64,000 nt of DNA from Owenia fusiformis (Eukaryota > Annelida > Polychaeta > Sabellida > Oweniidae), in NCBI GenBank assembly GCA_903813345.2, contig CAIIXF020000007.1, positions 29,916,698-29,980,697 of the forward strand, given 5' to 3'. Positions 1 through 64,000 of the stretch are shown here, in pieces. The notes beneath the pieces were generated by a model. That model was not told the origin of the DNA. It saw nothing but the letters and a program-made list of their open reading frames with translations, and did no database searches. Every line of letters begins with the position of its first letter. Position 1 is the first letter of the stretch. Made by a program: the position numbers and the translations under genes.

Positions 1-3000
1 ACCAGGCAACTGATTCAATTAACCAAATATATCTAGAAATAATTTATTTCAAAGATGAATCAGTTTTTCTTAAAACTAACTAACCTTAATCATTTCATTT
101 CTGTTGGCATTGGGGTCAAGGCCAGATATTGGAATAACTTTAAGTTTGTTGGCTTTGGTTGATCTGTCTGCTAACGACATTGTCATCTTCCTATGTGTGA
201 ATGAGTCTGTTGAGTGTGGTCTGAAAAACAGAAACGTCATTCCAATAAACATGGGAATACATGTTCCCTAAATTGCCCCCCCCCCCAGCCAAACTTGTCA
301 CCACTGAAGGGGACAAGTGACCCTGGTAATCTTTTGTTTAGTGCTAAATTCAGACAGGTCGATTAGATGGTGTGATCCTCAGAATGTCAAGTTAACTTTT
401 TCTTGGAAAATTGCAAATAAACATCCTGGTTTCATTGATTTCCCCTGAGGTATTAGGCATTAATTTGAAGGTAACTTACGCAAAAACACCCATGAGACAT
501 AATGTTGACGTAATATGTTGCAGCAAAAATACAACATTATCTAATCTAATGATTTTATAATATCTCCATTCAATGGCTCACAGCCAAATACAATTTTTAT
601 TGTTGTTACTTTAAAATACCAATCCTTTATCAATTTCAGTCAATAATCACGATGACACATTTTATGGTGCAATGACACATTTTATGGTGTATTTTCAAGA
701 AGTAGGGCACTGAATTCTACATTGACTGTTCACCCTAAAATCATGCTGTAGGTACATTTAATTTATTTACTCATTGTGAATGACTGAACGATATAGAAAC
801 TGTAAATAACATAGGATTCAGATTATATTAGGGAGCCATTAAAATGTTTGATCATGTAGAGTTACTTCAGAAACTGCCACATCCATTTTTATCCAGCATT
901 TTTGTATCACATGTAAGTTCTTCCTAGCTTAGATATGTAGAATATGGCATTTAACAGTGAGTTAAATATCAATGAAATTATAAAATATAAAATAAAGACA
1001 AGAAAATATGACCCTTGACTTATTTCATGAATGATCAACTAGTTTTTGGTGAAAGGGAAACTGTAACACGTAATGTAGTAAATAGGATCAAGGGGAAATT
1101 ACTGGTAGTTATTTTGATGCGTGGTAGCAGAACTATCTTCACGATGCCCATGTCAAGCAGCGTGCCTACTAGGCACGTAGTTTGAAACTCTGACAAACTG
1201 CGCGCATATTTCAAAATTGAAGACGGGGAGGACACGACTCCCAAAAAGAGCCAAAATACGAAAAATACAAGGTTAGTCTCGTTCTATAGATAGTACCATT
1301 CTGTGAAGATGAACTTAATTTACTCTTAGTACTCAATGTTTTTCCCGATGTTAACCTAGTGATCTCAATATAAGGGTCTTAAGTAACTTCTCTGCTCAAA
1401 ATTTACAGTGTAAAGTTATATCTTTGTATGTTTATCGTCATATGCCGTTTATTCAGCCATTGTGTCTGTGTATGCTAGAATATAAAGGATCACTCCATCT
1501 GATTAAAGCAGCATAGTTTGTGTTCAAAACGATAATACGCCATAAACGTGATTTAAACATTTTTCTTGTCAAACTGCGCGCCTATATGCACATGTATTTC
1601 CCAAACTGCGTGCCTAATTGCCTATCCAAGCTTGTTTTGTATTATTAGAAAACGTAAGCGCAATATGTAAGGCACATATGTGTTTAATAGTAGAACCCTA
1701 TAATTGAAACACTATGAGACTCCATCCACCAAATGGTGATCTGAAAATAAAATACTTTCTTTCGTTCCCAACTTAATTGTCACTTCTATTATACATTTTG
1801 ACTTTCAATATGAAAATCTCATAAAATCTGACGATAAAGCAAAATTTCCAAAGCTATATGAAAAACACCTTTACGTGCCTCTGTAAAAATTTCAATGATA
1901 ATATGTAGTTTTAATAGTGTATGCGCACAGTTTATAATTTCTGGCTAAAATAGGCGCGCAGTTTGTGGTTTATTTCTTTTTAATCTCCTGATTATCTGTT
2001 TTATCTCGAAATATTTTGAATTATACATGATAAATGCGTAAGGAATTAAATATAAAACGAGTCTAAAGTATTTGTCATTTATGTTTAAAGTGCTAGATCG
2101 ATTTACATATAAATTCCCGTTAAATCAGTGACAAAAATGCCATTAATCTGCTTATGTTTGAAAACTTAGATTCATTTGCACATAGTTTTTGCTAGTATTT
2201 GCAAGATTTGTATATTCGCCACAGAATGAACGCATTGAACAAGAAAACAATGCAGGATAAATGTCCTTAAATTACGTTTCAAAATACAGACTCCAACTTA
2301 AATGATGCAATGTTGTTAGGCCCGCAGTTTGTGATCGAAACAAACTGCGCGCCTACTTAGGCACGCAGCTTGACATGGGCACAGTGATCTTGGCAATGCA
2401 AGTGTTGAGACCTGCAGGTGTGGAAAACATAGGGAACAAAATAACCTCTGGTTTATATCAATTCATAATTCACGTTTTCAATGATTATAACTTGTAGCCT
2501 TCAGGCTAATCCTGCTATTGACTTCACTAAGGTTTCTAATTGACAATGAAAAACGCAAGCCCAACATCGTTCCGGACAAATTTTGATCAATATTGTTCTT
2601 GAAAAATGAAAATAACAACATAAATTGATTCATGACTCAGGTTAAATGTTCTATGGTTGGCATGGTGATCGAGGATCATATACCTTATACCCACTGGCCT
2701 ATGGAAGAGCAATCAAACTAGAAGAGAAAATCTCATCATTTGAGGACAAAACACTAAATCTTCCTTGAATAAGGTATGATTACGATTAAAAATATCATAT
2801 TAAGTTCTTTTTTAAAATGAAGACACAAATGTGTACAACATGTCCGAGTTATTCCCTCTGATATTGAGCCAATGAATGCATGATTTAAGGCTATTTTATC
2901 AATTTTGCAAAGGCTGTTATTCTACTTGGTTAAGCCTTTCAGAGACCCAAGAAAAGCAATCAAATATTGTGCCTTGTAGATTATATTACAGGGTTCTCCA

Positions 3001-6000
3001 CAGGATTTTTTCTCAAGTGGGTGCAAAATTCGTATTTTCACAATTCAGACCAAAATTGGTCAATGTCAATTTTTCATGATTTTTCTCATTTCCAAGTGTG
3101 TGCAAATGGATTTTCAGGTGGGTGCAAGCCTGTTTTTAAAATCTCAAGTGGGTGCTGCACCCACTTACTCTAATGCTGGGGAGATCACTGTATTGAAACC
3201 ATTGCTGCCTTTGTTCCTTGTTTTGTTTAGGAAAACCTATACAGATATCAGGTAGGTTATTATGCTGGAATTTGAATTGCTGGAAGTCAGATTAGCAAAT
3301 ATCATCTACTATTCTCTGGGCCATTTAGAAAATCGAAAATACATCCTTCAGACCATTCTCATAAGAGATTCTATATGAGAATTCAGAAATCCCGGGAATT
3401 TCACATATGGCAACTGGAATTGTTTCCCACGATTATTTTCCATATTTCCACTTGAGACTGTTGGATATTGATCAAAAGTTACAGCTTATCTTTTTAATTT
3501 GATGATAGATCATCAGTTTTCTTGTGAAAGTCGTGTTAAAAACGAGAAATGTGACGATCGTTTGATGTGTGCAGAAATCCTGCGCAGAAACTTAGATCTT
3601 GGTAAAATACTGATCAAAATTCTTTAACTTGAACATTTATTTTGAGATAATATTAGTTTAAGTATTATGTGGGAAGCTCCCAATGAGATATTTATCAGGA
3701 GAATGCATCGAATTGCGTCACATTTACAGCAGTTTAGTGTAAGTACTCTATTATTGCCCACTCAAATTTCTTTGGAAATTTTTTCTGATACATTAGTTAA
3801 TACTTGGTCATTCCGCAATTAGAGGTGTCATGGTCCAAAAAAATTTTGGTACAGTACGGAACGGTACAAATGGTCTGGGACACGGTACTTTCGGGACCGG
3901 ACAGAACATTAAAGAAAAATGATGCAATGTCTGATTATGGCAGTTTCACTTTCAGTTTCACTTTTCAAAATCATATTCAGAAATAAAACAGTCAATAGGC
4001 TGGATGCGAGTAGAAATAATCTTGATTTACGTCATCAAATATTCAAAATTCAGTCAAAGTTATTTCATATTTGAAATCTGCATGTAAAAGTACATCTAGA
4101 AATATGGCTTCGTAAATTGTCTATCAACTTTGAAAATTTAATTTTTTTTGAAAATGTGACTTCTTGTTCGGGTTGATTCCCCATAGACCCCATGTTGCAA
4201 AATCACAAAAAAGTGAATTATCTTATCTTGTTTTGGACAAATAACATTTTCTTTTACTGGACATATTTTTTGCATAACTATTAGATACATAAGGGTTATA
4301 TAAAAATTGAACCACGCGAAATAGATGTAATTTAAGTTAAAGGGAACTTTCTACTACACCCGCCATGTTATCTGGTAACTACCTACTCGCATCTGCATTA
4401 TTAATAACGCATACATCTGCCGCGAATGTGATCGGCATTTCACATAGTCTGCACTGTGTACTACAGGGTGTCAAAAAAAAACAGGACCGTAAGAAAGTTG
4501 AATAACTCGGTCAATTTTGCATATTTTGCCTTGAAATTTCAGAATTATTTAGCTCATTCAATGTGAATTTTGTTGTGAAAGTTTGATAATAATCTACCAA
4601 TTGAGTCAAAAACTACAGCTCCTTACAAAACATACCCCAAATGTGCAAATCTCATCTCTATGCACAATTCAATCCGGCGAACAAAGCTGTTGATGATCCT
4701 CCTTCACACATGTCTTTCTGAATGGACAAGTTTGTTCCAAGAACAATTGCTACTGGGGCTTACATCTTCCTGATGAAGTGTTACAGCATCCATTGCATTC
4801 TGAACAATGCACTCCCTGGGTGGCAATGAGGAAACATGGAATCATCAGTCCTTTTTGGTTGGAAGGTGACTGGGGACTTGCTATCACCATGAACAAGGAC
4901 CAGTAAGTTCTCATTAAGTTTTGGAGGTCACTAAGCACCAGAAGGGACATCTAAGGAGATAATTAAGCAGTGGTTTCAACAAGCCAATACCACCCCATCA
5001 CTGCAAATGATATGCTAAAATGGTTTAGGCAATGCTTTGGTGGTCAGCTCATCAGTTGCAGAATGCAAACCATATGGGCAGCTCATTCGCCTGATCTAAA
5101 TCCCCCAAATTTTTATCTTTGAGGATTTCTCAAAGCCAATGTGTATACTGACAGGCCCCTAACAATCTTAAGAGGGCAATAACTACCCCAATATTTACCA
5201 TCCACATTAATGTGTATAGGTAAGGGTCATTAACAACTTTGTTCGCAGGATTCGTTTGTGCATAGAGAGGAGAAGTGCTCACTTTGAGCATGTTTTGTAA
5301 AGGACTGTAGCTTTTGACACAATAAACAGATTATCATCAAAGTTTCAGAACAAAATTTTCATTGAATGAGCTAAATAATTCTTAAATTTCAAGGCAAAAT
5401 ATGCAAAATTGACCGAGTTATTAAACTTTCTTACGGTCCTGTTTTTTTTGGACACTCTGTATCACCAATTCGTTTACCTTGTGATATCGGAGTCCCAAAA
5501 TACTTCCAAACTGGCGACTTTTTCGAGGTTTTTGGAGGTTGACAGTTTCATCTTATTTTGTGAGGAAATATCATTAGATTTGTAGTTCAAATAATACAAG
5601 AGTCGATACAAGATGTACTAAGTACAAGCCAAAAAGAGATTCTGACTGCCATTTCATTACATTTTAAAATTCAAATTTCCTGACAATTTAATGCCGAAAG
5701 ATGAGGGCCAAGCGAGCGGTGAGTTTGGGCGGTCATCCCCTCCAAGAAATTTTGGGAAAAGAGATTTGATTGAGTGCTTTTTATGAGCAATGTTACTAAG
5801 GCTCATTACATATACTTTCAAATTTAGAGGAAAAAGTATTTTCAAAGGAAAAAATTAAATATGACCTTAATTTAATTCTTAGCTCTTTGCTTGACCACCT
5901 ACTCCCCCGAGAAATAAACCCAGATTTGTATTGAACTCAATAGGGTCAGATTTTGGTCCATTTTTTCCTGAAATTACCTGAAATTCCTGAAGACTTTAAG

Positions 6001-9000
6001 CCATGAATAAAGTGTATAATGGACCTGTATAAGATCCCAATGCGTATTTGTGAATGCATTGTTTAAAGAATGACCTCGAACAGAGTACACAAGTCAAAAA
6101 TTCTTAAACAGCTCGCACAACCAAATGTTTTTCCATTCACAAACCATGAAGATCAGACACCTTGATGTAACATAAATTAGTTTCTAGAGATGTTCGTGAT
6201 TGTTTGCATTTTTAAAAATCTTCTGTGACTTTTGATTTTATATGGAGGGTGCTGCATTGTAGAAACCAGGATGTAAATATCACATGACTTCAAATCTCAC
6301 ACCCTATGTGAGGTGCAAGTTGATTGTGACAGCCTATACTAGTGTGAACCATCCTATGTGAGTCTGAACTCGATGCGTGTATAATTCTTTCAGTATTCTA
6401 TGCTACTTATAACACAATCCTTGTGACATTTCAACATTGCTTTGGATTTTTGCAAAGTGATTCGAGTCAAGTGTAACTCTTTGTGTGACACTTGATAGAA
6501 CCACTGTGTGTGTGAATAAAAATAAGTTAGTAAGAAAATTAACTGTTGGTATAACATCGATTGAAAATTGCATTTCGATGATGTGAATTAAGCATGATAT
6601 AATGATGCGTATTTCGCATATTATGATGCGAGTTGCGAATCAATAAGTTTGAGTGTCACATCATATGGTTCGACTTTTCACATGGATCATGTATTGTCCA
6701 ATTTTGATACAAAATAAATTCCATAGTGATACCATGTGACTTCTAGTTGTTTGACCAATCAGAAAGCATCTCAAAATATTATTAGATTAATCATATTCTG
6801 TGGCATACAAACAAATAAATCTGATGTTTTAAAAAGAGAGCAGATTCGGGGATAGAGCCCAGGGATGGGGAATATTTGACCAGATTTATTGCTCCCCCAG
6901 TGTAATCAACTTATAATTTTGCCCCAGGGTATGGAAAATTTGAAAACCCAAATTCCCCACTACCCACGCGGGGGGGGGGGTTCTCATGCATATCTTTGAA
7001 TGGTGCATAATTAGCATTCTGCCAATACTTAATTCAACTTGGAAATTACCTGAAGGTGAGTTTTGTCTTAAAGACTGCTTGCCCCTGTAGTCCAGTGCCT
7101 TGTCTGATAAACAGATGGTTGTAGTCCCCATGTAGGTTCATAGGGTGGACATCAAACACTTCCACACCAAGGTGTAATGACATACTGAAAATCAAATAAA
7201 CATTGCCTGTTTTTTTGCTGGTATAGGAGTCTCTTTTTATTCATTCAGAAAGGTGTGGAGAAATATTTTACTCTGTACTCGTAAAAGGTAAAATTTCCAT
7301 TAAGTTTTTTTTTTATATATATATTGTATTTCTTTATTTCAAATTATTACAATAAATACAAATACATTAGCGGCTTTGTAAGGTACATTATAAGCCACTT
7401 TTAGGATGATGATTCACAAAACTAGGTCTGCAAATGATCTGATAGTTAGATAATAGGTCACTAGACTGCCTGGGGTCCCTCAACACAGTTCCTGATAAAC
7501 ACTGCACTCAACTTCAAAATATCAATGTTTTGCTCTTTCTTAAGTGTTTCGTGGCCATAAAGAATAAAGTTTAGTTTTTCCTGCCTGTTCTCACATAAAT
7601 TTCTGTATCCAATATTAAGATCACAGAGTTGTTGTTCAAAAGTAATAAAATAATTCTGTCGAATGGGACAGGAGAAAAACACATGAATAGTGGTTTCATT
7701 TGAGTGGCCACAAGCACAATGGTAAATTTTGAAATTTGAAAAATGTGTCAAAAATTGCAGATACAAATTGTAAAATTGCAGATATAAATCGTTATGAAGC
7801 ATTCTCAATGATTTTCGATAACACAGAGGAAAGGAAATGAAGTTTCCAAATGAGAAGGTTTTGCTACATTTTGATAATACTACGGTATGTTAAAGACAAA
7901 TCGGATGCCAAAAAAGTAGACCCACATCGTGGCAGACCTCTTGATACTGTATGTTCTGAGGTATCATAGTTATCTAAAGGCATGGTAATTCACGTATCAG
8001 TGAACCTGGCAGCATGGTTAGTATGCACACCTCAACACGGATCCGTAAATGTTCACAGTATATTGAAGTCTGGTTGGTGCCTATATTCATACTGACTTTT
8101 TAGCATTCGTGCTCTCTAAATGGCTTACCTGCCATCTGACCATCTGATCATCCTTGCATTGCTCTCTCTGACTGGGTTCCCCTCTTCATCTAATATTTGA
8201 TTTCCCTCTGCATCTTTCTTGTCACGCCATCTTATAGTGTTCTCAACCTACAAAACAATACATGAGAAAACACTGGTTTATGTGTAAAAAACTGATTAGC
8301 TTATTTCTTAAATGCCTATATCTTAAATGCTTACATCTTAAATGCAGTGTTTTGATTACATAATTAAAAGAAATGATTCAGCATTGATGTGAACCGTAAT
8401 AAATAACCAGAACAACGGCAACGCCAAAGCGTAGCGAATCCCATCGAACAGCCATGGATGGCATTTTTACAAACAAAGTATATAGCAAAAATGGCAGGCA
8501 TTTTTCAAAATGGCCGCCTTCTACCAAAAGTGTCATTAGACCATTTGCCATACTTATAGTATTCACATACCAAATATGAACAAAATCGCTCCACTACTTT
8601 TCGAGTTATAGTAAAATGGGGGCCATTTTGAAAAATGGTCGCCTTCTACCTAAAGTGTCATTAGACAGTGTGCCATGCTTATAGTATTCACATACCAAAT
8701 ATGAACAAAATTGCTTCACTACTTTTCTAATAATTATAAAATACGTTAAACTGGCGGCCATTTTTCAAAATTTTTTCAAAATGGCCACCTTCTACTAAAA
8801 GTGTCATAGGACAGTGTGTCATGCTTTTAGTATTCACATACCAAATATGAACAAAATCGCTCCACTACTTTTCGAGTTATAGTAAAATACGTTAAAATGG
8901 TGGCCATTTTGAAAAATGGCCGCCTTCTACCAAAAGTGTCATTAGACAGTGTGCCATGCTTATAGTATTCACATGCCAAATATGAACAAAATCGCTTCAC

Positions 9001-12000
9001 TACTTTTCGAGTTATAGCAAAATAGGTTTAAATGGCGGCCATTTTTCAAAATGGCGGCCATTTTTCAAAATGGCGGCCATTTTTTAAAATGGTCGCCTTC
9101 TACCAAAAGTGTCTTTAGACAGTGTGCAATGTTTATAGTATTCACATACCAAATATGAACAAAATCGCTCCAGTACTTTTCAAGTTACAGCAAAAATCGT
9201 AAAATAACGAGTAAAGGCCGCCATTTTTCAAGATGGCTGCCATGTGCTTCTTTAATATCTACATTTCTAGCTTTATTAATGTCCTATATAATTTTTTTAC
9301 ATCTAAAACATATTGCTATTACAGTTTTACATATTGCACCTAAATGACTGTAAATTCGGCACTAAAATGGCTGCCATTTTGAAATGAGCAGCCATTTTGA
9401 AAATTGGCTTTCGAGCAGAACTTCTACCTCCATAGGGTATATGTGTACAAAATATGAACAAAATCGGGCCAACGGTATTTGAGTTATTGCCCGGACGGAC
9501 GGACAGACGTACGTACGGACGGACAGACGGACGGACGGACGGAGGCGTTCCCTATATCCCTCCGAACTTCGTTCGATGGGATAATAAAAAGTACTGAGGA
9601 AGATGCAGAGTCAAAACCAGAAAACAACTGAATTTTATCAATAACTCTCTACTCAAGATTATGGAAATCATTACATGTAATAATGTGTGGGTGATTTTAA
9701 TCAGGATTTAATATTGAAAGGTGAATCTAATTTACCTTCAGTTTCATTCTTGTTCTGCCCTCTTCATCTAGGACTTCATCCTCATCTATTTCATCTTCAT
9801 AGATGGCAGCATCGAATGGCCTAAGTAATATCAATCAATTTTAATCAAGCCTTTTTTGAATAATGTTGTACAGGTTCATAGTTTCTCAAAAATATCATGA
9901 ATGATAATTTATGTGAAAGCAATCCAGAAATGACTCAAATGATGTCTAAGACAAAATTCCACGTATTTTTGAACATTTTTTGAAAATTTCACTGAGAGCA
10001 AACCTGGACTGAAAATGTGATATCTCTAAATTTCAAAGTAGTTGATGCTACAGGAATAGAACAGTCTTTCTGCCATTGAACATCCTATCTACACACAAAT
10101 AAAAATCACAAAGATTCCTTAATTATTGAGAAAGATATTCCAAAATTAGCGGGTGGCTTTTTTGTGTCACCCAGTACTTTAGATTTGACGGAAATGTTGG
10201 TGACGCATAGAATGAAATCCACTAACCTTGTTTCAACACTGAGGAAGTTGGGAAGTTTCACAAAATGAATCTGCTTGCCAAGGTCTGTCTTAATCTTAGG
10301 TATGTCAACTGGAATCTTCACTTCTATTGGCTCTTCTGGTTGCTGTTCCCCCTCCCCATCTTCATCGTCTATCATAGGTGCCTGGTGGAAAAACAAATAA
10401 AAACAAAACATCAATAAAAAAAATCCAGCCATTTCTAAATCAAAATGTGGAAGTAATAACAGTAACAATTTTCAGACAAGGCATTAATATGCAAAATATC
10501 ACCACCTTCCATTTAACATTGTCTACAATTGATTGTCATAATGATATAATGCAAGTAACATGGGTTACCTGTTGATTGTCATAATCATGTAAAATGCAAG
10601 TAGCATGGCCTACCACTTGATTGTCATAATCATGTAAAATGCAAGTAACATGCCCTACCACTTGATTGTCATAATCATGTAAAATGCAAGTAACATGGCC
10701 TACCAGTTGATTGTCATCATATTGTTTGTCATAAAATGCAAGTAACATGGCCTACCAATTGATTGTCATAATGGTATAATGCAAGTAACATGGCCTACCA
10801 GTTGATTGTCCTTATATTGTTTGTCATAAAATGCAAGTAGCATGGTCTACCTGTTGATTGTCATAATGGTATAATGCAAGTAGCATGGCCTACCTGTTGA
10901 TTGTCATAATGGTATAATGCAAGTAACATGGCCTACCAGTTGATTTTCATCATATTGTTTGCCATAAATGCAAGTAACATGGCCTACCAATTGATTGTCA
11001 TAATGGTATAAAGCAAGTAACATGGCCTACCTGTTGATTGTCATCATCCTGTTTGTCAGACTCATGTTCTGATGCAGAGCTAATATCGTCCAAGTCATCT
11101 CCAAACAGGTCATCTGCTGTGGCTGTGATGTCTGCAACCATTCAAATACAGTATTGTATACAGTTTCTTATATGTTCTTGTTGGAAAATCTAAATTATTG
11201 TAAAATGCTACAGCAAGACTAGTACATGATAGAGATAAACTACAGATTAAATATATAGAGATTACACTTCAAAGATGTCACTAAGTCATATGTAAATGTT
11301 TTATATTTATTTATAATCAAAGTTATAATAAAGTTATAATGGAGGATAAAAACATTCACTTTTTCTCATAAGTATTAGTCTACATTATTTACCTGGTTGC
11401 TTTTCTGCATCTGATTCACTATCACTGACAAGTCTCTGTTTCTTTCTCTGTACCACACTTCCATCTGAGTCACTACCAGGTGACCTTTCTCGTCTGGGTG
11501 ATCCTGACCCACTTTTAGGTGAACCTGACCTACTTCTGGGAGATCCTGGCCCACTCCTAGGTGAACCTGACCTACTTCTGGGAGATCCTGGCCCACTCCT
11601 AGGTGAACCTGACCTACTTCTGGGAGATCCTGACCTGCTTCTAGGAGATCCTGACCTACTTCTAGGTGACCCTGACCTACTTCTAGGAGATCCTGACCTA
11701 CTTCTGGGTGAACCTGACCTACTTCTGGGTGATCCTGACCCACTTCTGGGTGACCCTGACCTACTTCTGGGTGATCCCGACCTACTTCTGGGTGTTCCTG
11801 ACCTACTTCTAGGTGACTCAGATCTACTCCTATGTAACGATCCACTCCTTGACCTTTCGCTTCTAGGGCTCCCTGAATGCTGACTTCTAGGGCTCCCTGA
11901 ATGTTGACTTCTAGGACTCCCTGAATGTTGACTTCTGGGACTTCCTGAATGTTGACTTCTGGGACTTCCTGAATGTTGACTTCTAGGGCTCCCTGACTGA

Positions 12001-14325
12001 TAGCTATGGGGACTTCCTGAACCTGAATGTGGGCTACCAGGTGGTGACCCAGAGTGGCCACTGTGTTGAGGTGACCCTGAATGGCCACTGTGTTGAGGTG
12101 ACCCTGAATGGCCACTGTGTTGAGGTGACCCAGAATGACCACTGTGTTGAGGTGACCCAGAATGGCCACTGTGTTGAGGTGACCCAGAATGGCCACTGTG
12201 CTGAGGTGACCCAGAATGGCCACTGTGTTGAGGTGACCCTGAATGGCCACTGTGTTGAGGTGACCCTGAATGGCCACTGTGTTGAGGTGACCCGGAATGG
12301 CCACTGTGTTGAGGTGACCCGGAATGGCCACTGTGTTGAGGTGACCCAGAATGGCCACTGTATTGAGGTGATCCAGAATGGCCACTAACAGGAGATCCAG
12401 ATCTTTCACTTCCCGGTGATCCAGGATCACTTTCTCCTCCACTATTCATCTCTGCATCTGTAATTATTAAAATACAGCATCAAAGAACACTATTATAGAC
12501 TACACTGTTATAGAACTGGAAGTGTGTTGACATCTGCACATAGCCGATTCACATTCCGCTTTCAATTCGATTGTACATACATGCTTCTTACTAATTAAAT
12601 GTACGTGTATCTCCAAATGATTACTTTGATTTATATTAGAAGATTTTAACTTCCCTGCTTCATAAAAAGAACATTACAGTATCACGGTTTTCTTGAATTC
12701 TAAAACTTACTTCAAGTGTTATATCTAAATAAAGATACATGTAGCTTATGCTGTGCCAGGACTATAGTCCTGAGTACATCTCAATCTTTTGCCTATATGA
12801 TTAGAACATGGGAGAATTTTCTACGCCTCTTGCACTACCTACTTCAATAGATTCCTGGGTAATTTAGCATTCTTTTCGTGTAGATGAATCCACAATCTGG
12901 GTTTATCGGCAGAATTGGAACATCTTTTTCATCGAGAGAGATTCCATCACTTTTCAAGATGGCAGTTGGATTTAAAAGGGAATTCCCCGTTTGACTGGCC
13001 CGACAGTGGCCCGGAAGTACCAATAAATGGAGGAATTTGACGGTTGAAATAAGTTAAGTATTACACGCAAACATTGTGATCAAAAACAAAAATTTCTTCG
13101 TTCTGCCAATTAATCCAGATAATTGTGGATTCAACCACATGAAAACAATGCTAAAATACCAAGGAATCTATTGAAGTAGGTATCTTAAGTGTAAGAGGCG
13201 TAGAAAATTCTCCCATGTTGTAATTGTACAGGCAAAAGATTGAGACATTCTCAGGACTATAGTCCTGGCACGGGATAACATAGCTAATCTACTTCAACCA
13301 TGGGGCTCTTTCAATCATGGCTGATATTTCTTTCCTTGTCCTTTCTTGGACTTAAATCTTGCCCATCGTAGATTTGATCTATTTGAAAAATTTGAAGTAG
13401 CTCCATGACAAAGTTACCCCATATGTCGAAGACTTGAAGGGTTTACTTCGGTCCAAAGCCTTCTCTATATTCCGGCTTTGAGGAGGAAGATTGAGCTGCT
13501 TTAGTATTATAAATATTGTAAATCATTGTGTCACACGCACAGTAAATATGGCATAATAATATGAAATATACCTTTATGTATAGATTTGAAGAACATCAGG
13601 AGCTCACATCCCCGTCTGAATCTATTGTTATATTTGATTTCTTTAAGCGAGAATAATTTCAAATGTTATTCACGTCCAGAACCGGAAGCCATTTTTAGCT
13701 ACAGCGAGAAGATTTTACCATGTGTCAAAACTCCGAAATGAAATTTTGAAATATCTAAATCCAGACAAGCAACGCTTCATCCTAAATATGATTAATATTC
13801 TTAAAAATATTTATAAAATTTATTAAAAATGAGTTCTAGGTGCGTGTAGGTGCGTGTAGCACAGTACATACGAAATCAATGAAGTTTCGTCTAGCTGTAA
13901 GCTAGAGACTCGAGTAATGAAGGGTGACCCAACAAGATGAGCTGAGTTTGAATACATGGGCTTTCTATTGAATGCCCATGGTTTTTAGGGTATTCTTGGC
14001 GATTTTTGTCGAAGAAGAAATTGTTTTAGATGGCTTTGCTGGTCCAGAAGTGAAATTCAAGTTCCCTTTTTAAGACTTCTAATATCATACAACAGTGTAA
14101 ATACTCTAGCTCTCTGTGGAAGTCAAATTCAAAAACATGAAAATAAAACAATTTTTCATTTTTGAAAAAAAAAAGGATATATTCATTCTAACTTCAATTT
14201 TCATATTCATAAACGTGAATGAAAGAGGCAAAGATTGAATTTTACGTTGTAAATATGAATCAACTGATTAAAAATACAAATACTTTACCATTTTCTTGTT
14301 GATCACCTTCGAAATGATCTGCCAT
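1..14325 (-). CDS. LEO1: RNA polymerase-associated protein LEO1 (gene span, 5' part; 3' end outside window)
   Basis: LEO1 is a nuclear subunit of the PAF1 complex, which travels with RNA polymerase II and promotes elongation and histone modification. Eight coding exons on the minus strand (14325-14289, 12457-11393, 11131-11031, 10381-10227, 9820-9736, 8247-8129, 7184-7050, 220-85) all have GT/AG borders and matching phases, and give 611 residues in one frame. The order is: short acidic start; very long Ser/Gly/Pro/Arg repeat region (about 20-345); acidic DLFGDDLDD segment; and the conserved LEO1 domain from about residue 425, with [11 protein letters not shown], the ENTIRWR segment, SDGSMSLHLG and the PHSTDS-THRKM block as in animal LEO1. 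The frame is still open at 85, so the C-terminal basic and acidic tail lies to the left. The gene is divergent from the CARD gene at 14608. The introns are full of mobile elements. Identification rests on recognising the conserved blocks, without a database search. Confidence 0.95.
85..220 (-). CDS. LEO1: LEO1 exon 8
   Basis: Encodes the block [20 protein letters not shown] followed by [20 protein letters not shown] and RNEMIK, collinear with animal LEO1. The acceptor is at 222-221 and the donor GTTAGT at 84. It is the leftmost exon in the window, and the frame continues beyond it. Confidence 0.93.
1145..2381. mobile_element. Non-autonomous DNA element with inverted ends and many subterminal motif copies
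   Basis: The left end TGCCCATGTCAAGC and the right end GCTTGACATGGGCA are inverted repeats, imperfect over about 40 bp. Between them the motif CAAACTGCGCGCCTA or its reverse complement recurs about eight times (near 1195, 1571, 1600, 1925, 1953, 2320, 2340). Repeated subterminal motifs in both orientations are typical of transposase-binding sites in some DNA transposons. There is no coding capacity and no clear target duplication. It lies in LEO1 intron 7. Confidence 0.6.
3000..3185 (+). repeat. Interspersed repeat with GTGGGTGCA motifs, copy 1
   Basis: A short repeat in which 'gtgggtgca' or 'tgggtgc' recurs four to five times. A second copy lies inverted at 44955-45145 with the same order of blocks, which shows that this is a dispersed element rather than local sequence. 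Class unknown. Confidence 0.55.
4464..5459 (+). mobile_element. Mariner-like (IS630/Tc1/mariner) transposon, decayed
   Basis: Flanked by TA (4462-4463 and 5460-5461), with inverted ends of about 130 bp that start CAGGGTGTC on the left and end GACACTCTG on the right. It is a full-length relic of 996 bp holding a broken transposase on the plus strand. Confidence 0.8.
4700..5180 (+). pseudogene. Mariner-like transposase pseudogene
   Basis: Fragments in several frames match mariner transposase blocks: a [10 protein letters not shown] segment (compare GIIGPYFFE), [10 protein letters not shown] (compare WFQQDNATCH), GQLIS, and [11 protein letters not shown] then a stop, then GFLKANVY (compare SPDLTPPDFFLWGYLK-VY). 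The second catalytic Asp is Ala and the third is Asn, and there are stops and frameshifts, so it is dead. Confidence 0.75.
6880..6980. repeat. G/C-run-rich repeat fragment beside LEO1 exon 7
   Basis: Holds a 10-base G run at about 6969 and 'ccccag'-type blocks. It looks like an end of a MITE but no partner end was found. Low confidence. Confidence 0.2.
7050..7184 (-). CDS. LEO1: LEO1 exon 7
   Basis: Encodes [20 protein letters not shown] and then [19 protein letters not shown] plus TKLTFR (last codon split). This is the core of the LEO1 domain. The donor GTAATT opens a 6.8-kb intron. Confidence 0.95.
7306..7850 (-). mobile_element. 5'-truncated non-LTR retrotransposon (LINE) 3' end
   Basis: The minus-strand frame at 7808-7461 encodes the C-terminal end of a LINE reverse transcriptase: a Cys/His cluster [17 protein letters not shown], the usual CxC-x8-H-x4-C zinc-knuckle-like tail, in a typical setting. 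It is followed by an AT-rich 3' end with an A tail at about 7316-7306 on the minus strand. It sits in LEO1 intron 6, upstream part missing, as is usual for LINE copies. Confidence 0.6.
8129..8247 (-). CDS. LEO1: LEO1 exon 6
   Basis: Begins [17 protein letters not shown] and ends [13 protein letters not shown], collinear with ENTIRWR and ESNARIVKWSDG in known LEO1. It carries a slightly longer loop (ILDEEGNPV) between the two conserved parts. Confidence 0.94.
8395..9590. repeat. Tandem block with GGCGGCCATTTT motifs, ending in ACGG repeats
   Basis: About five imperfect copies (125-170 bp) of a unit containing AAAGTGTCATTAGACAGTG and CCAAATATGAACAAAATCG, starting near 8523, 8648, 8794, 8928 and 9101, with inverted GGCGGCCATTTT / AAAATGGCCGCC segments. 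It ends in a (ACGG)n run at 9493-9543 followed by a terminal block. This layout, a unit with 'atgaacaaaatcg' ending in ACGG repeats, is a dispersed repeat of marine invertebrate genomes (family memory, unchecked). It lies in LEO1 intron 5. Confidence 0.65.
9736..9820 (-). CDS. LEO1: LEO1 exon 5
   Basis: Encodes [20 protein letters not shown] followed by GRTRMKLK, matching the PFDP-Y-EDE-DEEGRTRLKLK region of animal LEO1. The phase is 2 at entry and 0 at exit. Confidence 0.93.
10227..10381 (-). CDS. LEO1: LEO1 exon 4, start of the conserved domain
   Basis: Starts [20 protein letters not shown] and reaches [20 protein letters not shown], the most recognisable LEO1 block. Acceptor CCACCAG, donor GTTAGT. 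The phase is 0 at entry and 2 at exit. Confidence 0.95.
10529..11030 (-). repeat. Minisatellite made from the LEO1 exon 3/intron 3 junction
   Basis: Around eleven tandem units alternating between 43-45 bp and 51-52 bp. Each carries TTGATTGTCAT next to a CTACC, the plus-strand view of the exon end 'GACAATCAA' joined to a GGTAG donor. The longer units also carry the 'TTGTTTGTCA' part that encodes DKQ in exon 3. Several copies keep a full CAG|GTA donor (near 10572, 10854 and 10897). Confidence 0.85.
11031..11131 (-). CDS. LEO1: LEO1 exon 3, acidic segment
   Basis: Encodes [20 protein letters not shown] and then the end [13 protein letters not shown]. The DLFGD-type acidic motif is typical of LEO1. 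The donor is CAG|GTAGGC at 11030. This exon end has been copied repeatedly into the following intron. Confidence 0.9.
11393..12457 (-). CDS. LEO1: LEO1 exon 2, Ser/Pro/Arg repeat exon
   Basis: A 1065-nt exon encoding residues 13-367. After [13 protein letters not shown] it is built of tandem peptide repeats: about a dozen copies of a 9-residue unit HSGSPQHSG (27-bp DNA repeat, about 12036-12390), then about five copies of an 8-residue RSQHSGSP unit, then about 17 copies of a 7-residue RSRSGSP unit. It ends in [11 protein letters not shown]. The N-terminal half of LEO1 is low-complexity and Ser-rich in animals generally, but such a long perfect array is unusual. SP and RS dipeptides would be phosphorylation targets (inference). 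The repeats keep two other frames open, which should not be read as genes. Confidence 0.9.
12753..13271. mobile_element. Foldback/MITE-type element in LEO1 intron 1
   Basis: Ends are inverted repeats of about 150 bp: the left starts GTGCCAGGACTATAGTCC and the right ends with its complement. Both arms share blocks such as TTTTGCCTxTA, GAATTTTCTACGCCTCTTxCA and TACTTCAATAGATTCC. No coding content. Confidence 0.65.
14289..14325 (-). CDS. LEO1: LEO1 exon 1 (start codon)
   Basis: Encodes [12 protein letters not shown] plus one base of the next codon, ending at a GTAAAG donor. The acidic start fits LEO1, and the phase (1) matches the acceptor at 12457. Confidence 0.85.
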
Positions 14326-14607
14326 GCTTTTAGTTAGGGTGTTTTCCCACACAGTGGCGCTGCTAACGCGTGGTAAGATGTTTGAAAGCTCAATTAATTA
14401 ACCGATTACTAATTTCCTGTCATGGTAAAACTACATCGAATTAGGTAATTGAATCCTGTATTTTAAAATCTGTATCCATTTATATACAAAATTTCTATAT
14501 TATGACCAAACAAGTCCTGTGATTTCAAATTATAGGAACATTATAATACATTTTGTAAACGGTTTATAATAACAATACCTTTTGGTCACGATTTGTTATA
14601 TTTGAAG
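14326..14607. promoter_or_regulatory. Probable bidirectional promoter between LEO1 and the CARD gene
   Basis: The two start codons face away from each other with 282 bp between them, so both core promoters and 5' UTRs must lie here unless upstream non-coding exons exist. No TATA box is evident at a conserved place. On the plus side AAGATGGCGG overlaps the start codon and resembles a YY1 site, a frequent element at animal start sites. The placement is seen; the function is inferred. Confidence 0.5.
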
Positions 14608-14881
14608 ATGGCGGGGAGAATTCCCAAACTTCTCGATAAACATCGAGCGTTTATTCATCGAGAACTCGATATAAACCGAGTTCTATCTATTCTTGTCAAC
14701 AACAGGGCATTTACGCTTGCAGAAGAAAGAGAAATATTATCCCATCCTGACCCCAGTCGACGGGTAGACGAGTTTACTAAGTTACTTTCTCAAAAAGGGC
14801 CGGGAGTTTTTCAAGAATTTTGTACAACTTTGGAAAGTTGCTGCCCACGATTACTGACACGATTTCTGAATGATTTTGAAG
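14608..14881 (+). CDS. CARD exon (exon 1)
   Basis: 91 codons plus one base, ending GATTTTGAAG|GTAGGT. It encodes the whole CARD-like domain, with hydrophobic spacing and ILSHPDPSRRVDEFTKLLSQ followed by KGPGVFQEFCTTLE, which matches the CARD helix 4-5 pattern (KG...F..F...LE). An upstream TTG could extend the frame by five codons but has no reason to be used. Confidence 0.75.
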
Positions 14882-17800
14882 GTAGGTCATTTTGTTGCTA
14901 ATTAGGCGGTTTGCATTATGTTTATTAATTTTCTCATTACAAAACTAAAAATCAAACAAACTTAGATCTTGATCAGCCACAAGTGACAGGAACTTGTATC
15001 AGTACCTGACATCTATTGGCCAACCTGGAGGGACAGTGGCCATGTATTTTCTGACTACATCTTCACTATGCAGACAGAGCCTGTGGGAAATATTGGGTGC
15101 GGCGCAAATGAGCGGAGGGTGCGGAGCTAACGGTCATTTTTGAATTTAAAATTGGGATATTTCTGAAACTAAGCCGTTTTGGGACTTCAAATATACCATG
15201 ATATGTGTATTTGAGACCAAATATCAATAAAATTGTGAAAATAGTAGTGCAATTCATTTTATAGCGACGCAGTATGCCTTAAACATTTCCCAGACCTATA
15301 TATTTTGAGACTATCCTTTCAATACTGCGTCCCCAGCATTCATAAAAAATGGTGTTCAAGATACACTACCCATGCAAATTATTTTTGCATCTTGGAAGCC
15401 AGGCAGTATCTGTGTGATTTTATAAAAATTCGGAAATGTTCTTCAGATATGAGCCCCTCTAAATATTGGGTGCGGAGCTACGTTTATGGAGCTGCTCCGC
15501 ACCCAATATTTAGAGGGGGCTCATATCTGAAAAAATTTCCGAATTTTTATAAAATCACACAGATACTGCCTGGCTTCCAAGATGCAAAAATAATTTGTAT
15601 AGATAGTGCACCTTGAACACCATTTTTTATGAATGCTGGGGACTCAGTATTAAAAGAATAATTTCAAAATATATAGGTCTGGGAAAGGTTTAAGGCACAC
15701 TGCGTCGCTATAGAATGAATTGCGCTACTATTTTCACAATTGTATTGATATTTGGTGTCAAATACACATATCTTGGTATATTTGAAGTCCCAAAACGGCT
15801 TAGTTTCAGAAATATCCCAAATTTAAATTCAAAAATAACCGTTAGCTCCGCACCCTCCGCTCATTTGCTCCGCACCCAATATTTCCCACAGGCTCTGTCT
15901 GCATAGGGTGATCTTGCTTCATCAAGCTTCGGACATGTCCCCATAATGAATGTGAAGGACCAACAATGCTAACTACAAAGTCGGTAAAGAACAGACAACA
16001 ACTAATTTATCATATGTCAGCCTTTATTTTCTCCCTTACCTCTTTCAAAGGCGCCCTCTATCACCTACTTGATAATCCTGATGGCTAAATGTGAAAATTG
16101 GTGTAATAAATTATATTCTCGATTTGAAAACCATTATAAAAACATGCGGCACTAACTCACCAGGGCGTATCAAAACCAAAACGCCCCACAAAACCGTTAA
16201 TTTGAATTTTAAACCTACCCTTTCTTTGGAAAATCAATGATTGTGAGTCTCACTGTATACCATTTTTCTTCAAACTTGTTCCATTAAAACCTTCACAGAA
16301 ATACCTTTCACTCGAGGCATTGCTTTTGTGTACAGAGTCGCTCTTGTTAGCGGCGTTTTGGTCCCCAGATGTGAGAAGATGCAAATCTTTAGAGATTTCC
16401 ACCAAAAAGCCTCGATATATCACCAGTTCTTTTATTATTCTCCCCTATATCTTGCACAAAGACTCCCATTTACATTACAACCTTCCATCTCTGCATCAAC
16501 ATATTTATTACATTTAACGCAGCAATTTCCAAAAGTCCTACGCATCTCCTGTTCGAAATTGATCAAAACGCCCCGTTCTCTTCCAAAACGCCCCGTTGGA
16601 TCTATACACCTTGAAACTACACGTTTGTAGTGTACTGAAATACCGAACCCTAATGCATAAAAATACAGAACCCAACAAATAAATAATAGTGCGCTGGAAC
16701 ATCCGGGTACTTCCGGTGACAGTGAAGTGAAAGAAAAGTAAAATTTTTTTAGATAAATGGTTCATTTCTACCTGCTAAATCAGTTTTAAAGTGAAAGAAT
16801 ATCAGAGAACATTAGAAAATGGACTAAGACATATGAAAGGTACTACATTTGCGTCAAAATAAGATAAGAAAGGGTGATTTTTAGCTATTTTAATTTTTTT
16901 TTAAAACATAAGTGTTTTGTTTCAGAATCGATGCATCACCAGAATCGGCTTTGGCGATGTATATCGCGATGTATCGATTAATCGCGACAACACTAGTATT
17001 ACTGAGGGTTAATATCAATATTTACCAATTATTTTGCAAAACATTTTGAAAAAAGCTAAAAACACAAACTGAACTTCTCTCCCAGGTATTTTTGTGCCCT
17101 CAATCGCAAAGTATATCATATAAGCACCCATTAATTTAATTTCCGCCTTGAAATCTTATTCCGTGTATTGCCAATATCTGATTTTGATGCCGGTATTAGG
17201 TCAAACTAGTATCATTGTTTGTAATGTGGTTTAACGTCTGACTACTAATATCTGGGCAATTCCAACTTGAGACAATCCCAGCCTTCTATAGGTACCATTC
17301 TTATGTAGTGTAGTTTTAGAATGGGGAAGTGCTGTTCAGTTGAGATCAGTTTTTACATCAACCCTGTCATGAAATACCCAAGTTTAGTGGTAGTCACAAC
17401 TAATATAGATGAAACTCTAATTAAAAAAGCAAAATCTGACTACTGTATTGACTATATAAAAGGGTAGTCTTGAAAGGGGTTCAACATATGGCCGTATGTT
17501 ATGTAAAAATTTATCTCATTTTAAGTTGTCAATTTTTGTGAGGTTAAAAAACTGAGGTAGAGCTCCAGATGCAAACTAACCCTGGATATTGATGATACCA
17601 AGATTCTGTTTCATTTTCATGCCTTCTAAAATTTCTTGCCCCAGAGTAAAATAAACAGAAGAGTATTCAAGGCACTACTATCTTGCTTTTTAAGATGTTT
17701 AGTTTCTTGCACAGAGTTCCACAGGTGAGGTTGTGGTTATCTATGATATTGGATATGTGGGTTAATCCAGGTAGGCTTACCTGTAAATCTGCATGATTAC

Positions 17801-20800
17801 TAAGTAATGGGAAAGGTGTCTGTAATCTTCTATTTTGGCACACAGTGAGTGATCAAAAGACGTCATCCTGTGTGGTGGTTAAGTAGGAATTATCAATGCT
17901 AAATGAAATTTCATAATGGACCAAATTATTTGCTCCGATAATCTTATTATATATAGTTAATTTAAAGTACTGGACAATTAAATATGCTTTAGTTCAAAAT
18001 TTCACATTACCGACTTTATGGACATGACATGTATGTATACTGAACTTACTAATCTGTGTATAGCTTTTAAGAAGTTATTTATAGATGGCAGATGAAAAGA
18101 ACAATGCACTTTACTTTACATGTACAAAGTATAAGCCGAGAGTCATAGCATCCTCCGATCACAGGGCTTCAAAATCCAGAATATATTATAATTAGATAAT
18201 TAGATCACGTGATTCAGTTTAATCGGGCGCTTACAAATTGGTTATAGCAGGGGGAAGAAGGAGGTACAGATCCTGGATACCTGCTTAGGAGGATGAGTCA
18301 TAGGGAAAGGGTACCATGTTTCGTAAGGTAGACACGTTGAGCAAATAATATCTGAAAAGAGATTATATGATGGGACCAATATGGACACATCAAAATGACA
18401 CTGTAATCTGATGTACAGATGCATATACCAAAATAACTGATTGCACTGTATGATTGTTCACTCTCTGTCAACTCTGCTCAGATGTCTTATACCTCCAGGT
18501 CTATGTTCATGTAAACAAATGAGGACTGGGGATCTAAATGCTTTGCCAGGTATCATGTCTCCTTCTAAAATGTACATATTGTGTTTTCAGCAAATTTTAT
18601 AAGGACTTTGACAGTAGCATTTAAGTTCTTGTGAATCCTGAAGCCCAGAAGCTAACAGTTCTTCATTTAGATGTGAAGTTAACTTGTAAAAGTGGAGAGG
18701 GGATATAGTCCGGATGTGAAGTGCCATATTTTAAGTGAAGGTGGAAATGCTTATTATATGAACTTTTTTTGCATTTTCTGTTTAAACATGATATCCATAT
18801 TCAGAAACTGTCGGATGCCCAATGGGCATCCTTGAGGAATTTTTTTGGCGGCCATTTTGAATTTTCACACGTTTTGTGTATTTTAGCCAGCATATTAGAA
18901 CAGAAAACTAGCTAACACATAAACAAATCTTGCTGTTTTTTCTATAATAGAGTTTTAATATGATGTATACCAATATGTAAGGTTCCAGAAATGTTTCTTG
19001 ACAAAAATAAAAAAAATTCAAGATGGCCGCCAACCTTACAATTTATGAAATGTATCATTCTGTGATAATATCAAATTGATATTAGTGTTTCCTACAAAAT
19101 TATCAATAAATAATACTAAATTCATCTGATTATGATCTCTTTCTCACATATAAAATAACTGAAATGAGTAAAAAGTAACCTACATAATAATAATGATGTT
19201 CCACAAGGGTCATTTCTTGGTGCTATATATATCTTGAATTTATGAATTATCTTCTTTTACTAAGATTTCATCAAGGATTTCCCTCAATAAATCCTCATCA
19301 GTTTCTTCCAATACCTGTTCAGTTCCTGTCTTTGTATGTTGGTTATTGCATTCATTCCCCTTGCAAACACAGAACAATCTACATGATAAAGATGCCTTGG
19401 AGCATGAACATCGCCCAGTTCTACATACATTGCCCTCTGATGCACATGTGCACTTAATGAGCTGGAGAATTCCTTCAGGGGCACAGGGTGTATCCTTGGG
19501 CATTGTTGTTGGGACAAGTGAGCCCGTGCTTTTAATTTCCCAACCAAAATCTGTTGGAAGGATAAGTGGGGGGTCAGGCATATCAGCATTTTTCCATATA
19601 GCTACTTGGAAATAAGCTTGCTTCACATGCTGGGAAAATGCTTCTATTGTTGGTGGGAGGGATTTTAGCTTTGGTGCATTTGTAATGTGTTTTGCAGCAT
19701 CTTTCTTTGCTCATACAGCATATCTCACATCAGACATTTTGTCTGTGACTTTAGGTGTAATTCCATAACATCTAGAAACAAATTCTGTTGAAGTTTTCTC
19801 AACTTCAGTCACGTCTGCATTGACATCTCTCAAGTTAGTGAGTGAGTATCTATTTAACACCTTCAAGACTGTTAGCTTGCCAATTCCACGCATGCAAGAT
19901 GTCGTATCACTGCCAGAGAGACCATGCGCAGCTAACAAGTTTGGGATTTTTAATTTGTGTTCATTTACGGTTGCATTAATGTTAATGTTTGCTCGGCCAG
20001 ATGATGTTCCCTCCATTATGATGTTATTTTCCATTAACTTGTGCTTGAGACAGTGATGAAGAAGTAGAAGGAAAACATCAGTATCATCACTGAGTACACT
20101 GATATTCTGTTGGCCTTTACTGGCAGCATGCAGAACCTGGTATACGATAACAACATTTGCTTCTTCTTGAGTGTTCCTTAAGTCATCACGTTGGTCAATA
20201 TTGCCTTTGTGAATTTGTACAGGTGTTGGATCAGGACCTGTGATAACAAGGATGTTGGAGAATGATCCTTCACTAGCTTTTTGAGTGAGATGGTCGATGA
20301 CACACTTTATCATCTGGACCTTGTTCTCAGTCACATTCAGAACAACATTTTGTGCAGGGAGAGGTGTGTCAGAGCTGAACTTATACACTCTACTGGCTGA
20401 TTGAGCTTGAGATGACCTGGTGCTGTTCTTTATGCTATTGTCTCTATATCTGTCAGAGATAAGGTATACATCTGATTCTGTTAGGAGTCTCAGGATGTAC
20501 TTAGTGAAAGCAATACAGAAGTTTTCAATTTTGCCAGCCATCGGCCATGTTATGATCCAAAGGATGGCACACCCATCAACAACACATACATTGCAATTGT
20601 TTCCTCTTGAGGTCAACTCAATCTGTAACTTTTGTTTCAGTGTTGATTTTGAAGTTGTGATATTAATTTCTCCATTTTCATCAAATAGTGATGATGGAGG
20701 GAATATCATCTGGCCGAGCAAACATTAACATAAATGCAACCGTAAATGAACACAAATTAAAAATCCCAAACTTGTTAGCTGCACATGGTCTCTCTGGCAG

Positions 20801-23800
20801 TGATACGACATCTTGCATGTATGGAATTGGCAAGCTAACAGTCCTGAAAGTGTTAAATAGATACTCACTCGCTAACTTGGGAGATGTCAATGCAGACATG
20901 ACTGAAGTTGAGAAAACTTCAACAGAATTTGTTTCTAGATGTTATGGAATTACACCTAAAGTCACAGACAAAATGTTTGATGTGAGATATGCTGTATGGG
21001 CAAAAAAAATGCTGCAAAACACATTACAAATGCACCAAAGCTAAAATCCCTCCCACCAACAACAGAAGCATTTTCCCAGCATGTGAAGTGAGCTCATTTC
21101 CAAGTAGCTATATGGAAAAATGCTGATATGCCCGACCCCCCACTTATCCTTTAAACAGATTATGGTTGGGAAATTAACAGCACGGGCTCACTTGTCCCAA
21201 CAACAATGCCCAAGGATACACCCTGTACCCCTGGAGGAATTCTCCAGCTCATTAAGTGCACATGTGCATCAGAGGCCAATGTATGTGGAACTGGGCGATG
21301 TTCATGCTCCAAGGCATCTTTATCATGTACATTGTTCTGTGTTTGCAAGGGGAATGAATGTAATAACCAACATACAAATACAGTAACTGAACAGGAATTC
21401 GAAGAAACTGATGAGGATTTATTGAGGGAAATCCTTGATGAAATCTTAGTAAAAGAAGATAATTCATAAATTCAAGATATACATAGCACCAAGAAATGAC
21501 CCTTGTGGAACATCATTATTATTATGTAGATTACTTTTTACTAATTTCAGATATTTTATATGTGAGAAAGAGATTATAATCAGATGTATTTAGTATTATT
21601 TATTGACAATTTTGTAGGAAACACTAATATCAATTTGATATTTTCACAGAATGAGACATTTCATAAATTGTAAGGTTGGCGGCCATCTTGAATTTTTTTT
21701 ATTTTTGTCAAGAAACATTTCTCGAACCTAACATATTGGTATACATCATATTAAAAGTCTATTATAGAAAAAACAGCAATATATGTTTATGTGTATGATA
21801 GTTTTCTGTTCTAATATGCTGGCTAAAATACATAAAACGTGTAAAAATTCAAAATGGCCGCCAAAAAAATTCCTCAAGGATGCCCGTTGGGCATCCGGCA
21901 GTTTCTGAATATGGCTATCATGTTTAAACAGAAAATGCAAAAAAAGTTCATATAATAAGCATTTCCACCTCTATTGGCTCTACATCCAGATAGTGCATAT
22001 TGGGCTATACTGACTAGACAGGAAATATTAGGGGAAAATATTCCTTCAAAATTTGGTGAATGATGAACTTGAGTAGTGTTTAATTGAAGGGATTAGCATC
22101 AAAGAAGAACAGCTTTGCCAAAATGGTTCAATTGTTTACTAAAATGATTGATGTATGAGCCAAAGTTCCAAGTGATTCACCGCCTAATGATCATGTTGGT
22201 TTGCATCAATCCCCTTGCTTAGCTAGTAGCTATTTCCACAACCACTTATAATCAAGTCATCAAGGAAAATGTTGAGAGTTGGAAAATATAAAGTAACTAT
22301 TAAGAAAAATAAAGGTAAACTTATGAGAATACTAAAATACATTTGGATAAAGATCTTTGATCCAAGGACATTTCAATGAAGGGGAGGGAAAGCCCCAGAG
22401 TTTAAAGATGACAGACATAATTACGTCTCTTGCTTAACACCTTCGTTCGTTCGAATTTTCATCGGCTAATTATCAAATACTTCACTTCGATGGGATGTTT
22501 TAATTGCGGCATATTCTGTACACCTTTCTTTATCTTGATGTGAAATGAGAAGCTATGATATTGGTTAACGCGCCAGAAATGAACATAATATTATTCGAAG
22601 CGTATTTCGAAAATTATTAAACCGCCATTGATGAAGTCATTTGTTTGTTGACTTTTGACCAATCAGCGACGTTGTCATCTCAATACAGATTTACATTATA
22701 AGCGTATGTCATCTTTGAACCCTGGTGTTTCTCCCCCTCTGTTTCAATGCTGACTTATAATAGCTGCTATAGTAATGGAGTCTGAATTTGAAGCCAGGGT
22801 GCTTTTATTTTTGTGCTGTGAAGCTGTCACACACTGTTAGAGCCCTAATAATATAATTCACAACAGAAGCCTATTCTGTATCTCTCCATATCTTTCACAA
22901 CTATCAGGAAATATGAGATGCTCCCTGAGCTAAAGAACATGCTGCATACAATACCCTTTATATCCAGTCAGCTAGTAATACTCTCCTCTGACTAATACAG
23001 ATGCATTCAGCATTTTGATACTGATAAATCTAAATGATCTCAAATGAATTTCATGGCCTTTGAACTTTGAATGTGAAATAATCTCAGTTAGTAATAAGCA
23101 CATTGCTCACATTTTCTGAAGGCTACCTAAAAGAATTGTCTCTAATTTTGAGAGTGTTGACAAGGTCATGCTCTGAGAAGGGTATGATCTAAAGAACATG
23201 TAGGATACAACCACTTGTCAAGGAAAATCAGTCTCAGCTGTTATTTTCTTACAAAGAAGTTGGACCATTTTGCAAGTGTATTTTACAATGTTAATACAGA
23301 TGTCCGTATGAGATGTTTCATTTACATCTATGGCTAGTGATTATTGTTTTCTACCCTCAGCATTGTTCAGTGTCATTGCTGCATTAACTTGTTCAATGGT
23401 TTCACATTGTATTTAATGATTTCATTTTTTACAAGGGTAAACAGATGCTTTTTCTGGGGTCTTCAAATCACTTGTACTACAAATGTGTTTCCTCAATCTG
23501 GTCAGACTGCATCAAAGGTAGTGATTCTTAAACAGGCTAGGGAAATATTCTCAGAGTGAAATAGAGGTTATTTAATGGGAGGGATGGAATATGGATTTTA
23601 TTCCGAGGGAAAATATGATATTGGCCAAGGAAAATATCATATTGACCGAGGGCGATAGCCTGAGTGTCAATATGATATTTTCTGAGGCCAATATCATATT
23701 TTCTCAAGGAATAAATCCATATTCCATCACGACCATCAATAACCTATTTATTTCATAATATTTTTTTTTCAATTTTTGTACATCCTCTGTTGCATACCTA

Positions 23801-26800
23801 GACATATTTGTCACAGTAATAGACCTTTGTCACAGTAATAGACGTAAACTAGATGATAATAATTTCAATAATTTCAATTTTCCAAACGATTTTTTTACTT
23901 CCTGTAGAGATGTGCTAGACGAAAAGCGTAAAACTCAAGAGAAATTACCGGGAATATTTCTGATACGGGATCTGATACGGGATTTTTGCTGATACGGGAT
24001 CCAATACGGGATCTGATACGGGATTTTGGCTGATACGGGATCTGATACGGGATTTTTCAAATAACACTTTTATTCCCTGTTATTTTCCCAGGGAAAACAT
24101 GTTATTATGGAATAAGTATTGTTATTCAATGAAAGGTATGAAGGAGAAAGCACATCTTTCAATTCCAGAAATAGGAAGGAAAAACATGTCATTATAATCT
24201 CAGTTGGATTATGTTTTCTGTTTATGCAGTCATTTACAAATGATGGCTACCTGAATATATACCTGGAATATAATAGGAAACACGGTTATGGTTGTCTAAC
24301 TTACTTGTAATCAAAAACTGTTTTTTTTTTAGTTTAGTAAATAGGTCTCTTTCAATATAAGAGAGGTCTGGGATGATGAAAAACAGGGAGTTATCCGACA
24401 TAGGATTTGTATAGGTTTCTGAAATGATAAAAACAGAGTATGTATTTTGACATTCAAAAAATCAACCACCTTATTATACTTTTTGAAACGAAATGAAATG
24501 AAGCATTTTTATATTTCCAGTTGACACAGGTACTGATAATAAAGAGTCTACCCAAGCGTTACAGTTGGGCTTTGAGCTTGCACTGAAAGAGCGTGATGCT
24601 GTCTTAAGGGAGAATGCCAAGGCCTTGGAGGAGCGGGATCTTGCGCTGAAACAGTATGATGATATCAGGACCGAGAGAGATAAACTTGTAGCAAGCATCT
24701 CTGGGCGCTCCCCTAAGCTCAGTAATAGGTAATCTTTTTAAGAATTAAAACAATAACAAATATACATTTATCGTATGATCTGTAAAATGAAGCCCTCTGA
24801 TTGGTCAGTTTTGTGCTGTACCAATCTTTATCGTATGATCTGTAAAATGAAGCCTTCTGATTGGTCAGTTCTTGTGCTGTACCAATCTGTATGGCTACTG
24901 AGATTGTCCCCATTGATCGTCTCTGTCGCAATACAGAAAATATTGGTACGGAGGGGGCATTCTCAGTAGCAATACAGAGGATCACACGATAAAAAATGTT
25001 ATAGAATGATTTGAAGTGCAAGACTTCGTCTCGTGCCAATATAGAATTTCTCGAGCAGAATATATCCTGTATTGCACTTCAAATCATTCAATAACTTATA
25101 GTATTGAGACCTGTCACCTTGTATTGGTACGGGATTGATCATCTCCATAGCAATACAGAAAATATTGGTATGGAAGGGAAATCTTGGTAGAGACCATTTC
25201 ACTGCTTCATTGCGTCAGTAGAACGGCAAAAATAGAAATTGGGAGACCATAGTGTAATAATATATGAAAAGTATATTCATAATGTATATGAATGACATTT
25301 GTATATTTCAGATTTTTTAGTTTTTTGTGCAATAAGCCTGTGCCGTCCTGTAATTTGAAGAATTTCAGCCATGTTAATCTTATTGAAAATAACATGGCAG
25401 AGAAGCATCCAAATATAAGAGGCCACATGCTTTATAAGCCAAACTAGAAGCAATCCAAGATAAACAAATGTCATTCATGTACAACAGGAATATATTTTTC
25501 CATATATTATTGCAAAATTATATCTTGATTTCTTATTTTTTAGCTTTTACTGACGCAGTTAAACAGTGAAATGAACTCTAGCAATACAGACTTCATTCAT
25601 GAAACTAAACTGTTTCAAAGAAACTAAAGTGTCTACATTGAATTAATGGTTTTAGAGCAAATCAGAATATTTCCTAGGCCAAGGAGCACAAGATAAAAAC
25701 GTCATAGAATAATTTGAAATGCAATGCAGGATATGTTGTCCTCTCGATATTCTGTATTGGAACTCGACTTCGTCTCGTACCAATACAGAATTTCTTGAGA
25801 ACAATATATCCTGTATTGCACTTCAAATCATTCAATAACTAATATAGTATTATGATTTAAGAGGTCTCCTCGTCTGATTTTAAATCCCTATTATACATAT
25901 CTATTCAGAACCCTTTTATTATCTAACCTTTCTCTCTATACACTACCCATGGACTCTGGCATGGGCTTACCTTTTAGAAATTATTAAAATCTATTTATTG
26001 GGCAATGACAGTTTGTCTGATGTTTGTTCCTGAAATGTCATAACGTATATAAATAATAGAACAATTATCACTCTTCCATGATTGCATACTGATTGCACAT
26101 TAGAGAAGTATTAAATTTGATATATTTACAAAACCTAGGGATTTACTTGGCTATCTAGATCTAGATTGGCAATAACCATTTACAAGCAATGTGAAACATA
26201 GTTCATTAGTTCATCAGTTTAGACTGTCTTAACATCAAAAAAGTGTATAACCATTCTCAAAATAGTTTAATGTTTTTCCAAAACCTCTGTAAATCAAACT
26301 AAATTGACTATATGTTTATAAAATCAGGCACCAGAAAAGTTTCATCTGACCCGGAGTTTCATTGCGGGTTATCTGAATTCTTGTAGGGATATTAACACGA
26401 ATAACTTACCTGGTAAAAGGACACGGTCTCCAAGCAGGAAGATTAGGGACAAACTGAAGCGTCTTGAAAGTGAAACAGACACGGATATGGACGAGGTAAG
26501 ATTTAGACACGTTGATGTTGCAGGCCCGTAGCCAGGATTTGCCAAGGGGGGTTCACTTTTTGGAAAATTCCAGGGGGGGTTCACTTTTGACACTTTGGGT
26601 CCAAAAAGGGCCAAAATCACTTAAAAAGTGCTCAGAATGGTGAAAAACTGCATGATTTTGAAAGAATTTTTGGCCAGGGGGGGGGGTTTGCCCGAACCAT
26701 GCGAACCCCCCCTGGCTACGGGCCTGTGTTGTTCTTGTTTTTTAAAGATATCCGAGTGGCTCCTCGGTTATTATACATTAGAAACTGCACACACTAGAGT

Positions 26801-29800
26801 ATGTTATCTGGAAGATTGTGTTCAAACATCCAGTTAAAAAACAAGCCTAGAAAAAGTCGACTTGAAAATATATTTTGTCTATCTAGATTTACTCATATGG
26901 AGCTTTACAGGTATGAAGCGAAGTTACACGAATAGGGAATAATAGACATCCTACTGTTAACTTATACCCCTTGATTAGTTAAAACATTGTTGAAATATAT
27001 GAAGTCACATTTTGAAGTTAAGTTTTTCAAATTATTATTTTTAAGCTGGATCATTTGTTTAAGAAGATCAGTATTGTTTTAATTGTTTTAAACCAAGGTT
27101 TATTTATATGATATGTGCCCATAATCTGATGTTAACCTTTGAGGCATTCTAAATCATTCAAATATGAGAAGAAATTTCTTAAGTCTTATATCAAACCCTC
27201 GTGTATGGTGCATCCTACCTACACCTTTTACATATACACCGGATTATAACACCTCTTCACATATCCAAACTTGTTTTCACTTTGTTTTAAGACTAATGTT
27301 TTGAATTTGTGAATAGATATTGCGTTGACAGCTTCACTAATTGTAGCATTCAACTGTTTACTAAAAACTGCTAAGGACATGACATAATATTAACAGGAAT
27401 AAATTGTTTTCCAAATCAGCCCCCACAAGATGATTGTTCGAGGTTCATTCAACTTTCATAAATCAATTCGCACAATCGCTCCACAAAGGATCACTCCCAG
27501 TTAATTAACCATTCAAATGCTCATAAGAAAGTTCTTCAAAAAGTCATATATGGAGATGTCTTCAAATCTGGATTACCTTTTGAATGGATATTGTTAATTA
27601 ATGCCACTTTCTTGTTCTTAATTAAGCAATCAGGATTAATTAGTCCCACAATTAAATTTTATCTTTTAAAGATTCCTGGGTATTTATGGTGAGATGGTGT
27701 GCGTCACTGAGATCCTTAAAATGTGACTTGTTAGCAAACTGAGACAATTTATGGCTCATAAGTATGAGATGTTTGTTAGTTTTAGTGATCTATGAAGTCT
27801 GTGTGCAAGAATCAAAAAGCATTGAAATGTAATTTAATGTTATATATTGTTCCCTGGAAATACCTCATGATACTAATAAACTCACTTATAATGAAGGTAG
27901 TGAATAGATAAATGTTAAGCTTATCATCTTTTTTTTATACTATTAATAAAGGATATACTGTCTATGTAGCATTTATAGAAAATAAAAATATTTTGCTATA
28001 TTTGATCTACAGACTTTTATTGTACATACAATCTGTATGTATAAAAAGCCATTGTGATAGTTTAAGACTTATTCACATCTAAATCTTACCCTGCGTGCAG
28101 AGTCTAGTTAAACTACACTCTGCCTAGTAGAGACCATATTACAGTTTAGTAGCCACGTCCCACGACGGGTACGGTGACAGTTTGGGTAATAAATCACTTC
28201 TGACCTACGCGCTGACCTTTCTTCCACCAATCAGCGAGCTTGAAGAAACATACGCCAAATGCGTTCTAATTAAATATGCGCGTGTCATTGGTCAATTTCG
28301 GGCTCAACGACGAACACTGATTGGCGCGGTGAGTTCACCATCCTCCGATCACAGGGCTTCAAAATCCAGAATATCTTCTTTCTTTTTACCCCCTGCTATA
28401 ACCAAGTTGGACGCGCCCGATTAAACTGAATCACGTGATCTTATTATGCGCCGATGACGTATACATGATTTCTGTCGCAGTGTTGCGACAGCCAATCAAA
28501 TTGCGAGTTCTTAATCGGGGAAATGCTAACTGCTTATAGCAGGGGGCACGGCTGTTTCCAACTGAACTTTTAATCAAATCTCCAGCTTTACTCCATGCAG
28601 CAGTAAACAAAGTCGCAGATTTATTCTGCCATTCAGTTACATGGGACTTTTTTACAATTAGGTCAAGTTTAGAGCCTAAATGCTCAGAATGAAGTGATTT
28701 TAATTTATTCACTTTTTGATGATTAAAACAATAAAGGTATCCTTTATATTGTCCATCAAGAATTAGATGACAGCACCATATAAACAAAAAGTTATGAATT
28801 ACTTTAGAACATGTGTATTTGGAAAAATATGTGGTGATATACCAAGATATCAAATATCTGCCTATGCTATAACTGCTGCAGACATTTCTGCTAGGGCTAT
28901 TTACATGATGTTCAGCAGATTGCCCTTGCATATTATTTAAGACTGAAATACAGTTTTGTTTAAATTCTTTTAAAATAACTTATGGTAGGGTCAATTTAAA
29001 ACTTTTGCTAACAGGAATAAGGTTTATCTTTATAAGGTGTATGTTTTTATAAAAGCATAGGCCTAACTGTTGATAAAATGCGTCAAGAATTGAGAGTGAA
29101 ATTGACTTACCAAATTGCAGAAAGGGACTATGATTAAATACCCATAAATGCGATAATGCTAATTTCTAATCCAAATGTTAATCTAAGATAGATACTATAT
29201 TATGTAAAAGTCAATCAATGAGTCACTTCAATATCACTTTACTTTCTTCAACTTTTTCCTCTTTATTTGTGGGGTAATATCCTGAAATTCTGGTTGCTGT
29301 TCAGTTCTAGTGATCATTGATACGCATGATTTTCTCAGCAAATGATGTTGTTAATAAGATCATTGTCTTATTAATGTCATATAACATTTACTGCCTATAT
29401 ATGTAGGGTGATAATGCGCCTCATCTAATGTTATATGAATTCCTTCTTTCGTTTTGATATTTTCAGTTACCTATTTTGCATTAATTGGATTTACCTTTCT
29501 GCTTTTCTGTAAATGTTTACTTTTGAATGTAAAAAGCTTTTTGAACAAAACCGGCAAAATGATTCTATGGATTTTGAAAAGATTTCCAGATGCATACTTG
29601 TTTATTTAATGAAGGCCATACTAAAATCCATGTTCTGTTACAATTTACAAAGTAAGAATCTTTAAAGGAGATGGTAACTTCAGGGAAACTAAACTTTAAG
29701 ACAAAGGGGTGCTGTTATGACTTCTAAATATAGTTGTGCATATCTTGAATTGTTCTTTCCTGTGGTGTGTCATACTTTAAAAACAAATCACAACTTTTTT

Positions 29801-32800
29801 AGATAGAGGGATGAGAAAGTATAGACTTTACACAGATTTATGTTCATTAAATGATACCAGATTTGATCAGTTATGTCTCAATTCCTTGAACCCCTTCTAG
29901 ATGTTCACATGTTAATGTTTCTACCAGGAGCAATTAGACTGTCAACAAGTTAAACAAAGTGAATCTAGCTTGATTTATTGAATGGAAGGAATACAATGAG
30001 GGGGAAATGCTACACAACTTTAGCTAAAGAAGGCATGACCCAATTTAACCGGATATGGCTAAGAGCGCATGCTCAACATCTGGTTTAGATTAACAGTCAG
30101 AATGACCTGAACTTAAGGACAAGTATTAAAGATGCCAAAAACAAGCCATTTAAACAGCCGTGGGGGAAGAAGGAGGTACGAATTCTGGACACCTGCTTAG
30201 GAGGATGTGAGTTCACAGGTTTATTTTAGTTTGAAAGAGTGAAGATGAAGCTCTCTTTTAAGAAGTGAAGTCAAACGAATGCAAAGGGTATCTAAATCTA
30301 TTTTTGTAAAACTGGATCTTGTAGATCAAGGTGGTGATAACTGATGTTTTAGATTGTTCTAGATGACCATTAACCACAATCTGGTTGTCAACCTGTCTCC
30401 AGTATCCTCAGATAAAATTGTTCATGTTGAAAGATGGTGCATTCTCATAGAATGATCAAAATAGTTTCACAGTAAGATAAATATGTGTCCTCAGATACAC
30501 TTTAAGGTGATGACATGACATGGTATCAATTGTCCCCTCTGTCCCATTTTCCATCCCCCATCATTGAACTCCTGGAAGAGTCTGCTATTTTTCTGTAATT
30601 TATATTCAGATTATTTAGTACACACAAAATATGAAAGTTGTGTTGCTAGGTTACAGCTGTTGCTAGGTTACAGATAAAATAACTGATTGATTCCTGGTTG
30701 ATTGATTTCACTCTTCAATTCCTCCAAACCAAGATCAAGTTTGATTGAATTGTTTATTGAAGGAAGAATCAGGTCGACTATTGAGTTTTATCTTCTCTGG
30801 CAAAGAAATATTGCTGGGAATATATTCATGGTTATACTCAGCCATCTTGAGTTACCTGTATCTTCAGAGGAAAGGCACTGAAGACAGGGGTTTCATTGGA
30901 AGCAGGCAATAGGAGGTTTTCTCTGGCTGATTCTATGAAAACTGCCTGTTATTTTGTGGAATTTTGCAACTACTGTTTCAATGTTTGCCTGTTGTTTTCA
31001 TTCATTTTACCTGCTGCATGCTGTCAGAAGTTAAACATATGATATGTAACCTTGCAATGTAACCTCTGAAGGATGTGACTAAGAGAAGCATATTGCAAGT
31101 AATATAAACACAAACATGTTAAAAGTCAACATGATAAACCACAGTATGTCCTTTCTTCTCATGTTGCATCCCAAGACAGAAGGATGTGATGAGCATCAAA
31201 TAAGTTAAAATGCATCTTTCATCAGGTATATGGCCATCTCTAACTTTTGTCTTTTTGTTTAAACTTCCAAAAATTGTTTGACTTTTCACTTAGTCTTGTG
31301 AGCAGAAAATGTTGAAACATTGAAACAGTACTAACGTCTTTCTGAACACATTATACTATAAAGCAAAGCGTTAACTGTAGCTCCATATATGTTTTGATTT
31401 TGAAAAAAACACAAAAAAAAACTGTAGCTCCATCTAATTCCTGACGTGTAGCTGAAAGAGAGATTGGTAGTGTGGGGGGAGGGTGTGGGGGGGGGGGGGG
31501 GCAGGATCCTGGCACTTGACTAAATTGAAGAAGAGTGCAGTCTAACATGTTAAATATGTCAAATTAATGATGTTCCTGACAGAGAGAATCATAAATCATA
31601 TGATGATCATGCTGACCTCCTCTCATGCAGAGAAAGTGATCATTAGTAGAGATAAACACTATCTTCCTTTTTAATTAATTATCAACTTGGGATCATTATA
31701 GCACATCTCTTGCTATATTCAGATACACGGGTATGCCTTGAATTTCACTTTAATTCCTTGAAAGACTAAGATATTTTTCTCATTATGATGAAATGTCCCA
31801 AATATGTAGGCACACGTGCCATAAGGGTATAGGTAAAATATATAAAAACCGCCATTTAGAGAGAACATTTGAAAGTACAACCAGTCAAAGACAAACAAAT
31901 CCCTAGCACTCAAATCAAAATTTAAGATTTTCTTTACTAATGCTATGTGCATATTTTGATCATTTCCTTGAGTCAATATTAAGATACAACTTGTTTCTAG
32001 TTTCCCAGTCTCTTAAAGTTCCTTTGAAAATGAGCCCAATTTTTTGATGGAGGAGATGTAAGGAGTTACCATGGTTACTGTAGCATGAAGTTTCTCCTGT
32101 GTTTGTTTCATCCTCTGATGTTAACCAGGTATGACCTGTATGACATATTTGTTGGGAAGATGAAATGTTCAACAAGACCTGAGGGCACCATTCCTCAGAC
32201 TCAGTTTACACACAAATCACCCTAAAGTTGTAAACGTGTGTAGGTTATTAGTCATGTGTTATTTTCCAGGTAAACCAAAAACTAAAATGATTTTCCATAA
32301 ATGATCATACACTGTACTTGTATTTATGGACCAACTGAAAAGTTAGAAAAATTTTCGCAAAGACTACCCTTTGAATTAATTTGAACATGCATGTTAGCTT
32401 AGATCTGTTTTAAATTCACCATAGACATTACATTTATTTGCAAGAGGTCTATTTCATTTTCATATCATGCAAGAGTGTTATTAGTATATACAGTGCCATA
32501 TCATCTCCCAGACACTACCCATGCATGTTACCTCAGAATCATATACTTCAGGGATCATTTCAAAACTCCATTATTAACTCCAGGGATTATCTCAAAAACA
32601 CTTTGATATGCTCCCCTGTCAAACCTGCTATTCATCACTGACTTACAACATGGATAAATATGAGATAAACTGCAAATAAAGATATCTAAGAGAGGATACT
32701 TGGCTTTATGTTGTTGCTATGGTATCATAATCTTTGGGGCATGATGGAGTTATCTTAGAGTGTCATGGCAACCTCTTCCTGTAACTATGTAAACAATTTT

Positions 32801-35800
32801 TCATTCTAGAAATTAAATAATTATAATACAAGATTGAAATGAATAAACAAAGTCAAAGATTACTTTTAATTTAATGTTATTCACACTAAGTTACATAACA
32901 TGATAAAAATGCTACAAAAAAATATTTGATTTTCTATCTAAGGGAACCTTTAAAGTGAAGTACTTGTTACTTGAAGAATTTGGCTGAGTGGAACATAGTG
33001 CTGATATATCTTATAGATAGGGTAGGGGTCCTCAGGGGTCACTCTAGTTGTAGCAGTAGTAAACATTACGATCAGCATAACCTCTGCTTACTTGTACACA
33101 ATAATATCAATTCTCCTTTCTTCTTGTTAGACTATAAACATAGACATTTATTTAACTTAGTGAAATCAATGCAGTGCAGTATCTTAACCATAGCTTCATG
33201 CGTTTCTGTACATCTTTGTGTTGATTTGCTATTTTATAGAGATTTTAGTAAATAGGCTTATTTGTACTTTTGTAGTACAAGCAAAAGCACTTATCTCGCA
33301 TCTGCTAATGTTATTAAACTATTGTTAAACATTTGTATCTCTTAACTGGATAGTAAGATATGAAAGCTGTTTCTTGTTATCTTCTGGTAATATCATTAAG
33401 GAAAGCAAATCATTGCTAAAATAATACAGATGCTGGATTGAATATTCTTGTAAATCACCAAGGCCAAGCTACCTTTTTCAATAGTTTCATATTAGTTGGA
33501 AGAGAGCTTTATCTAGTATATCTACATGTAGCTAAAGTTCTAAGCTCTGATCCTCGGCAGTGGGGTGGGTGGGGGAGGTTTAAGGGCAAGCAAAATGGAA
33601 TAAGTAATAATCCTATAATGTATATATAAATGTATATTAATCTATTTATCGTGGGGGGTTGAGAGGCCAAACAAATGCTTGGTGAAAGACTGAGTATCAT
33701 AGAATCCAGGGATGTGTAAAACAAACTTGAAATGAGAATTAAATCGCAAATGATATGCTGTGTATGTTTATGTTGTTTCCTGCACAATTTCTTAAATTAC
33801 CAGCAAAGCAAGATATAAAAACAAACTGCAATACTAGTAACCACATGGCTAAGCTTTATATTTCATATATATCTTAAAAAAGTACTTCTTGAACTCCAAG
33901 ATTTGTGATTTTTGAACAGTTCGTGTCAGGAGTTAGACAAACATTTCTCGTAAATATTGCTAATTATTCCAAGGACCAAGCTGATATATGACAAATGGTT
34001 AGTAATCTTTTATTTAATAAATAAATAATATTTATGTCTCGTTTTTAACTATTATTGACAACTGATAAAATCATAGAAAAATTAGCTTTTCTATTTTAAG
34101 TTTTCCTTTCAAGTATTTAGTCTATAGCTAAAAGGGTCAGGATACCCTATAAAAGGGAGAAAACAAATTGGAGAATTTAATACAGTATAAGAGTATCCAG
34201 GTCAATAGTGACCGCAAAAGTTACCCTATCAAGGAAAAAATGTCTATGTTATTACTACATAAAACATTCTATAAAAATAGAGAAAGAAGGTTATCTATTT
34301 TTTATAAATAATAAATTTATTTGATAATTTCAATTTGTTTTCTCTATCGTCACTGTGATATTCATAGGAAATCACGTCAAAATAAAATCTTTGTAACTTG
34401 TGGAAGAATATGATATTTTTGGGTTAATAATGTATATTTTATTTTTATGCATCATTCTTGAACATAAAATGACAATTTTCATTATTTTGGACAAGTTGTG
34501 TACATTCTGAATGAATTTGTTCTGTTGGAACAATATAACTTATCATAACAAACATGTCAAATGTGATTTTGCTGAAGCTTGAAATGTGGGCATGGCACTG
34601 CATACTGGAGACAAGCATGACTGTAGACTATACTTGTATATACAACAGAATAAATGGTAGCATTCCAGAGATCTGATGTACAGAAACAGATTTATAAGAA
34701 AGAAAATTCATTGAAATTGAAGTATTGTTGTGTTTGATTGCACATTGTAAACTTCACTTCAAATACAAAATATATTTGCCATACTTTTCATTTTAGGACT
34801 AAGAATAGGCCTATTTTGATGTTATGTTAGAAAAATAAGTTTCAGGCCTCCATTGGTCAATTTTCAGATTGGCCACTTTATAAGATACCATACCATTCCA
34901 TGATCAGGTTATATCATACCATGGCATACCTATTTTAATAGAATGACCATAACCAAACCATACCATACTATACCATGTAATGCCTTCCCAAATCATACCA
35001 TATTGAACCATACCTTTCTGTACCATACCATAACATTCGATGATCAAGCTGTGCCATACCATATCATACCATATCACACAGTGCCTTCCTATATCATACC
35101 ATACTGAGCTATACCAGACTAAATAAGCATGTTTTCTGGGCAAAGCTCTGCCTCAGTGAACACTGATATTCTGATAGCAGGTGATGTGGTTAGATCTAGA
35201 GAGAGCTAGAGAAGTGACATTGAACTTCAGGCTTGTGATTTAGGAGACGGTTTTAGAGAATTAAGGGTCCATTGTGCAGTAAAGCTTCACATTTCAACAC
35301 CTATGTGGTCATAGATTCAGGTAACACTGTGCAAGCCTACCAGACAGGAATGAGTCCTTGCAATCAATTTGACTACTATGGATCTAATGTTCTCTGTGTT
35401 TCATTGTTGTTTCTATATGTACATTAGATTCCTTTGTGTTAGGGGTAATTCTTCTCATGTTAGTTTTGAAACATTTTCCTCATCTATCCATCCCACCTCT
35501 CCCGCAAATAAATAATTGAATCTCGTGCAAGGGGGGGGGGGGACAACTGCTCAGTATTGTGGTTTACTTGGTATTGACTTCTCTAATAGGTAGTTCATAA
35601 GAAAACTGCTCAGTATTGTGGTTTACTTGGTATTGACTTCTCTAATAGGTAGTTCATAAGAAAACTGCTCAGTATTGTGGTTTACTTGGTATTGACTTCT
35701 CTAATAGGTAGTTCATAAGAAAACTGCTCAGTATTGTGGTTTACTTGGTATTGACTTCTCTAATAGGTAGTTCATAAGAAAAAGCCAGCTAGGGCTCAGT

Positions 35801-38225
35801 ATGAGTATAGTTACTGTAAGTGGTTCTAAGACAACACACAACAGGAACAAACTGTGAAAATGTCTCAGAAACATAATTTTACTTCATTATTCAAATTTGA
35901 GACACGCCAGTAACTATTTTGTATTGTAATGGTTTAGTCTACATATTTTAACTTAACATGTCAGAACAATCTCACTTCAGAAAGGTTTTATGACCCAGAG
36001 ATTCTAAAAGAAACAATTGATTTCTTTGCTGTTTCAAAATATGAATTTTTCTCATTTGTTTTATGCACATGGACAGCTTGTCAACATTTATTCATATTGA
36101 CATTTTCTTGCATCATCCATATTATCATTTCTGGGCTTTTTCTGAAACAATTTTCATTAAGATGACATTGATTCTTATTATATCTACTGAATAAAAGAAT
36201 TAATTGGACTAAAAAAGACAGTATCTGTATCTTTAAGTTAATGAATATGGTACAACTCCAGTTTAATATCTTAGATAAATATGAATTGTGAGTCACTAGA
36301 TGTATATTATTTAGGCTTTTGGGTTCCAAATATTAAATTTATCACTGTGACATAAGTTTTCATCACACTTGACATGTGTTAATAGGCATGTGTATGAGCT
36401 GGTGGCTTAAGAAATATTGCCTCACAGGAAAAATATTCATCTTTTTAACTTGACACATTTACAGATGCAAAAGCAGATAAAGGCCAAAATCTGACAACAA
36501 TTTGGACATTTTTGCTATAGTTTCTTTAAGGACATTTTTATCACAGTGTTTCAACTGTTTTTTGTTTTTCATCATTTTAGATTTGATGGATGCATTAAGA
36601 TAATATAAAACGAATATGCTCCTTGAGATGCAACCAGGAATACATACATGTATATGGGATTCTTGAAGGGATGGTCCATAATATGGTATCAATGTCAGGT
36701 TAATCAGAAGATCTCTCACCCTGGCAGGTGTAAATACAAACCATGCCAGCTACTGTCAATCTACTGTAAAACAACATGGTTTGACTGCTACTGAATGCTT
36801 GAGAATTATGTAGTAATGAAGTTATAGTTGAATAGTATTTGGTGAACTGTTAGTGCTGGTGTTTTATTTTGTTCTTGATTTCATATATTTCAGGTTAAAT
36901 GTCAAAAATTTGATATGTTAATCAATCTGTTATTATATCTTGACAAAATTATGTTTTTTAGGGAAAGGCTTGAACTTTTACCAAAATTTGCCAATTACCA
37001 GGTATGTCAAGAAACCTGCCAATTTTGATAAAAATTTGACAAACTTTGCCATTTAACAAAAAATTATTTTAGTATATTCACACTGCTTATCAGTCTCCCT
37101 ATAATCATGGACCACAATACTCCCAAGTCATTGCAGTTTGAAATATGGCATGCTTTACAGTTATCTCTCTTTTGCATTGCTAGCACTGGCAGTGCCTAAC
37201 TAGGCATTACATTGGCTGTATCAGTCCTCTGTTTTAGCCACTCACTTCTGACTTAACATAGAGATATCCTTCTGCCAGAGAACTGATTTACTGGCACTCT
37301 TGTGTTCCTGCTACATACAGTATTTATGGCACAACAATTGAAGTTGTAAAATAATAAACAGTTTAATGGAAAAAAGTAGTGGATGATATTAATTGTGCTG
37401 AATTAAGTAAACCAGTGCCAGAAGAGTCAATATTCAATATTTGCATCCATGAAGACAAATTGAATTTGATTTGAATAGGAGACTTTTGATGATGCATAAG
37501 AATTGTGCACATTAATTTGTCACAATAGAATTACATAAGAATTGTGAACATTAAATTGTCACAATAGAATTGATGGTGCATAAGAATTGTGAACATTAAA
37601 TTGTCACAATAGAATTGATGGTACATAAGAATTGTGAACATTGAATTGTCACAATAGAACGGATGGTACACAAGAATTGTGAACATTGAATCGTCACAAT
37701 AGTACTGATGGTGAATGAAAAGGGAACAAAATGTGAATGATCCAATGATAACATACTATGCAAGTAAGGTAGATGATGTACAACTGAAAGTACATTAAAG
37801 GAACTTCAAAATACTCAAAAACAGAGTACATGTGCTGTAATTTGAGAGATCCCTTAAGGACTTGTATTGTTTATAAAGTGTCACTCAGACTGAAAGACAG
37901 CAGTCCAAGGGTCTAGCATCACCAGGACAATAAACACATGAATACATAGCTTGAATACATTTCTGACTTCTACAGCCAGGAATGGGCTATTATATGCATT
38001 GATATATAGGACCATAAAAAGCAAACCTCAGGCCTGAGCCTAATACAACACAGAACATTTCGCACCTTGAGAAGGAAAACTGGATTTACTTTCGAGTAAT
38101 TATAACTTCTGTATAATTACAATAGGCAAACATAAGTGTGTTACCGTTTTAAGTGTGTTACAGTTTTAAGTGTGACATATAGCATGATGTCACAGCCAAA
38201 GTCTAAGAAGGTCAAAGAGGAAAAG
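14608..38225 (+). CDS. CARD and coiled-coil scaffold protein, DLG5/CARMA-like (gene span, 5' part)
   Basis: Exons 14608-14881, 24521-24728 and 26387-26495 join with matching phases into 197 residues; a 30-nt exon at 38196-38225 may follow. Residues 5-90 form a CARD-like six-helix domain (MAGRIPKLLDKHRAFIHREL...FCTTLE..CPRLLTRFL). Residues about 100-150 form a charged heptad-rich coiled coil (ALKERDAVLREN, ALEERDLALKQYDDIRTERD), followed by a basic, Ser-rich linker (KRTRSPSRKIRDKLKRLESE) and an acidic end. CARD plus coiled coil at the N-terminus is the plan of DLG5 and CARD9/10/11 proteins, cytoplasmic scaffolds in junction/polarity or NF-kB signalling. No PDZ, SH3 or GUK part is visible, so the family is a proposal only. 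Introns are 9.6 kb, 1.7 kb and 11.7 kb. The start ATG has a good context (AAGATGG). Confidence 0.55.
15066..15906. repeat. 841-bp near-perfect palindrome (foldback element)
   Basis: The left arm starts CTATGCAGACAGAGCCTGTG and the right arm ends with the complement. The arms (about 410 bp each) differ at only a few percent of positions. The centre near 15486 is GGTGCGGAGC ... GCTCCGCACC. The motif GCTCCGCACCC occurs at both ends and in the middle. No coding function. Lies in the first intron of the CARD gene. Confidence 0.8.
16140..16760. other. Intronic stretch with AAAACGCCCC motifs
   Basis: The word AAAACGCCCC(G) occurs three times (near 16185, 16565 and 16585) with GGGCGT nearby. Possibly a decayed repeat; no gene seen. 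Confidence 0.25.
18149..18295. mobile_element. 147-bp MITE of the CATCCTCC family, copy 1
   Basis: Begins CATCCTCCGATCACAGGGCT and ends GGAGGATG, with direct repeat AGTCATAG at 18141-18148 and 18296-18303 (8 bp, possibly 9). Internal blocks TCACGTGATTCAGTT and GGTTATAGCAGGGGG are shared with the copies at 28339 and 39557. Confidence 0.75.
18740..20016 (-). repeat. Left arm of a 1.28-kb inverted duplication
   Basis: Matches 20693-21970 in reverse orientation over its whole length with almost no net length change (1277 against 1278 bp). Both outer ends have GGTGGAAATGCTTATTATAT, then a GATGCCC-xxx-GGGCATCC hairpin and GGCGGCCATTTTGAATTTT. Confidence 0.85.
19240..20721 (-). pseudogene. Transposon-derived multicopy protein with acidic SDDTDV motif and Cys-rich tail (broken)
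   Basis: One minus-strand frame of 494 codons interrupted by a single TGA at 19713-19711, where the second copy has TGG (Trp). Visible: VVDGCAILWIITWP; an acidic NISVLSDDTDVFLLLLHH motif like the metal-binding strand of PIN/FEN-type nucleases; GLSGSDTTSC; and a C-terminal cluster of about 14 Cys (IKCTCASEGNVCRTGRC ... LFCVCKGNEC) resembling a CXC/tesmin-type module. Related proteins occur as high-copy, transposon-like families in marine invertebrates (memory, unchecked); I cannot name the superfamily. The N-terminal part is missing because the frame runs into the inverted copy at 20693. Confidence 0.6.
20693..21970 (+). pseudogene. Inverted partial copy of the same transposon protein (right arm)
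   Basis: Plus-strand frames 20688-21044 and 21206-21469 repeat the C-terminal half (GRANININATVNEHKLKIPN, GLSGSDTTSC, Cys cluster) with frameshifts: a run of A at about 21002, and a break near 21150. It faces the left copy across a 676-bp single-copy spacer (20017-20692). Confidence 0.7.
21990..23550. other. Intron of the CARD gene, nothing recognised
   Basis: AT-rich with short chance ORFs. No exon-like segment with good borders and no repeat that I can name. Confidence 0.4.
23556..23757. repeat. Long palindrome with 'ccgagggc' hinge
   Basis: The left arm (AATATGGATTTTATTCCGAGG, AATATGATATTGGCC, ATATCATATTGACC) is mirrored by the right arm. The centre is CCGAGGGCGATAGCCTGAG near 23650-23668. 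The arms themselves contain a nested smaller repeat of AATATGATATT. Confidence 0.75.
23966..24056 (+). repeat. Short tandem repeat of TGATACGGGAT
   Basis: About six copies of an 11-base word, GATACGGGATC or GATACGGGATT, with spacers of 5-10 bases. Confidence 0.6.
24521..24728 (+). CDS. Coiled-coil exon (exon 2 of the CARD gene)
   Basis: Acceptor ATATTTCCAG, donor AG|GTAATC. Entry phase 1 fits exon 1 (codon G|TT). It encodes VDTGTDNKESTQALQLGFEL and a strongly charged helix containing ALKERDAVLREN and KQYDDIRTERDKLVA. Linked to exon 1 by strand, phase and domain logic; no transcript is available. Confidence 0.65.
24767..24886 (+). repeat. Two 60-bp direct repeats
   Basis: TTTATCGTATGATCTGTAAA starts at about 24768 and again at 24828, each followed by CTGATTGGTCAGTT and GTGCTGTACCAATCT. 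Confidence 0.65.
24998..25096. repeat. Degenerate palindrome with 'cttcgtctcg' hinge, copy A
   Basis: GAATGATTTGAAGTGCAA at left is mirrored by TTGCACTTCAAATCATTC at right, with ACTTCGTCTCGTGCC inside. It is a shortened version of the one at 25700-25838. Confidence 0.6.
25700..25838. repeat. Palindrome with 'cttcgtctcg' hinge, copy B
   Basis: Fuller copy: AATTTGAAATGCAATGCAGG and TCTGTATTGG on the left, mirrored by CCAATACAGA, CCTGTATTGC and CTTCAAATC on the right. The hinge is ACTCGACTTCGTCTCGTACC. Confidence 0.65.
26387..26495 (+). CDS. Basic linker exon (exon 3 of the CARD gene)
   Basis: Acceptor TTCTTGTAG, donor GAG|GTAAGA. Continues the frame of exon 2 (AG|G) and encodes DINTNNLPGKRTRSPSRKIR then DKLKRLESETDTDMDE. 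It ends in phase 0. The Ser-Pro-Ser-Arg stretch may be phosphorylated (inference). Confidence 0.65.
26521..26726. mobile_element. 206-bp MITE, CAGGCCCGTAGCCAGG ends
   Basis: Inverted ends CAGGCCCGTAGCCAGG and CCTGGCTACGGGCCTG, with flanking TGTTG on both sides (26516-26520, 26727-26731). Internal G runs and GGGGGGTTC blocks are mirrored. Starts 25 bp after the exon ending at 26495. Confidence 0.8.
26732..28329. other. Intron stretch, nothing recognised
   Basis: No exon-like or repeat structure that I can support. 28200-28330 is GC-richer and has ATTGGTCAA/CAATCAGCG words, perhaps an older element end. Confidence 0.3.
28339..30207. mobile_element. 1.87-kb long member of the CATCCTCC TIR family, copy 2
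   Basis: Starts CATCCTCCGATCACAGGGCT and ends ACACCTGCTTAGGAGGATG, with direct repeat TGAGTTCAC at 28330-28338 and 30208-30216. The 9-bp target duplication is as expected for Mutator-like elements (inference). The ends match the 147-bp and 247-bp copies, and the inside holds about 1.6 kb of extra sequence. A minus-strand frame of 166 codons (28931-28431) runs from there into the left end; I do not recognise it. Confidence 0.75.
30217..34860. other. Intron or intergenic stretch, no gene recognised
   Basis: AT-rich, with a G run at 31487-31501 and another G/T-rich block at 33556-33575. No coding segment with good borders. No repeat beyond simple sequence. Confidence 0.35.
34880..35145 (-). repeat. 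Degenerate TACCATA-type simple repeat
   Basis: Words ATACCATACCAT and ATCATACCAT recur about 25 times in imperfect phase. Chance ORFs here (for example 35143-34904) reflect the repeat. Confidence 0.7.
35545..35782 (+). repeat. 59-bp minisatellite, four copies
   Basis: Four nearly identical 59-bp units starting AACTGCTCAGTATTG and ending TAGTTCATAAGAA, at 35545, 35604, 35663 and 35722. The near identity implies a recent expansion. There are no spacers, so this is not a CRISPR array. Confidence 0.92.
35790..37490. other. Stretch without recognised features
   Basis: AT-rich, no exon-like segment or repeat supported. Confidence 0.35.
37495..37715 (+). repeat. 45-bp minisatellite, five copies
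   Basis: CATAAGAATTGTGAACATT units at 37495, 37534, 37579, 37624 and 37669 (period 45, first gap 39), each with TTGTCACAATAGAA. Confidence 0.88.
38196..38225 (+). CDS. Candidate 30-nt micro-exon (PKSKKVKEEK) or alternative first exon
   Basis: TCACAG|CCA...AAG|GTATG gives ten codons in phase 0, matching the phase left by the exon ending at 26495. The pyrimidine tract before it is weak. An ATGATG at 38184 is in frame, so it may instead be a first exon starting MMSQPKSKKVKEEK. Confidence 0.35.
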
Positions 38226-38689
38226 GTATGTTTTTGAATTTATTTTATGTATGAAAATGGTATTTTATTTAAATCCAAAATAGTTCATGTACTTTTAAAC
38301 TCATGTGTTGCATATATTTTACATTTTGGAGGGAATCTTGGATTACTAGGGACAGGGACATTGGTATTATTTATTTCAACATTACATAAATACTTGTTAA
38401 CATTTACTGAATAACTAAGCCTGGAGTAGGTCTCATTTCTGACAAAAAACAGTGGTGTTTCATCTGAAAAATTATGTTCAAATTCCTAAGAAGAGTTATT
38501 ATTGAGGCATTCTTCAAAGCAGGGGATATCTTATCTGATCTGGAACCCACTGAGAAAACTGATTCTTTTTGAGAATGGTGCAGGAATGGCTATATCGTTG
38601 TATAGCGATATATATCGCTATACTGCCTCTCATTGACTTACATGTGATATATTCGATATATATCGTCGATATATAAGGCTATATAAAAT

Positions 38690-40210
38690 CTGGCCAGATA
38701 TACTTGTCCCGATTTTATCATGTTCCTAGCATTTACCCATGACGATATACACGCTATATTCGATATATGTATCCTCTTGCCAAGATATAGAGCGATATAC
38801 ACACGATGTATACGCTATATTGGCTATATATATCCTGTCTTTAAGATATATCGGATATATATCCCCAATACAGGGGTTTGTTGAATCAGTTCTTACAATT
38901 ATCCATGATGATATAAACGATATACATGATATATTCGATATATATCCTCTTTCCAAGATTTAGAGCGATATACACACGATATATACGCTATATTCGATAT
39001 ATATATATCCTGTATTTAAGATATATATCGGATATATATCCCCAATACAGAGATTGTTGAGTCGGTTCTTACAATTGTCCATGACGATATACACGATATA
39101 CACGATATATTGGATATATATCCTCTTTTCAAGATATAGAGTGATACACACACGATATATACGCTATATTCGATATATATCATGTGCTCAAGATGTATAT
39201 CAGATATATATCCTCAATATAGAGTTTGTTGAATCAGTTCTTACAATTATCCATGTCGATATACACGATATACACGATATATTCGATATACATCCCCTTT
39301 CCAAGATAGAGAGCGATATACATACGATATGTTCGCTATATTCGATATATATATCCTGTCTTCAAGATATATCGGATATATATCCCCAATACAGGGTTTG
39401 TTGAATCAGTTCTTAAAATCATACACGACGATATACACGATATACACGATATATTCAATATATATCCTCCTTTCAAGATATAGAGCGATATACACAAGAT
39501 ATATACGCTATATTTGATATATATCCTGTCTTAAAGATGTATCGGATATATATCCCCATCCTCCGATCACAGGGCTTCAAAATCCAGAACATATTCTTTC
39601 TTTTTACCCCTGCGATAAGCATTTACCATTTCCCAGATTAGAAACTCGCAATCTGATTGGCTGTCGCAACACTGCGACAGAAATCATGTATAAGTCATTG
39701 CGCATAAGTAGATCACGTGATTCAGTTAAATCGGGCGCGTCCAAATTGGTTATAGCAGGGGGGAGAAGGAGGTACGGATTCTGGACACCTGCTTAGGAGG
39801 ATGATATATCCCCAATACAGGGTTTGTTGAATCAGTTCTTAAAATTATACACGACGATATACACGATATACACGATATATTCGATATATCCTCTTTTCAA
39901 GATATAGAGCGATATACACACGATATATACGCTATATTCGATATATATATCCTTTCTTCAAGATATATATCGGATATATATCCCCAATACAGGGTTTGTT
40001 GAATCAGTTCTTAAAATTATTCATGACGATATACACGATATATTCGATATATATCCCATTTTCAAGATATAGAACGATATACACACGATATATACGCTAT
40101 ATTCGATATATATATCCTGTATTTAAGATATATATCGGATATATATCCCCAATACAGGGTTTGTTTGTATACACGACGCTATACACGATATACACGATAT
40201 ATTCGATATA
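38690..40210 (+). repeat. 172-bp satellite array, left part
   Basis: The unit boundary CCCCAATACAG recurs near 38866, 39043, 39215, 39387, (insertion), 39813, 39985 and 40150, so the period is 165-177 bp. Each unit contains ACGATATACACGATATATTC, a TCCTCTTTCCAAGATATAGA block and TGTTGAATCAGTTCTTA. Many short frames are open here because of the repeat; none is a gene. Confidence 0.9.
39557..39803. mobile_element. 247-bp MITE of the CATCCTCC family, copy 3, inside the satellite
   Basis: Ends as in copies 1 and 2, direct repeat ATATATCCC at 39548-39556 and 39804-39812. The neighbouring satellite units show the uninterrupted site, so this insertion is certain and younger than the array. It contains GCTGTCGCAACACTGCGACAG, a perfect short hairpin also found in copy 2. 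Confidence 0.9.
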
Positions 40211-41287
40211 CAGGGTGTCCGGAAAGTAAAGATACAAATGCTCTTATTTTAAGAGATTTGGGTGTTTTGAAATGAAACTGCTACAGATTGTAGAGGAAGA
40301 TGATCACAATATATCTACCAACTTTCATCACATATAGTCTTAACGTGTTCAAGTTATGGCTGTTATGGTTACGGCTTTGAGAGGTATGCGGAGCAGTTCC
40401 AGAACATCGCTAAAATGTCAAAAATTGCTAAAATACAGCCATCTGAAACAGTGTTTATTGTCGTATTTTCTTTCAATGTTTTGCTAATTTTTGTTTGTTG
40501 TTTGTATTATTACTGCTGTGGTTTTTTCTTTTATATAATGATGTCATTGTTACATATCAGAACTATTTTATGTCACTAACCAGTATAATCAAAGAAATAT
40601 CATACAAGTGTTTAGAAAAAACAGCCTCTGGATTAGTTGGAAAGTCAATATTGCATCTCCATAATACACCCATTCTCAAAGCGAAGAAAACAATTCTTAC
40701 AATGGATTGTCTTGACATTAAACCTTTCTATACAATGCCCCATATTCACCTGATAGAGCCTTTTTTGACTTCTACCTAATGACCATCTGAAAGCAATATT
40801 TGTAAGAAGTTCAACATACAAAATGAGTCTCAGCTGAAAGTCAATGCTATACACAATTTGAGAGACGGACAGCAATGATTTTGTCAAGTCTTTGAATCAG
40901 CGGTCAAGATGCACCAAACATGTTTAGATAGGGGAAAATATTGAATATTCAATGATAGTAGTTATATGAAGAGATCAAATAATGTTACGGTACTAATCCT
41001 TATGCTGTTGTAGTACATAATTTGATGTAATATAGGAATAGATGGTAGAATGCCAAGATGCTATGAGCAGGAAAGAGATTTGTAAAACACATTTGTGACG
41101 TTGCTCCACATACCCTCGACTCCCGTTACCATAACGACCATAACTTTTTCATTTTAAAACTAAAATGAATGACCGTTGCAGGATATATTGCTATAATGTC
41201 ATTCTACATTCTGGAGCAGTCTCATCTCATAAGATGTAAATCTCTTAAAATGAGAGCATTTGTATCTTTACTTTCCGGACACCCTGG
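40211..41287. mobile_element. Mariner-type element inserted in the satellite, no transposase seen
   Basis: Inverted ends start CAGGGTGTCCGGAAAGTAAA; the first 48 bp are nearly identical at both ends, and the similarity goes on imperfectly for about 190 bp. TA flanks (40209-40210 and 41288-41289). The satellite resumes after it. The interior (about 700 bp) has only short frames, so it is probably non-autonomous. Confidence 0.8.
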
Positions 41288-41313
41288 TATATCCTCTTTC
41301 CAAGATATAAAGT

Positions 41314-41473
41314 AGTTATTTACCAGGAGGGATTTGATATGGGGAATATCACAAGGATGATATCAATTTCCCGAGGGAACATAGTGACCGAGGGAAATAT
41401 CGATATCATCCGAGGGAAATATCGATATCATCCAAGGGATATTACCCATATCATCCCGACAGGTGAATAACGA
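41314..41473. repeat. Palindrome with 'ccgaggga' hinge
   Basis: The left arm GATATGGGGAATATCACAAG and GGATGATATCAATTTCCC is mirrored on the right, where the block CGAGGGAAATATCGATATCA is present twice in tandem. Confidence 0.65.
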
Positions 41474-41570
41474 CCTTATACCATGGTCAAGAGCAACATC
41501 TACCCAATACAAAATCTTCTGTTGAATGAGAGATAAAAGAATTGAATCTTAGCAATATTTACGTTACATA

Positions 41571-42359
41571 CACTCCCCTCCATAAGTTTGGCAATCTTAG
41601 CTCCCTCATTGAATTACGTGTTAAAGCCTCTTTATGTTTGAATTTCTATTTCCATTACCTGCGAGGAAAATACTTATAATATTGATGGGAATGTAATTTA
41701 ATGCATTTCCAATGCCTCCAAATGTTCCCAATTCTTTTCCTCAATTACAATAGGTTGAAAATTGATGATAAATCTGATGAATTTTGGAAAATCGACATTT
41801 CCATGTAAACCAATGGGAAATGATAGGTTTGCCGCAAGTCATATGGTAGAATATTTATCCATCTTCTTGCAAAAAATAAAAGTTAGGTGGCCAAAATTGT
41901 ATTTGCTTACTTTGTTTAATAAAAATTTGATATGTTTCCTCAGTTTTAAAAAGTTATAGGTCTTCAAAGTCAAATTTATTTTTCTGTTACTAAAGTATTC
42001 ATAAAGTAAACTGAACACTTAGAGTACAAAGAGTAGACAATTCAATTTTCTATAATTATAAAAATATTTTAGGTGAGTCTTTTACTGGTTAGATACCCTG
42101 AAATCAGATTTGCCCCGAACCCACCATTTTCCATTGGTTTACATGGGAATGACAATTTTCACAAATTCATAAAGTTTATCATCAATTTTCGACCTATTGT
42201 GATTGAGGAAAAAACCTTGGAGGCATTGGAAATGAAGTCAAGTTACATTTCCATCAGTATTTTCCTCACAGGTCATGTTAATAAAAATTCAAACAAAAAG
42301 AGGCTTTAATATGTAGTTCAATGAGGGAGTTAGGGTTGCAAAACTTATGGAGGAGAGTG
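41571..42359. mobile_element. 789-bp foldback element with Tc1-like ends
   Basis: TA at 41569-41570 and 42360-42361. The ends CACTCCCCTCCATAAGTTT and AAACTTATGGAGGAGAGTG are inverted, and the mirrored arms run about 270 bp (for example TTTCCATGTAAACCAATGG in the left arm). The centre is near 41965. No transposase. Confidence 0.8.
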
Positions 42360-42584
42360 TATATCCTACTCCCAAGTTCATTGAGAAATTAAGTATAAGG
42401 GCAAGAAAAACATAATACTTAAAGAAATTCAAATGTGAAGATAATTTTAATCAAAAAATGAAACTTAAAAAAAAACTTATTTTTGGAAAAAAATAAATTT
42501 TTGGAAATAAATTTAATTTGTGAAAAAAGATACCTACTTGATATTTGTCTTGATATCAAGATACTTAACGAAGATATACACGAT

Positions 42585-42690
42585 TTTTTGGAAAAAAATG
42601 AAAAATTTGGAAAAAATGAAAAATTTGGAAAAAATGAAAATTTTGAAAATATGAAAATTTGTGAAAAACTGAAAAATTTTGAAAATGATT
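42585..42690 (+). repeat. GAAAAATTTGGAAAAAAT simple repeat
   Basis: A/T-rich 18-bp word in several imperfect copies. The frame here (42483-42698) is repeat-derived. Confidence 0.6.
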
Positions 42691-42774
42691 TTTTTTAGAA
42701 AACATGTAAATTTTTTTAATATACCCGAGATGATATCAATATCATCCCTGATATCATCCCTCTAATCCTGAATA

Positions 42775-43240
42775 TCTTGAAAAGAGGATATATATCGAAT
42801 ATATCGTATATATCGTGTGTATATCGCTCTTTATCTTGGAAAGAGGATATATATCGAATATATCATGTTTATCATGTTTGAAAAATATAAGAACTGATTT
42901 AACAAAATTGTCAACTGGGAATATATATCCGATATATATCTTGAAGACAGGATATATATCGAATACCCTATTTTTCAAGCACGATATACACGATATATTC
43001 GATATATATCCTCTTTCCTAGATATAGAGCGATACACACACGATATATACGCTATACCATCTATATATATCCTGTCTTCAAGATATATATCAGATATATA
43101 TCTTCAATACAGAGGTTTGTTAAAAAGGTTGTTATATTTATGGATGACGATATACACGATATATTCGATATATGTCCTCTTTCCAAAATATAGAGCGATA
43201 TACACATGATAACAATATACACGATATATATCCTCTTTCC
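42775..43240. repeat. Satellite array, middle part with switched orientation
   Basis: From 42775 to about 42970 the 172-bp unit is reversed (AGAGGATATATATCGAATAT). From 42980 it is forward again. Inversion within the array is therefore visible. Confidence 0.75.
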
Positions 43241-43253
43241 TAGATATATAGAG

Positions 43254-43394
43254 ATTATCCTATATGAGGTTCAGGATATTGGGATTATCCCGAGGCTAAT
43301 ATAATATATTTGCCCAAGGGCCGCAGGTCCCGAGGGAAAATATATTATATTGGCCAAGGGATAATCCCAATATCCTGAACCGACTATAGGATAA
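43254..43394. repeat. Palindrome with 'cccgaggg' hinge
   Basis: The arms contain TTCAGGATATTGGGATTATC on the left and GATAATCCCAATATCCTGAA on the right. The hinge at 43315-43336 is CCAAGGGCCGCAGGTCCCGA. Confidence 0.8.
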
Positions 43395-43678
43395 TATGTT
43401 TATCCCATACCAATCTTGGTCATCTGGTTCACATTGTTCAATCGTGGAAATATTCTAGAATATTCATGTCCAGTTTTGTTTTCTTGGCCGTGGGCGGATT
43501 TTTTTGTTCTCTCAAATATTCCCACATTTATTTTCTCGAATTTTTTAAGTGGATGCTCCTTCTATTTTTTAAACCATCAAACAGATCCCGATTGTCTGTG
43601 TTTTCTCCATTGTCGTTTACAGCCATTACGCGAACGTTACAAATTATGAACAAATATGCGAGCGGCGATTATGACATA

Positions 43679-43740
43679 GCGGGCAGATATACTATATCTG
43701 CCCGCTCGGAGCGGGACGTAAAGCTATATCTGCCCGCTGA
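43679..43740. repeat. Small nested palindrome, GCGGGCAGATATA
   Basis: AGCGGGCAGATATA is followed by TATATCTGCCCGCT twice, with a CTCGGAGCGGGAC hinge between the two. Confidence 0.65.
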
Positions 43741-43794
43741 TGAAAATATAAGTTTTTACAAACCGGCTTTATGTACCTGTAACACGTCCAAGTA

Positions 43795-44038
43795 TGGGAT
43801 AAAGAGCGATACACACACGATATATACGCTAAAATCTATATATATCCTGTCTTCAAGATATATATCAGATATATATCTTCAATACAGAAGTTTGTTAAAA
43901 AGTTCTTATATTTATGGATGACGATATACACGATATACACGATATATTCGATATATATCCTACCCCAGAGATATATATCGGATATATTTCGATTTGAGGA
44001 TGGGAAGAGATAGTTTCACGAATATATCGTCTGAGAGA
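43795..44038 (+). repeat. Satellite array, right end
   Basis: The last one to two 172-bp units (GATATATACGCTA, TATATCCTGTCTTCAAGATA) before the right TIR. Confidence 0.8.
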
Positions 44039-44954
44039 CGATATATATCGCTATACAACGATATAGCCATTCCTGCACCTTTATGTTCTTTTTGGCATGC
44101 AGAGCTTTCAGAATAACTTTATAAATGAGGGGAGAATGGCCACCAACTATCAAAACAATTTTGTGCAAGATTTGTCTCAATTGTTTCACAATAACCTGTC
44201 AGATACAAGGTTTAACAAGCCCTTTATATTACATGCACCAAAACCTGCCAATGTGAACACTGGCTAGACTGAATGATTTCATATTTCAAGGTTCCATTTT
44301 TGTATTTAGATGGTCAGTGGCAGGATAGTAAGAATGGGTAATACTCTTGGTCAAGACTACTTTGTAGAGGAACCATATCTTTATCACTGAGGTCTTGGAG
44401 AAATTTTCCAATATGACTCTTTCTTCACTGACAGATTTGGATAGGAATGTTTGGAGCCTATTTTAAATTTTGAAAAAATATTCCAAAATTATGCAATAGT
44501 ATCCTCCCCTCCTTATTCACACAGGTTCCCAGATCCACCCATGAGAAAATTTCGTTATACATCTTGATTCATGAGCTTTCAAACAGTAGTTTCAACTTTG
44601 ATGAAAACTTTTGAAGTCAGAGATGTTGGTGACGAGTGTGTGTCTCCATAAGATATTTTGTCTCCAATTTCTGCTAATCATTAGTTCTATTATGACTATT
44701 CTAAATCTGTTTGGACATCTGACCTCTTAGATGTAGGTGAGGAATTCCTATTGAGGAATGTATGTAAGTGATCTCTCCCTTGTCTTCCCATATCTTGCTG
44801 CTGCCAGATATATACTCCTATAGTGATCCCTACAATCATGCCAGTCACACAGTGCTCATGTGATCATCACTCATGGTAGAGTTCTAGCAAGGACACCACC
44901 AAAAGACAAAGGTGAATAGCTTATATATGAGTTGACAAGGTTGGATGAACAAGG

Positions 44955-45145
44955 TGCAGTGGTCTCTCCAGCATTAAAGCAAGCGGGTGCAGTACCCACC
45001 TGAAATTTTAAAAACAGGTTTGTACCCACCTGGGATTTCATTTGCACCCACTTGAAAATGAGAAAAATCATGAAATATGGGCACATTTTGACCAATTTCA
45101 GTATGAATTGTGAAAATTAGAATTTTGCACCCACTAATATTCATG
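44955..45145 (-). repeat. Interspersed repeat with GTGGGTGCA motifs, copy 2 (inverted)
   Basis: Reverse-complement match to 3000-3185 in the same block order (GGTGCAGTACCCACC, AAAAACAGG, TTTGCACCCACTT, ATTTTGCACCCAC). Confidence 0.6.
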
Positions 45146-45149
45146 GCTG

Positions 45150-47430
45150 GTTTGACTTGTTCAATCCTTTGAAACACGGATAGTATGATAGATCAAGCGT
45201 ATTTCACTTGGTTTGAAAATGCCACCAGACTTGCTGTATACCTTTAGGCCTGCTGATATGGATAAGATTAAGTTGTGTTCTCCATTTCATCTACATGGGG
45301 AATACTAATGCCACCAGGGCTATGACCATCAACATTTCTAATGTTACAATTATTCCAAGTATGAGTCTTCTTTAAAGATCAAATATGAAGTCATGTTTAA
45401 TGTTAAGGCTTTTGCCATTTTGATATGATCACATTCTCTTAACATGTTACCTTCCATTTTAATTGTATTAGTTTCAAAATTTAAAAATGTGATAGGTTGA
45501 CAATTTCAAACTCATACATCATCGAAAAGTTGTTATAGCAACCAAATTGTGATTGGAGATCAGTATTTGGTGGTCCTCATTTGGTATCTGTAACAATTGT
45601 CACACATCTGTAACTGTTCCAATGAGTTACCAGGTGTTGAGATTTTGTTGTGTCAATGTCTTGTTAAAATTATATAAACATGGCAATCAAATCATCTGTC
45701 CGTTTCCATCAGAATGACATCATCACATGCTCAGAATGCCTTTCCTTTGTAAATAATCTACTTGTATTTTTCAAGGGTATGAAATAATGTATAGTGCACA
45801 TGTTGGCATTATGATTTATATGTTACATGCTGTGTTTTTGCAGCTGCTTACTCTACTATGATGCTATAGTTACTTAGCCCCCCCCCCCTTAGCAAGTTAC
45901 CATCAATATTCAAGATACTTTAGTTATTTTTTGTAATGTGATATTCTTTGGTCCCTGAGTGGCTATTTCAGGTATCAATGGAATGCAACTTAATCAGTGT
46001 TAAGTGGAGGAGGTATCTACTTTTCTTAAAACAAACCTCTTGGATTTAGGAGCTGTCTCAAAAGTTTCACATTAGACCACCCAGACAATCAAACTACTTT
46101 TTGAATTGAAATCTTGTTGTTGTATATTGTTGTTCTAGATAGAATTGATTTTTTGATTGACAAGATCCTTTTATTAGGCTTTCATAATATTTGCAGAAAT
46201 GTCTCGTGTCTTGGAATTAATTATTCCTGCTATTTCTGTTATAGTTGTTACTTGAGCCAAACATAATTTGGACAGTGCTGTGCTACTTGATAAACTAATT
46301 ACAATTCAATTTTAGAGTAAATTTTGTTTATTTAGTGAGAAGTTTCAAAATAGAGCTGCACTCTACTTGACCATACCAGGTTCTTAAAAATGTCAATTTC
46401 AAAATTCTTAACTGATTTTAAAATTGAAAGCAAGATATCAAATTGTTTAAGGAATTATTTGACATATTGAAACAATTTTTAAGAAATCTCAAGACATATT
46501 TTGTTTTATAAGTGGAACTTGGCATCAATAAATTAGGTGAAGGGCATAAGTATTTGGGATAATATTTATGAAGATACTAAGCAGGGTATGCACCTGGTCC
46601 AGGTATGCAGAAGTACTGAGATACAGTTTCATGAAGATAACTGTATACCTGCTCCCGTTCACCTTTCATCAAGTGTGCATACCAGTGAATAATAGGAAAA
46701 TGTCAGTCATAATGTAAGAACCTGGGATAAACCAATGATAGGTTTGACGTCATTCAGCTTCTCATATTTTTTGCAAGATCATCTATAAAGAATCAAGAAT
46801 GTTAGATGCTTTCAGATGGTTCTCTACTGTTACTTCACCCCTATCTTTTAGCAAGGTCAGTTTTACTATGACCTTTTAAAGCAGCAAGTACTTATCCAGG
46901 AATGTATAGTACTATATATGTAATTTAGATCTTAGTTTGTCCTACACTCATTATTTAAGGTCATGGCTTATCTCTAGTTAGTCTGGAAAGTCATGCATGA
47001 TATCTGCTAAGGAGATAACTAATTATTAATTAGTGGTGGTCCTCTTAAAACTCTGCCATATACTGTATCTAGTTGATTTCTTTTTTTCTCATAAATCTTT
47101 TGAGATGAAATTTGCACTTACCTTGATTGATATTGTCCAGAAATGACCAAGATGATTTATATGTTTAAAAATAGACTATGTAAACTACATTCTATCTAGA
47201 AATGGCATGTGTTTGAAATGGTCACTACTTATAAGTAACAGTTTCCATGGCAATGACCTGAGTGAAATTTATATTTATCTTCAAAATCTCAAAAGTATGC
47301 TTTCCAATGATACCAGAATTTTGCTAGGGGTCAACTCCGATATCAAACATCCATATTTCTGAATTCTTAATCTTACTCTTCAATTTTGGTGCCATAGTCA
47401 CAACAATAACTTGTTTGCCTTCTTCTTTTT
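45150..47430. other. Gene-free stretch
   Basis: A C run at 45879-45888. No coding segment or repeat that I can support. Confidence 0.35.
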
Positions 47431-47436
47431 GCAACA

Positions 47437-47442
47437 TTTATT
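47437..47442 (-). terminator. Polyadenylation signal of the protease-homologue gene
   Basis: AATAAA on the minus strand, 44 nt after the stop codon that ends at 47487. Confidence 0.6.
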
Positions 47443-47486
47443 GCTCATCAGTGACAGATACTTTGCGTACATGTTCTGGTAATTTA

Positions 47487-47805
47487 CTAGCATGGCGTTA
47501 CAAAGCAAGGTGTCTCCTGTACTTGTGCCATCGTCCCATCTTCATCTGTATGGGTGAAACCAGGGCATATACCAGCTCCTATGGGTGCAGGGTCGGTACA
47601 CACTCTCACTCTGGACTTTTTCCCTATATCACATGTTGCGCTACATGCTGTAAATGGACTCCATTCTCCCCAGTTTCCATCGACTTTTATCGTATCTTGT
47701 ATCCAGTCGATATATTCAGTTACTTTGGTATATACCCCTGACCCTGTGCCGCATGTTCTGGCACCCCAGCTTGTGATACCATATACAGTCCAGTGTGCCT
47801 TGCGC
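47487..47805 (-). CDS. Protease homologue exon 4 (end of trypsin domain and C-terminal TSP1)
   Basis: Encodes RKAHWTVYGITSWGARTCGT then GVYTKVTEYIDWIQ, the usual trypsin end, then GNWGEWSPFTACSATCDIG with C-terminal ETPCFVTPC and TAG. Both the WxxW-like start and the CSATC motif are typical of TSP1. Confidence 0.88.
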
Positions 47806-50546
47806 CTAAATCAGTTTTAAAGAATGATTACATATTATGGGTATTGTCAAGTTAGGTTAGCTTATGCTATACCAGTGTCACCCAATTGCTAAAAGAAAAT
47901 GATTCAAATAATTTATGAGAGATATGTTTTATTCCTATTTGTGCCATCTTCTCCCATTTTGTGCTTTGTTGATGGAAAGATAATATGGTTTTACTGACTC
48001 TGCAATCTTTGTTACTGTTACAAAAGTGAGTTAGTCATATACTGGAACCATTCATAGTATCACTTGACATTAATAGATGAACGTTGGTCTTATATAATTT
48101 ATACGTGGAAAAAACATTGAAATGCATTACCTGCATTGTAATGGACCACCAGTGTCACCATAGCAAGAATCATGCCCTTCTGCATGTGCACAAAACATTT
48201 TGTCAGATACAGGTTCATCAGAAAGTCCTTCACATTGATCATGGTCATTTATCCATGTTCTTAATAGAACATCTGAATACAGGCGCTGGCTACAAGATTT
48301 AGAACCTGAGCCTTCTGTGTCTCCCCATCCTGTGATTACACATGCCAGTCTTTTTATTTCAAATGTATTATCTGGGGGTAGTAATGCTGGCTGTGTAACA
48401 TTATTCATTTGTATTGGTTCATTCAATACTATTATTGCGATATCATTGTTTAAAGTTATTCGATCAAAATTTGGGTGTATTTTAAATGATGAGCTACTGA
48501 CTAATCTTTCCTGTTCGAATGGTTCTTCGGCTGAGATTCTATGCTTGCCTGTTTTGATTCTAACAAACTTTTTATTACTGATGAGATGTGCGGATGTTAG
48601 AATATGTCTTGGGCTTATTAGAGTCCCACCTCCCCTGCAATCATCAAGGAGGTCTATGTAGACCATCCAACGGTAATTGTTCTTTGGGCTGACTTCTTTA
48701 CCTCCTATGATGATAGAGGTAGACTCAGTTAGTCTTACTCCTGGTGTTGTACATTGTACCTTGTTACAGGTGTTCCAATTAAGGCCATGCATGGAACACT
48801 CTGCTCCAGCCTCATTTAAGGCATTACATCGCTTAACTTGGGCCTGTTTTCCACATCCTTCTGGACATGGGGAGAATGGTGTATATTCAGTTTCTAGGAA
48901 TAAAAATGGAACAATAGAAATGTGATATCTTTGTATTTTATAGCACATGTAGCTAGAGGAAAAAACTAATATGTTGTAATTATATACGAGTAGGCCTTTG
49001 AGAACTTTTTGAAAATAAGAAATGTGTCCTTCTTTGAATGAACAAATAACATAATTTACCTTCAAGGCTACGTTCACAAACTCCCAAACAGTTCAGGCGT
49101 TTATTTTTGCATTCACATCTAATACAACCTGCTTTCCAAAACACACCATCTTCTTCATTGCATCTTAATGCACACTTAGCCTTGTTAGAACAAGATATTG
49201 TGCCAGAATTACTGCATAAACATTTGTTACAGCCATCTTCATGAAGCCTATAATAATGATAATGTTTGAACAGTTGAAATATACTATACTATGGTAATTT
49301 ATCTTAGGTGTACTGTCTGAAGTTTTTCAGGGATTGTAGAGAACAATTGTCTCTTTGTCCAGTCATTTATTTTTCTATTTCTGCCCAAGCCATTGAAGCC
49401 AGTCAGACATCCTTCGTCCCCCATCTCAATATGCTAAGATATATGAGATATAGAGGTTCTTATATGAGTGCAAGATCGTCCATTCTTGATGAGCTTTGAT
49501 AATTCTTCATTATCAAAGCGAGTCAAGAATGGACGATCTTGCACAGGTACGAGTACAAGAAAGTTTTTCTCATATGACTCTGTATTATGCCATATTTTCA
49601 CCATTTTATCATAAAACTTAGTGAAAAATAGCTTCAAATTAATTGAACTTCATCTTTCAATTGTTATGACGTCATAACAATATTGAAGAAAATACATAGA
49701 TACACGTGGCAACATAGCTCCATTGTTATGACGTCACAGCTTAGTTTTGTTGAATTAGCATGGATACTCATAGAAACGGTGTGTCCGTTGCCATGTTGAT
49801 GATGTTTATAGACCAGTGATGTCACAAGTAAATCTCATCTTGCACGTGTGACTTTTTAGGATGAAAGATGGCAATATCTTGCATGGGGTAAAGATGGCTG
49901 TATCTTTGTTAGTCATATGAGAAAAAACTATTACACGAGATGTAGTCTAATGCATAATATAAGCATGTAACTCATGACTCGTGTAACTCATAGCTATTGT
50001 AAAATGTAACTTATGTAACTCATAGCTATTATAAAATAGATATTAATTTTGAAATTCGACATCTCTAATTCTTTCTCTTGACTATGTGAAAGTAAATGTA
50101 CAGGGTGGGCCAAAAGAACCTTCACATGTTTTACTTAAATACAATTTTCTACAAGTGGTAACTTACCATTTGCCATCAGCTGGTTTGTGCATGTTTCCAT
50201 TATTATCAATACATGTTACATCCAAACAACACATGTTGTATCGTAGTCCTTTCGGGTCAGTATAGCAGTAGTAGCCTTGGGGGCAGGTGATACTTCCTCC
50301 TCCACGACATTTATAAGGAGCTTGAGTTGAATTATCTATTAACGGGTTGCACTGTGGTACTTTCCTATACTGACAACAATTATTCTGGGCCACCTTGCAT
50401 CTGTATGTGTTAGGACAGTCTCGGTGAAATTTATCACAAGAAACAGTATGGTGCACAAGTTCTCCTCTCCTGCAAACGTGGCTCCCTCTTATCATTGTTA
50501 CACATATTATCACTGTCAAAAAATACACATTGACTCCAAGATTCAT
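47487..50546 (-). CDS. Secreted multidomain trypsin-like serine protease homologue, catalytic Ser replaced by Thr (complete, 4 exons)
   Basis: Exons 50546-50167, 49247-49060, 48893-48131 and 47805-47487 join in phase to 1650 nt (549 residues and TAG). Order: signal peptide (1-21); Cys-rich lustrin/WAP-like region (25-112, with CC pairs at 57-58 and 106-107, CPQGYYC at 88-94); VWC/antistasin-like Cys repeats (112-187); TSP1-like module (193-237); trypsin domain (about 251-470); TSP1 module (EWSPFTACSATCDIGKKSRV) to the end. Of the triad, His292 (TSAHL) and Asp340 (NNDIAI) are kept but Ser is Thr437 in GDTGGP. Asp431 (trypsin Asp189) is kept. The activation site is lost: IIGG follows Ile, not Arg/Lys. 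The His-loop Cys is Leu293. It is therefore most likely a non-catalytic serine protease homologue, extracellular, with a role in immunity, shell or matrix, or binding (inference). It might be nested in an intron of the CARD gene. Confidence 0.85.
48131..48893 (-). CDS. Protease homologue exon 3 (TSP1-like module and most of the trypsin domain)
   Basis: 763 nt, residues 190-443. It starts with a TSP1-like piece (YTPFSPCPEGCGKQAQVKRC), then the trypsin domain to GDTGGPLQC. The substituted codon, ACT for Ser195, is at 48153-48151 on the minus strand. Donor AG|GTAATG. Confidence 0.88.
49060..49247 (-). CDS. Protease homologue exon 2 (VWC-like Cys repeats)
   Basis: Encodes LHEDGCNKCLCSNSGTISCS, NKAKCALRCNEEDGVFWKAG and CIRCECKNKRLNCLGVCERS. 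The spacing CxxCxC with later C..C recurs twice, as in VWC, pacifastin or antistasin-like modules. The exact type is uncertain. Confidence 0.8.
49468..49544. repeat. 77-bp hairpin with near-perfect arms
   Basis: GTGCAAGATCGTCCATTCTT on the left is mirrored exactly on the right. The inner arms TTTGATAATtC/ATTATCAAA also pair. The loop is about 8 bases. Lies in intron 1 of the protease homologue. Confidence 0.75.
49655..49940. repeat. Repeat remnant with GTTATGACGTCATAAC palindrome
   Basis: Contains GTTATGACGTCATAACAAT and a second ATTGTTATGACGTCAC. Probably a decayed element; not identified. Confidence 0.35.
50167..50546 (-). CDS. Protease homologue exon 1 (signal peptide and lustrin-like region)
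   Basis: MNLGVNVYFLTVIICVTMIR is a clear signal peptide. Then follows a run of 14 Cys in about 90 residues. Donor TG|GTAAGT. The next codon is completed to Trp127 in exon 2. Confidence 0.85.
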
Positions 50547-51534
50547 GTTGGCTAAATGTATCTATTAATTATCTGATCAGATCATTTTGTTTCCAGGATG
50601 TTAGAAAAATTTAACCACAGATATATTACATATCCTTTCAAACATTATATCCAACACCGTATGTATGTTATCCTTCCCTATATTAAACTGACAGTAAATA
50701 TCACCAAAAGAGTTTCACTCGTGGATTTTTCACTTTCATGTTGTGAACTTCAATCAAATAAGCAATAAAGAAATACATGTTTCTTTTTCTTTGTTCTTGA
50801 ATAACTTACCATTTATTTGCAAGATTTGAATACTTAATTGATATCATGATATTATGATATGCATCAATAAGCATCAATAACCTTACTAGGAAGACCAAAC
50901 TATTAATTAAATACTAGTTTTGAATGTAAATGTTATAAATCAAAAATATTTACTTGACTTAGGGAAGATAATTGTTATTTGGTTAAAGTCATTTTGACAG
51001 TTTTTTTTCGGAGAAGAATAAATGTTTGTAAAGAATATTTTATTGTAAGGCCAACATCTGAACAAATATATTTGCATTTAGTAGGTGTAAATATAAAAGA
51101 AAAAGTCAATACATCATTAAAGTATGGTAAGTCTATTTATCATAGATTTAGTATTTGATTCATTAATAGCCTTCAAACAATAAGTTTGTTTCGTGGAATG
51201 TGTATATATAGATGTATAATACATATAGCAATATGTACTACATGTATATTAAAGGCAATAGAATCCAGTGAGCAATATTTCCAATATTTCTCAATTTTAG
51301 AATATGTCATGCATTGTCACATGTGTTGTAAAATTGCATACAGTTCATATTTTATCCCAAGAAAACATAAGATTTATAAACTAGTACTTAGTTCAATAGT
51401 TTTTCCATAAATAGGCACAATCATATTATTTACATGGGAGAAATAACACATTTTTACACTTTTAATCTAAAATTACTTAAGGTTTATCTTGTCTTGGATT
51501 GTTTATGGAGATATTATATATTTGATTTTTATTA

Positions 51535-52990
51535 TGTCACCACCAAAAGTGGTGACATATTGTTATGGTCTCCGTTTTTTTGCGACGGCGGTTGGTGGTT
51601 GGCGGTTGGTGGTTGGTGGTTGGCGGTTGGTGGTTGGAGGTTGGCGTCCGGCGTCCGGCGTCTGTAACAATTTCTTACAACTTCCTATAACTTAACAAAT
51701 ACTGTTTAGACTGACTTCAATTCTTTTCTAAATCATCTACATGTTCTCAGAAATTCAAATCTGACTTTAGATTTGACATTCAATGACCTTCTCAAGGTCA
51801 AAAAGGTCTTTTTTCAACTTGCTTCACATTGACTAAATTTTTTTTCAAAATCATCTACATGTTCTCAGAAATTCAAATCTGACTTTAGATTTGACTTTAG
51901 ATTTGACATTTGACCTTCAAATCTGACTTTAGATTTGACATTTGACCTTCAATGACTTTCTCAAGGTCAAAAAAGGTCAAAAAGGTCTGTTTTCAACTTG
52001 CTTCAAATTGACTAAATTTTTTTTTCAAAATCATCTACGTGTTCTCAGAAATTCAATTCTGACTTAAGATTTGACATTTGACCTTCTCAAGGTCAAAAAA
52101 GGTCAAAAAGGTCTGTTTTCAACTTGCTTCAAATTGACTAAAAAAAAATTTCAAAATCATCTACGTGTTCTCAGAAATTCAAATCTGACTTAAGATTTGA
52201 CATTTGACCTTCTCAAGGTCAAAAAAGGTCAAAAAGGTCTGTTTTCAACTTGCTTCAAATTGACTAAAAAATTTTTTCAAAATCATCTACGTGTTCTCAG
52301 AAATTCAAATCTGACTTTAGATTTGACTTAAGATTTGACATTTGACCTTCAATGACCTTCTCAAAGTCAAAAAGGTCAAAAAGGTCTTTTTTCAACTTGC
52401 TTCAAATTGACTAAATTTTTTTTTCAAAATCATCTACATGTTCTCAGAAATTCAAATCTGACTTTAGATTTGACATTTGACCTTCAATGACCTTCTCAAA
52501 GTCAAAAAGGTCTTTTTTCAACTTGCTTCAAATTGACTAAATTTTTTTTTCAAAATCATCTATATGTTCTCAGAAATTCAAATCTGACTTTAGATTTGAC
52601 ATTTGACCTTCAATGACCTTCTCAATGTCAAAAAGGGTCAAAAAGGTATTTTTCATCTTGCTTCAAATTGACTAATTTTTTTTTTCAAAATCATCTACAT
52701 GTTCTCAGAAATTCAAATATGACTTTAGATTTGACATTTGACCTTTAATGACCTTCTCAAGGTCAAAAAAGGTCAAAAAGGTCTGTTTTCAACTTGCTTC
52801 AAATTGCCCAAATTTTTTTTTCAAAATCATCTACATCTTTTCAAAAGTTCAAATTTGACTTTACAAGTTCTCAGAAGTTCAAATCTGACTTTAGATTTGA
52901 CCTTTGACCTTCAATGACCTTCTCAAGGTCAAAAGGTATTTTCCAACTTGCTTTAAATTGACCAAATTGTTTTAGGTGGTGACATTTTGT
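51535..52990. mobile_element. Tandem-repeat element bounded by GTGGTGACAT
   Basis: Begins GTCACCACCAAAAGTGGTGACATATTG and runs through a GGTTGGTGGTTGGCGG purine-pyrimidine block (51590-51660). About ten copies follow of a 110-150-bp unit with ATCATCTACATGTTCTCAGA, CAAATCTGACTTTAGATTTG and ACCTTCTCAAGGTCAAAAAG. It ends GGTGGTGACATTTTGTCATG. Begins and ends with the same word, so it looks like one dispersed unit. Confidence 0.7.
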
Positions 52991-55900
52991 CATGTTAATG
53001 CCTTGTTTGTACTCTGTTTTGATTAAACATCATTTCCCCAATTGACCTAATCTATAAATGCCCTTGACAGCTTAATCTTAATTATGGTTAATTAGCCAAT
53101 AGTTAAAGGCGCAATAGCCGGAGCCTGAAAAAATCACTCACCTAGATATCAACGAAAGAAGTTGCAGTTTCGTTTGACTGCGAGAGCAAAATTGAAGCTG
53201 AGCTAAACGGTTTTTGTTTGTCGTAAAATTTACCTCATTTAACTACGCCATCTGGCGAATGAATCATTGTTTTTGTGTCATATGATTCGTTGTTTTGTGT
53301 CACGTGACCTACCTTTAGACCTTTTGTCACCTATCGTAAGTTAATCAAATTAAAATGAAATTTTTGGATCCAAGAAGAAAATCTGCACAAAAATGATAAA
53401 CTCCGCTTGGCATAATCTTTGTCACTCTATCGTCTTCTTGATGAGACACATCGGAACTTGGGATTAATAGCCATTCAACTAAGCCACAAAAAGTATGTAT
53501 ATTAGTTGTTCAACATGTTCAATTGTTTTAATATTTCCGGGCACTCAACCTTAATAGTATACAAAACAATTTACACTAAACATTATTTAAGAAGTTAAAC
53601 ATTACAATTACATTTGATCATTACACATTTAGTGGAAAATATACATGGTTTGGCATATCTGGTGGTTTTTACCTTAAACTCTATCTAGGCAGTGACTAAG
53701 GTCAAATCATATAAGACTAGGGTTGAAGCATGGGCTTTCTATTAAAAGCCCATGGTTGAGATAGGTGAGAGATAGGTTATGGGTATGCTGGTTTTTTTTT
53801 TATTAGCAGCAGGCAACAGCCGATTTTCACCGCTTTTCACAAAATCGCCTGTTGTTTTTTTTTAGTGACTTTTCAACTCCTCCATGTTAAATTTATGATT
53901 TCCATTGAAATTTTGCCCGTTATTTTCATTTATTGTTTATTGTTGTGAGAAATTCTAGTGAAACCCCTGGGTATGAAAGATATTTGGATATTTTTCAAAT
54001 AAAAGATTCAGTGTGTTTTGCTTTTACTTTATTATAAAGATGGCGTTAGCTTCTACATAGCTGATATCAGAATCAGTTTCACCCTTTTTGCCTAGCCAGA
54101 ACCCTGACCCCTCTAGCTCTCTTTAGCTAATTGTTTGTTGGATCACGGAGAAATTAATATTACTTGATAGTACAGAGGCTTGATGTAAAACTATGCCTAA
54201 ATGTTCTCAATTATATGTAGATAATATTAATATATGTTTAAAGCCTCATTCGCTTTTTGTAACTTCACAAAATCGATATAGAAAATCTACATCATACTGT
54301 TTATCCCCATATTTATGCTGCATTTTTTCTCGATTTTGGGAAGCTACTGCTATCAAATATGACTGAGGTATTCGATTTATAATTCAGCCTTGTTACCTAT
54401 AACCCTAATCATGTCTATCTACCAAATAGTACTGCAACCCATGGTCTAGATTTACCAACATATTAAGACATGCAAATTTAACAATTTTGAATTCAGAAAT
54501 ACAATTAGACTTCATCAATTATCACCACTGGGTATTTATTATTCTAGCACCCAATTACATATTTTCACTGTCACCACAGCATGAAACATGAATTTATTCA
54601 CAACATCTTTTGGGTCAGTTAAATATCACCCCATCAGTAAAAACTATACTGTGTTGATCTCAGGGGTTTTAATGGCCTTTCAATAAAAGATCAGTTCTTT
54701 TTTGTTTCTTTTTTCCATTTATCATTTCATTTGAAACTTCCATGTCATTTACCATTGAGAAATTGATTGTTAATGCAGAGAAAACATACTATGAACCCAT
54801 ATTAAACCCATTTACCCTTAAAAAGTAAGTGTATGGTTTAAACCAGTTGATAAAATGCAGTTAATCATTCAATAGATCTTATTTGGTAGATAAAAGCAGA
54901 TTTAAATAGCTATTTTATGTATACAAGATAAAGAAGTACACTCTATGTTAGTCTGATTTGTTTATAATTAAGTTCAGCCAAGGTTGTGTTTTTAAAGATG
55001 AGCCAAGATTCCTGTGTGTTTGTTAAACCACATAGCTGTTTTAACAAGGGAATGTTGTCAGATTGTGTAAGGATTCATGAAGTATAACGAACTACAAACT
55101 TATATACATGTACAGAAAATAACCAGTAATTGGATGGACCCTTGGATTAACATGAACATAAGTAGTAGTAGGATACACTGTATATGTATACACATATTTT
55201 TAATGAAACATTTGCAAATAAGAATAACTCAGATGAATTCGGATTAATGGATTAACTTCATCTCGTAATAACTTAAGGCAGTGAGGGTTTGACTTAATTC
55301 ACTCTAACTGATTGAATCTTAGATGTGAAATGCATTTTCAGTAACATATAAGTCATTGTGTCTCCTCTACTTCAAACTTCAGGAGTTTGAATTCATTTTG
55401 TATGCATCTTCAAATCAATTTAGTCTGCAAACAATTTTTATGTGTTCTTATTTATTCTCTTAATGTAAAACATATTTTTAAGAGTATTTGTACATATACC
55501 TGAGAGTACCTGAAAGTAGATGTTTGAAATAGAGGTCACGACTCCCAAGGTCACGTCGTCTCTGGAAAATAAGATTCGAAATTAAAGTTTGATATATTTT
55601 TTATTTTTTAGTACCTTGTTTTTGCATTGATAACTGAAAAAAAGGTTCTGTTAATCTTAAAACAACTTTTCAAAAAGTTTTTATTTTCAAATTTTAGTTT
55701 AACAAAACTTAAGAAAACATGTTGACATATTCCAGATTTGTGTTGTACATGATCATCAAAGTTAGAAATTGCATGTTTATTTTTGATAAGTATGTACCTA
55801 TTCAACTTTTAAACAATATTGAAAAATGTAACTTTTCAGATTTCGGCCAGGGGTCCCATTAAAGTTCATTTATATACCTTTAGGTAAAAATACATACAAA

Positions 55901-56640
55901 TAGTTTTAATTGTGAAACATTGCTTAGCATAGCCTTGATCAAGTAATATGATAACTTTCAGTTAAAGTTTAAATGATGTGGGTAAGTATAGATATATTTA
56001 TAATTCTAACATGTTAGCATACATTTAGTATGTTTACATTCAGATGATTTGATTTTTTCATAATGCTGAGCATATTCAAGACAGAGCTTGTGTTTGTCTT
56101 TATAAATTGATTCTTCTAATCATTTGGGAAATCAGTTGAACCTAATCTATTCTATTAACAGCATTTGCTAATTTGAATATACAACAGGAAGGAGAACAAA
56201 TATCAAGGATATTGTAATAGGAAAATAGCAGCAATAGCAAACAGCAATCAAGAGGAACAACTGTACATAGTTGACACATATATCCCTCATGAAGTGAATG
56301 GCATATTATCTGAATGCTAACATTGTAGTATTGTATCAAAAGGTCAACCCTGACAATCAAGACTGGTGGAATAGTCAGATAAGATACACTACTGATAAAT
56401 GTATGGAATGTTGTTGAGATAGTATAGTATAGGTATACATCTATACTTCACTTGAACACTCACACTCATGTGTTAAAGTGATTGTTGACTCAAATACACA
56501 TAGGGTGAGTTTTAACAGAATATCATGGCAAGGATTTCGTAGTAATGTCTTGGAGACAATTAAGCATAGAGTACAGGAAGAAGATTGAACCAACGAGCTT
56601 ATGTTGATCTTGAATAATAAACGATTATATACGAAATAAT
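52990..56640. other. Gene-free stretch
   Basis: 53100-53470 starts AAGGCGCAATAGCCGGAG and is less AT-rich, perhaps an old repeat. The rest has nothing recognised. Confidence 0.3.
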
Positions 56641-56641
56641 A

Positions 56642-56785
56642 ATGGAGAGTTTCGGGGATCGCTCATTTACCTATTCAGCTGGGGATCGGTCATTTCGTGA
56701 TGATCCTGCAGCAAGTTTCGAAAACTTGAATAGTAATATCACTTGGCTGAGGGAATATATTAACAACATGAACAGTGGAAATGGT
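56642..56785 (+). CDS. First coding exon of an unrecognised gene or alternative start of the CARD gene
   Basis: ATG opens a frame MESFGDRSFTYSAGDRSFRD then DPAASFENLNSNITWLREYI and NNMNSGNG. An in-frame TAA lies 21 nt before the ATG with no AG between, so translation must start here. The donor is GGT|GTAAGT (phase 0) or G|GTGTAAG ending at 56783 (phase 1). The last half is helix-like. No domain recognised. Confidence 0.5.
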
Positions 56786-57456
56786 GTAAGTATACATATA
56801 CGCATGCATTTTACATGTGCATGTCATATGTGCATTTTATTTTATGTACAAATATTCTCCTATATAACATACCAGTTTTTATTGGTCAGTCTAGACTCGC
56901 CATGAACAATTTGACCATGTGTCTCCCATATCTCAATTAAACAAGACAGGGTATGTGAAGGTGGTTGTATTTTGGGGCTTTATTGTGTTCAGTTCAGCTA
57001 TTAAATTATTTATACCTGATAGATAAATAAAACTCATATACAACATACACAGAATCTTGACAAATATAAATCAGTTCAAAGATCTAATTATGGAAATTTC
57101 ATTTATAGTTTTCTGCCATGCATTAATTAAGTAAAATGCATACTCATGAACATCTTCTACATTCATTATTTGATCTGTAGCAGTGCATTGGTTTGACATG
57201 AAAGTAACATTATATACCTGGATCTTAATAAAAAGTGTGGGAAAAAGTGAGGCATGCATCTAAATAAAGGTTTTTTAAACTGTTCGTTTAAGGAACATTA
57301 ACTTGCAATGGTAGGAAGGCATTTATAAAGAACTACTTGAAATTTTTTGAATATATATGTTAAGAGAAATAAAGTATGGGTTTTCTAGGGTTATGATATG
57401 GCATCATTTCAAATCAACTTATCTCGGTATCTTCAGCTCAAAATTGATATCCACTG

Positions 57457-57549
57457 TATATAAGTTTTAACTTTATTCCAATAAACAAACATTTTGAACT
57501 AGCTTTAATTTGTTGGTTTATTTATTTGAATAAAGTTAAAACTTATATA
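57457..57549. repeat. 93-bp hairpin (MITE-like)
   Basis: TATATAAGTTTTAACTTTAT at left is mirrored by ATAAAGTTAAAACTTATATA at right, with inner CCAATAAACAAAC / GTTGGTTTATT. Possibly a Tc1/mariner-type MITE. Confidence 0.6.
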
Positions 57550-58584
57550 TACATATGTATAGCTTCTATCTTTGCATACAGATTTACTTTATATAATAAT
57601 ATCTATTGACATAATCTATTATTTTAACATAAAAATATGTTGTACATATACACCCTCTAACTGCCAGATAAGTGCCAAGGTTGAACTTGTAATGCTCCTT
57701 ATTTGACATTTATATGATATGTTTATTGAGTATTTATCAATTTGTATTATTATTGTGACTACTAACATATCATCAGAAGTCATATAAGGAGAAACAAACT
57801 GTCATACAAAAGTCATATCTAGGCCATTTTGTGAAAAATATGGAATTCAAATTTTGATCAGCATTTTCAGTGATTTCACTAGTGCTATACCCTGTCAGAA
57901 ATTGGAAAATTGCATGTTTTACATTCTAGTATGCCAGAGCCCCTCTTATCTACCATTTGCGTTCACTTTGGAAGGATAAAGACAAAGGGGGCGCGGCTAT
58001 CGCGATGCATGTTTTACAGTTGAAAATGTGTATACACCTTGCCAAAATTGTAGAATGTTGAGATACATAAAGTTATCATGTCTATAATTTAAACAAAATG
58101 ATGATATGTGATATTGAGTTCTTCTTATGATGTCTTGCTTGAGCACACTGTCAGGTCTTTATCATCATTCTCTTACTTTTAGAAAATAGTATCACTCATT
58201 GAAAGAGTTTTCACTCAGTTGAGCTCTATCAAAGGGTAGTTGTTTTGAAACATCCAGATAAATTGTTTGTATTATGGAATACCAGAGAATGACATATTTA
58301 TGATTATTATATCACTATGTAGCTAGCGACAGTATGATTGGTCAAAACTGGGTCACATGTCATGGGATATCTGGCGATATTCAATGGCAATGCTAATCAG
58401 ATAAGACAACCGTGAGATATCTAGCAATATCCCACGCTCCCGGGAATTTTCAAAGAATTTGTTTTCGTTCAGTGTAAATAATTTAGTTCAGCGTAAGTCA
58501 AAATGGCAGACGAACCGAGTAGATTCAATGTATTTAAATGTTAACCTATGACTTAATAATATTAGGGATGTTTAGCTAGACAGT

Positions 58585-58741
58585 GATATAATAAAACAAA
58601 TATTTCACTCTATTTTCGGTGAATACCTGTAGCACTTTCACAAGGTGATATTCCACTTGCCCTTCGGGCTTCGTGGAATATCACTTGTGAAAGATGTACA
58701 GGTATTCACCTCAATAGAGTGAAATATTTGTTCAGTATTAT
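58585..58741. repeat. Palindrome with 'cttgcccttcgggcttcg' hinge
   Basis: The left arm CAAATATTTCACTCTATT and GGTGAATACCTGTAGC is mirrored on the right. The inner part GATATTCCACTTGCCCTTCG pairs with GGGCTTCGTGGAATATC. Confidence 0.8.
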
Positions 58742-58744
58742 AAC

Positions 58745-61640
58745 TATAATTGGAGTTAACTGTTATGAAATATTTGATAAGTGATTCAAGCAGGATGGTT
58801 GCTATGGGGATTATTATGTTATCAATGACATTCATCACTTGCAACAACAAATGCAAGTTTTGCATCATCTGGTGTTTTGTTCGAAATAATTTCACCATGA
58901 ACTGAAAAATTATTCTTTCAAAAATTATTGAATTTCGGAACATATACTCCCGCATATACTTCATTGTATAGTGTTGTTATTGAAGGAAATTAATGAATAT
59001 GTTAAAAGATTTATTTTAATTTGTGGAATGTTAGTTAGCTAAGGAAGATAAAAAATGACTGGGTTAGTACTTAATTATGTATGCTGTAAGTTATTAGTTT
59101 CAAGAAAGGTATAAGAATTTGAAAATGAAATTTGGATTCGTGGCAGTCTTTGCTGCCTTTCACAAAGCATAGTGAATGTATACAGTATTAAATTGAAGCT
59201 GTATAAGAGAAATTAAAATCAGTAGAAGTGTCTTTATATAATTTGTTTATGCCTTGAATAGTTTTTAATGAGTTATGAACACTTGGTTTACCAGACCCCC
59301 TAATATCTGGCATTTACAAAAGTTCAAGACAATGATGGTTATCCGATGTTACTTTCAATTAAGGTTTTCATCAATTCTAAAGAAGTTAATCGATCATACT
59401 ATTTCTAATAAACCACACTTAATTCATTTTTCTATCTCAGGGCTGAGAAGAAATGAGATGTCATGGTTTATCATGATATGAGTTGACATAGAAATGCAAT
59501 CTTGATTATGAATGTAATGTTGAAAAAGTTTTAAAGATGGCAGTTTAAGATATCTCCATTTCTTTGTGATTTTCTTAAAATCCATAAGTTCACACCCTAA
59601 GCTCCAGGGAAATACAAATGAAAAAATACCAGGGCAATCTATTAACCTATTCAAACATAAACCTGTATAATAAGTTTTATAATATTAATCTATATATTTC
59701 ATATTTTCTATTGAATTGATCTAATCCCGCAAGCTTAACTGTGGATAGTGAATTATGGGAACCATCAGGTTGCATTGTAAGTATTAATATAAATGAATAA
59801 AACATGCAATAAATATAATTTGTTCTCTGAATGATAACTGGTCTATTTCTATTAAGCAGTATATGCTACACACATTGTATACTGGTAGAGTTTTTCAAAA
59901 TTAAAACAGCTAGAAAAATGTCTGAACTGCCACAGAATCAGCTGGTAAGTCTAAAAAATATATTTTTATGATAGAGCTGTAAAGTACTGTTATATTAGAT
60001 TAATTCTAAAGATAATAAGGATTATTCACATATAATTACAATACTTATTTTTGCCTCTGAGTTTTGATCATGGAATTCCAAAGCCAGCTAGATTGTTAGG
60101 TATGCTTTAAAGTACATATATCATAGAAAAGGTATTTCTACCTGTAGTTTGAATTTCAGGTTTTAATTTGTTAAGCCTCCCATATTACTTTGATCTCTGA
60201 GTTGCGTTACAGGTATGCAAAGGTTAGACTTAACATGGCTTACACCTGTTGAATGTATATCACTCCAAGGAGTTTTTCATTCAGAAAGACACAAGCTAAA
60301 TACATGCACTTCTCCCGGGTGGGGGAGGTGTAATAGATATTTGCTGGAATTACACCAGAAAAAACGCTTGGGGGTTGGGTGTTATAGATATTGTAAGTGC
60401 CTCACTTGTAGTAGTCAATTCTGATTGGTCAGGCAGTGGTCAATAGCTATATTGATCCTTTACTAGGAACCTCAAGCTATAGTCAGTTAACGGTGTCAGA
60501 ATATAATTTTAACAGTTGACCTCTAGATGAGTCAATAGTTGTATACTTTTTCATCATCCATTTTGTCCCTGAATACTACACATTTAGTTTAATTGATAAC
60601 CTATCAGTTTTTTAGGTTTACAGATTTGTAGATAATTCCAACAATTAAAAAACATCTGGTGTTATTCAGCGTAATTGTATTGATCATAATACAAACTTGA
60701 TTTTTTTTATATATATTTGATTATATTTTACACAAAAGTTGCTTGTGTAGATGTTTATCTTAAAGATGGAGGAAACAGCTGTTTTTATGTTGTCCTTGTC
60801 TGGGTTTATTTAGTTGAACTTTGAACTTTTACTTAAATCCATTTCATCCAATCACAGTATATCTGAGAGACATGTGCGGGCAGAGTATTGTGAAAATATT
60901 TGGCTATTATGGCAGAAAATCCTTTCATAAGAAAATTACCACTTATTGCTCATTTGAAAATAAGCAATTGTGTGTAGGAAAGCCACTTATTGAAGATATT
61001 AGCTAGTAATTCAATATATTTGTATGCCCATTCATGAAACATGGAAATTCTACCTCATATTGACAACATGGAAGTATTTTACATCATTAGTATTTATATC
61101 TTGAACACATGATGTTCTATGAGGCTCTTTTGACAAAGACATGTTCATATAGAGAATACAAAGAAGCCACAAGGATATATTCATTATAATTCTATGTATT
61201 GTCTTTGATTACTGGATATAAGATTAAAATATAAATTCCAGAAGGAGAACAGCTTCATTATTTTATGTTTTCAAATGTTTCTAATTGCAATTAGTTGCGT
61301 TACTTAAGATTAAAAGATATCATTTTGAGCATGAGTAAAGGGAACTCAAGGTACGAGCAAAACTCGAACATAGCCAAAGAACTATTCCAACTGACCAGAA
61401 GGTTACATTAATATAATCAATATTATCATTACTTAACATTATGATAACTTTCTACATTGACAATTTGGATTACTGAACATAGGCTGAAATGAAATGCTGT
61501 TTTGGAATTTTGGAGATGCTAGGAAGTCAAAACTATAGATATGCATGATAACCTGTGAATTACAAGGACTGTAACAGAGCATATCATTTGGAAGTACTGC
61601 ATGTATATACCATTTTAAAGCAAAAATGCATTTGGATTTT
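58745..61640. other. Putative intron, nothing certain
   Basis: AT-rich. Two exon-like fragments at 59729-59779 and 59919-59949 have a GTAAGT donor but weak acceptors, and are not called. Confidence 0.3.
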
Positions 61641-61647
61641 ACAATAG

Positions 61648-61706
61648 ATCTGAACAATAACAACAATAAGATTGACAATAGAATACGAGAACTCTTAAGT
61701 CAAAAG
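61648..61706 (+). CDS. Candidate second exon (LNNNNKIDNRIRELLSQK)
   Basis: ACAATAG|AT...AAG|GTAAGA. The only open reading (entry phase 1, exit phase 0) gives LNNNNKIDNRIRELLSQK, a helix-like continuation of the 56642 exon if that exon uses the 56783 donor (joined NSGND). Short, so it could be chance. Confidence 0.3.
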
Positions 61707-61709
61707 GTA

Positions 61710-64000
61710 AGAAACTAAAGAACTACACGTAGGATAATGACTATGTTATGACGTGAACATGTCATACCTAAGTTCATGGTTAATAAATAGTAAAAAATTC
61801 AATTATTTTATTAAGAGGAATTCCTATCTACAGTCAGCATACTGTACATCAAGGAATGCATCAAATTAATGTGATCTTTTATGTTATTATTAGGGACAAA
61901 TTTTCTAATTAGGTGTGTTTTCTGTAAATTAATGTGCATTAGATTGGGATTTATATCTGACTGAAATATGATAAAAAAAGTAGGGCGAGTTGAACTTGTA
62001 GATGTTTTTCAGTGGATCATGCTTTGAATATACAAGTAATTAATGGCTGTAGGCATGGCGATGCATTGGTATTCAGTATCAAGTTTATCTACTTATATGA
62101 ATCAGTTAGAAATATACATGTAGATACATATTTATTGATGGGAAACATATGATCTGTCTACAGTTATCAGATAAAGAATTACTAATATTGCCAATGTTAT
62201 CTTTCACTAGAATGTAGTTGGATGGACACAACATTGCATATAGATTCACGTTTTCAAAATGAGAAGCTAGCGAGGTCAGGTATTTCACTGGTTGGTCAGG
62301 GTATATGTAAATATGTCGGAAAGTTATCTTGCCCCGTTCAAAGGAAAATTTTTCTTTTTCTTAAAGTATGCATTTGAATTGCAACATGAAGTTTATTAGG
62401 AAAACCAGTCAGTGCACAGACAACAAAACTATGTAAAATCCATGTGTTTTCCAGTTGGTATATGGGATAATTTTTGTAGCTGTTTGTCAGACTGGCTTAA
62501 AGCATGATTTAATCTAAGTTTTTAAAATCATTCCACAATATTTTGAAATGTTCTTTTAAACATAATTACTGAAAATGGAATAGACATGTCCAGCATGGTA
62601 TTTGCGAAATATTTTCCTGTTAGATACAATTCATATGAAATTCTATATCATATTGACATAATTTATGAGTTATGAGCTAGTTCTTTGCTCTTAGGCCTCT
62701 TGTAACAAGTGGTCTGGAGTCTGGGTGTTCCCTAACTCCAAAGTCTTACATGTTACAGTATCACTTCTTAACTAAGATAAATATACCATATTATACATGT
62801 TATAAGCAAAATGGCTATTGAATGTAAAGCACAATATCGTTGAAGAAATGGCATTTGAATGTAAAGCACAATATCGTTGAACAAATGGCATTTGAATGTA
62901 AAACACAATATCATTAAGGAGATTGTTTTTGAATGTAAAACAAATATTATTCTATGATTTAAACCTATATCTTTTAATTAAACAATCTAATAAGTACTAT
63001 TAAGCTTTGTTGTTGTAGAACATAAACATATTATGTTGGAATCAATGTCTAAGTTGGCTATTTAGACTTAATGATACATTTGATCACATATCACACAATA
63101 TTATTATTAGTATTAGTTTTAAATCTAAGGAAATGATACATGCAGGTAATGACAATCAAATATTTAGCCAAATATTTTTTCTGATCCAGTATGTTTATAT
63201 TGGTGTTAAGCAAAATGGCATTTGAATGTGAAGCGCAATACCATTCTATTGCCACAATGATTTAGACCATATCTTTTCAATTAAACAATCTATATAGGAT
63301 AAGAACTAATCCAAGTAGATAACGACAATGGAAGTAGATTAGCCAAATATTATTTCTGAATTTTAACTGATCCAAATATGTTGATATTGGGTTAATAAGG
63401 AAGGAAGTAACTGTTACAACTATGAATTAGTACCACAGTGTGAATAAGTACTGCGAATTAGTACTATAAATGTCTGTTAATCGACACATACAATAACAAA
63501 TTGGTAAAATGTCATATGATCTATCCATTTTACAAATTGCACAATAAAAGTTTCACAATAAAATCAAACAATATTCTGAAAAAATGACTCATCCTTGGCA
63601 TAACTTGTAAAAGTAAAAACTACTTAATTAAATATATGTATGTTCTACAGTGTACATGTTTATTAACACAAGTATGTTCTTAATGGTTTATTCTGTAAAA
63701 CACATGTTACAATTATATTACATCAGGAGTACATATCATCCACTTTGTTTAAGGATGCATATGTACAATATTACACAATATAATTTATCCAAATTGGGTT
63801 CAAATTGGATTCTTAATTAATCCAACGTGTTAGGAGTATATTATAGCATGCTTCATGCTAGGAGACAGTTTCACAGACATAAGGAAGAAGACAAGGTTAG
63901 AAATGACACTAAGTTAAGAAGCAGATAGGTGCCCATAGGTGGAAAACTTGTAATTTGCAGTTTACTTGACAGTTTTTTACAGACTTGGGGCTTATTATAT
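61710..64000. other. Gene-free stretch with a small tandem repeat
   Basis: A 37-bp unit (ATGGCATTTGAATGTAAAGC) at 62811, 62848 and 62885. A dispersed copy of the region, with TTAAACAATCTA, is near 63205-63295. Otherwise nothing recognised. Confidence 0.5.

Follow-up and report, generated by a model that had tools for sequence, protein, structure and literature searches.

Tetris of Drosophila virilis is described as a foldback transposon with the TIR-220 satellite (PMC4079207). In Xmix MITE/Xstir of Xenopus and the tandem-repeat MITEs/pearl of bivalves, tandem repeats travel with small, non-autonomous elements of class II, at least in the sections of PMC9659126 drawn on here. The Helitron-associated satellites of Crassostrea gigas, as presented in part of PMC8268682, likewise owe their spread across chromosomes to a mobile element, but one of another transposition class than the element considered here. 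The locus that we analyzed lies in a 64,000-nucleotide stretch of contig CAIIXF020000007.1 of Owenia fusiformis (the window), where satellite is enclosed by inverted repeats. We put at roughly 0.93 the probability that the window element belongs to the non-autonomous cut-and-paste (TIR) DNA transposons, carries satellite, and is one copy of a recently active family.

Structure of the window copy

The first-pass annotation had placed a satellite array between perfect 41-bp inverted ends at 38577-44079. The ends were re-found exact, and the bounds hold for the 41-bp part but not as limits of the element, which spans 38571-44085 (5515 bp) because each end is 6 bp longer (Table 1). Over the full 47 bp, left and right ends are identical at 44/47 positions. 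The tandem array of about 172 bp was also confirmed, with 4.7 copies and 86% matches at 38742-39558, and like the annotation we recognized no coding part. Frames of at least 110 aa in the 23 intact copies of the family are mostly satellite read-throughs by eye, and the four non-satellite element frames that were compared with Pfam matched no family. Two of the earlier claims had to be given up. The satellite does not abut the terminal repeats, as it starts 113 bp inward of the left one and ends 48 bp short of the right one, and it is not nearly the whole cargo, as it makes up 1917/5515 bp (35%) of the window copy and 35-61% of copies across the family.

Table 1. Features of the window copy, in window coordinates
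Feature	Position	Strand	Remark
Left target-site duplication TTCTTTTT	38563..38570	.	same 8 bp on either side
Left terminal inverted repeat, 47 bp	38571..38617	+	GAGAAT, then 41-bp perfect part 38577-38617
Left subterminal non-array stretch	38618..38730	+	found in 23/23 intact copies
172-bp satellite array, first part	38731..39558	+	
Insertion	39559..39798	.	seen in 0/22 other intact copies
172-bp satellite array, second part	39799..40210	+	
Nested element, about 1.08 kb	40211..41288	.	inverted arms 40211-40395 and 41102-41286, CAGGGTGTCC ends
Non-satellite core	41289..42771	.	holds long palindrome
Short inverted satellite piece	42772..42965	-	
Right satellite array, first part	42966..43255	+	
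Segment of restricted distribution	43258..43797	.	1-5 other intact copies only
Right satellite array, second part	43798..43990	+	
Right subterminal stretch	43991..44038	+	
Right terminal inverted repeat, 47 bp	44039..44085	-	41-bp perfect part 44039-44079, then TTTATG
Right target-site duplication TTCTTTTT	44086..44093	.	identical to left copy

Three segments of the window copy, 39559-39798, 40213-41288 and 43258-43797, are private or rare insertions; the second of these, the nested element, is seen in 0/22 other intact copies. What remains beyond these insertions and the satellite is a shared non-satellite core. The stretch 41289-41380 occurs in 1-5 other intact copies and 41381-43257 in at least six. 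The long palindrome of the core, with arms at 41568-41677 and 42253-42362, is probably an old nested palindromic element. In many other copies the right satellite array has a period of about 220 bp.

The dispersed family and its traces of movement

With up to 3 mismatches allowed, the 41-mer has 49 matches in the 498-Mb genome, and the reversed-pattern control has 0. Inverted pairs account for 46/49 of them, giving 23 pairs 2.4-6.2 kb apart that delimit intact copies of 2421-6221 bp (n=23). A perfect 8-bp target-site duplication is present at 23/23 pairs, and its sequence varies between sites, with an AT-rich middle and otherwise no clear consensus (n=23). The outer hexamers are constant in the 23 copies, GAGAAT on the left and CATAAA on the right. 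Over 253 pairs, mean pairwise identity is 98.6% for the left 170 bp and 98.1% for the right 126 bp. Further copies comprise one with a decayed left end and target copies that agree at 5/8 (L025/L031), one with the right end only (L024/L030), and one with the left end only, diverged (L028). The satellite itself appears to be confined to copies of the element. In a search that scored 40 of 64 candidate places, 149 of the 150 matches listed (of 315) lie within the 23 elements, the remaining one falls in a decayed further copy, and no standalone array is found among the 150.

The L015 insertion sits inside a dispersed repeat. When its flanks are joined through only one target copy, the resulting sequence matches 84/84 bases at 99% at 40/40 scored places; these empty sites are paralogous copies of the host repeat, the best 40 of 1386 first-look candidates. 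Another such case is L029, which has 14 additional bases of a short repeat. Two copies on different chromosomes, L002 and L014, align over 3388 bp at 99.7% identity and show no indel as long as 8 bp. Their 114-bp flanks have no BLAST match to each other, and the two findings indicate that array and ends moved together. Indels were compared in seven close pairs. L012 and L016, at 99.8% identity, are distinguished by a 177-bp block located at the first monomer, along with smaller indels (11, 37, and 9 bp). A 174-bp difference separates L009 from L022, together with a 576-bp indel and three indels of 8-9 bp. In some of the close pairs, the differing blocks do not correspond to one monomer, for example 562, 436, 576, 674, and 1148 bp.

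Taken together, the inverted pairs, the 8-bp duplications, the empty sites, the apparently confined satellite, and the monomer-sized indels argue for a non-autonomous TIR DNA transposon with satellite. Three hallmarks of the TIR order are found, namely inverted ends on dispersed copies, a fixed 8-bp duplication, and single-target empty sites (L015). The first-pass annotation had named, as the first of two alternatives, a non-autonomous mobile element by which satellite arrays are moved, and this reading is supported by the 23 pairs, the 23/23 duplications, and the L015 empty sites. It had proposed a genome search for the 41-bp end, and inverted pairs do delimit elements of differing length at 23 sites. 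Its refuting case, an end that is unique or internal to ordinary satellite, is not seen, as 46/49 matches are paired element ends. The target duplications that it named are perfect in 23/23 pairs, and the empty sites are present as paralogous host-repeat copies for the one insertion tested. The transposase-bearing copy that it also named was not found among family copies, diverged relatives, or the near-matches that were read. For this reason, we infer mobilization in trans. In the mechanism that we propose, a transposase supplied in trans would recognize the 47-bp ends, cut the whole unit out, and join it to a staggered 8-bp target by cut-and-paste chemistry, with the 172-bp and roughly 220-bp satellite arrays traveling inside. 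Unequal exchange or slippage, whether between moves or in the course of them, may add monomers to the arrays or remove them.

Superfamily comparisons and the search for a transposase

Target duplications of hAT elements are 8 bp with the pattern nTnnnnAn. The length matches here, and position 2 of the duplication is A in 9/23 and T in 6/23. Duplications of 8 bp are also given for KDZ/Zisupton in part of PMC12730594, and again the length matches. Merlin resembles the family in its 8- or 9-bp duplications and in internal tandem repeats that vary in copy number, as described in the relevant sections of PMC8101967. The 8-bp duplication fits, but the candidate was rejected on its termini, which are GA and CA here instead of the 5'-GG given there. 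Assignment as a MITE was rejected as well; the family is apparently non-autonomous, but its copies of 2421-6221 bp (2.4-6.2 kb) compare with about 400 bp in the cited part of PMC9659126.

Domain searches of the genome returned 4 partial matches for Merlin DDE, 10 matches for KDZ, and 13 for P/THAP9. Two KDZ loci that were read contain no sequence within 3 mismatches of the 14-base end. In five P-like loci, the end was matched only with 3-4 of its 14 bases mismatched. A weak scan, whose positive controls gave internal satellite ahead of the true ends, showed no inverted ends flanked by an 8-bp duplication there. Among frames of at least 100 aa in the diverged relatives L026-L029, no transposase was recognized by eye. 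In L026, the left end is followed by satellite-like sequence (by eye). L027 pairs similar ends with a different, GC-rich tandem repeat, suggesting that the content of the element can change.

With up to 3 mismatches allowed, an 18-mer of the ends has 237 genome matches, and its reversed pattern has 89. Of 19 near-matches read among those listed here and in the searches for each end, 18 do not extend into the family by eye. The near-match L046 (C8:19999391) has GAGAAT and 30/36 end bases by eye. The 9.8 kb downstream of it contain no second target copy, even with 1 mismatch allowed, no transposase recognized by eye, and one loose right-end-like match that has neither TTTATG nor a target copy behind it. 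In L051, 79 bp match the right subterminal region, and there is no end within 501 bp. The recurrent end-like CAATAAAGTGCAGGAATGGATCT was rejected as a family end. Four copies align on both of its sides, and it therefore belongs to an unrelated dispersed repeat.

Alternative readings and known systems

We weighed the transposon against other origins. The second reading of the first-pass annotation was a hairpin-ended chromosomal structure, to which may be added the spread of a satellite locus through segmental duplication or gene conversion. Both the array and the ends contain many AT-rich palindromes, and all 30 occurrences of the GATATATATC palindrome in the window (30/30) lie inside the element, as such a structure might have it. 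However, 23 dispersed sites with exact 8-bp duplications would be unexpected, as would 114-bp flanks with no BLAST match to one another, and the L015 empty sites speak against it. The hairpin reading gained no support, and we find this group of explanations highly improbable. Helitrons are not known to make a fixed-length target duplication, whereas 8-bp duplications are present at 23/23 copies here. A Helitron- or Helentron-type element with tandem repeats at its center, like those of oysters, is thus barely conceivable, even though short satellite arrays in dispersed elements look alike at first (PMC8268682, in the part cited). A foldback transposon of the Tetris or Galileo kind, with tandem arrays as part of long inverted repeats, is a further alternative. 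It would account for tandem repeats toward both ends, and the 8-bp duplications fall within the 8-10 bp of Tetris, for which no transposase was found either in the sections of PMC4079207 consulted. The inverted ends, however, are 47 bp and not hundreds of bp. The orientation of the arrays further weakens the foldback reading, as left and right arrays run mostly the same way (1723 bp + against 194 bp - in the window copy), and we regard it as quite unlikely.

Where the satellite came from is a separate matter, and either origin is compatible with the transposon reading. Capture of a pre-existing genomic satellite, as opposed to birth inside the element, is in our view doubtful. It would agree with the other tandem repeat between the similar ends of L027, and the resemblance of the monomer to the left end is short and AT-rich. 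Against capture, none of the 150 listed matches lies outside element copies, the monomer fits the left subterminal region at 21/22 bp, and the diverged L026 carries its satellite-like sequence behind its left end (by eye). The right-hand stretch that resembles the monomer is the edge of the array itself. The monomer consensus contains four copies of GATATATATC, a palindrome that also lies in each of the inverted ends and in the left subterminal region. From this, one might suppose that the array is a bank of putative transposase-binding sites and the satellite functional cargo, created and kept by selection for mobility, a proposal that we consider speculative and rather unlikely. If true, L027, in which related ends enclose a different palindrome-rich tandem repeat, would suggest that the transposase lineage repeatedly builds arrays.

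For the satellite-carrying TIR transposon that we favor, Tetris offers several likenesses in the sections of PMC4079207 drawn on here. It is non-autonomous, has AT-rich internal tandem repeats of about 220 bp and no transposase found, makes target duplications of 8-10 bp, has near-identical alleles one repeat apart, and shows a short similarity between monomer and end domain. The same sections place its repeats in long inverted repeats and in large standalone arrays, unlike the present family, whose ends are 47 bp, whose arrays for the most part share one orientation, and for which the listed matches include no standalone array. The 47-bp ends and the 8-bp duplication constitute a clear signature for finding the mobilizing transposase. 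Links between satellites and transposons are often argued on the strength of partial similarity. In this one young family, the ends, the target duplications, an empty site, and gains and losses of monomer size are all visible, and the birth and spread of a satellite by transposition therefore become testable copy by copy. Satellite-carrying transposons are already known, Tetris, Xmix, and the tandem-repeat MITEs among them, and the present family is an unusually clean example.

Ends, target duplications and movement

The exact 41-bp inverted ends claimed by the first-pass annotation are present. A search of the window's own genome (498,259,871 bases, window at C7:29916698-29980697; up to 3 mismatches) with this 41-mer gave 49 matches (25 forward, 24 reverse) versus 0 for the reversed control pattern. 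Twenty-three inverted pairs take in 46 of the 49 and bound elements of 2421-6221 bp (window copy, 5515 bp), while C5:22270344, C12:26731058 and C12:27006276 (contig and position) are unpaired. Sequences of the 22 pairs located elsewhere in the genome were retrieved, and alignment at the ends took in all 23 copies. The 6 bp beyond the 41-mer are fixed in 23/23 copies, GAGAAT on the left and CATAAA on the right (read inward), the two hexamers being different. Separate genome searches with 20-mers returned 23 exact GAGAAT-type and 24 exact CATAAA-type occurrences. Directly outside the hexamers lies a perfect 8-bp pair at 23/23 sites, its 8-mer particular to each site, confirming the target duplications proposed as a check.

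Empty sites, also proposed, were found as paralogous copies of a host repeat for one insertion, L015, the only copy tested. Its flanks are part of a dispersed repeat. An 84-bp query that joins them across a single target copy matched 84/84 bases at 99% in 40/40 scored places, the best 40 of 1386 first-look candidates. L029, a relative with a diverged subterminal region, carries an element-free version of the same repeat plus 14 bp of extra short repeat.

BLAST among the 114-bp flanking sequences of all 23 copies found no match of any flank to another; those of L005, L007 and L015 matched repeats elsewhere. Ends and array have moved together between sites. Identity in 12 pairs of copies reached 99.8% (L012 and L016, 3764 bp) and 99.7% (L002 and L014, 3388 aligned bp, 10 gap positions), the lowest being 84.4% (window copy and L007). 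The high identity between copies therefore indicates recent activity. Over 253 pairs, the left 170 bp average 98.6% (minimum 96.5%) and the right 126 bp 98.1% (minimum 96.0%), compared with 76.6-98.8% for segments aligned to copy L020. Greater conservation of the ends than of the interior is consistent with a need for intact ends, although array rearrangement also depresses interior scores.

Satellite cargo and its variation

Satellite had been described as almost the whole cargo, but it makes up only 35% of the window copy and 35-61% (median 51%) across the 23 copies. One orientation predominates; the inverted portion is 176-222 bp in 21/23 copies, 135 bp in L010 and 410 bp in L019. The palindrome in the shared core is probably an old nested element.

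Features of the window copy and of the rest of the window
Feature	Position	Strand	Detail
41-bp end, left	38577-38617		exact
41-bp end, right	44039-44079		exact, inverted
Array, 172-bp period	38742-39558		Tandem Repeats Finder
Insertion	39559-39798		0/22 other intact copies
Insertion	40213-41288		0/22 other intact copies; inverted arms 185 bp, 76% complementary; ends CAGGGTGTCC
Long palindrome, shared core	41568-41677 and 42253-42362		110-nt arms, 86% complementary
Rare segment	43258-43797		in 1-5 of 22 other intact copies
Frames of short tandem repeats	11375-12449	-	21-, 24- and 27-bp repeats; one frame serine-rich (SGSPQHSGH / SPRSRSG)
Tandem repeat	35545-35782		4 repeats of 59-bp unit, 100% matches
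Frame resembling trypsin-type serine protease	48127-49077	-	by eye
Tandem array	51916-52863		periods 126, 273 and 399 bp

Indels of at least 8 bp were scored in seven close pairs of copies. L002/L014 had none. Four pairs differ by blocks of monomer size: L012/L016 (177 bp), L009/L022 (174 bp, with a 576-bp block), L013/L012 (173 and 180 bp, with larger blocks of 490 and 1095 bp) and L001/L020 (163 bp, plus a right-array block of 219 bp, with larger blocks of 562 and 436 bp); L007/L021 (583, 674 and 1148 bp) and L015/L006 (544 and 584 bp) differ by larger blocks. Units have therefore been gained or lost, alongside indels of other material.

The monomer has 315 matches in the genome. Among the 150 listed, 149 fall within the 23 elements, all of which are touched, and the remaining one (C12:27012195) lies in the decayed copy L025/L031. 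Scoring covered 40 of the 64 candidate places, so standalone arrays may exist outside element copies.

Relatives, mechanism and precedents

The decayed copy L025/L031 has a good right end, a left end reading GAGAATGGTGCAG with satellite directly after it, and target copies agreeing at 5/8 positions (all by eye). L031:2-499, within it (about C12:27006270-27012462), holds a frame matching Pfam DDE_3, mariner-like by eye. L024/L030 retains the right end only, and in L026 and L028 the left end has diverged. L027 (191-2016 of the fetched sequence, at C9:17255990) is a related element with both ends recognisable and similar and target copies agreeing at 5/8 by eye; near each end it has a tandem repeat that is GC-rich (CAGCGCTGTGA-like), in place of the AT-rich satellite.

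The first of the two first-pass readings, a non-autonomous mobile element that moves satellite, is supported by the 23 inverted pairs, 8-bp duplications, paralogous empty sites (L015) and co-movement. The family is a young, real DNA transposon family with satellite cargo, well documented and apparently non-autonomous. No transposase was recognised in the element copies, relatives or near-matches to the ends that were read. Merlin, KDZ and P-type domains are present in the genome; seven fetched KDZ and P loci gave no matching pair of ends, in an inverted-end scan of limited power because satellite dominated its positive controls. Several superfamilies would fit an 8-bp duplication, and the family is placed in none. 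A transposase acting in trans would mediate cut-and-paste insertion with an 8-bp stagger, and array size may have changed by unequal exchange or slippage.

Two of these domain types occur in near-identical copies. L052 (C2) and L053 (C7) are a KDZ-domain element, 99.2% identical over 4.4 kb. L054 (C10) and L055 (C4), with P/THAP9-type domains and long open frames, are 99.5% identical over 5.1 kb; the P-like gene or element that they represent was duplicated recently.

All 30 occurrences of GATATATATC in the 64-kb window lie within the element; the monomer consensus holds four copies, and both element ends contain it. The array could be a store of binding sites, as already proposed for Galileo (PMC4079207), but this is an AT-rich, low-complexity motif. 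L027, its repeat unrelated, neither proves nor excludes this reading.

No report of this family turned up in full-text searches on satellite DNA of Owenia fusiformis and on TIR-flanked satellite arrays with target duplications, both of which gave 0 papers. Satellite-carrying transposons, a kind to which this family adds, are already published: Tetris (PMC4079207), Merlin (PMC8101967), Helitron satellites (PMC8268682), and Xmix/Xstir and bivalve elements, as reviewed (PMC9659126).
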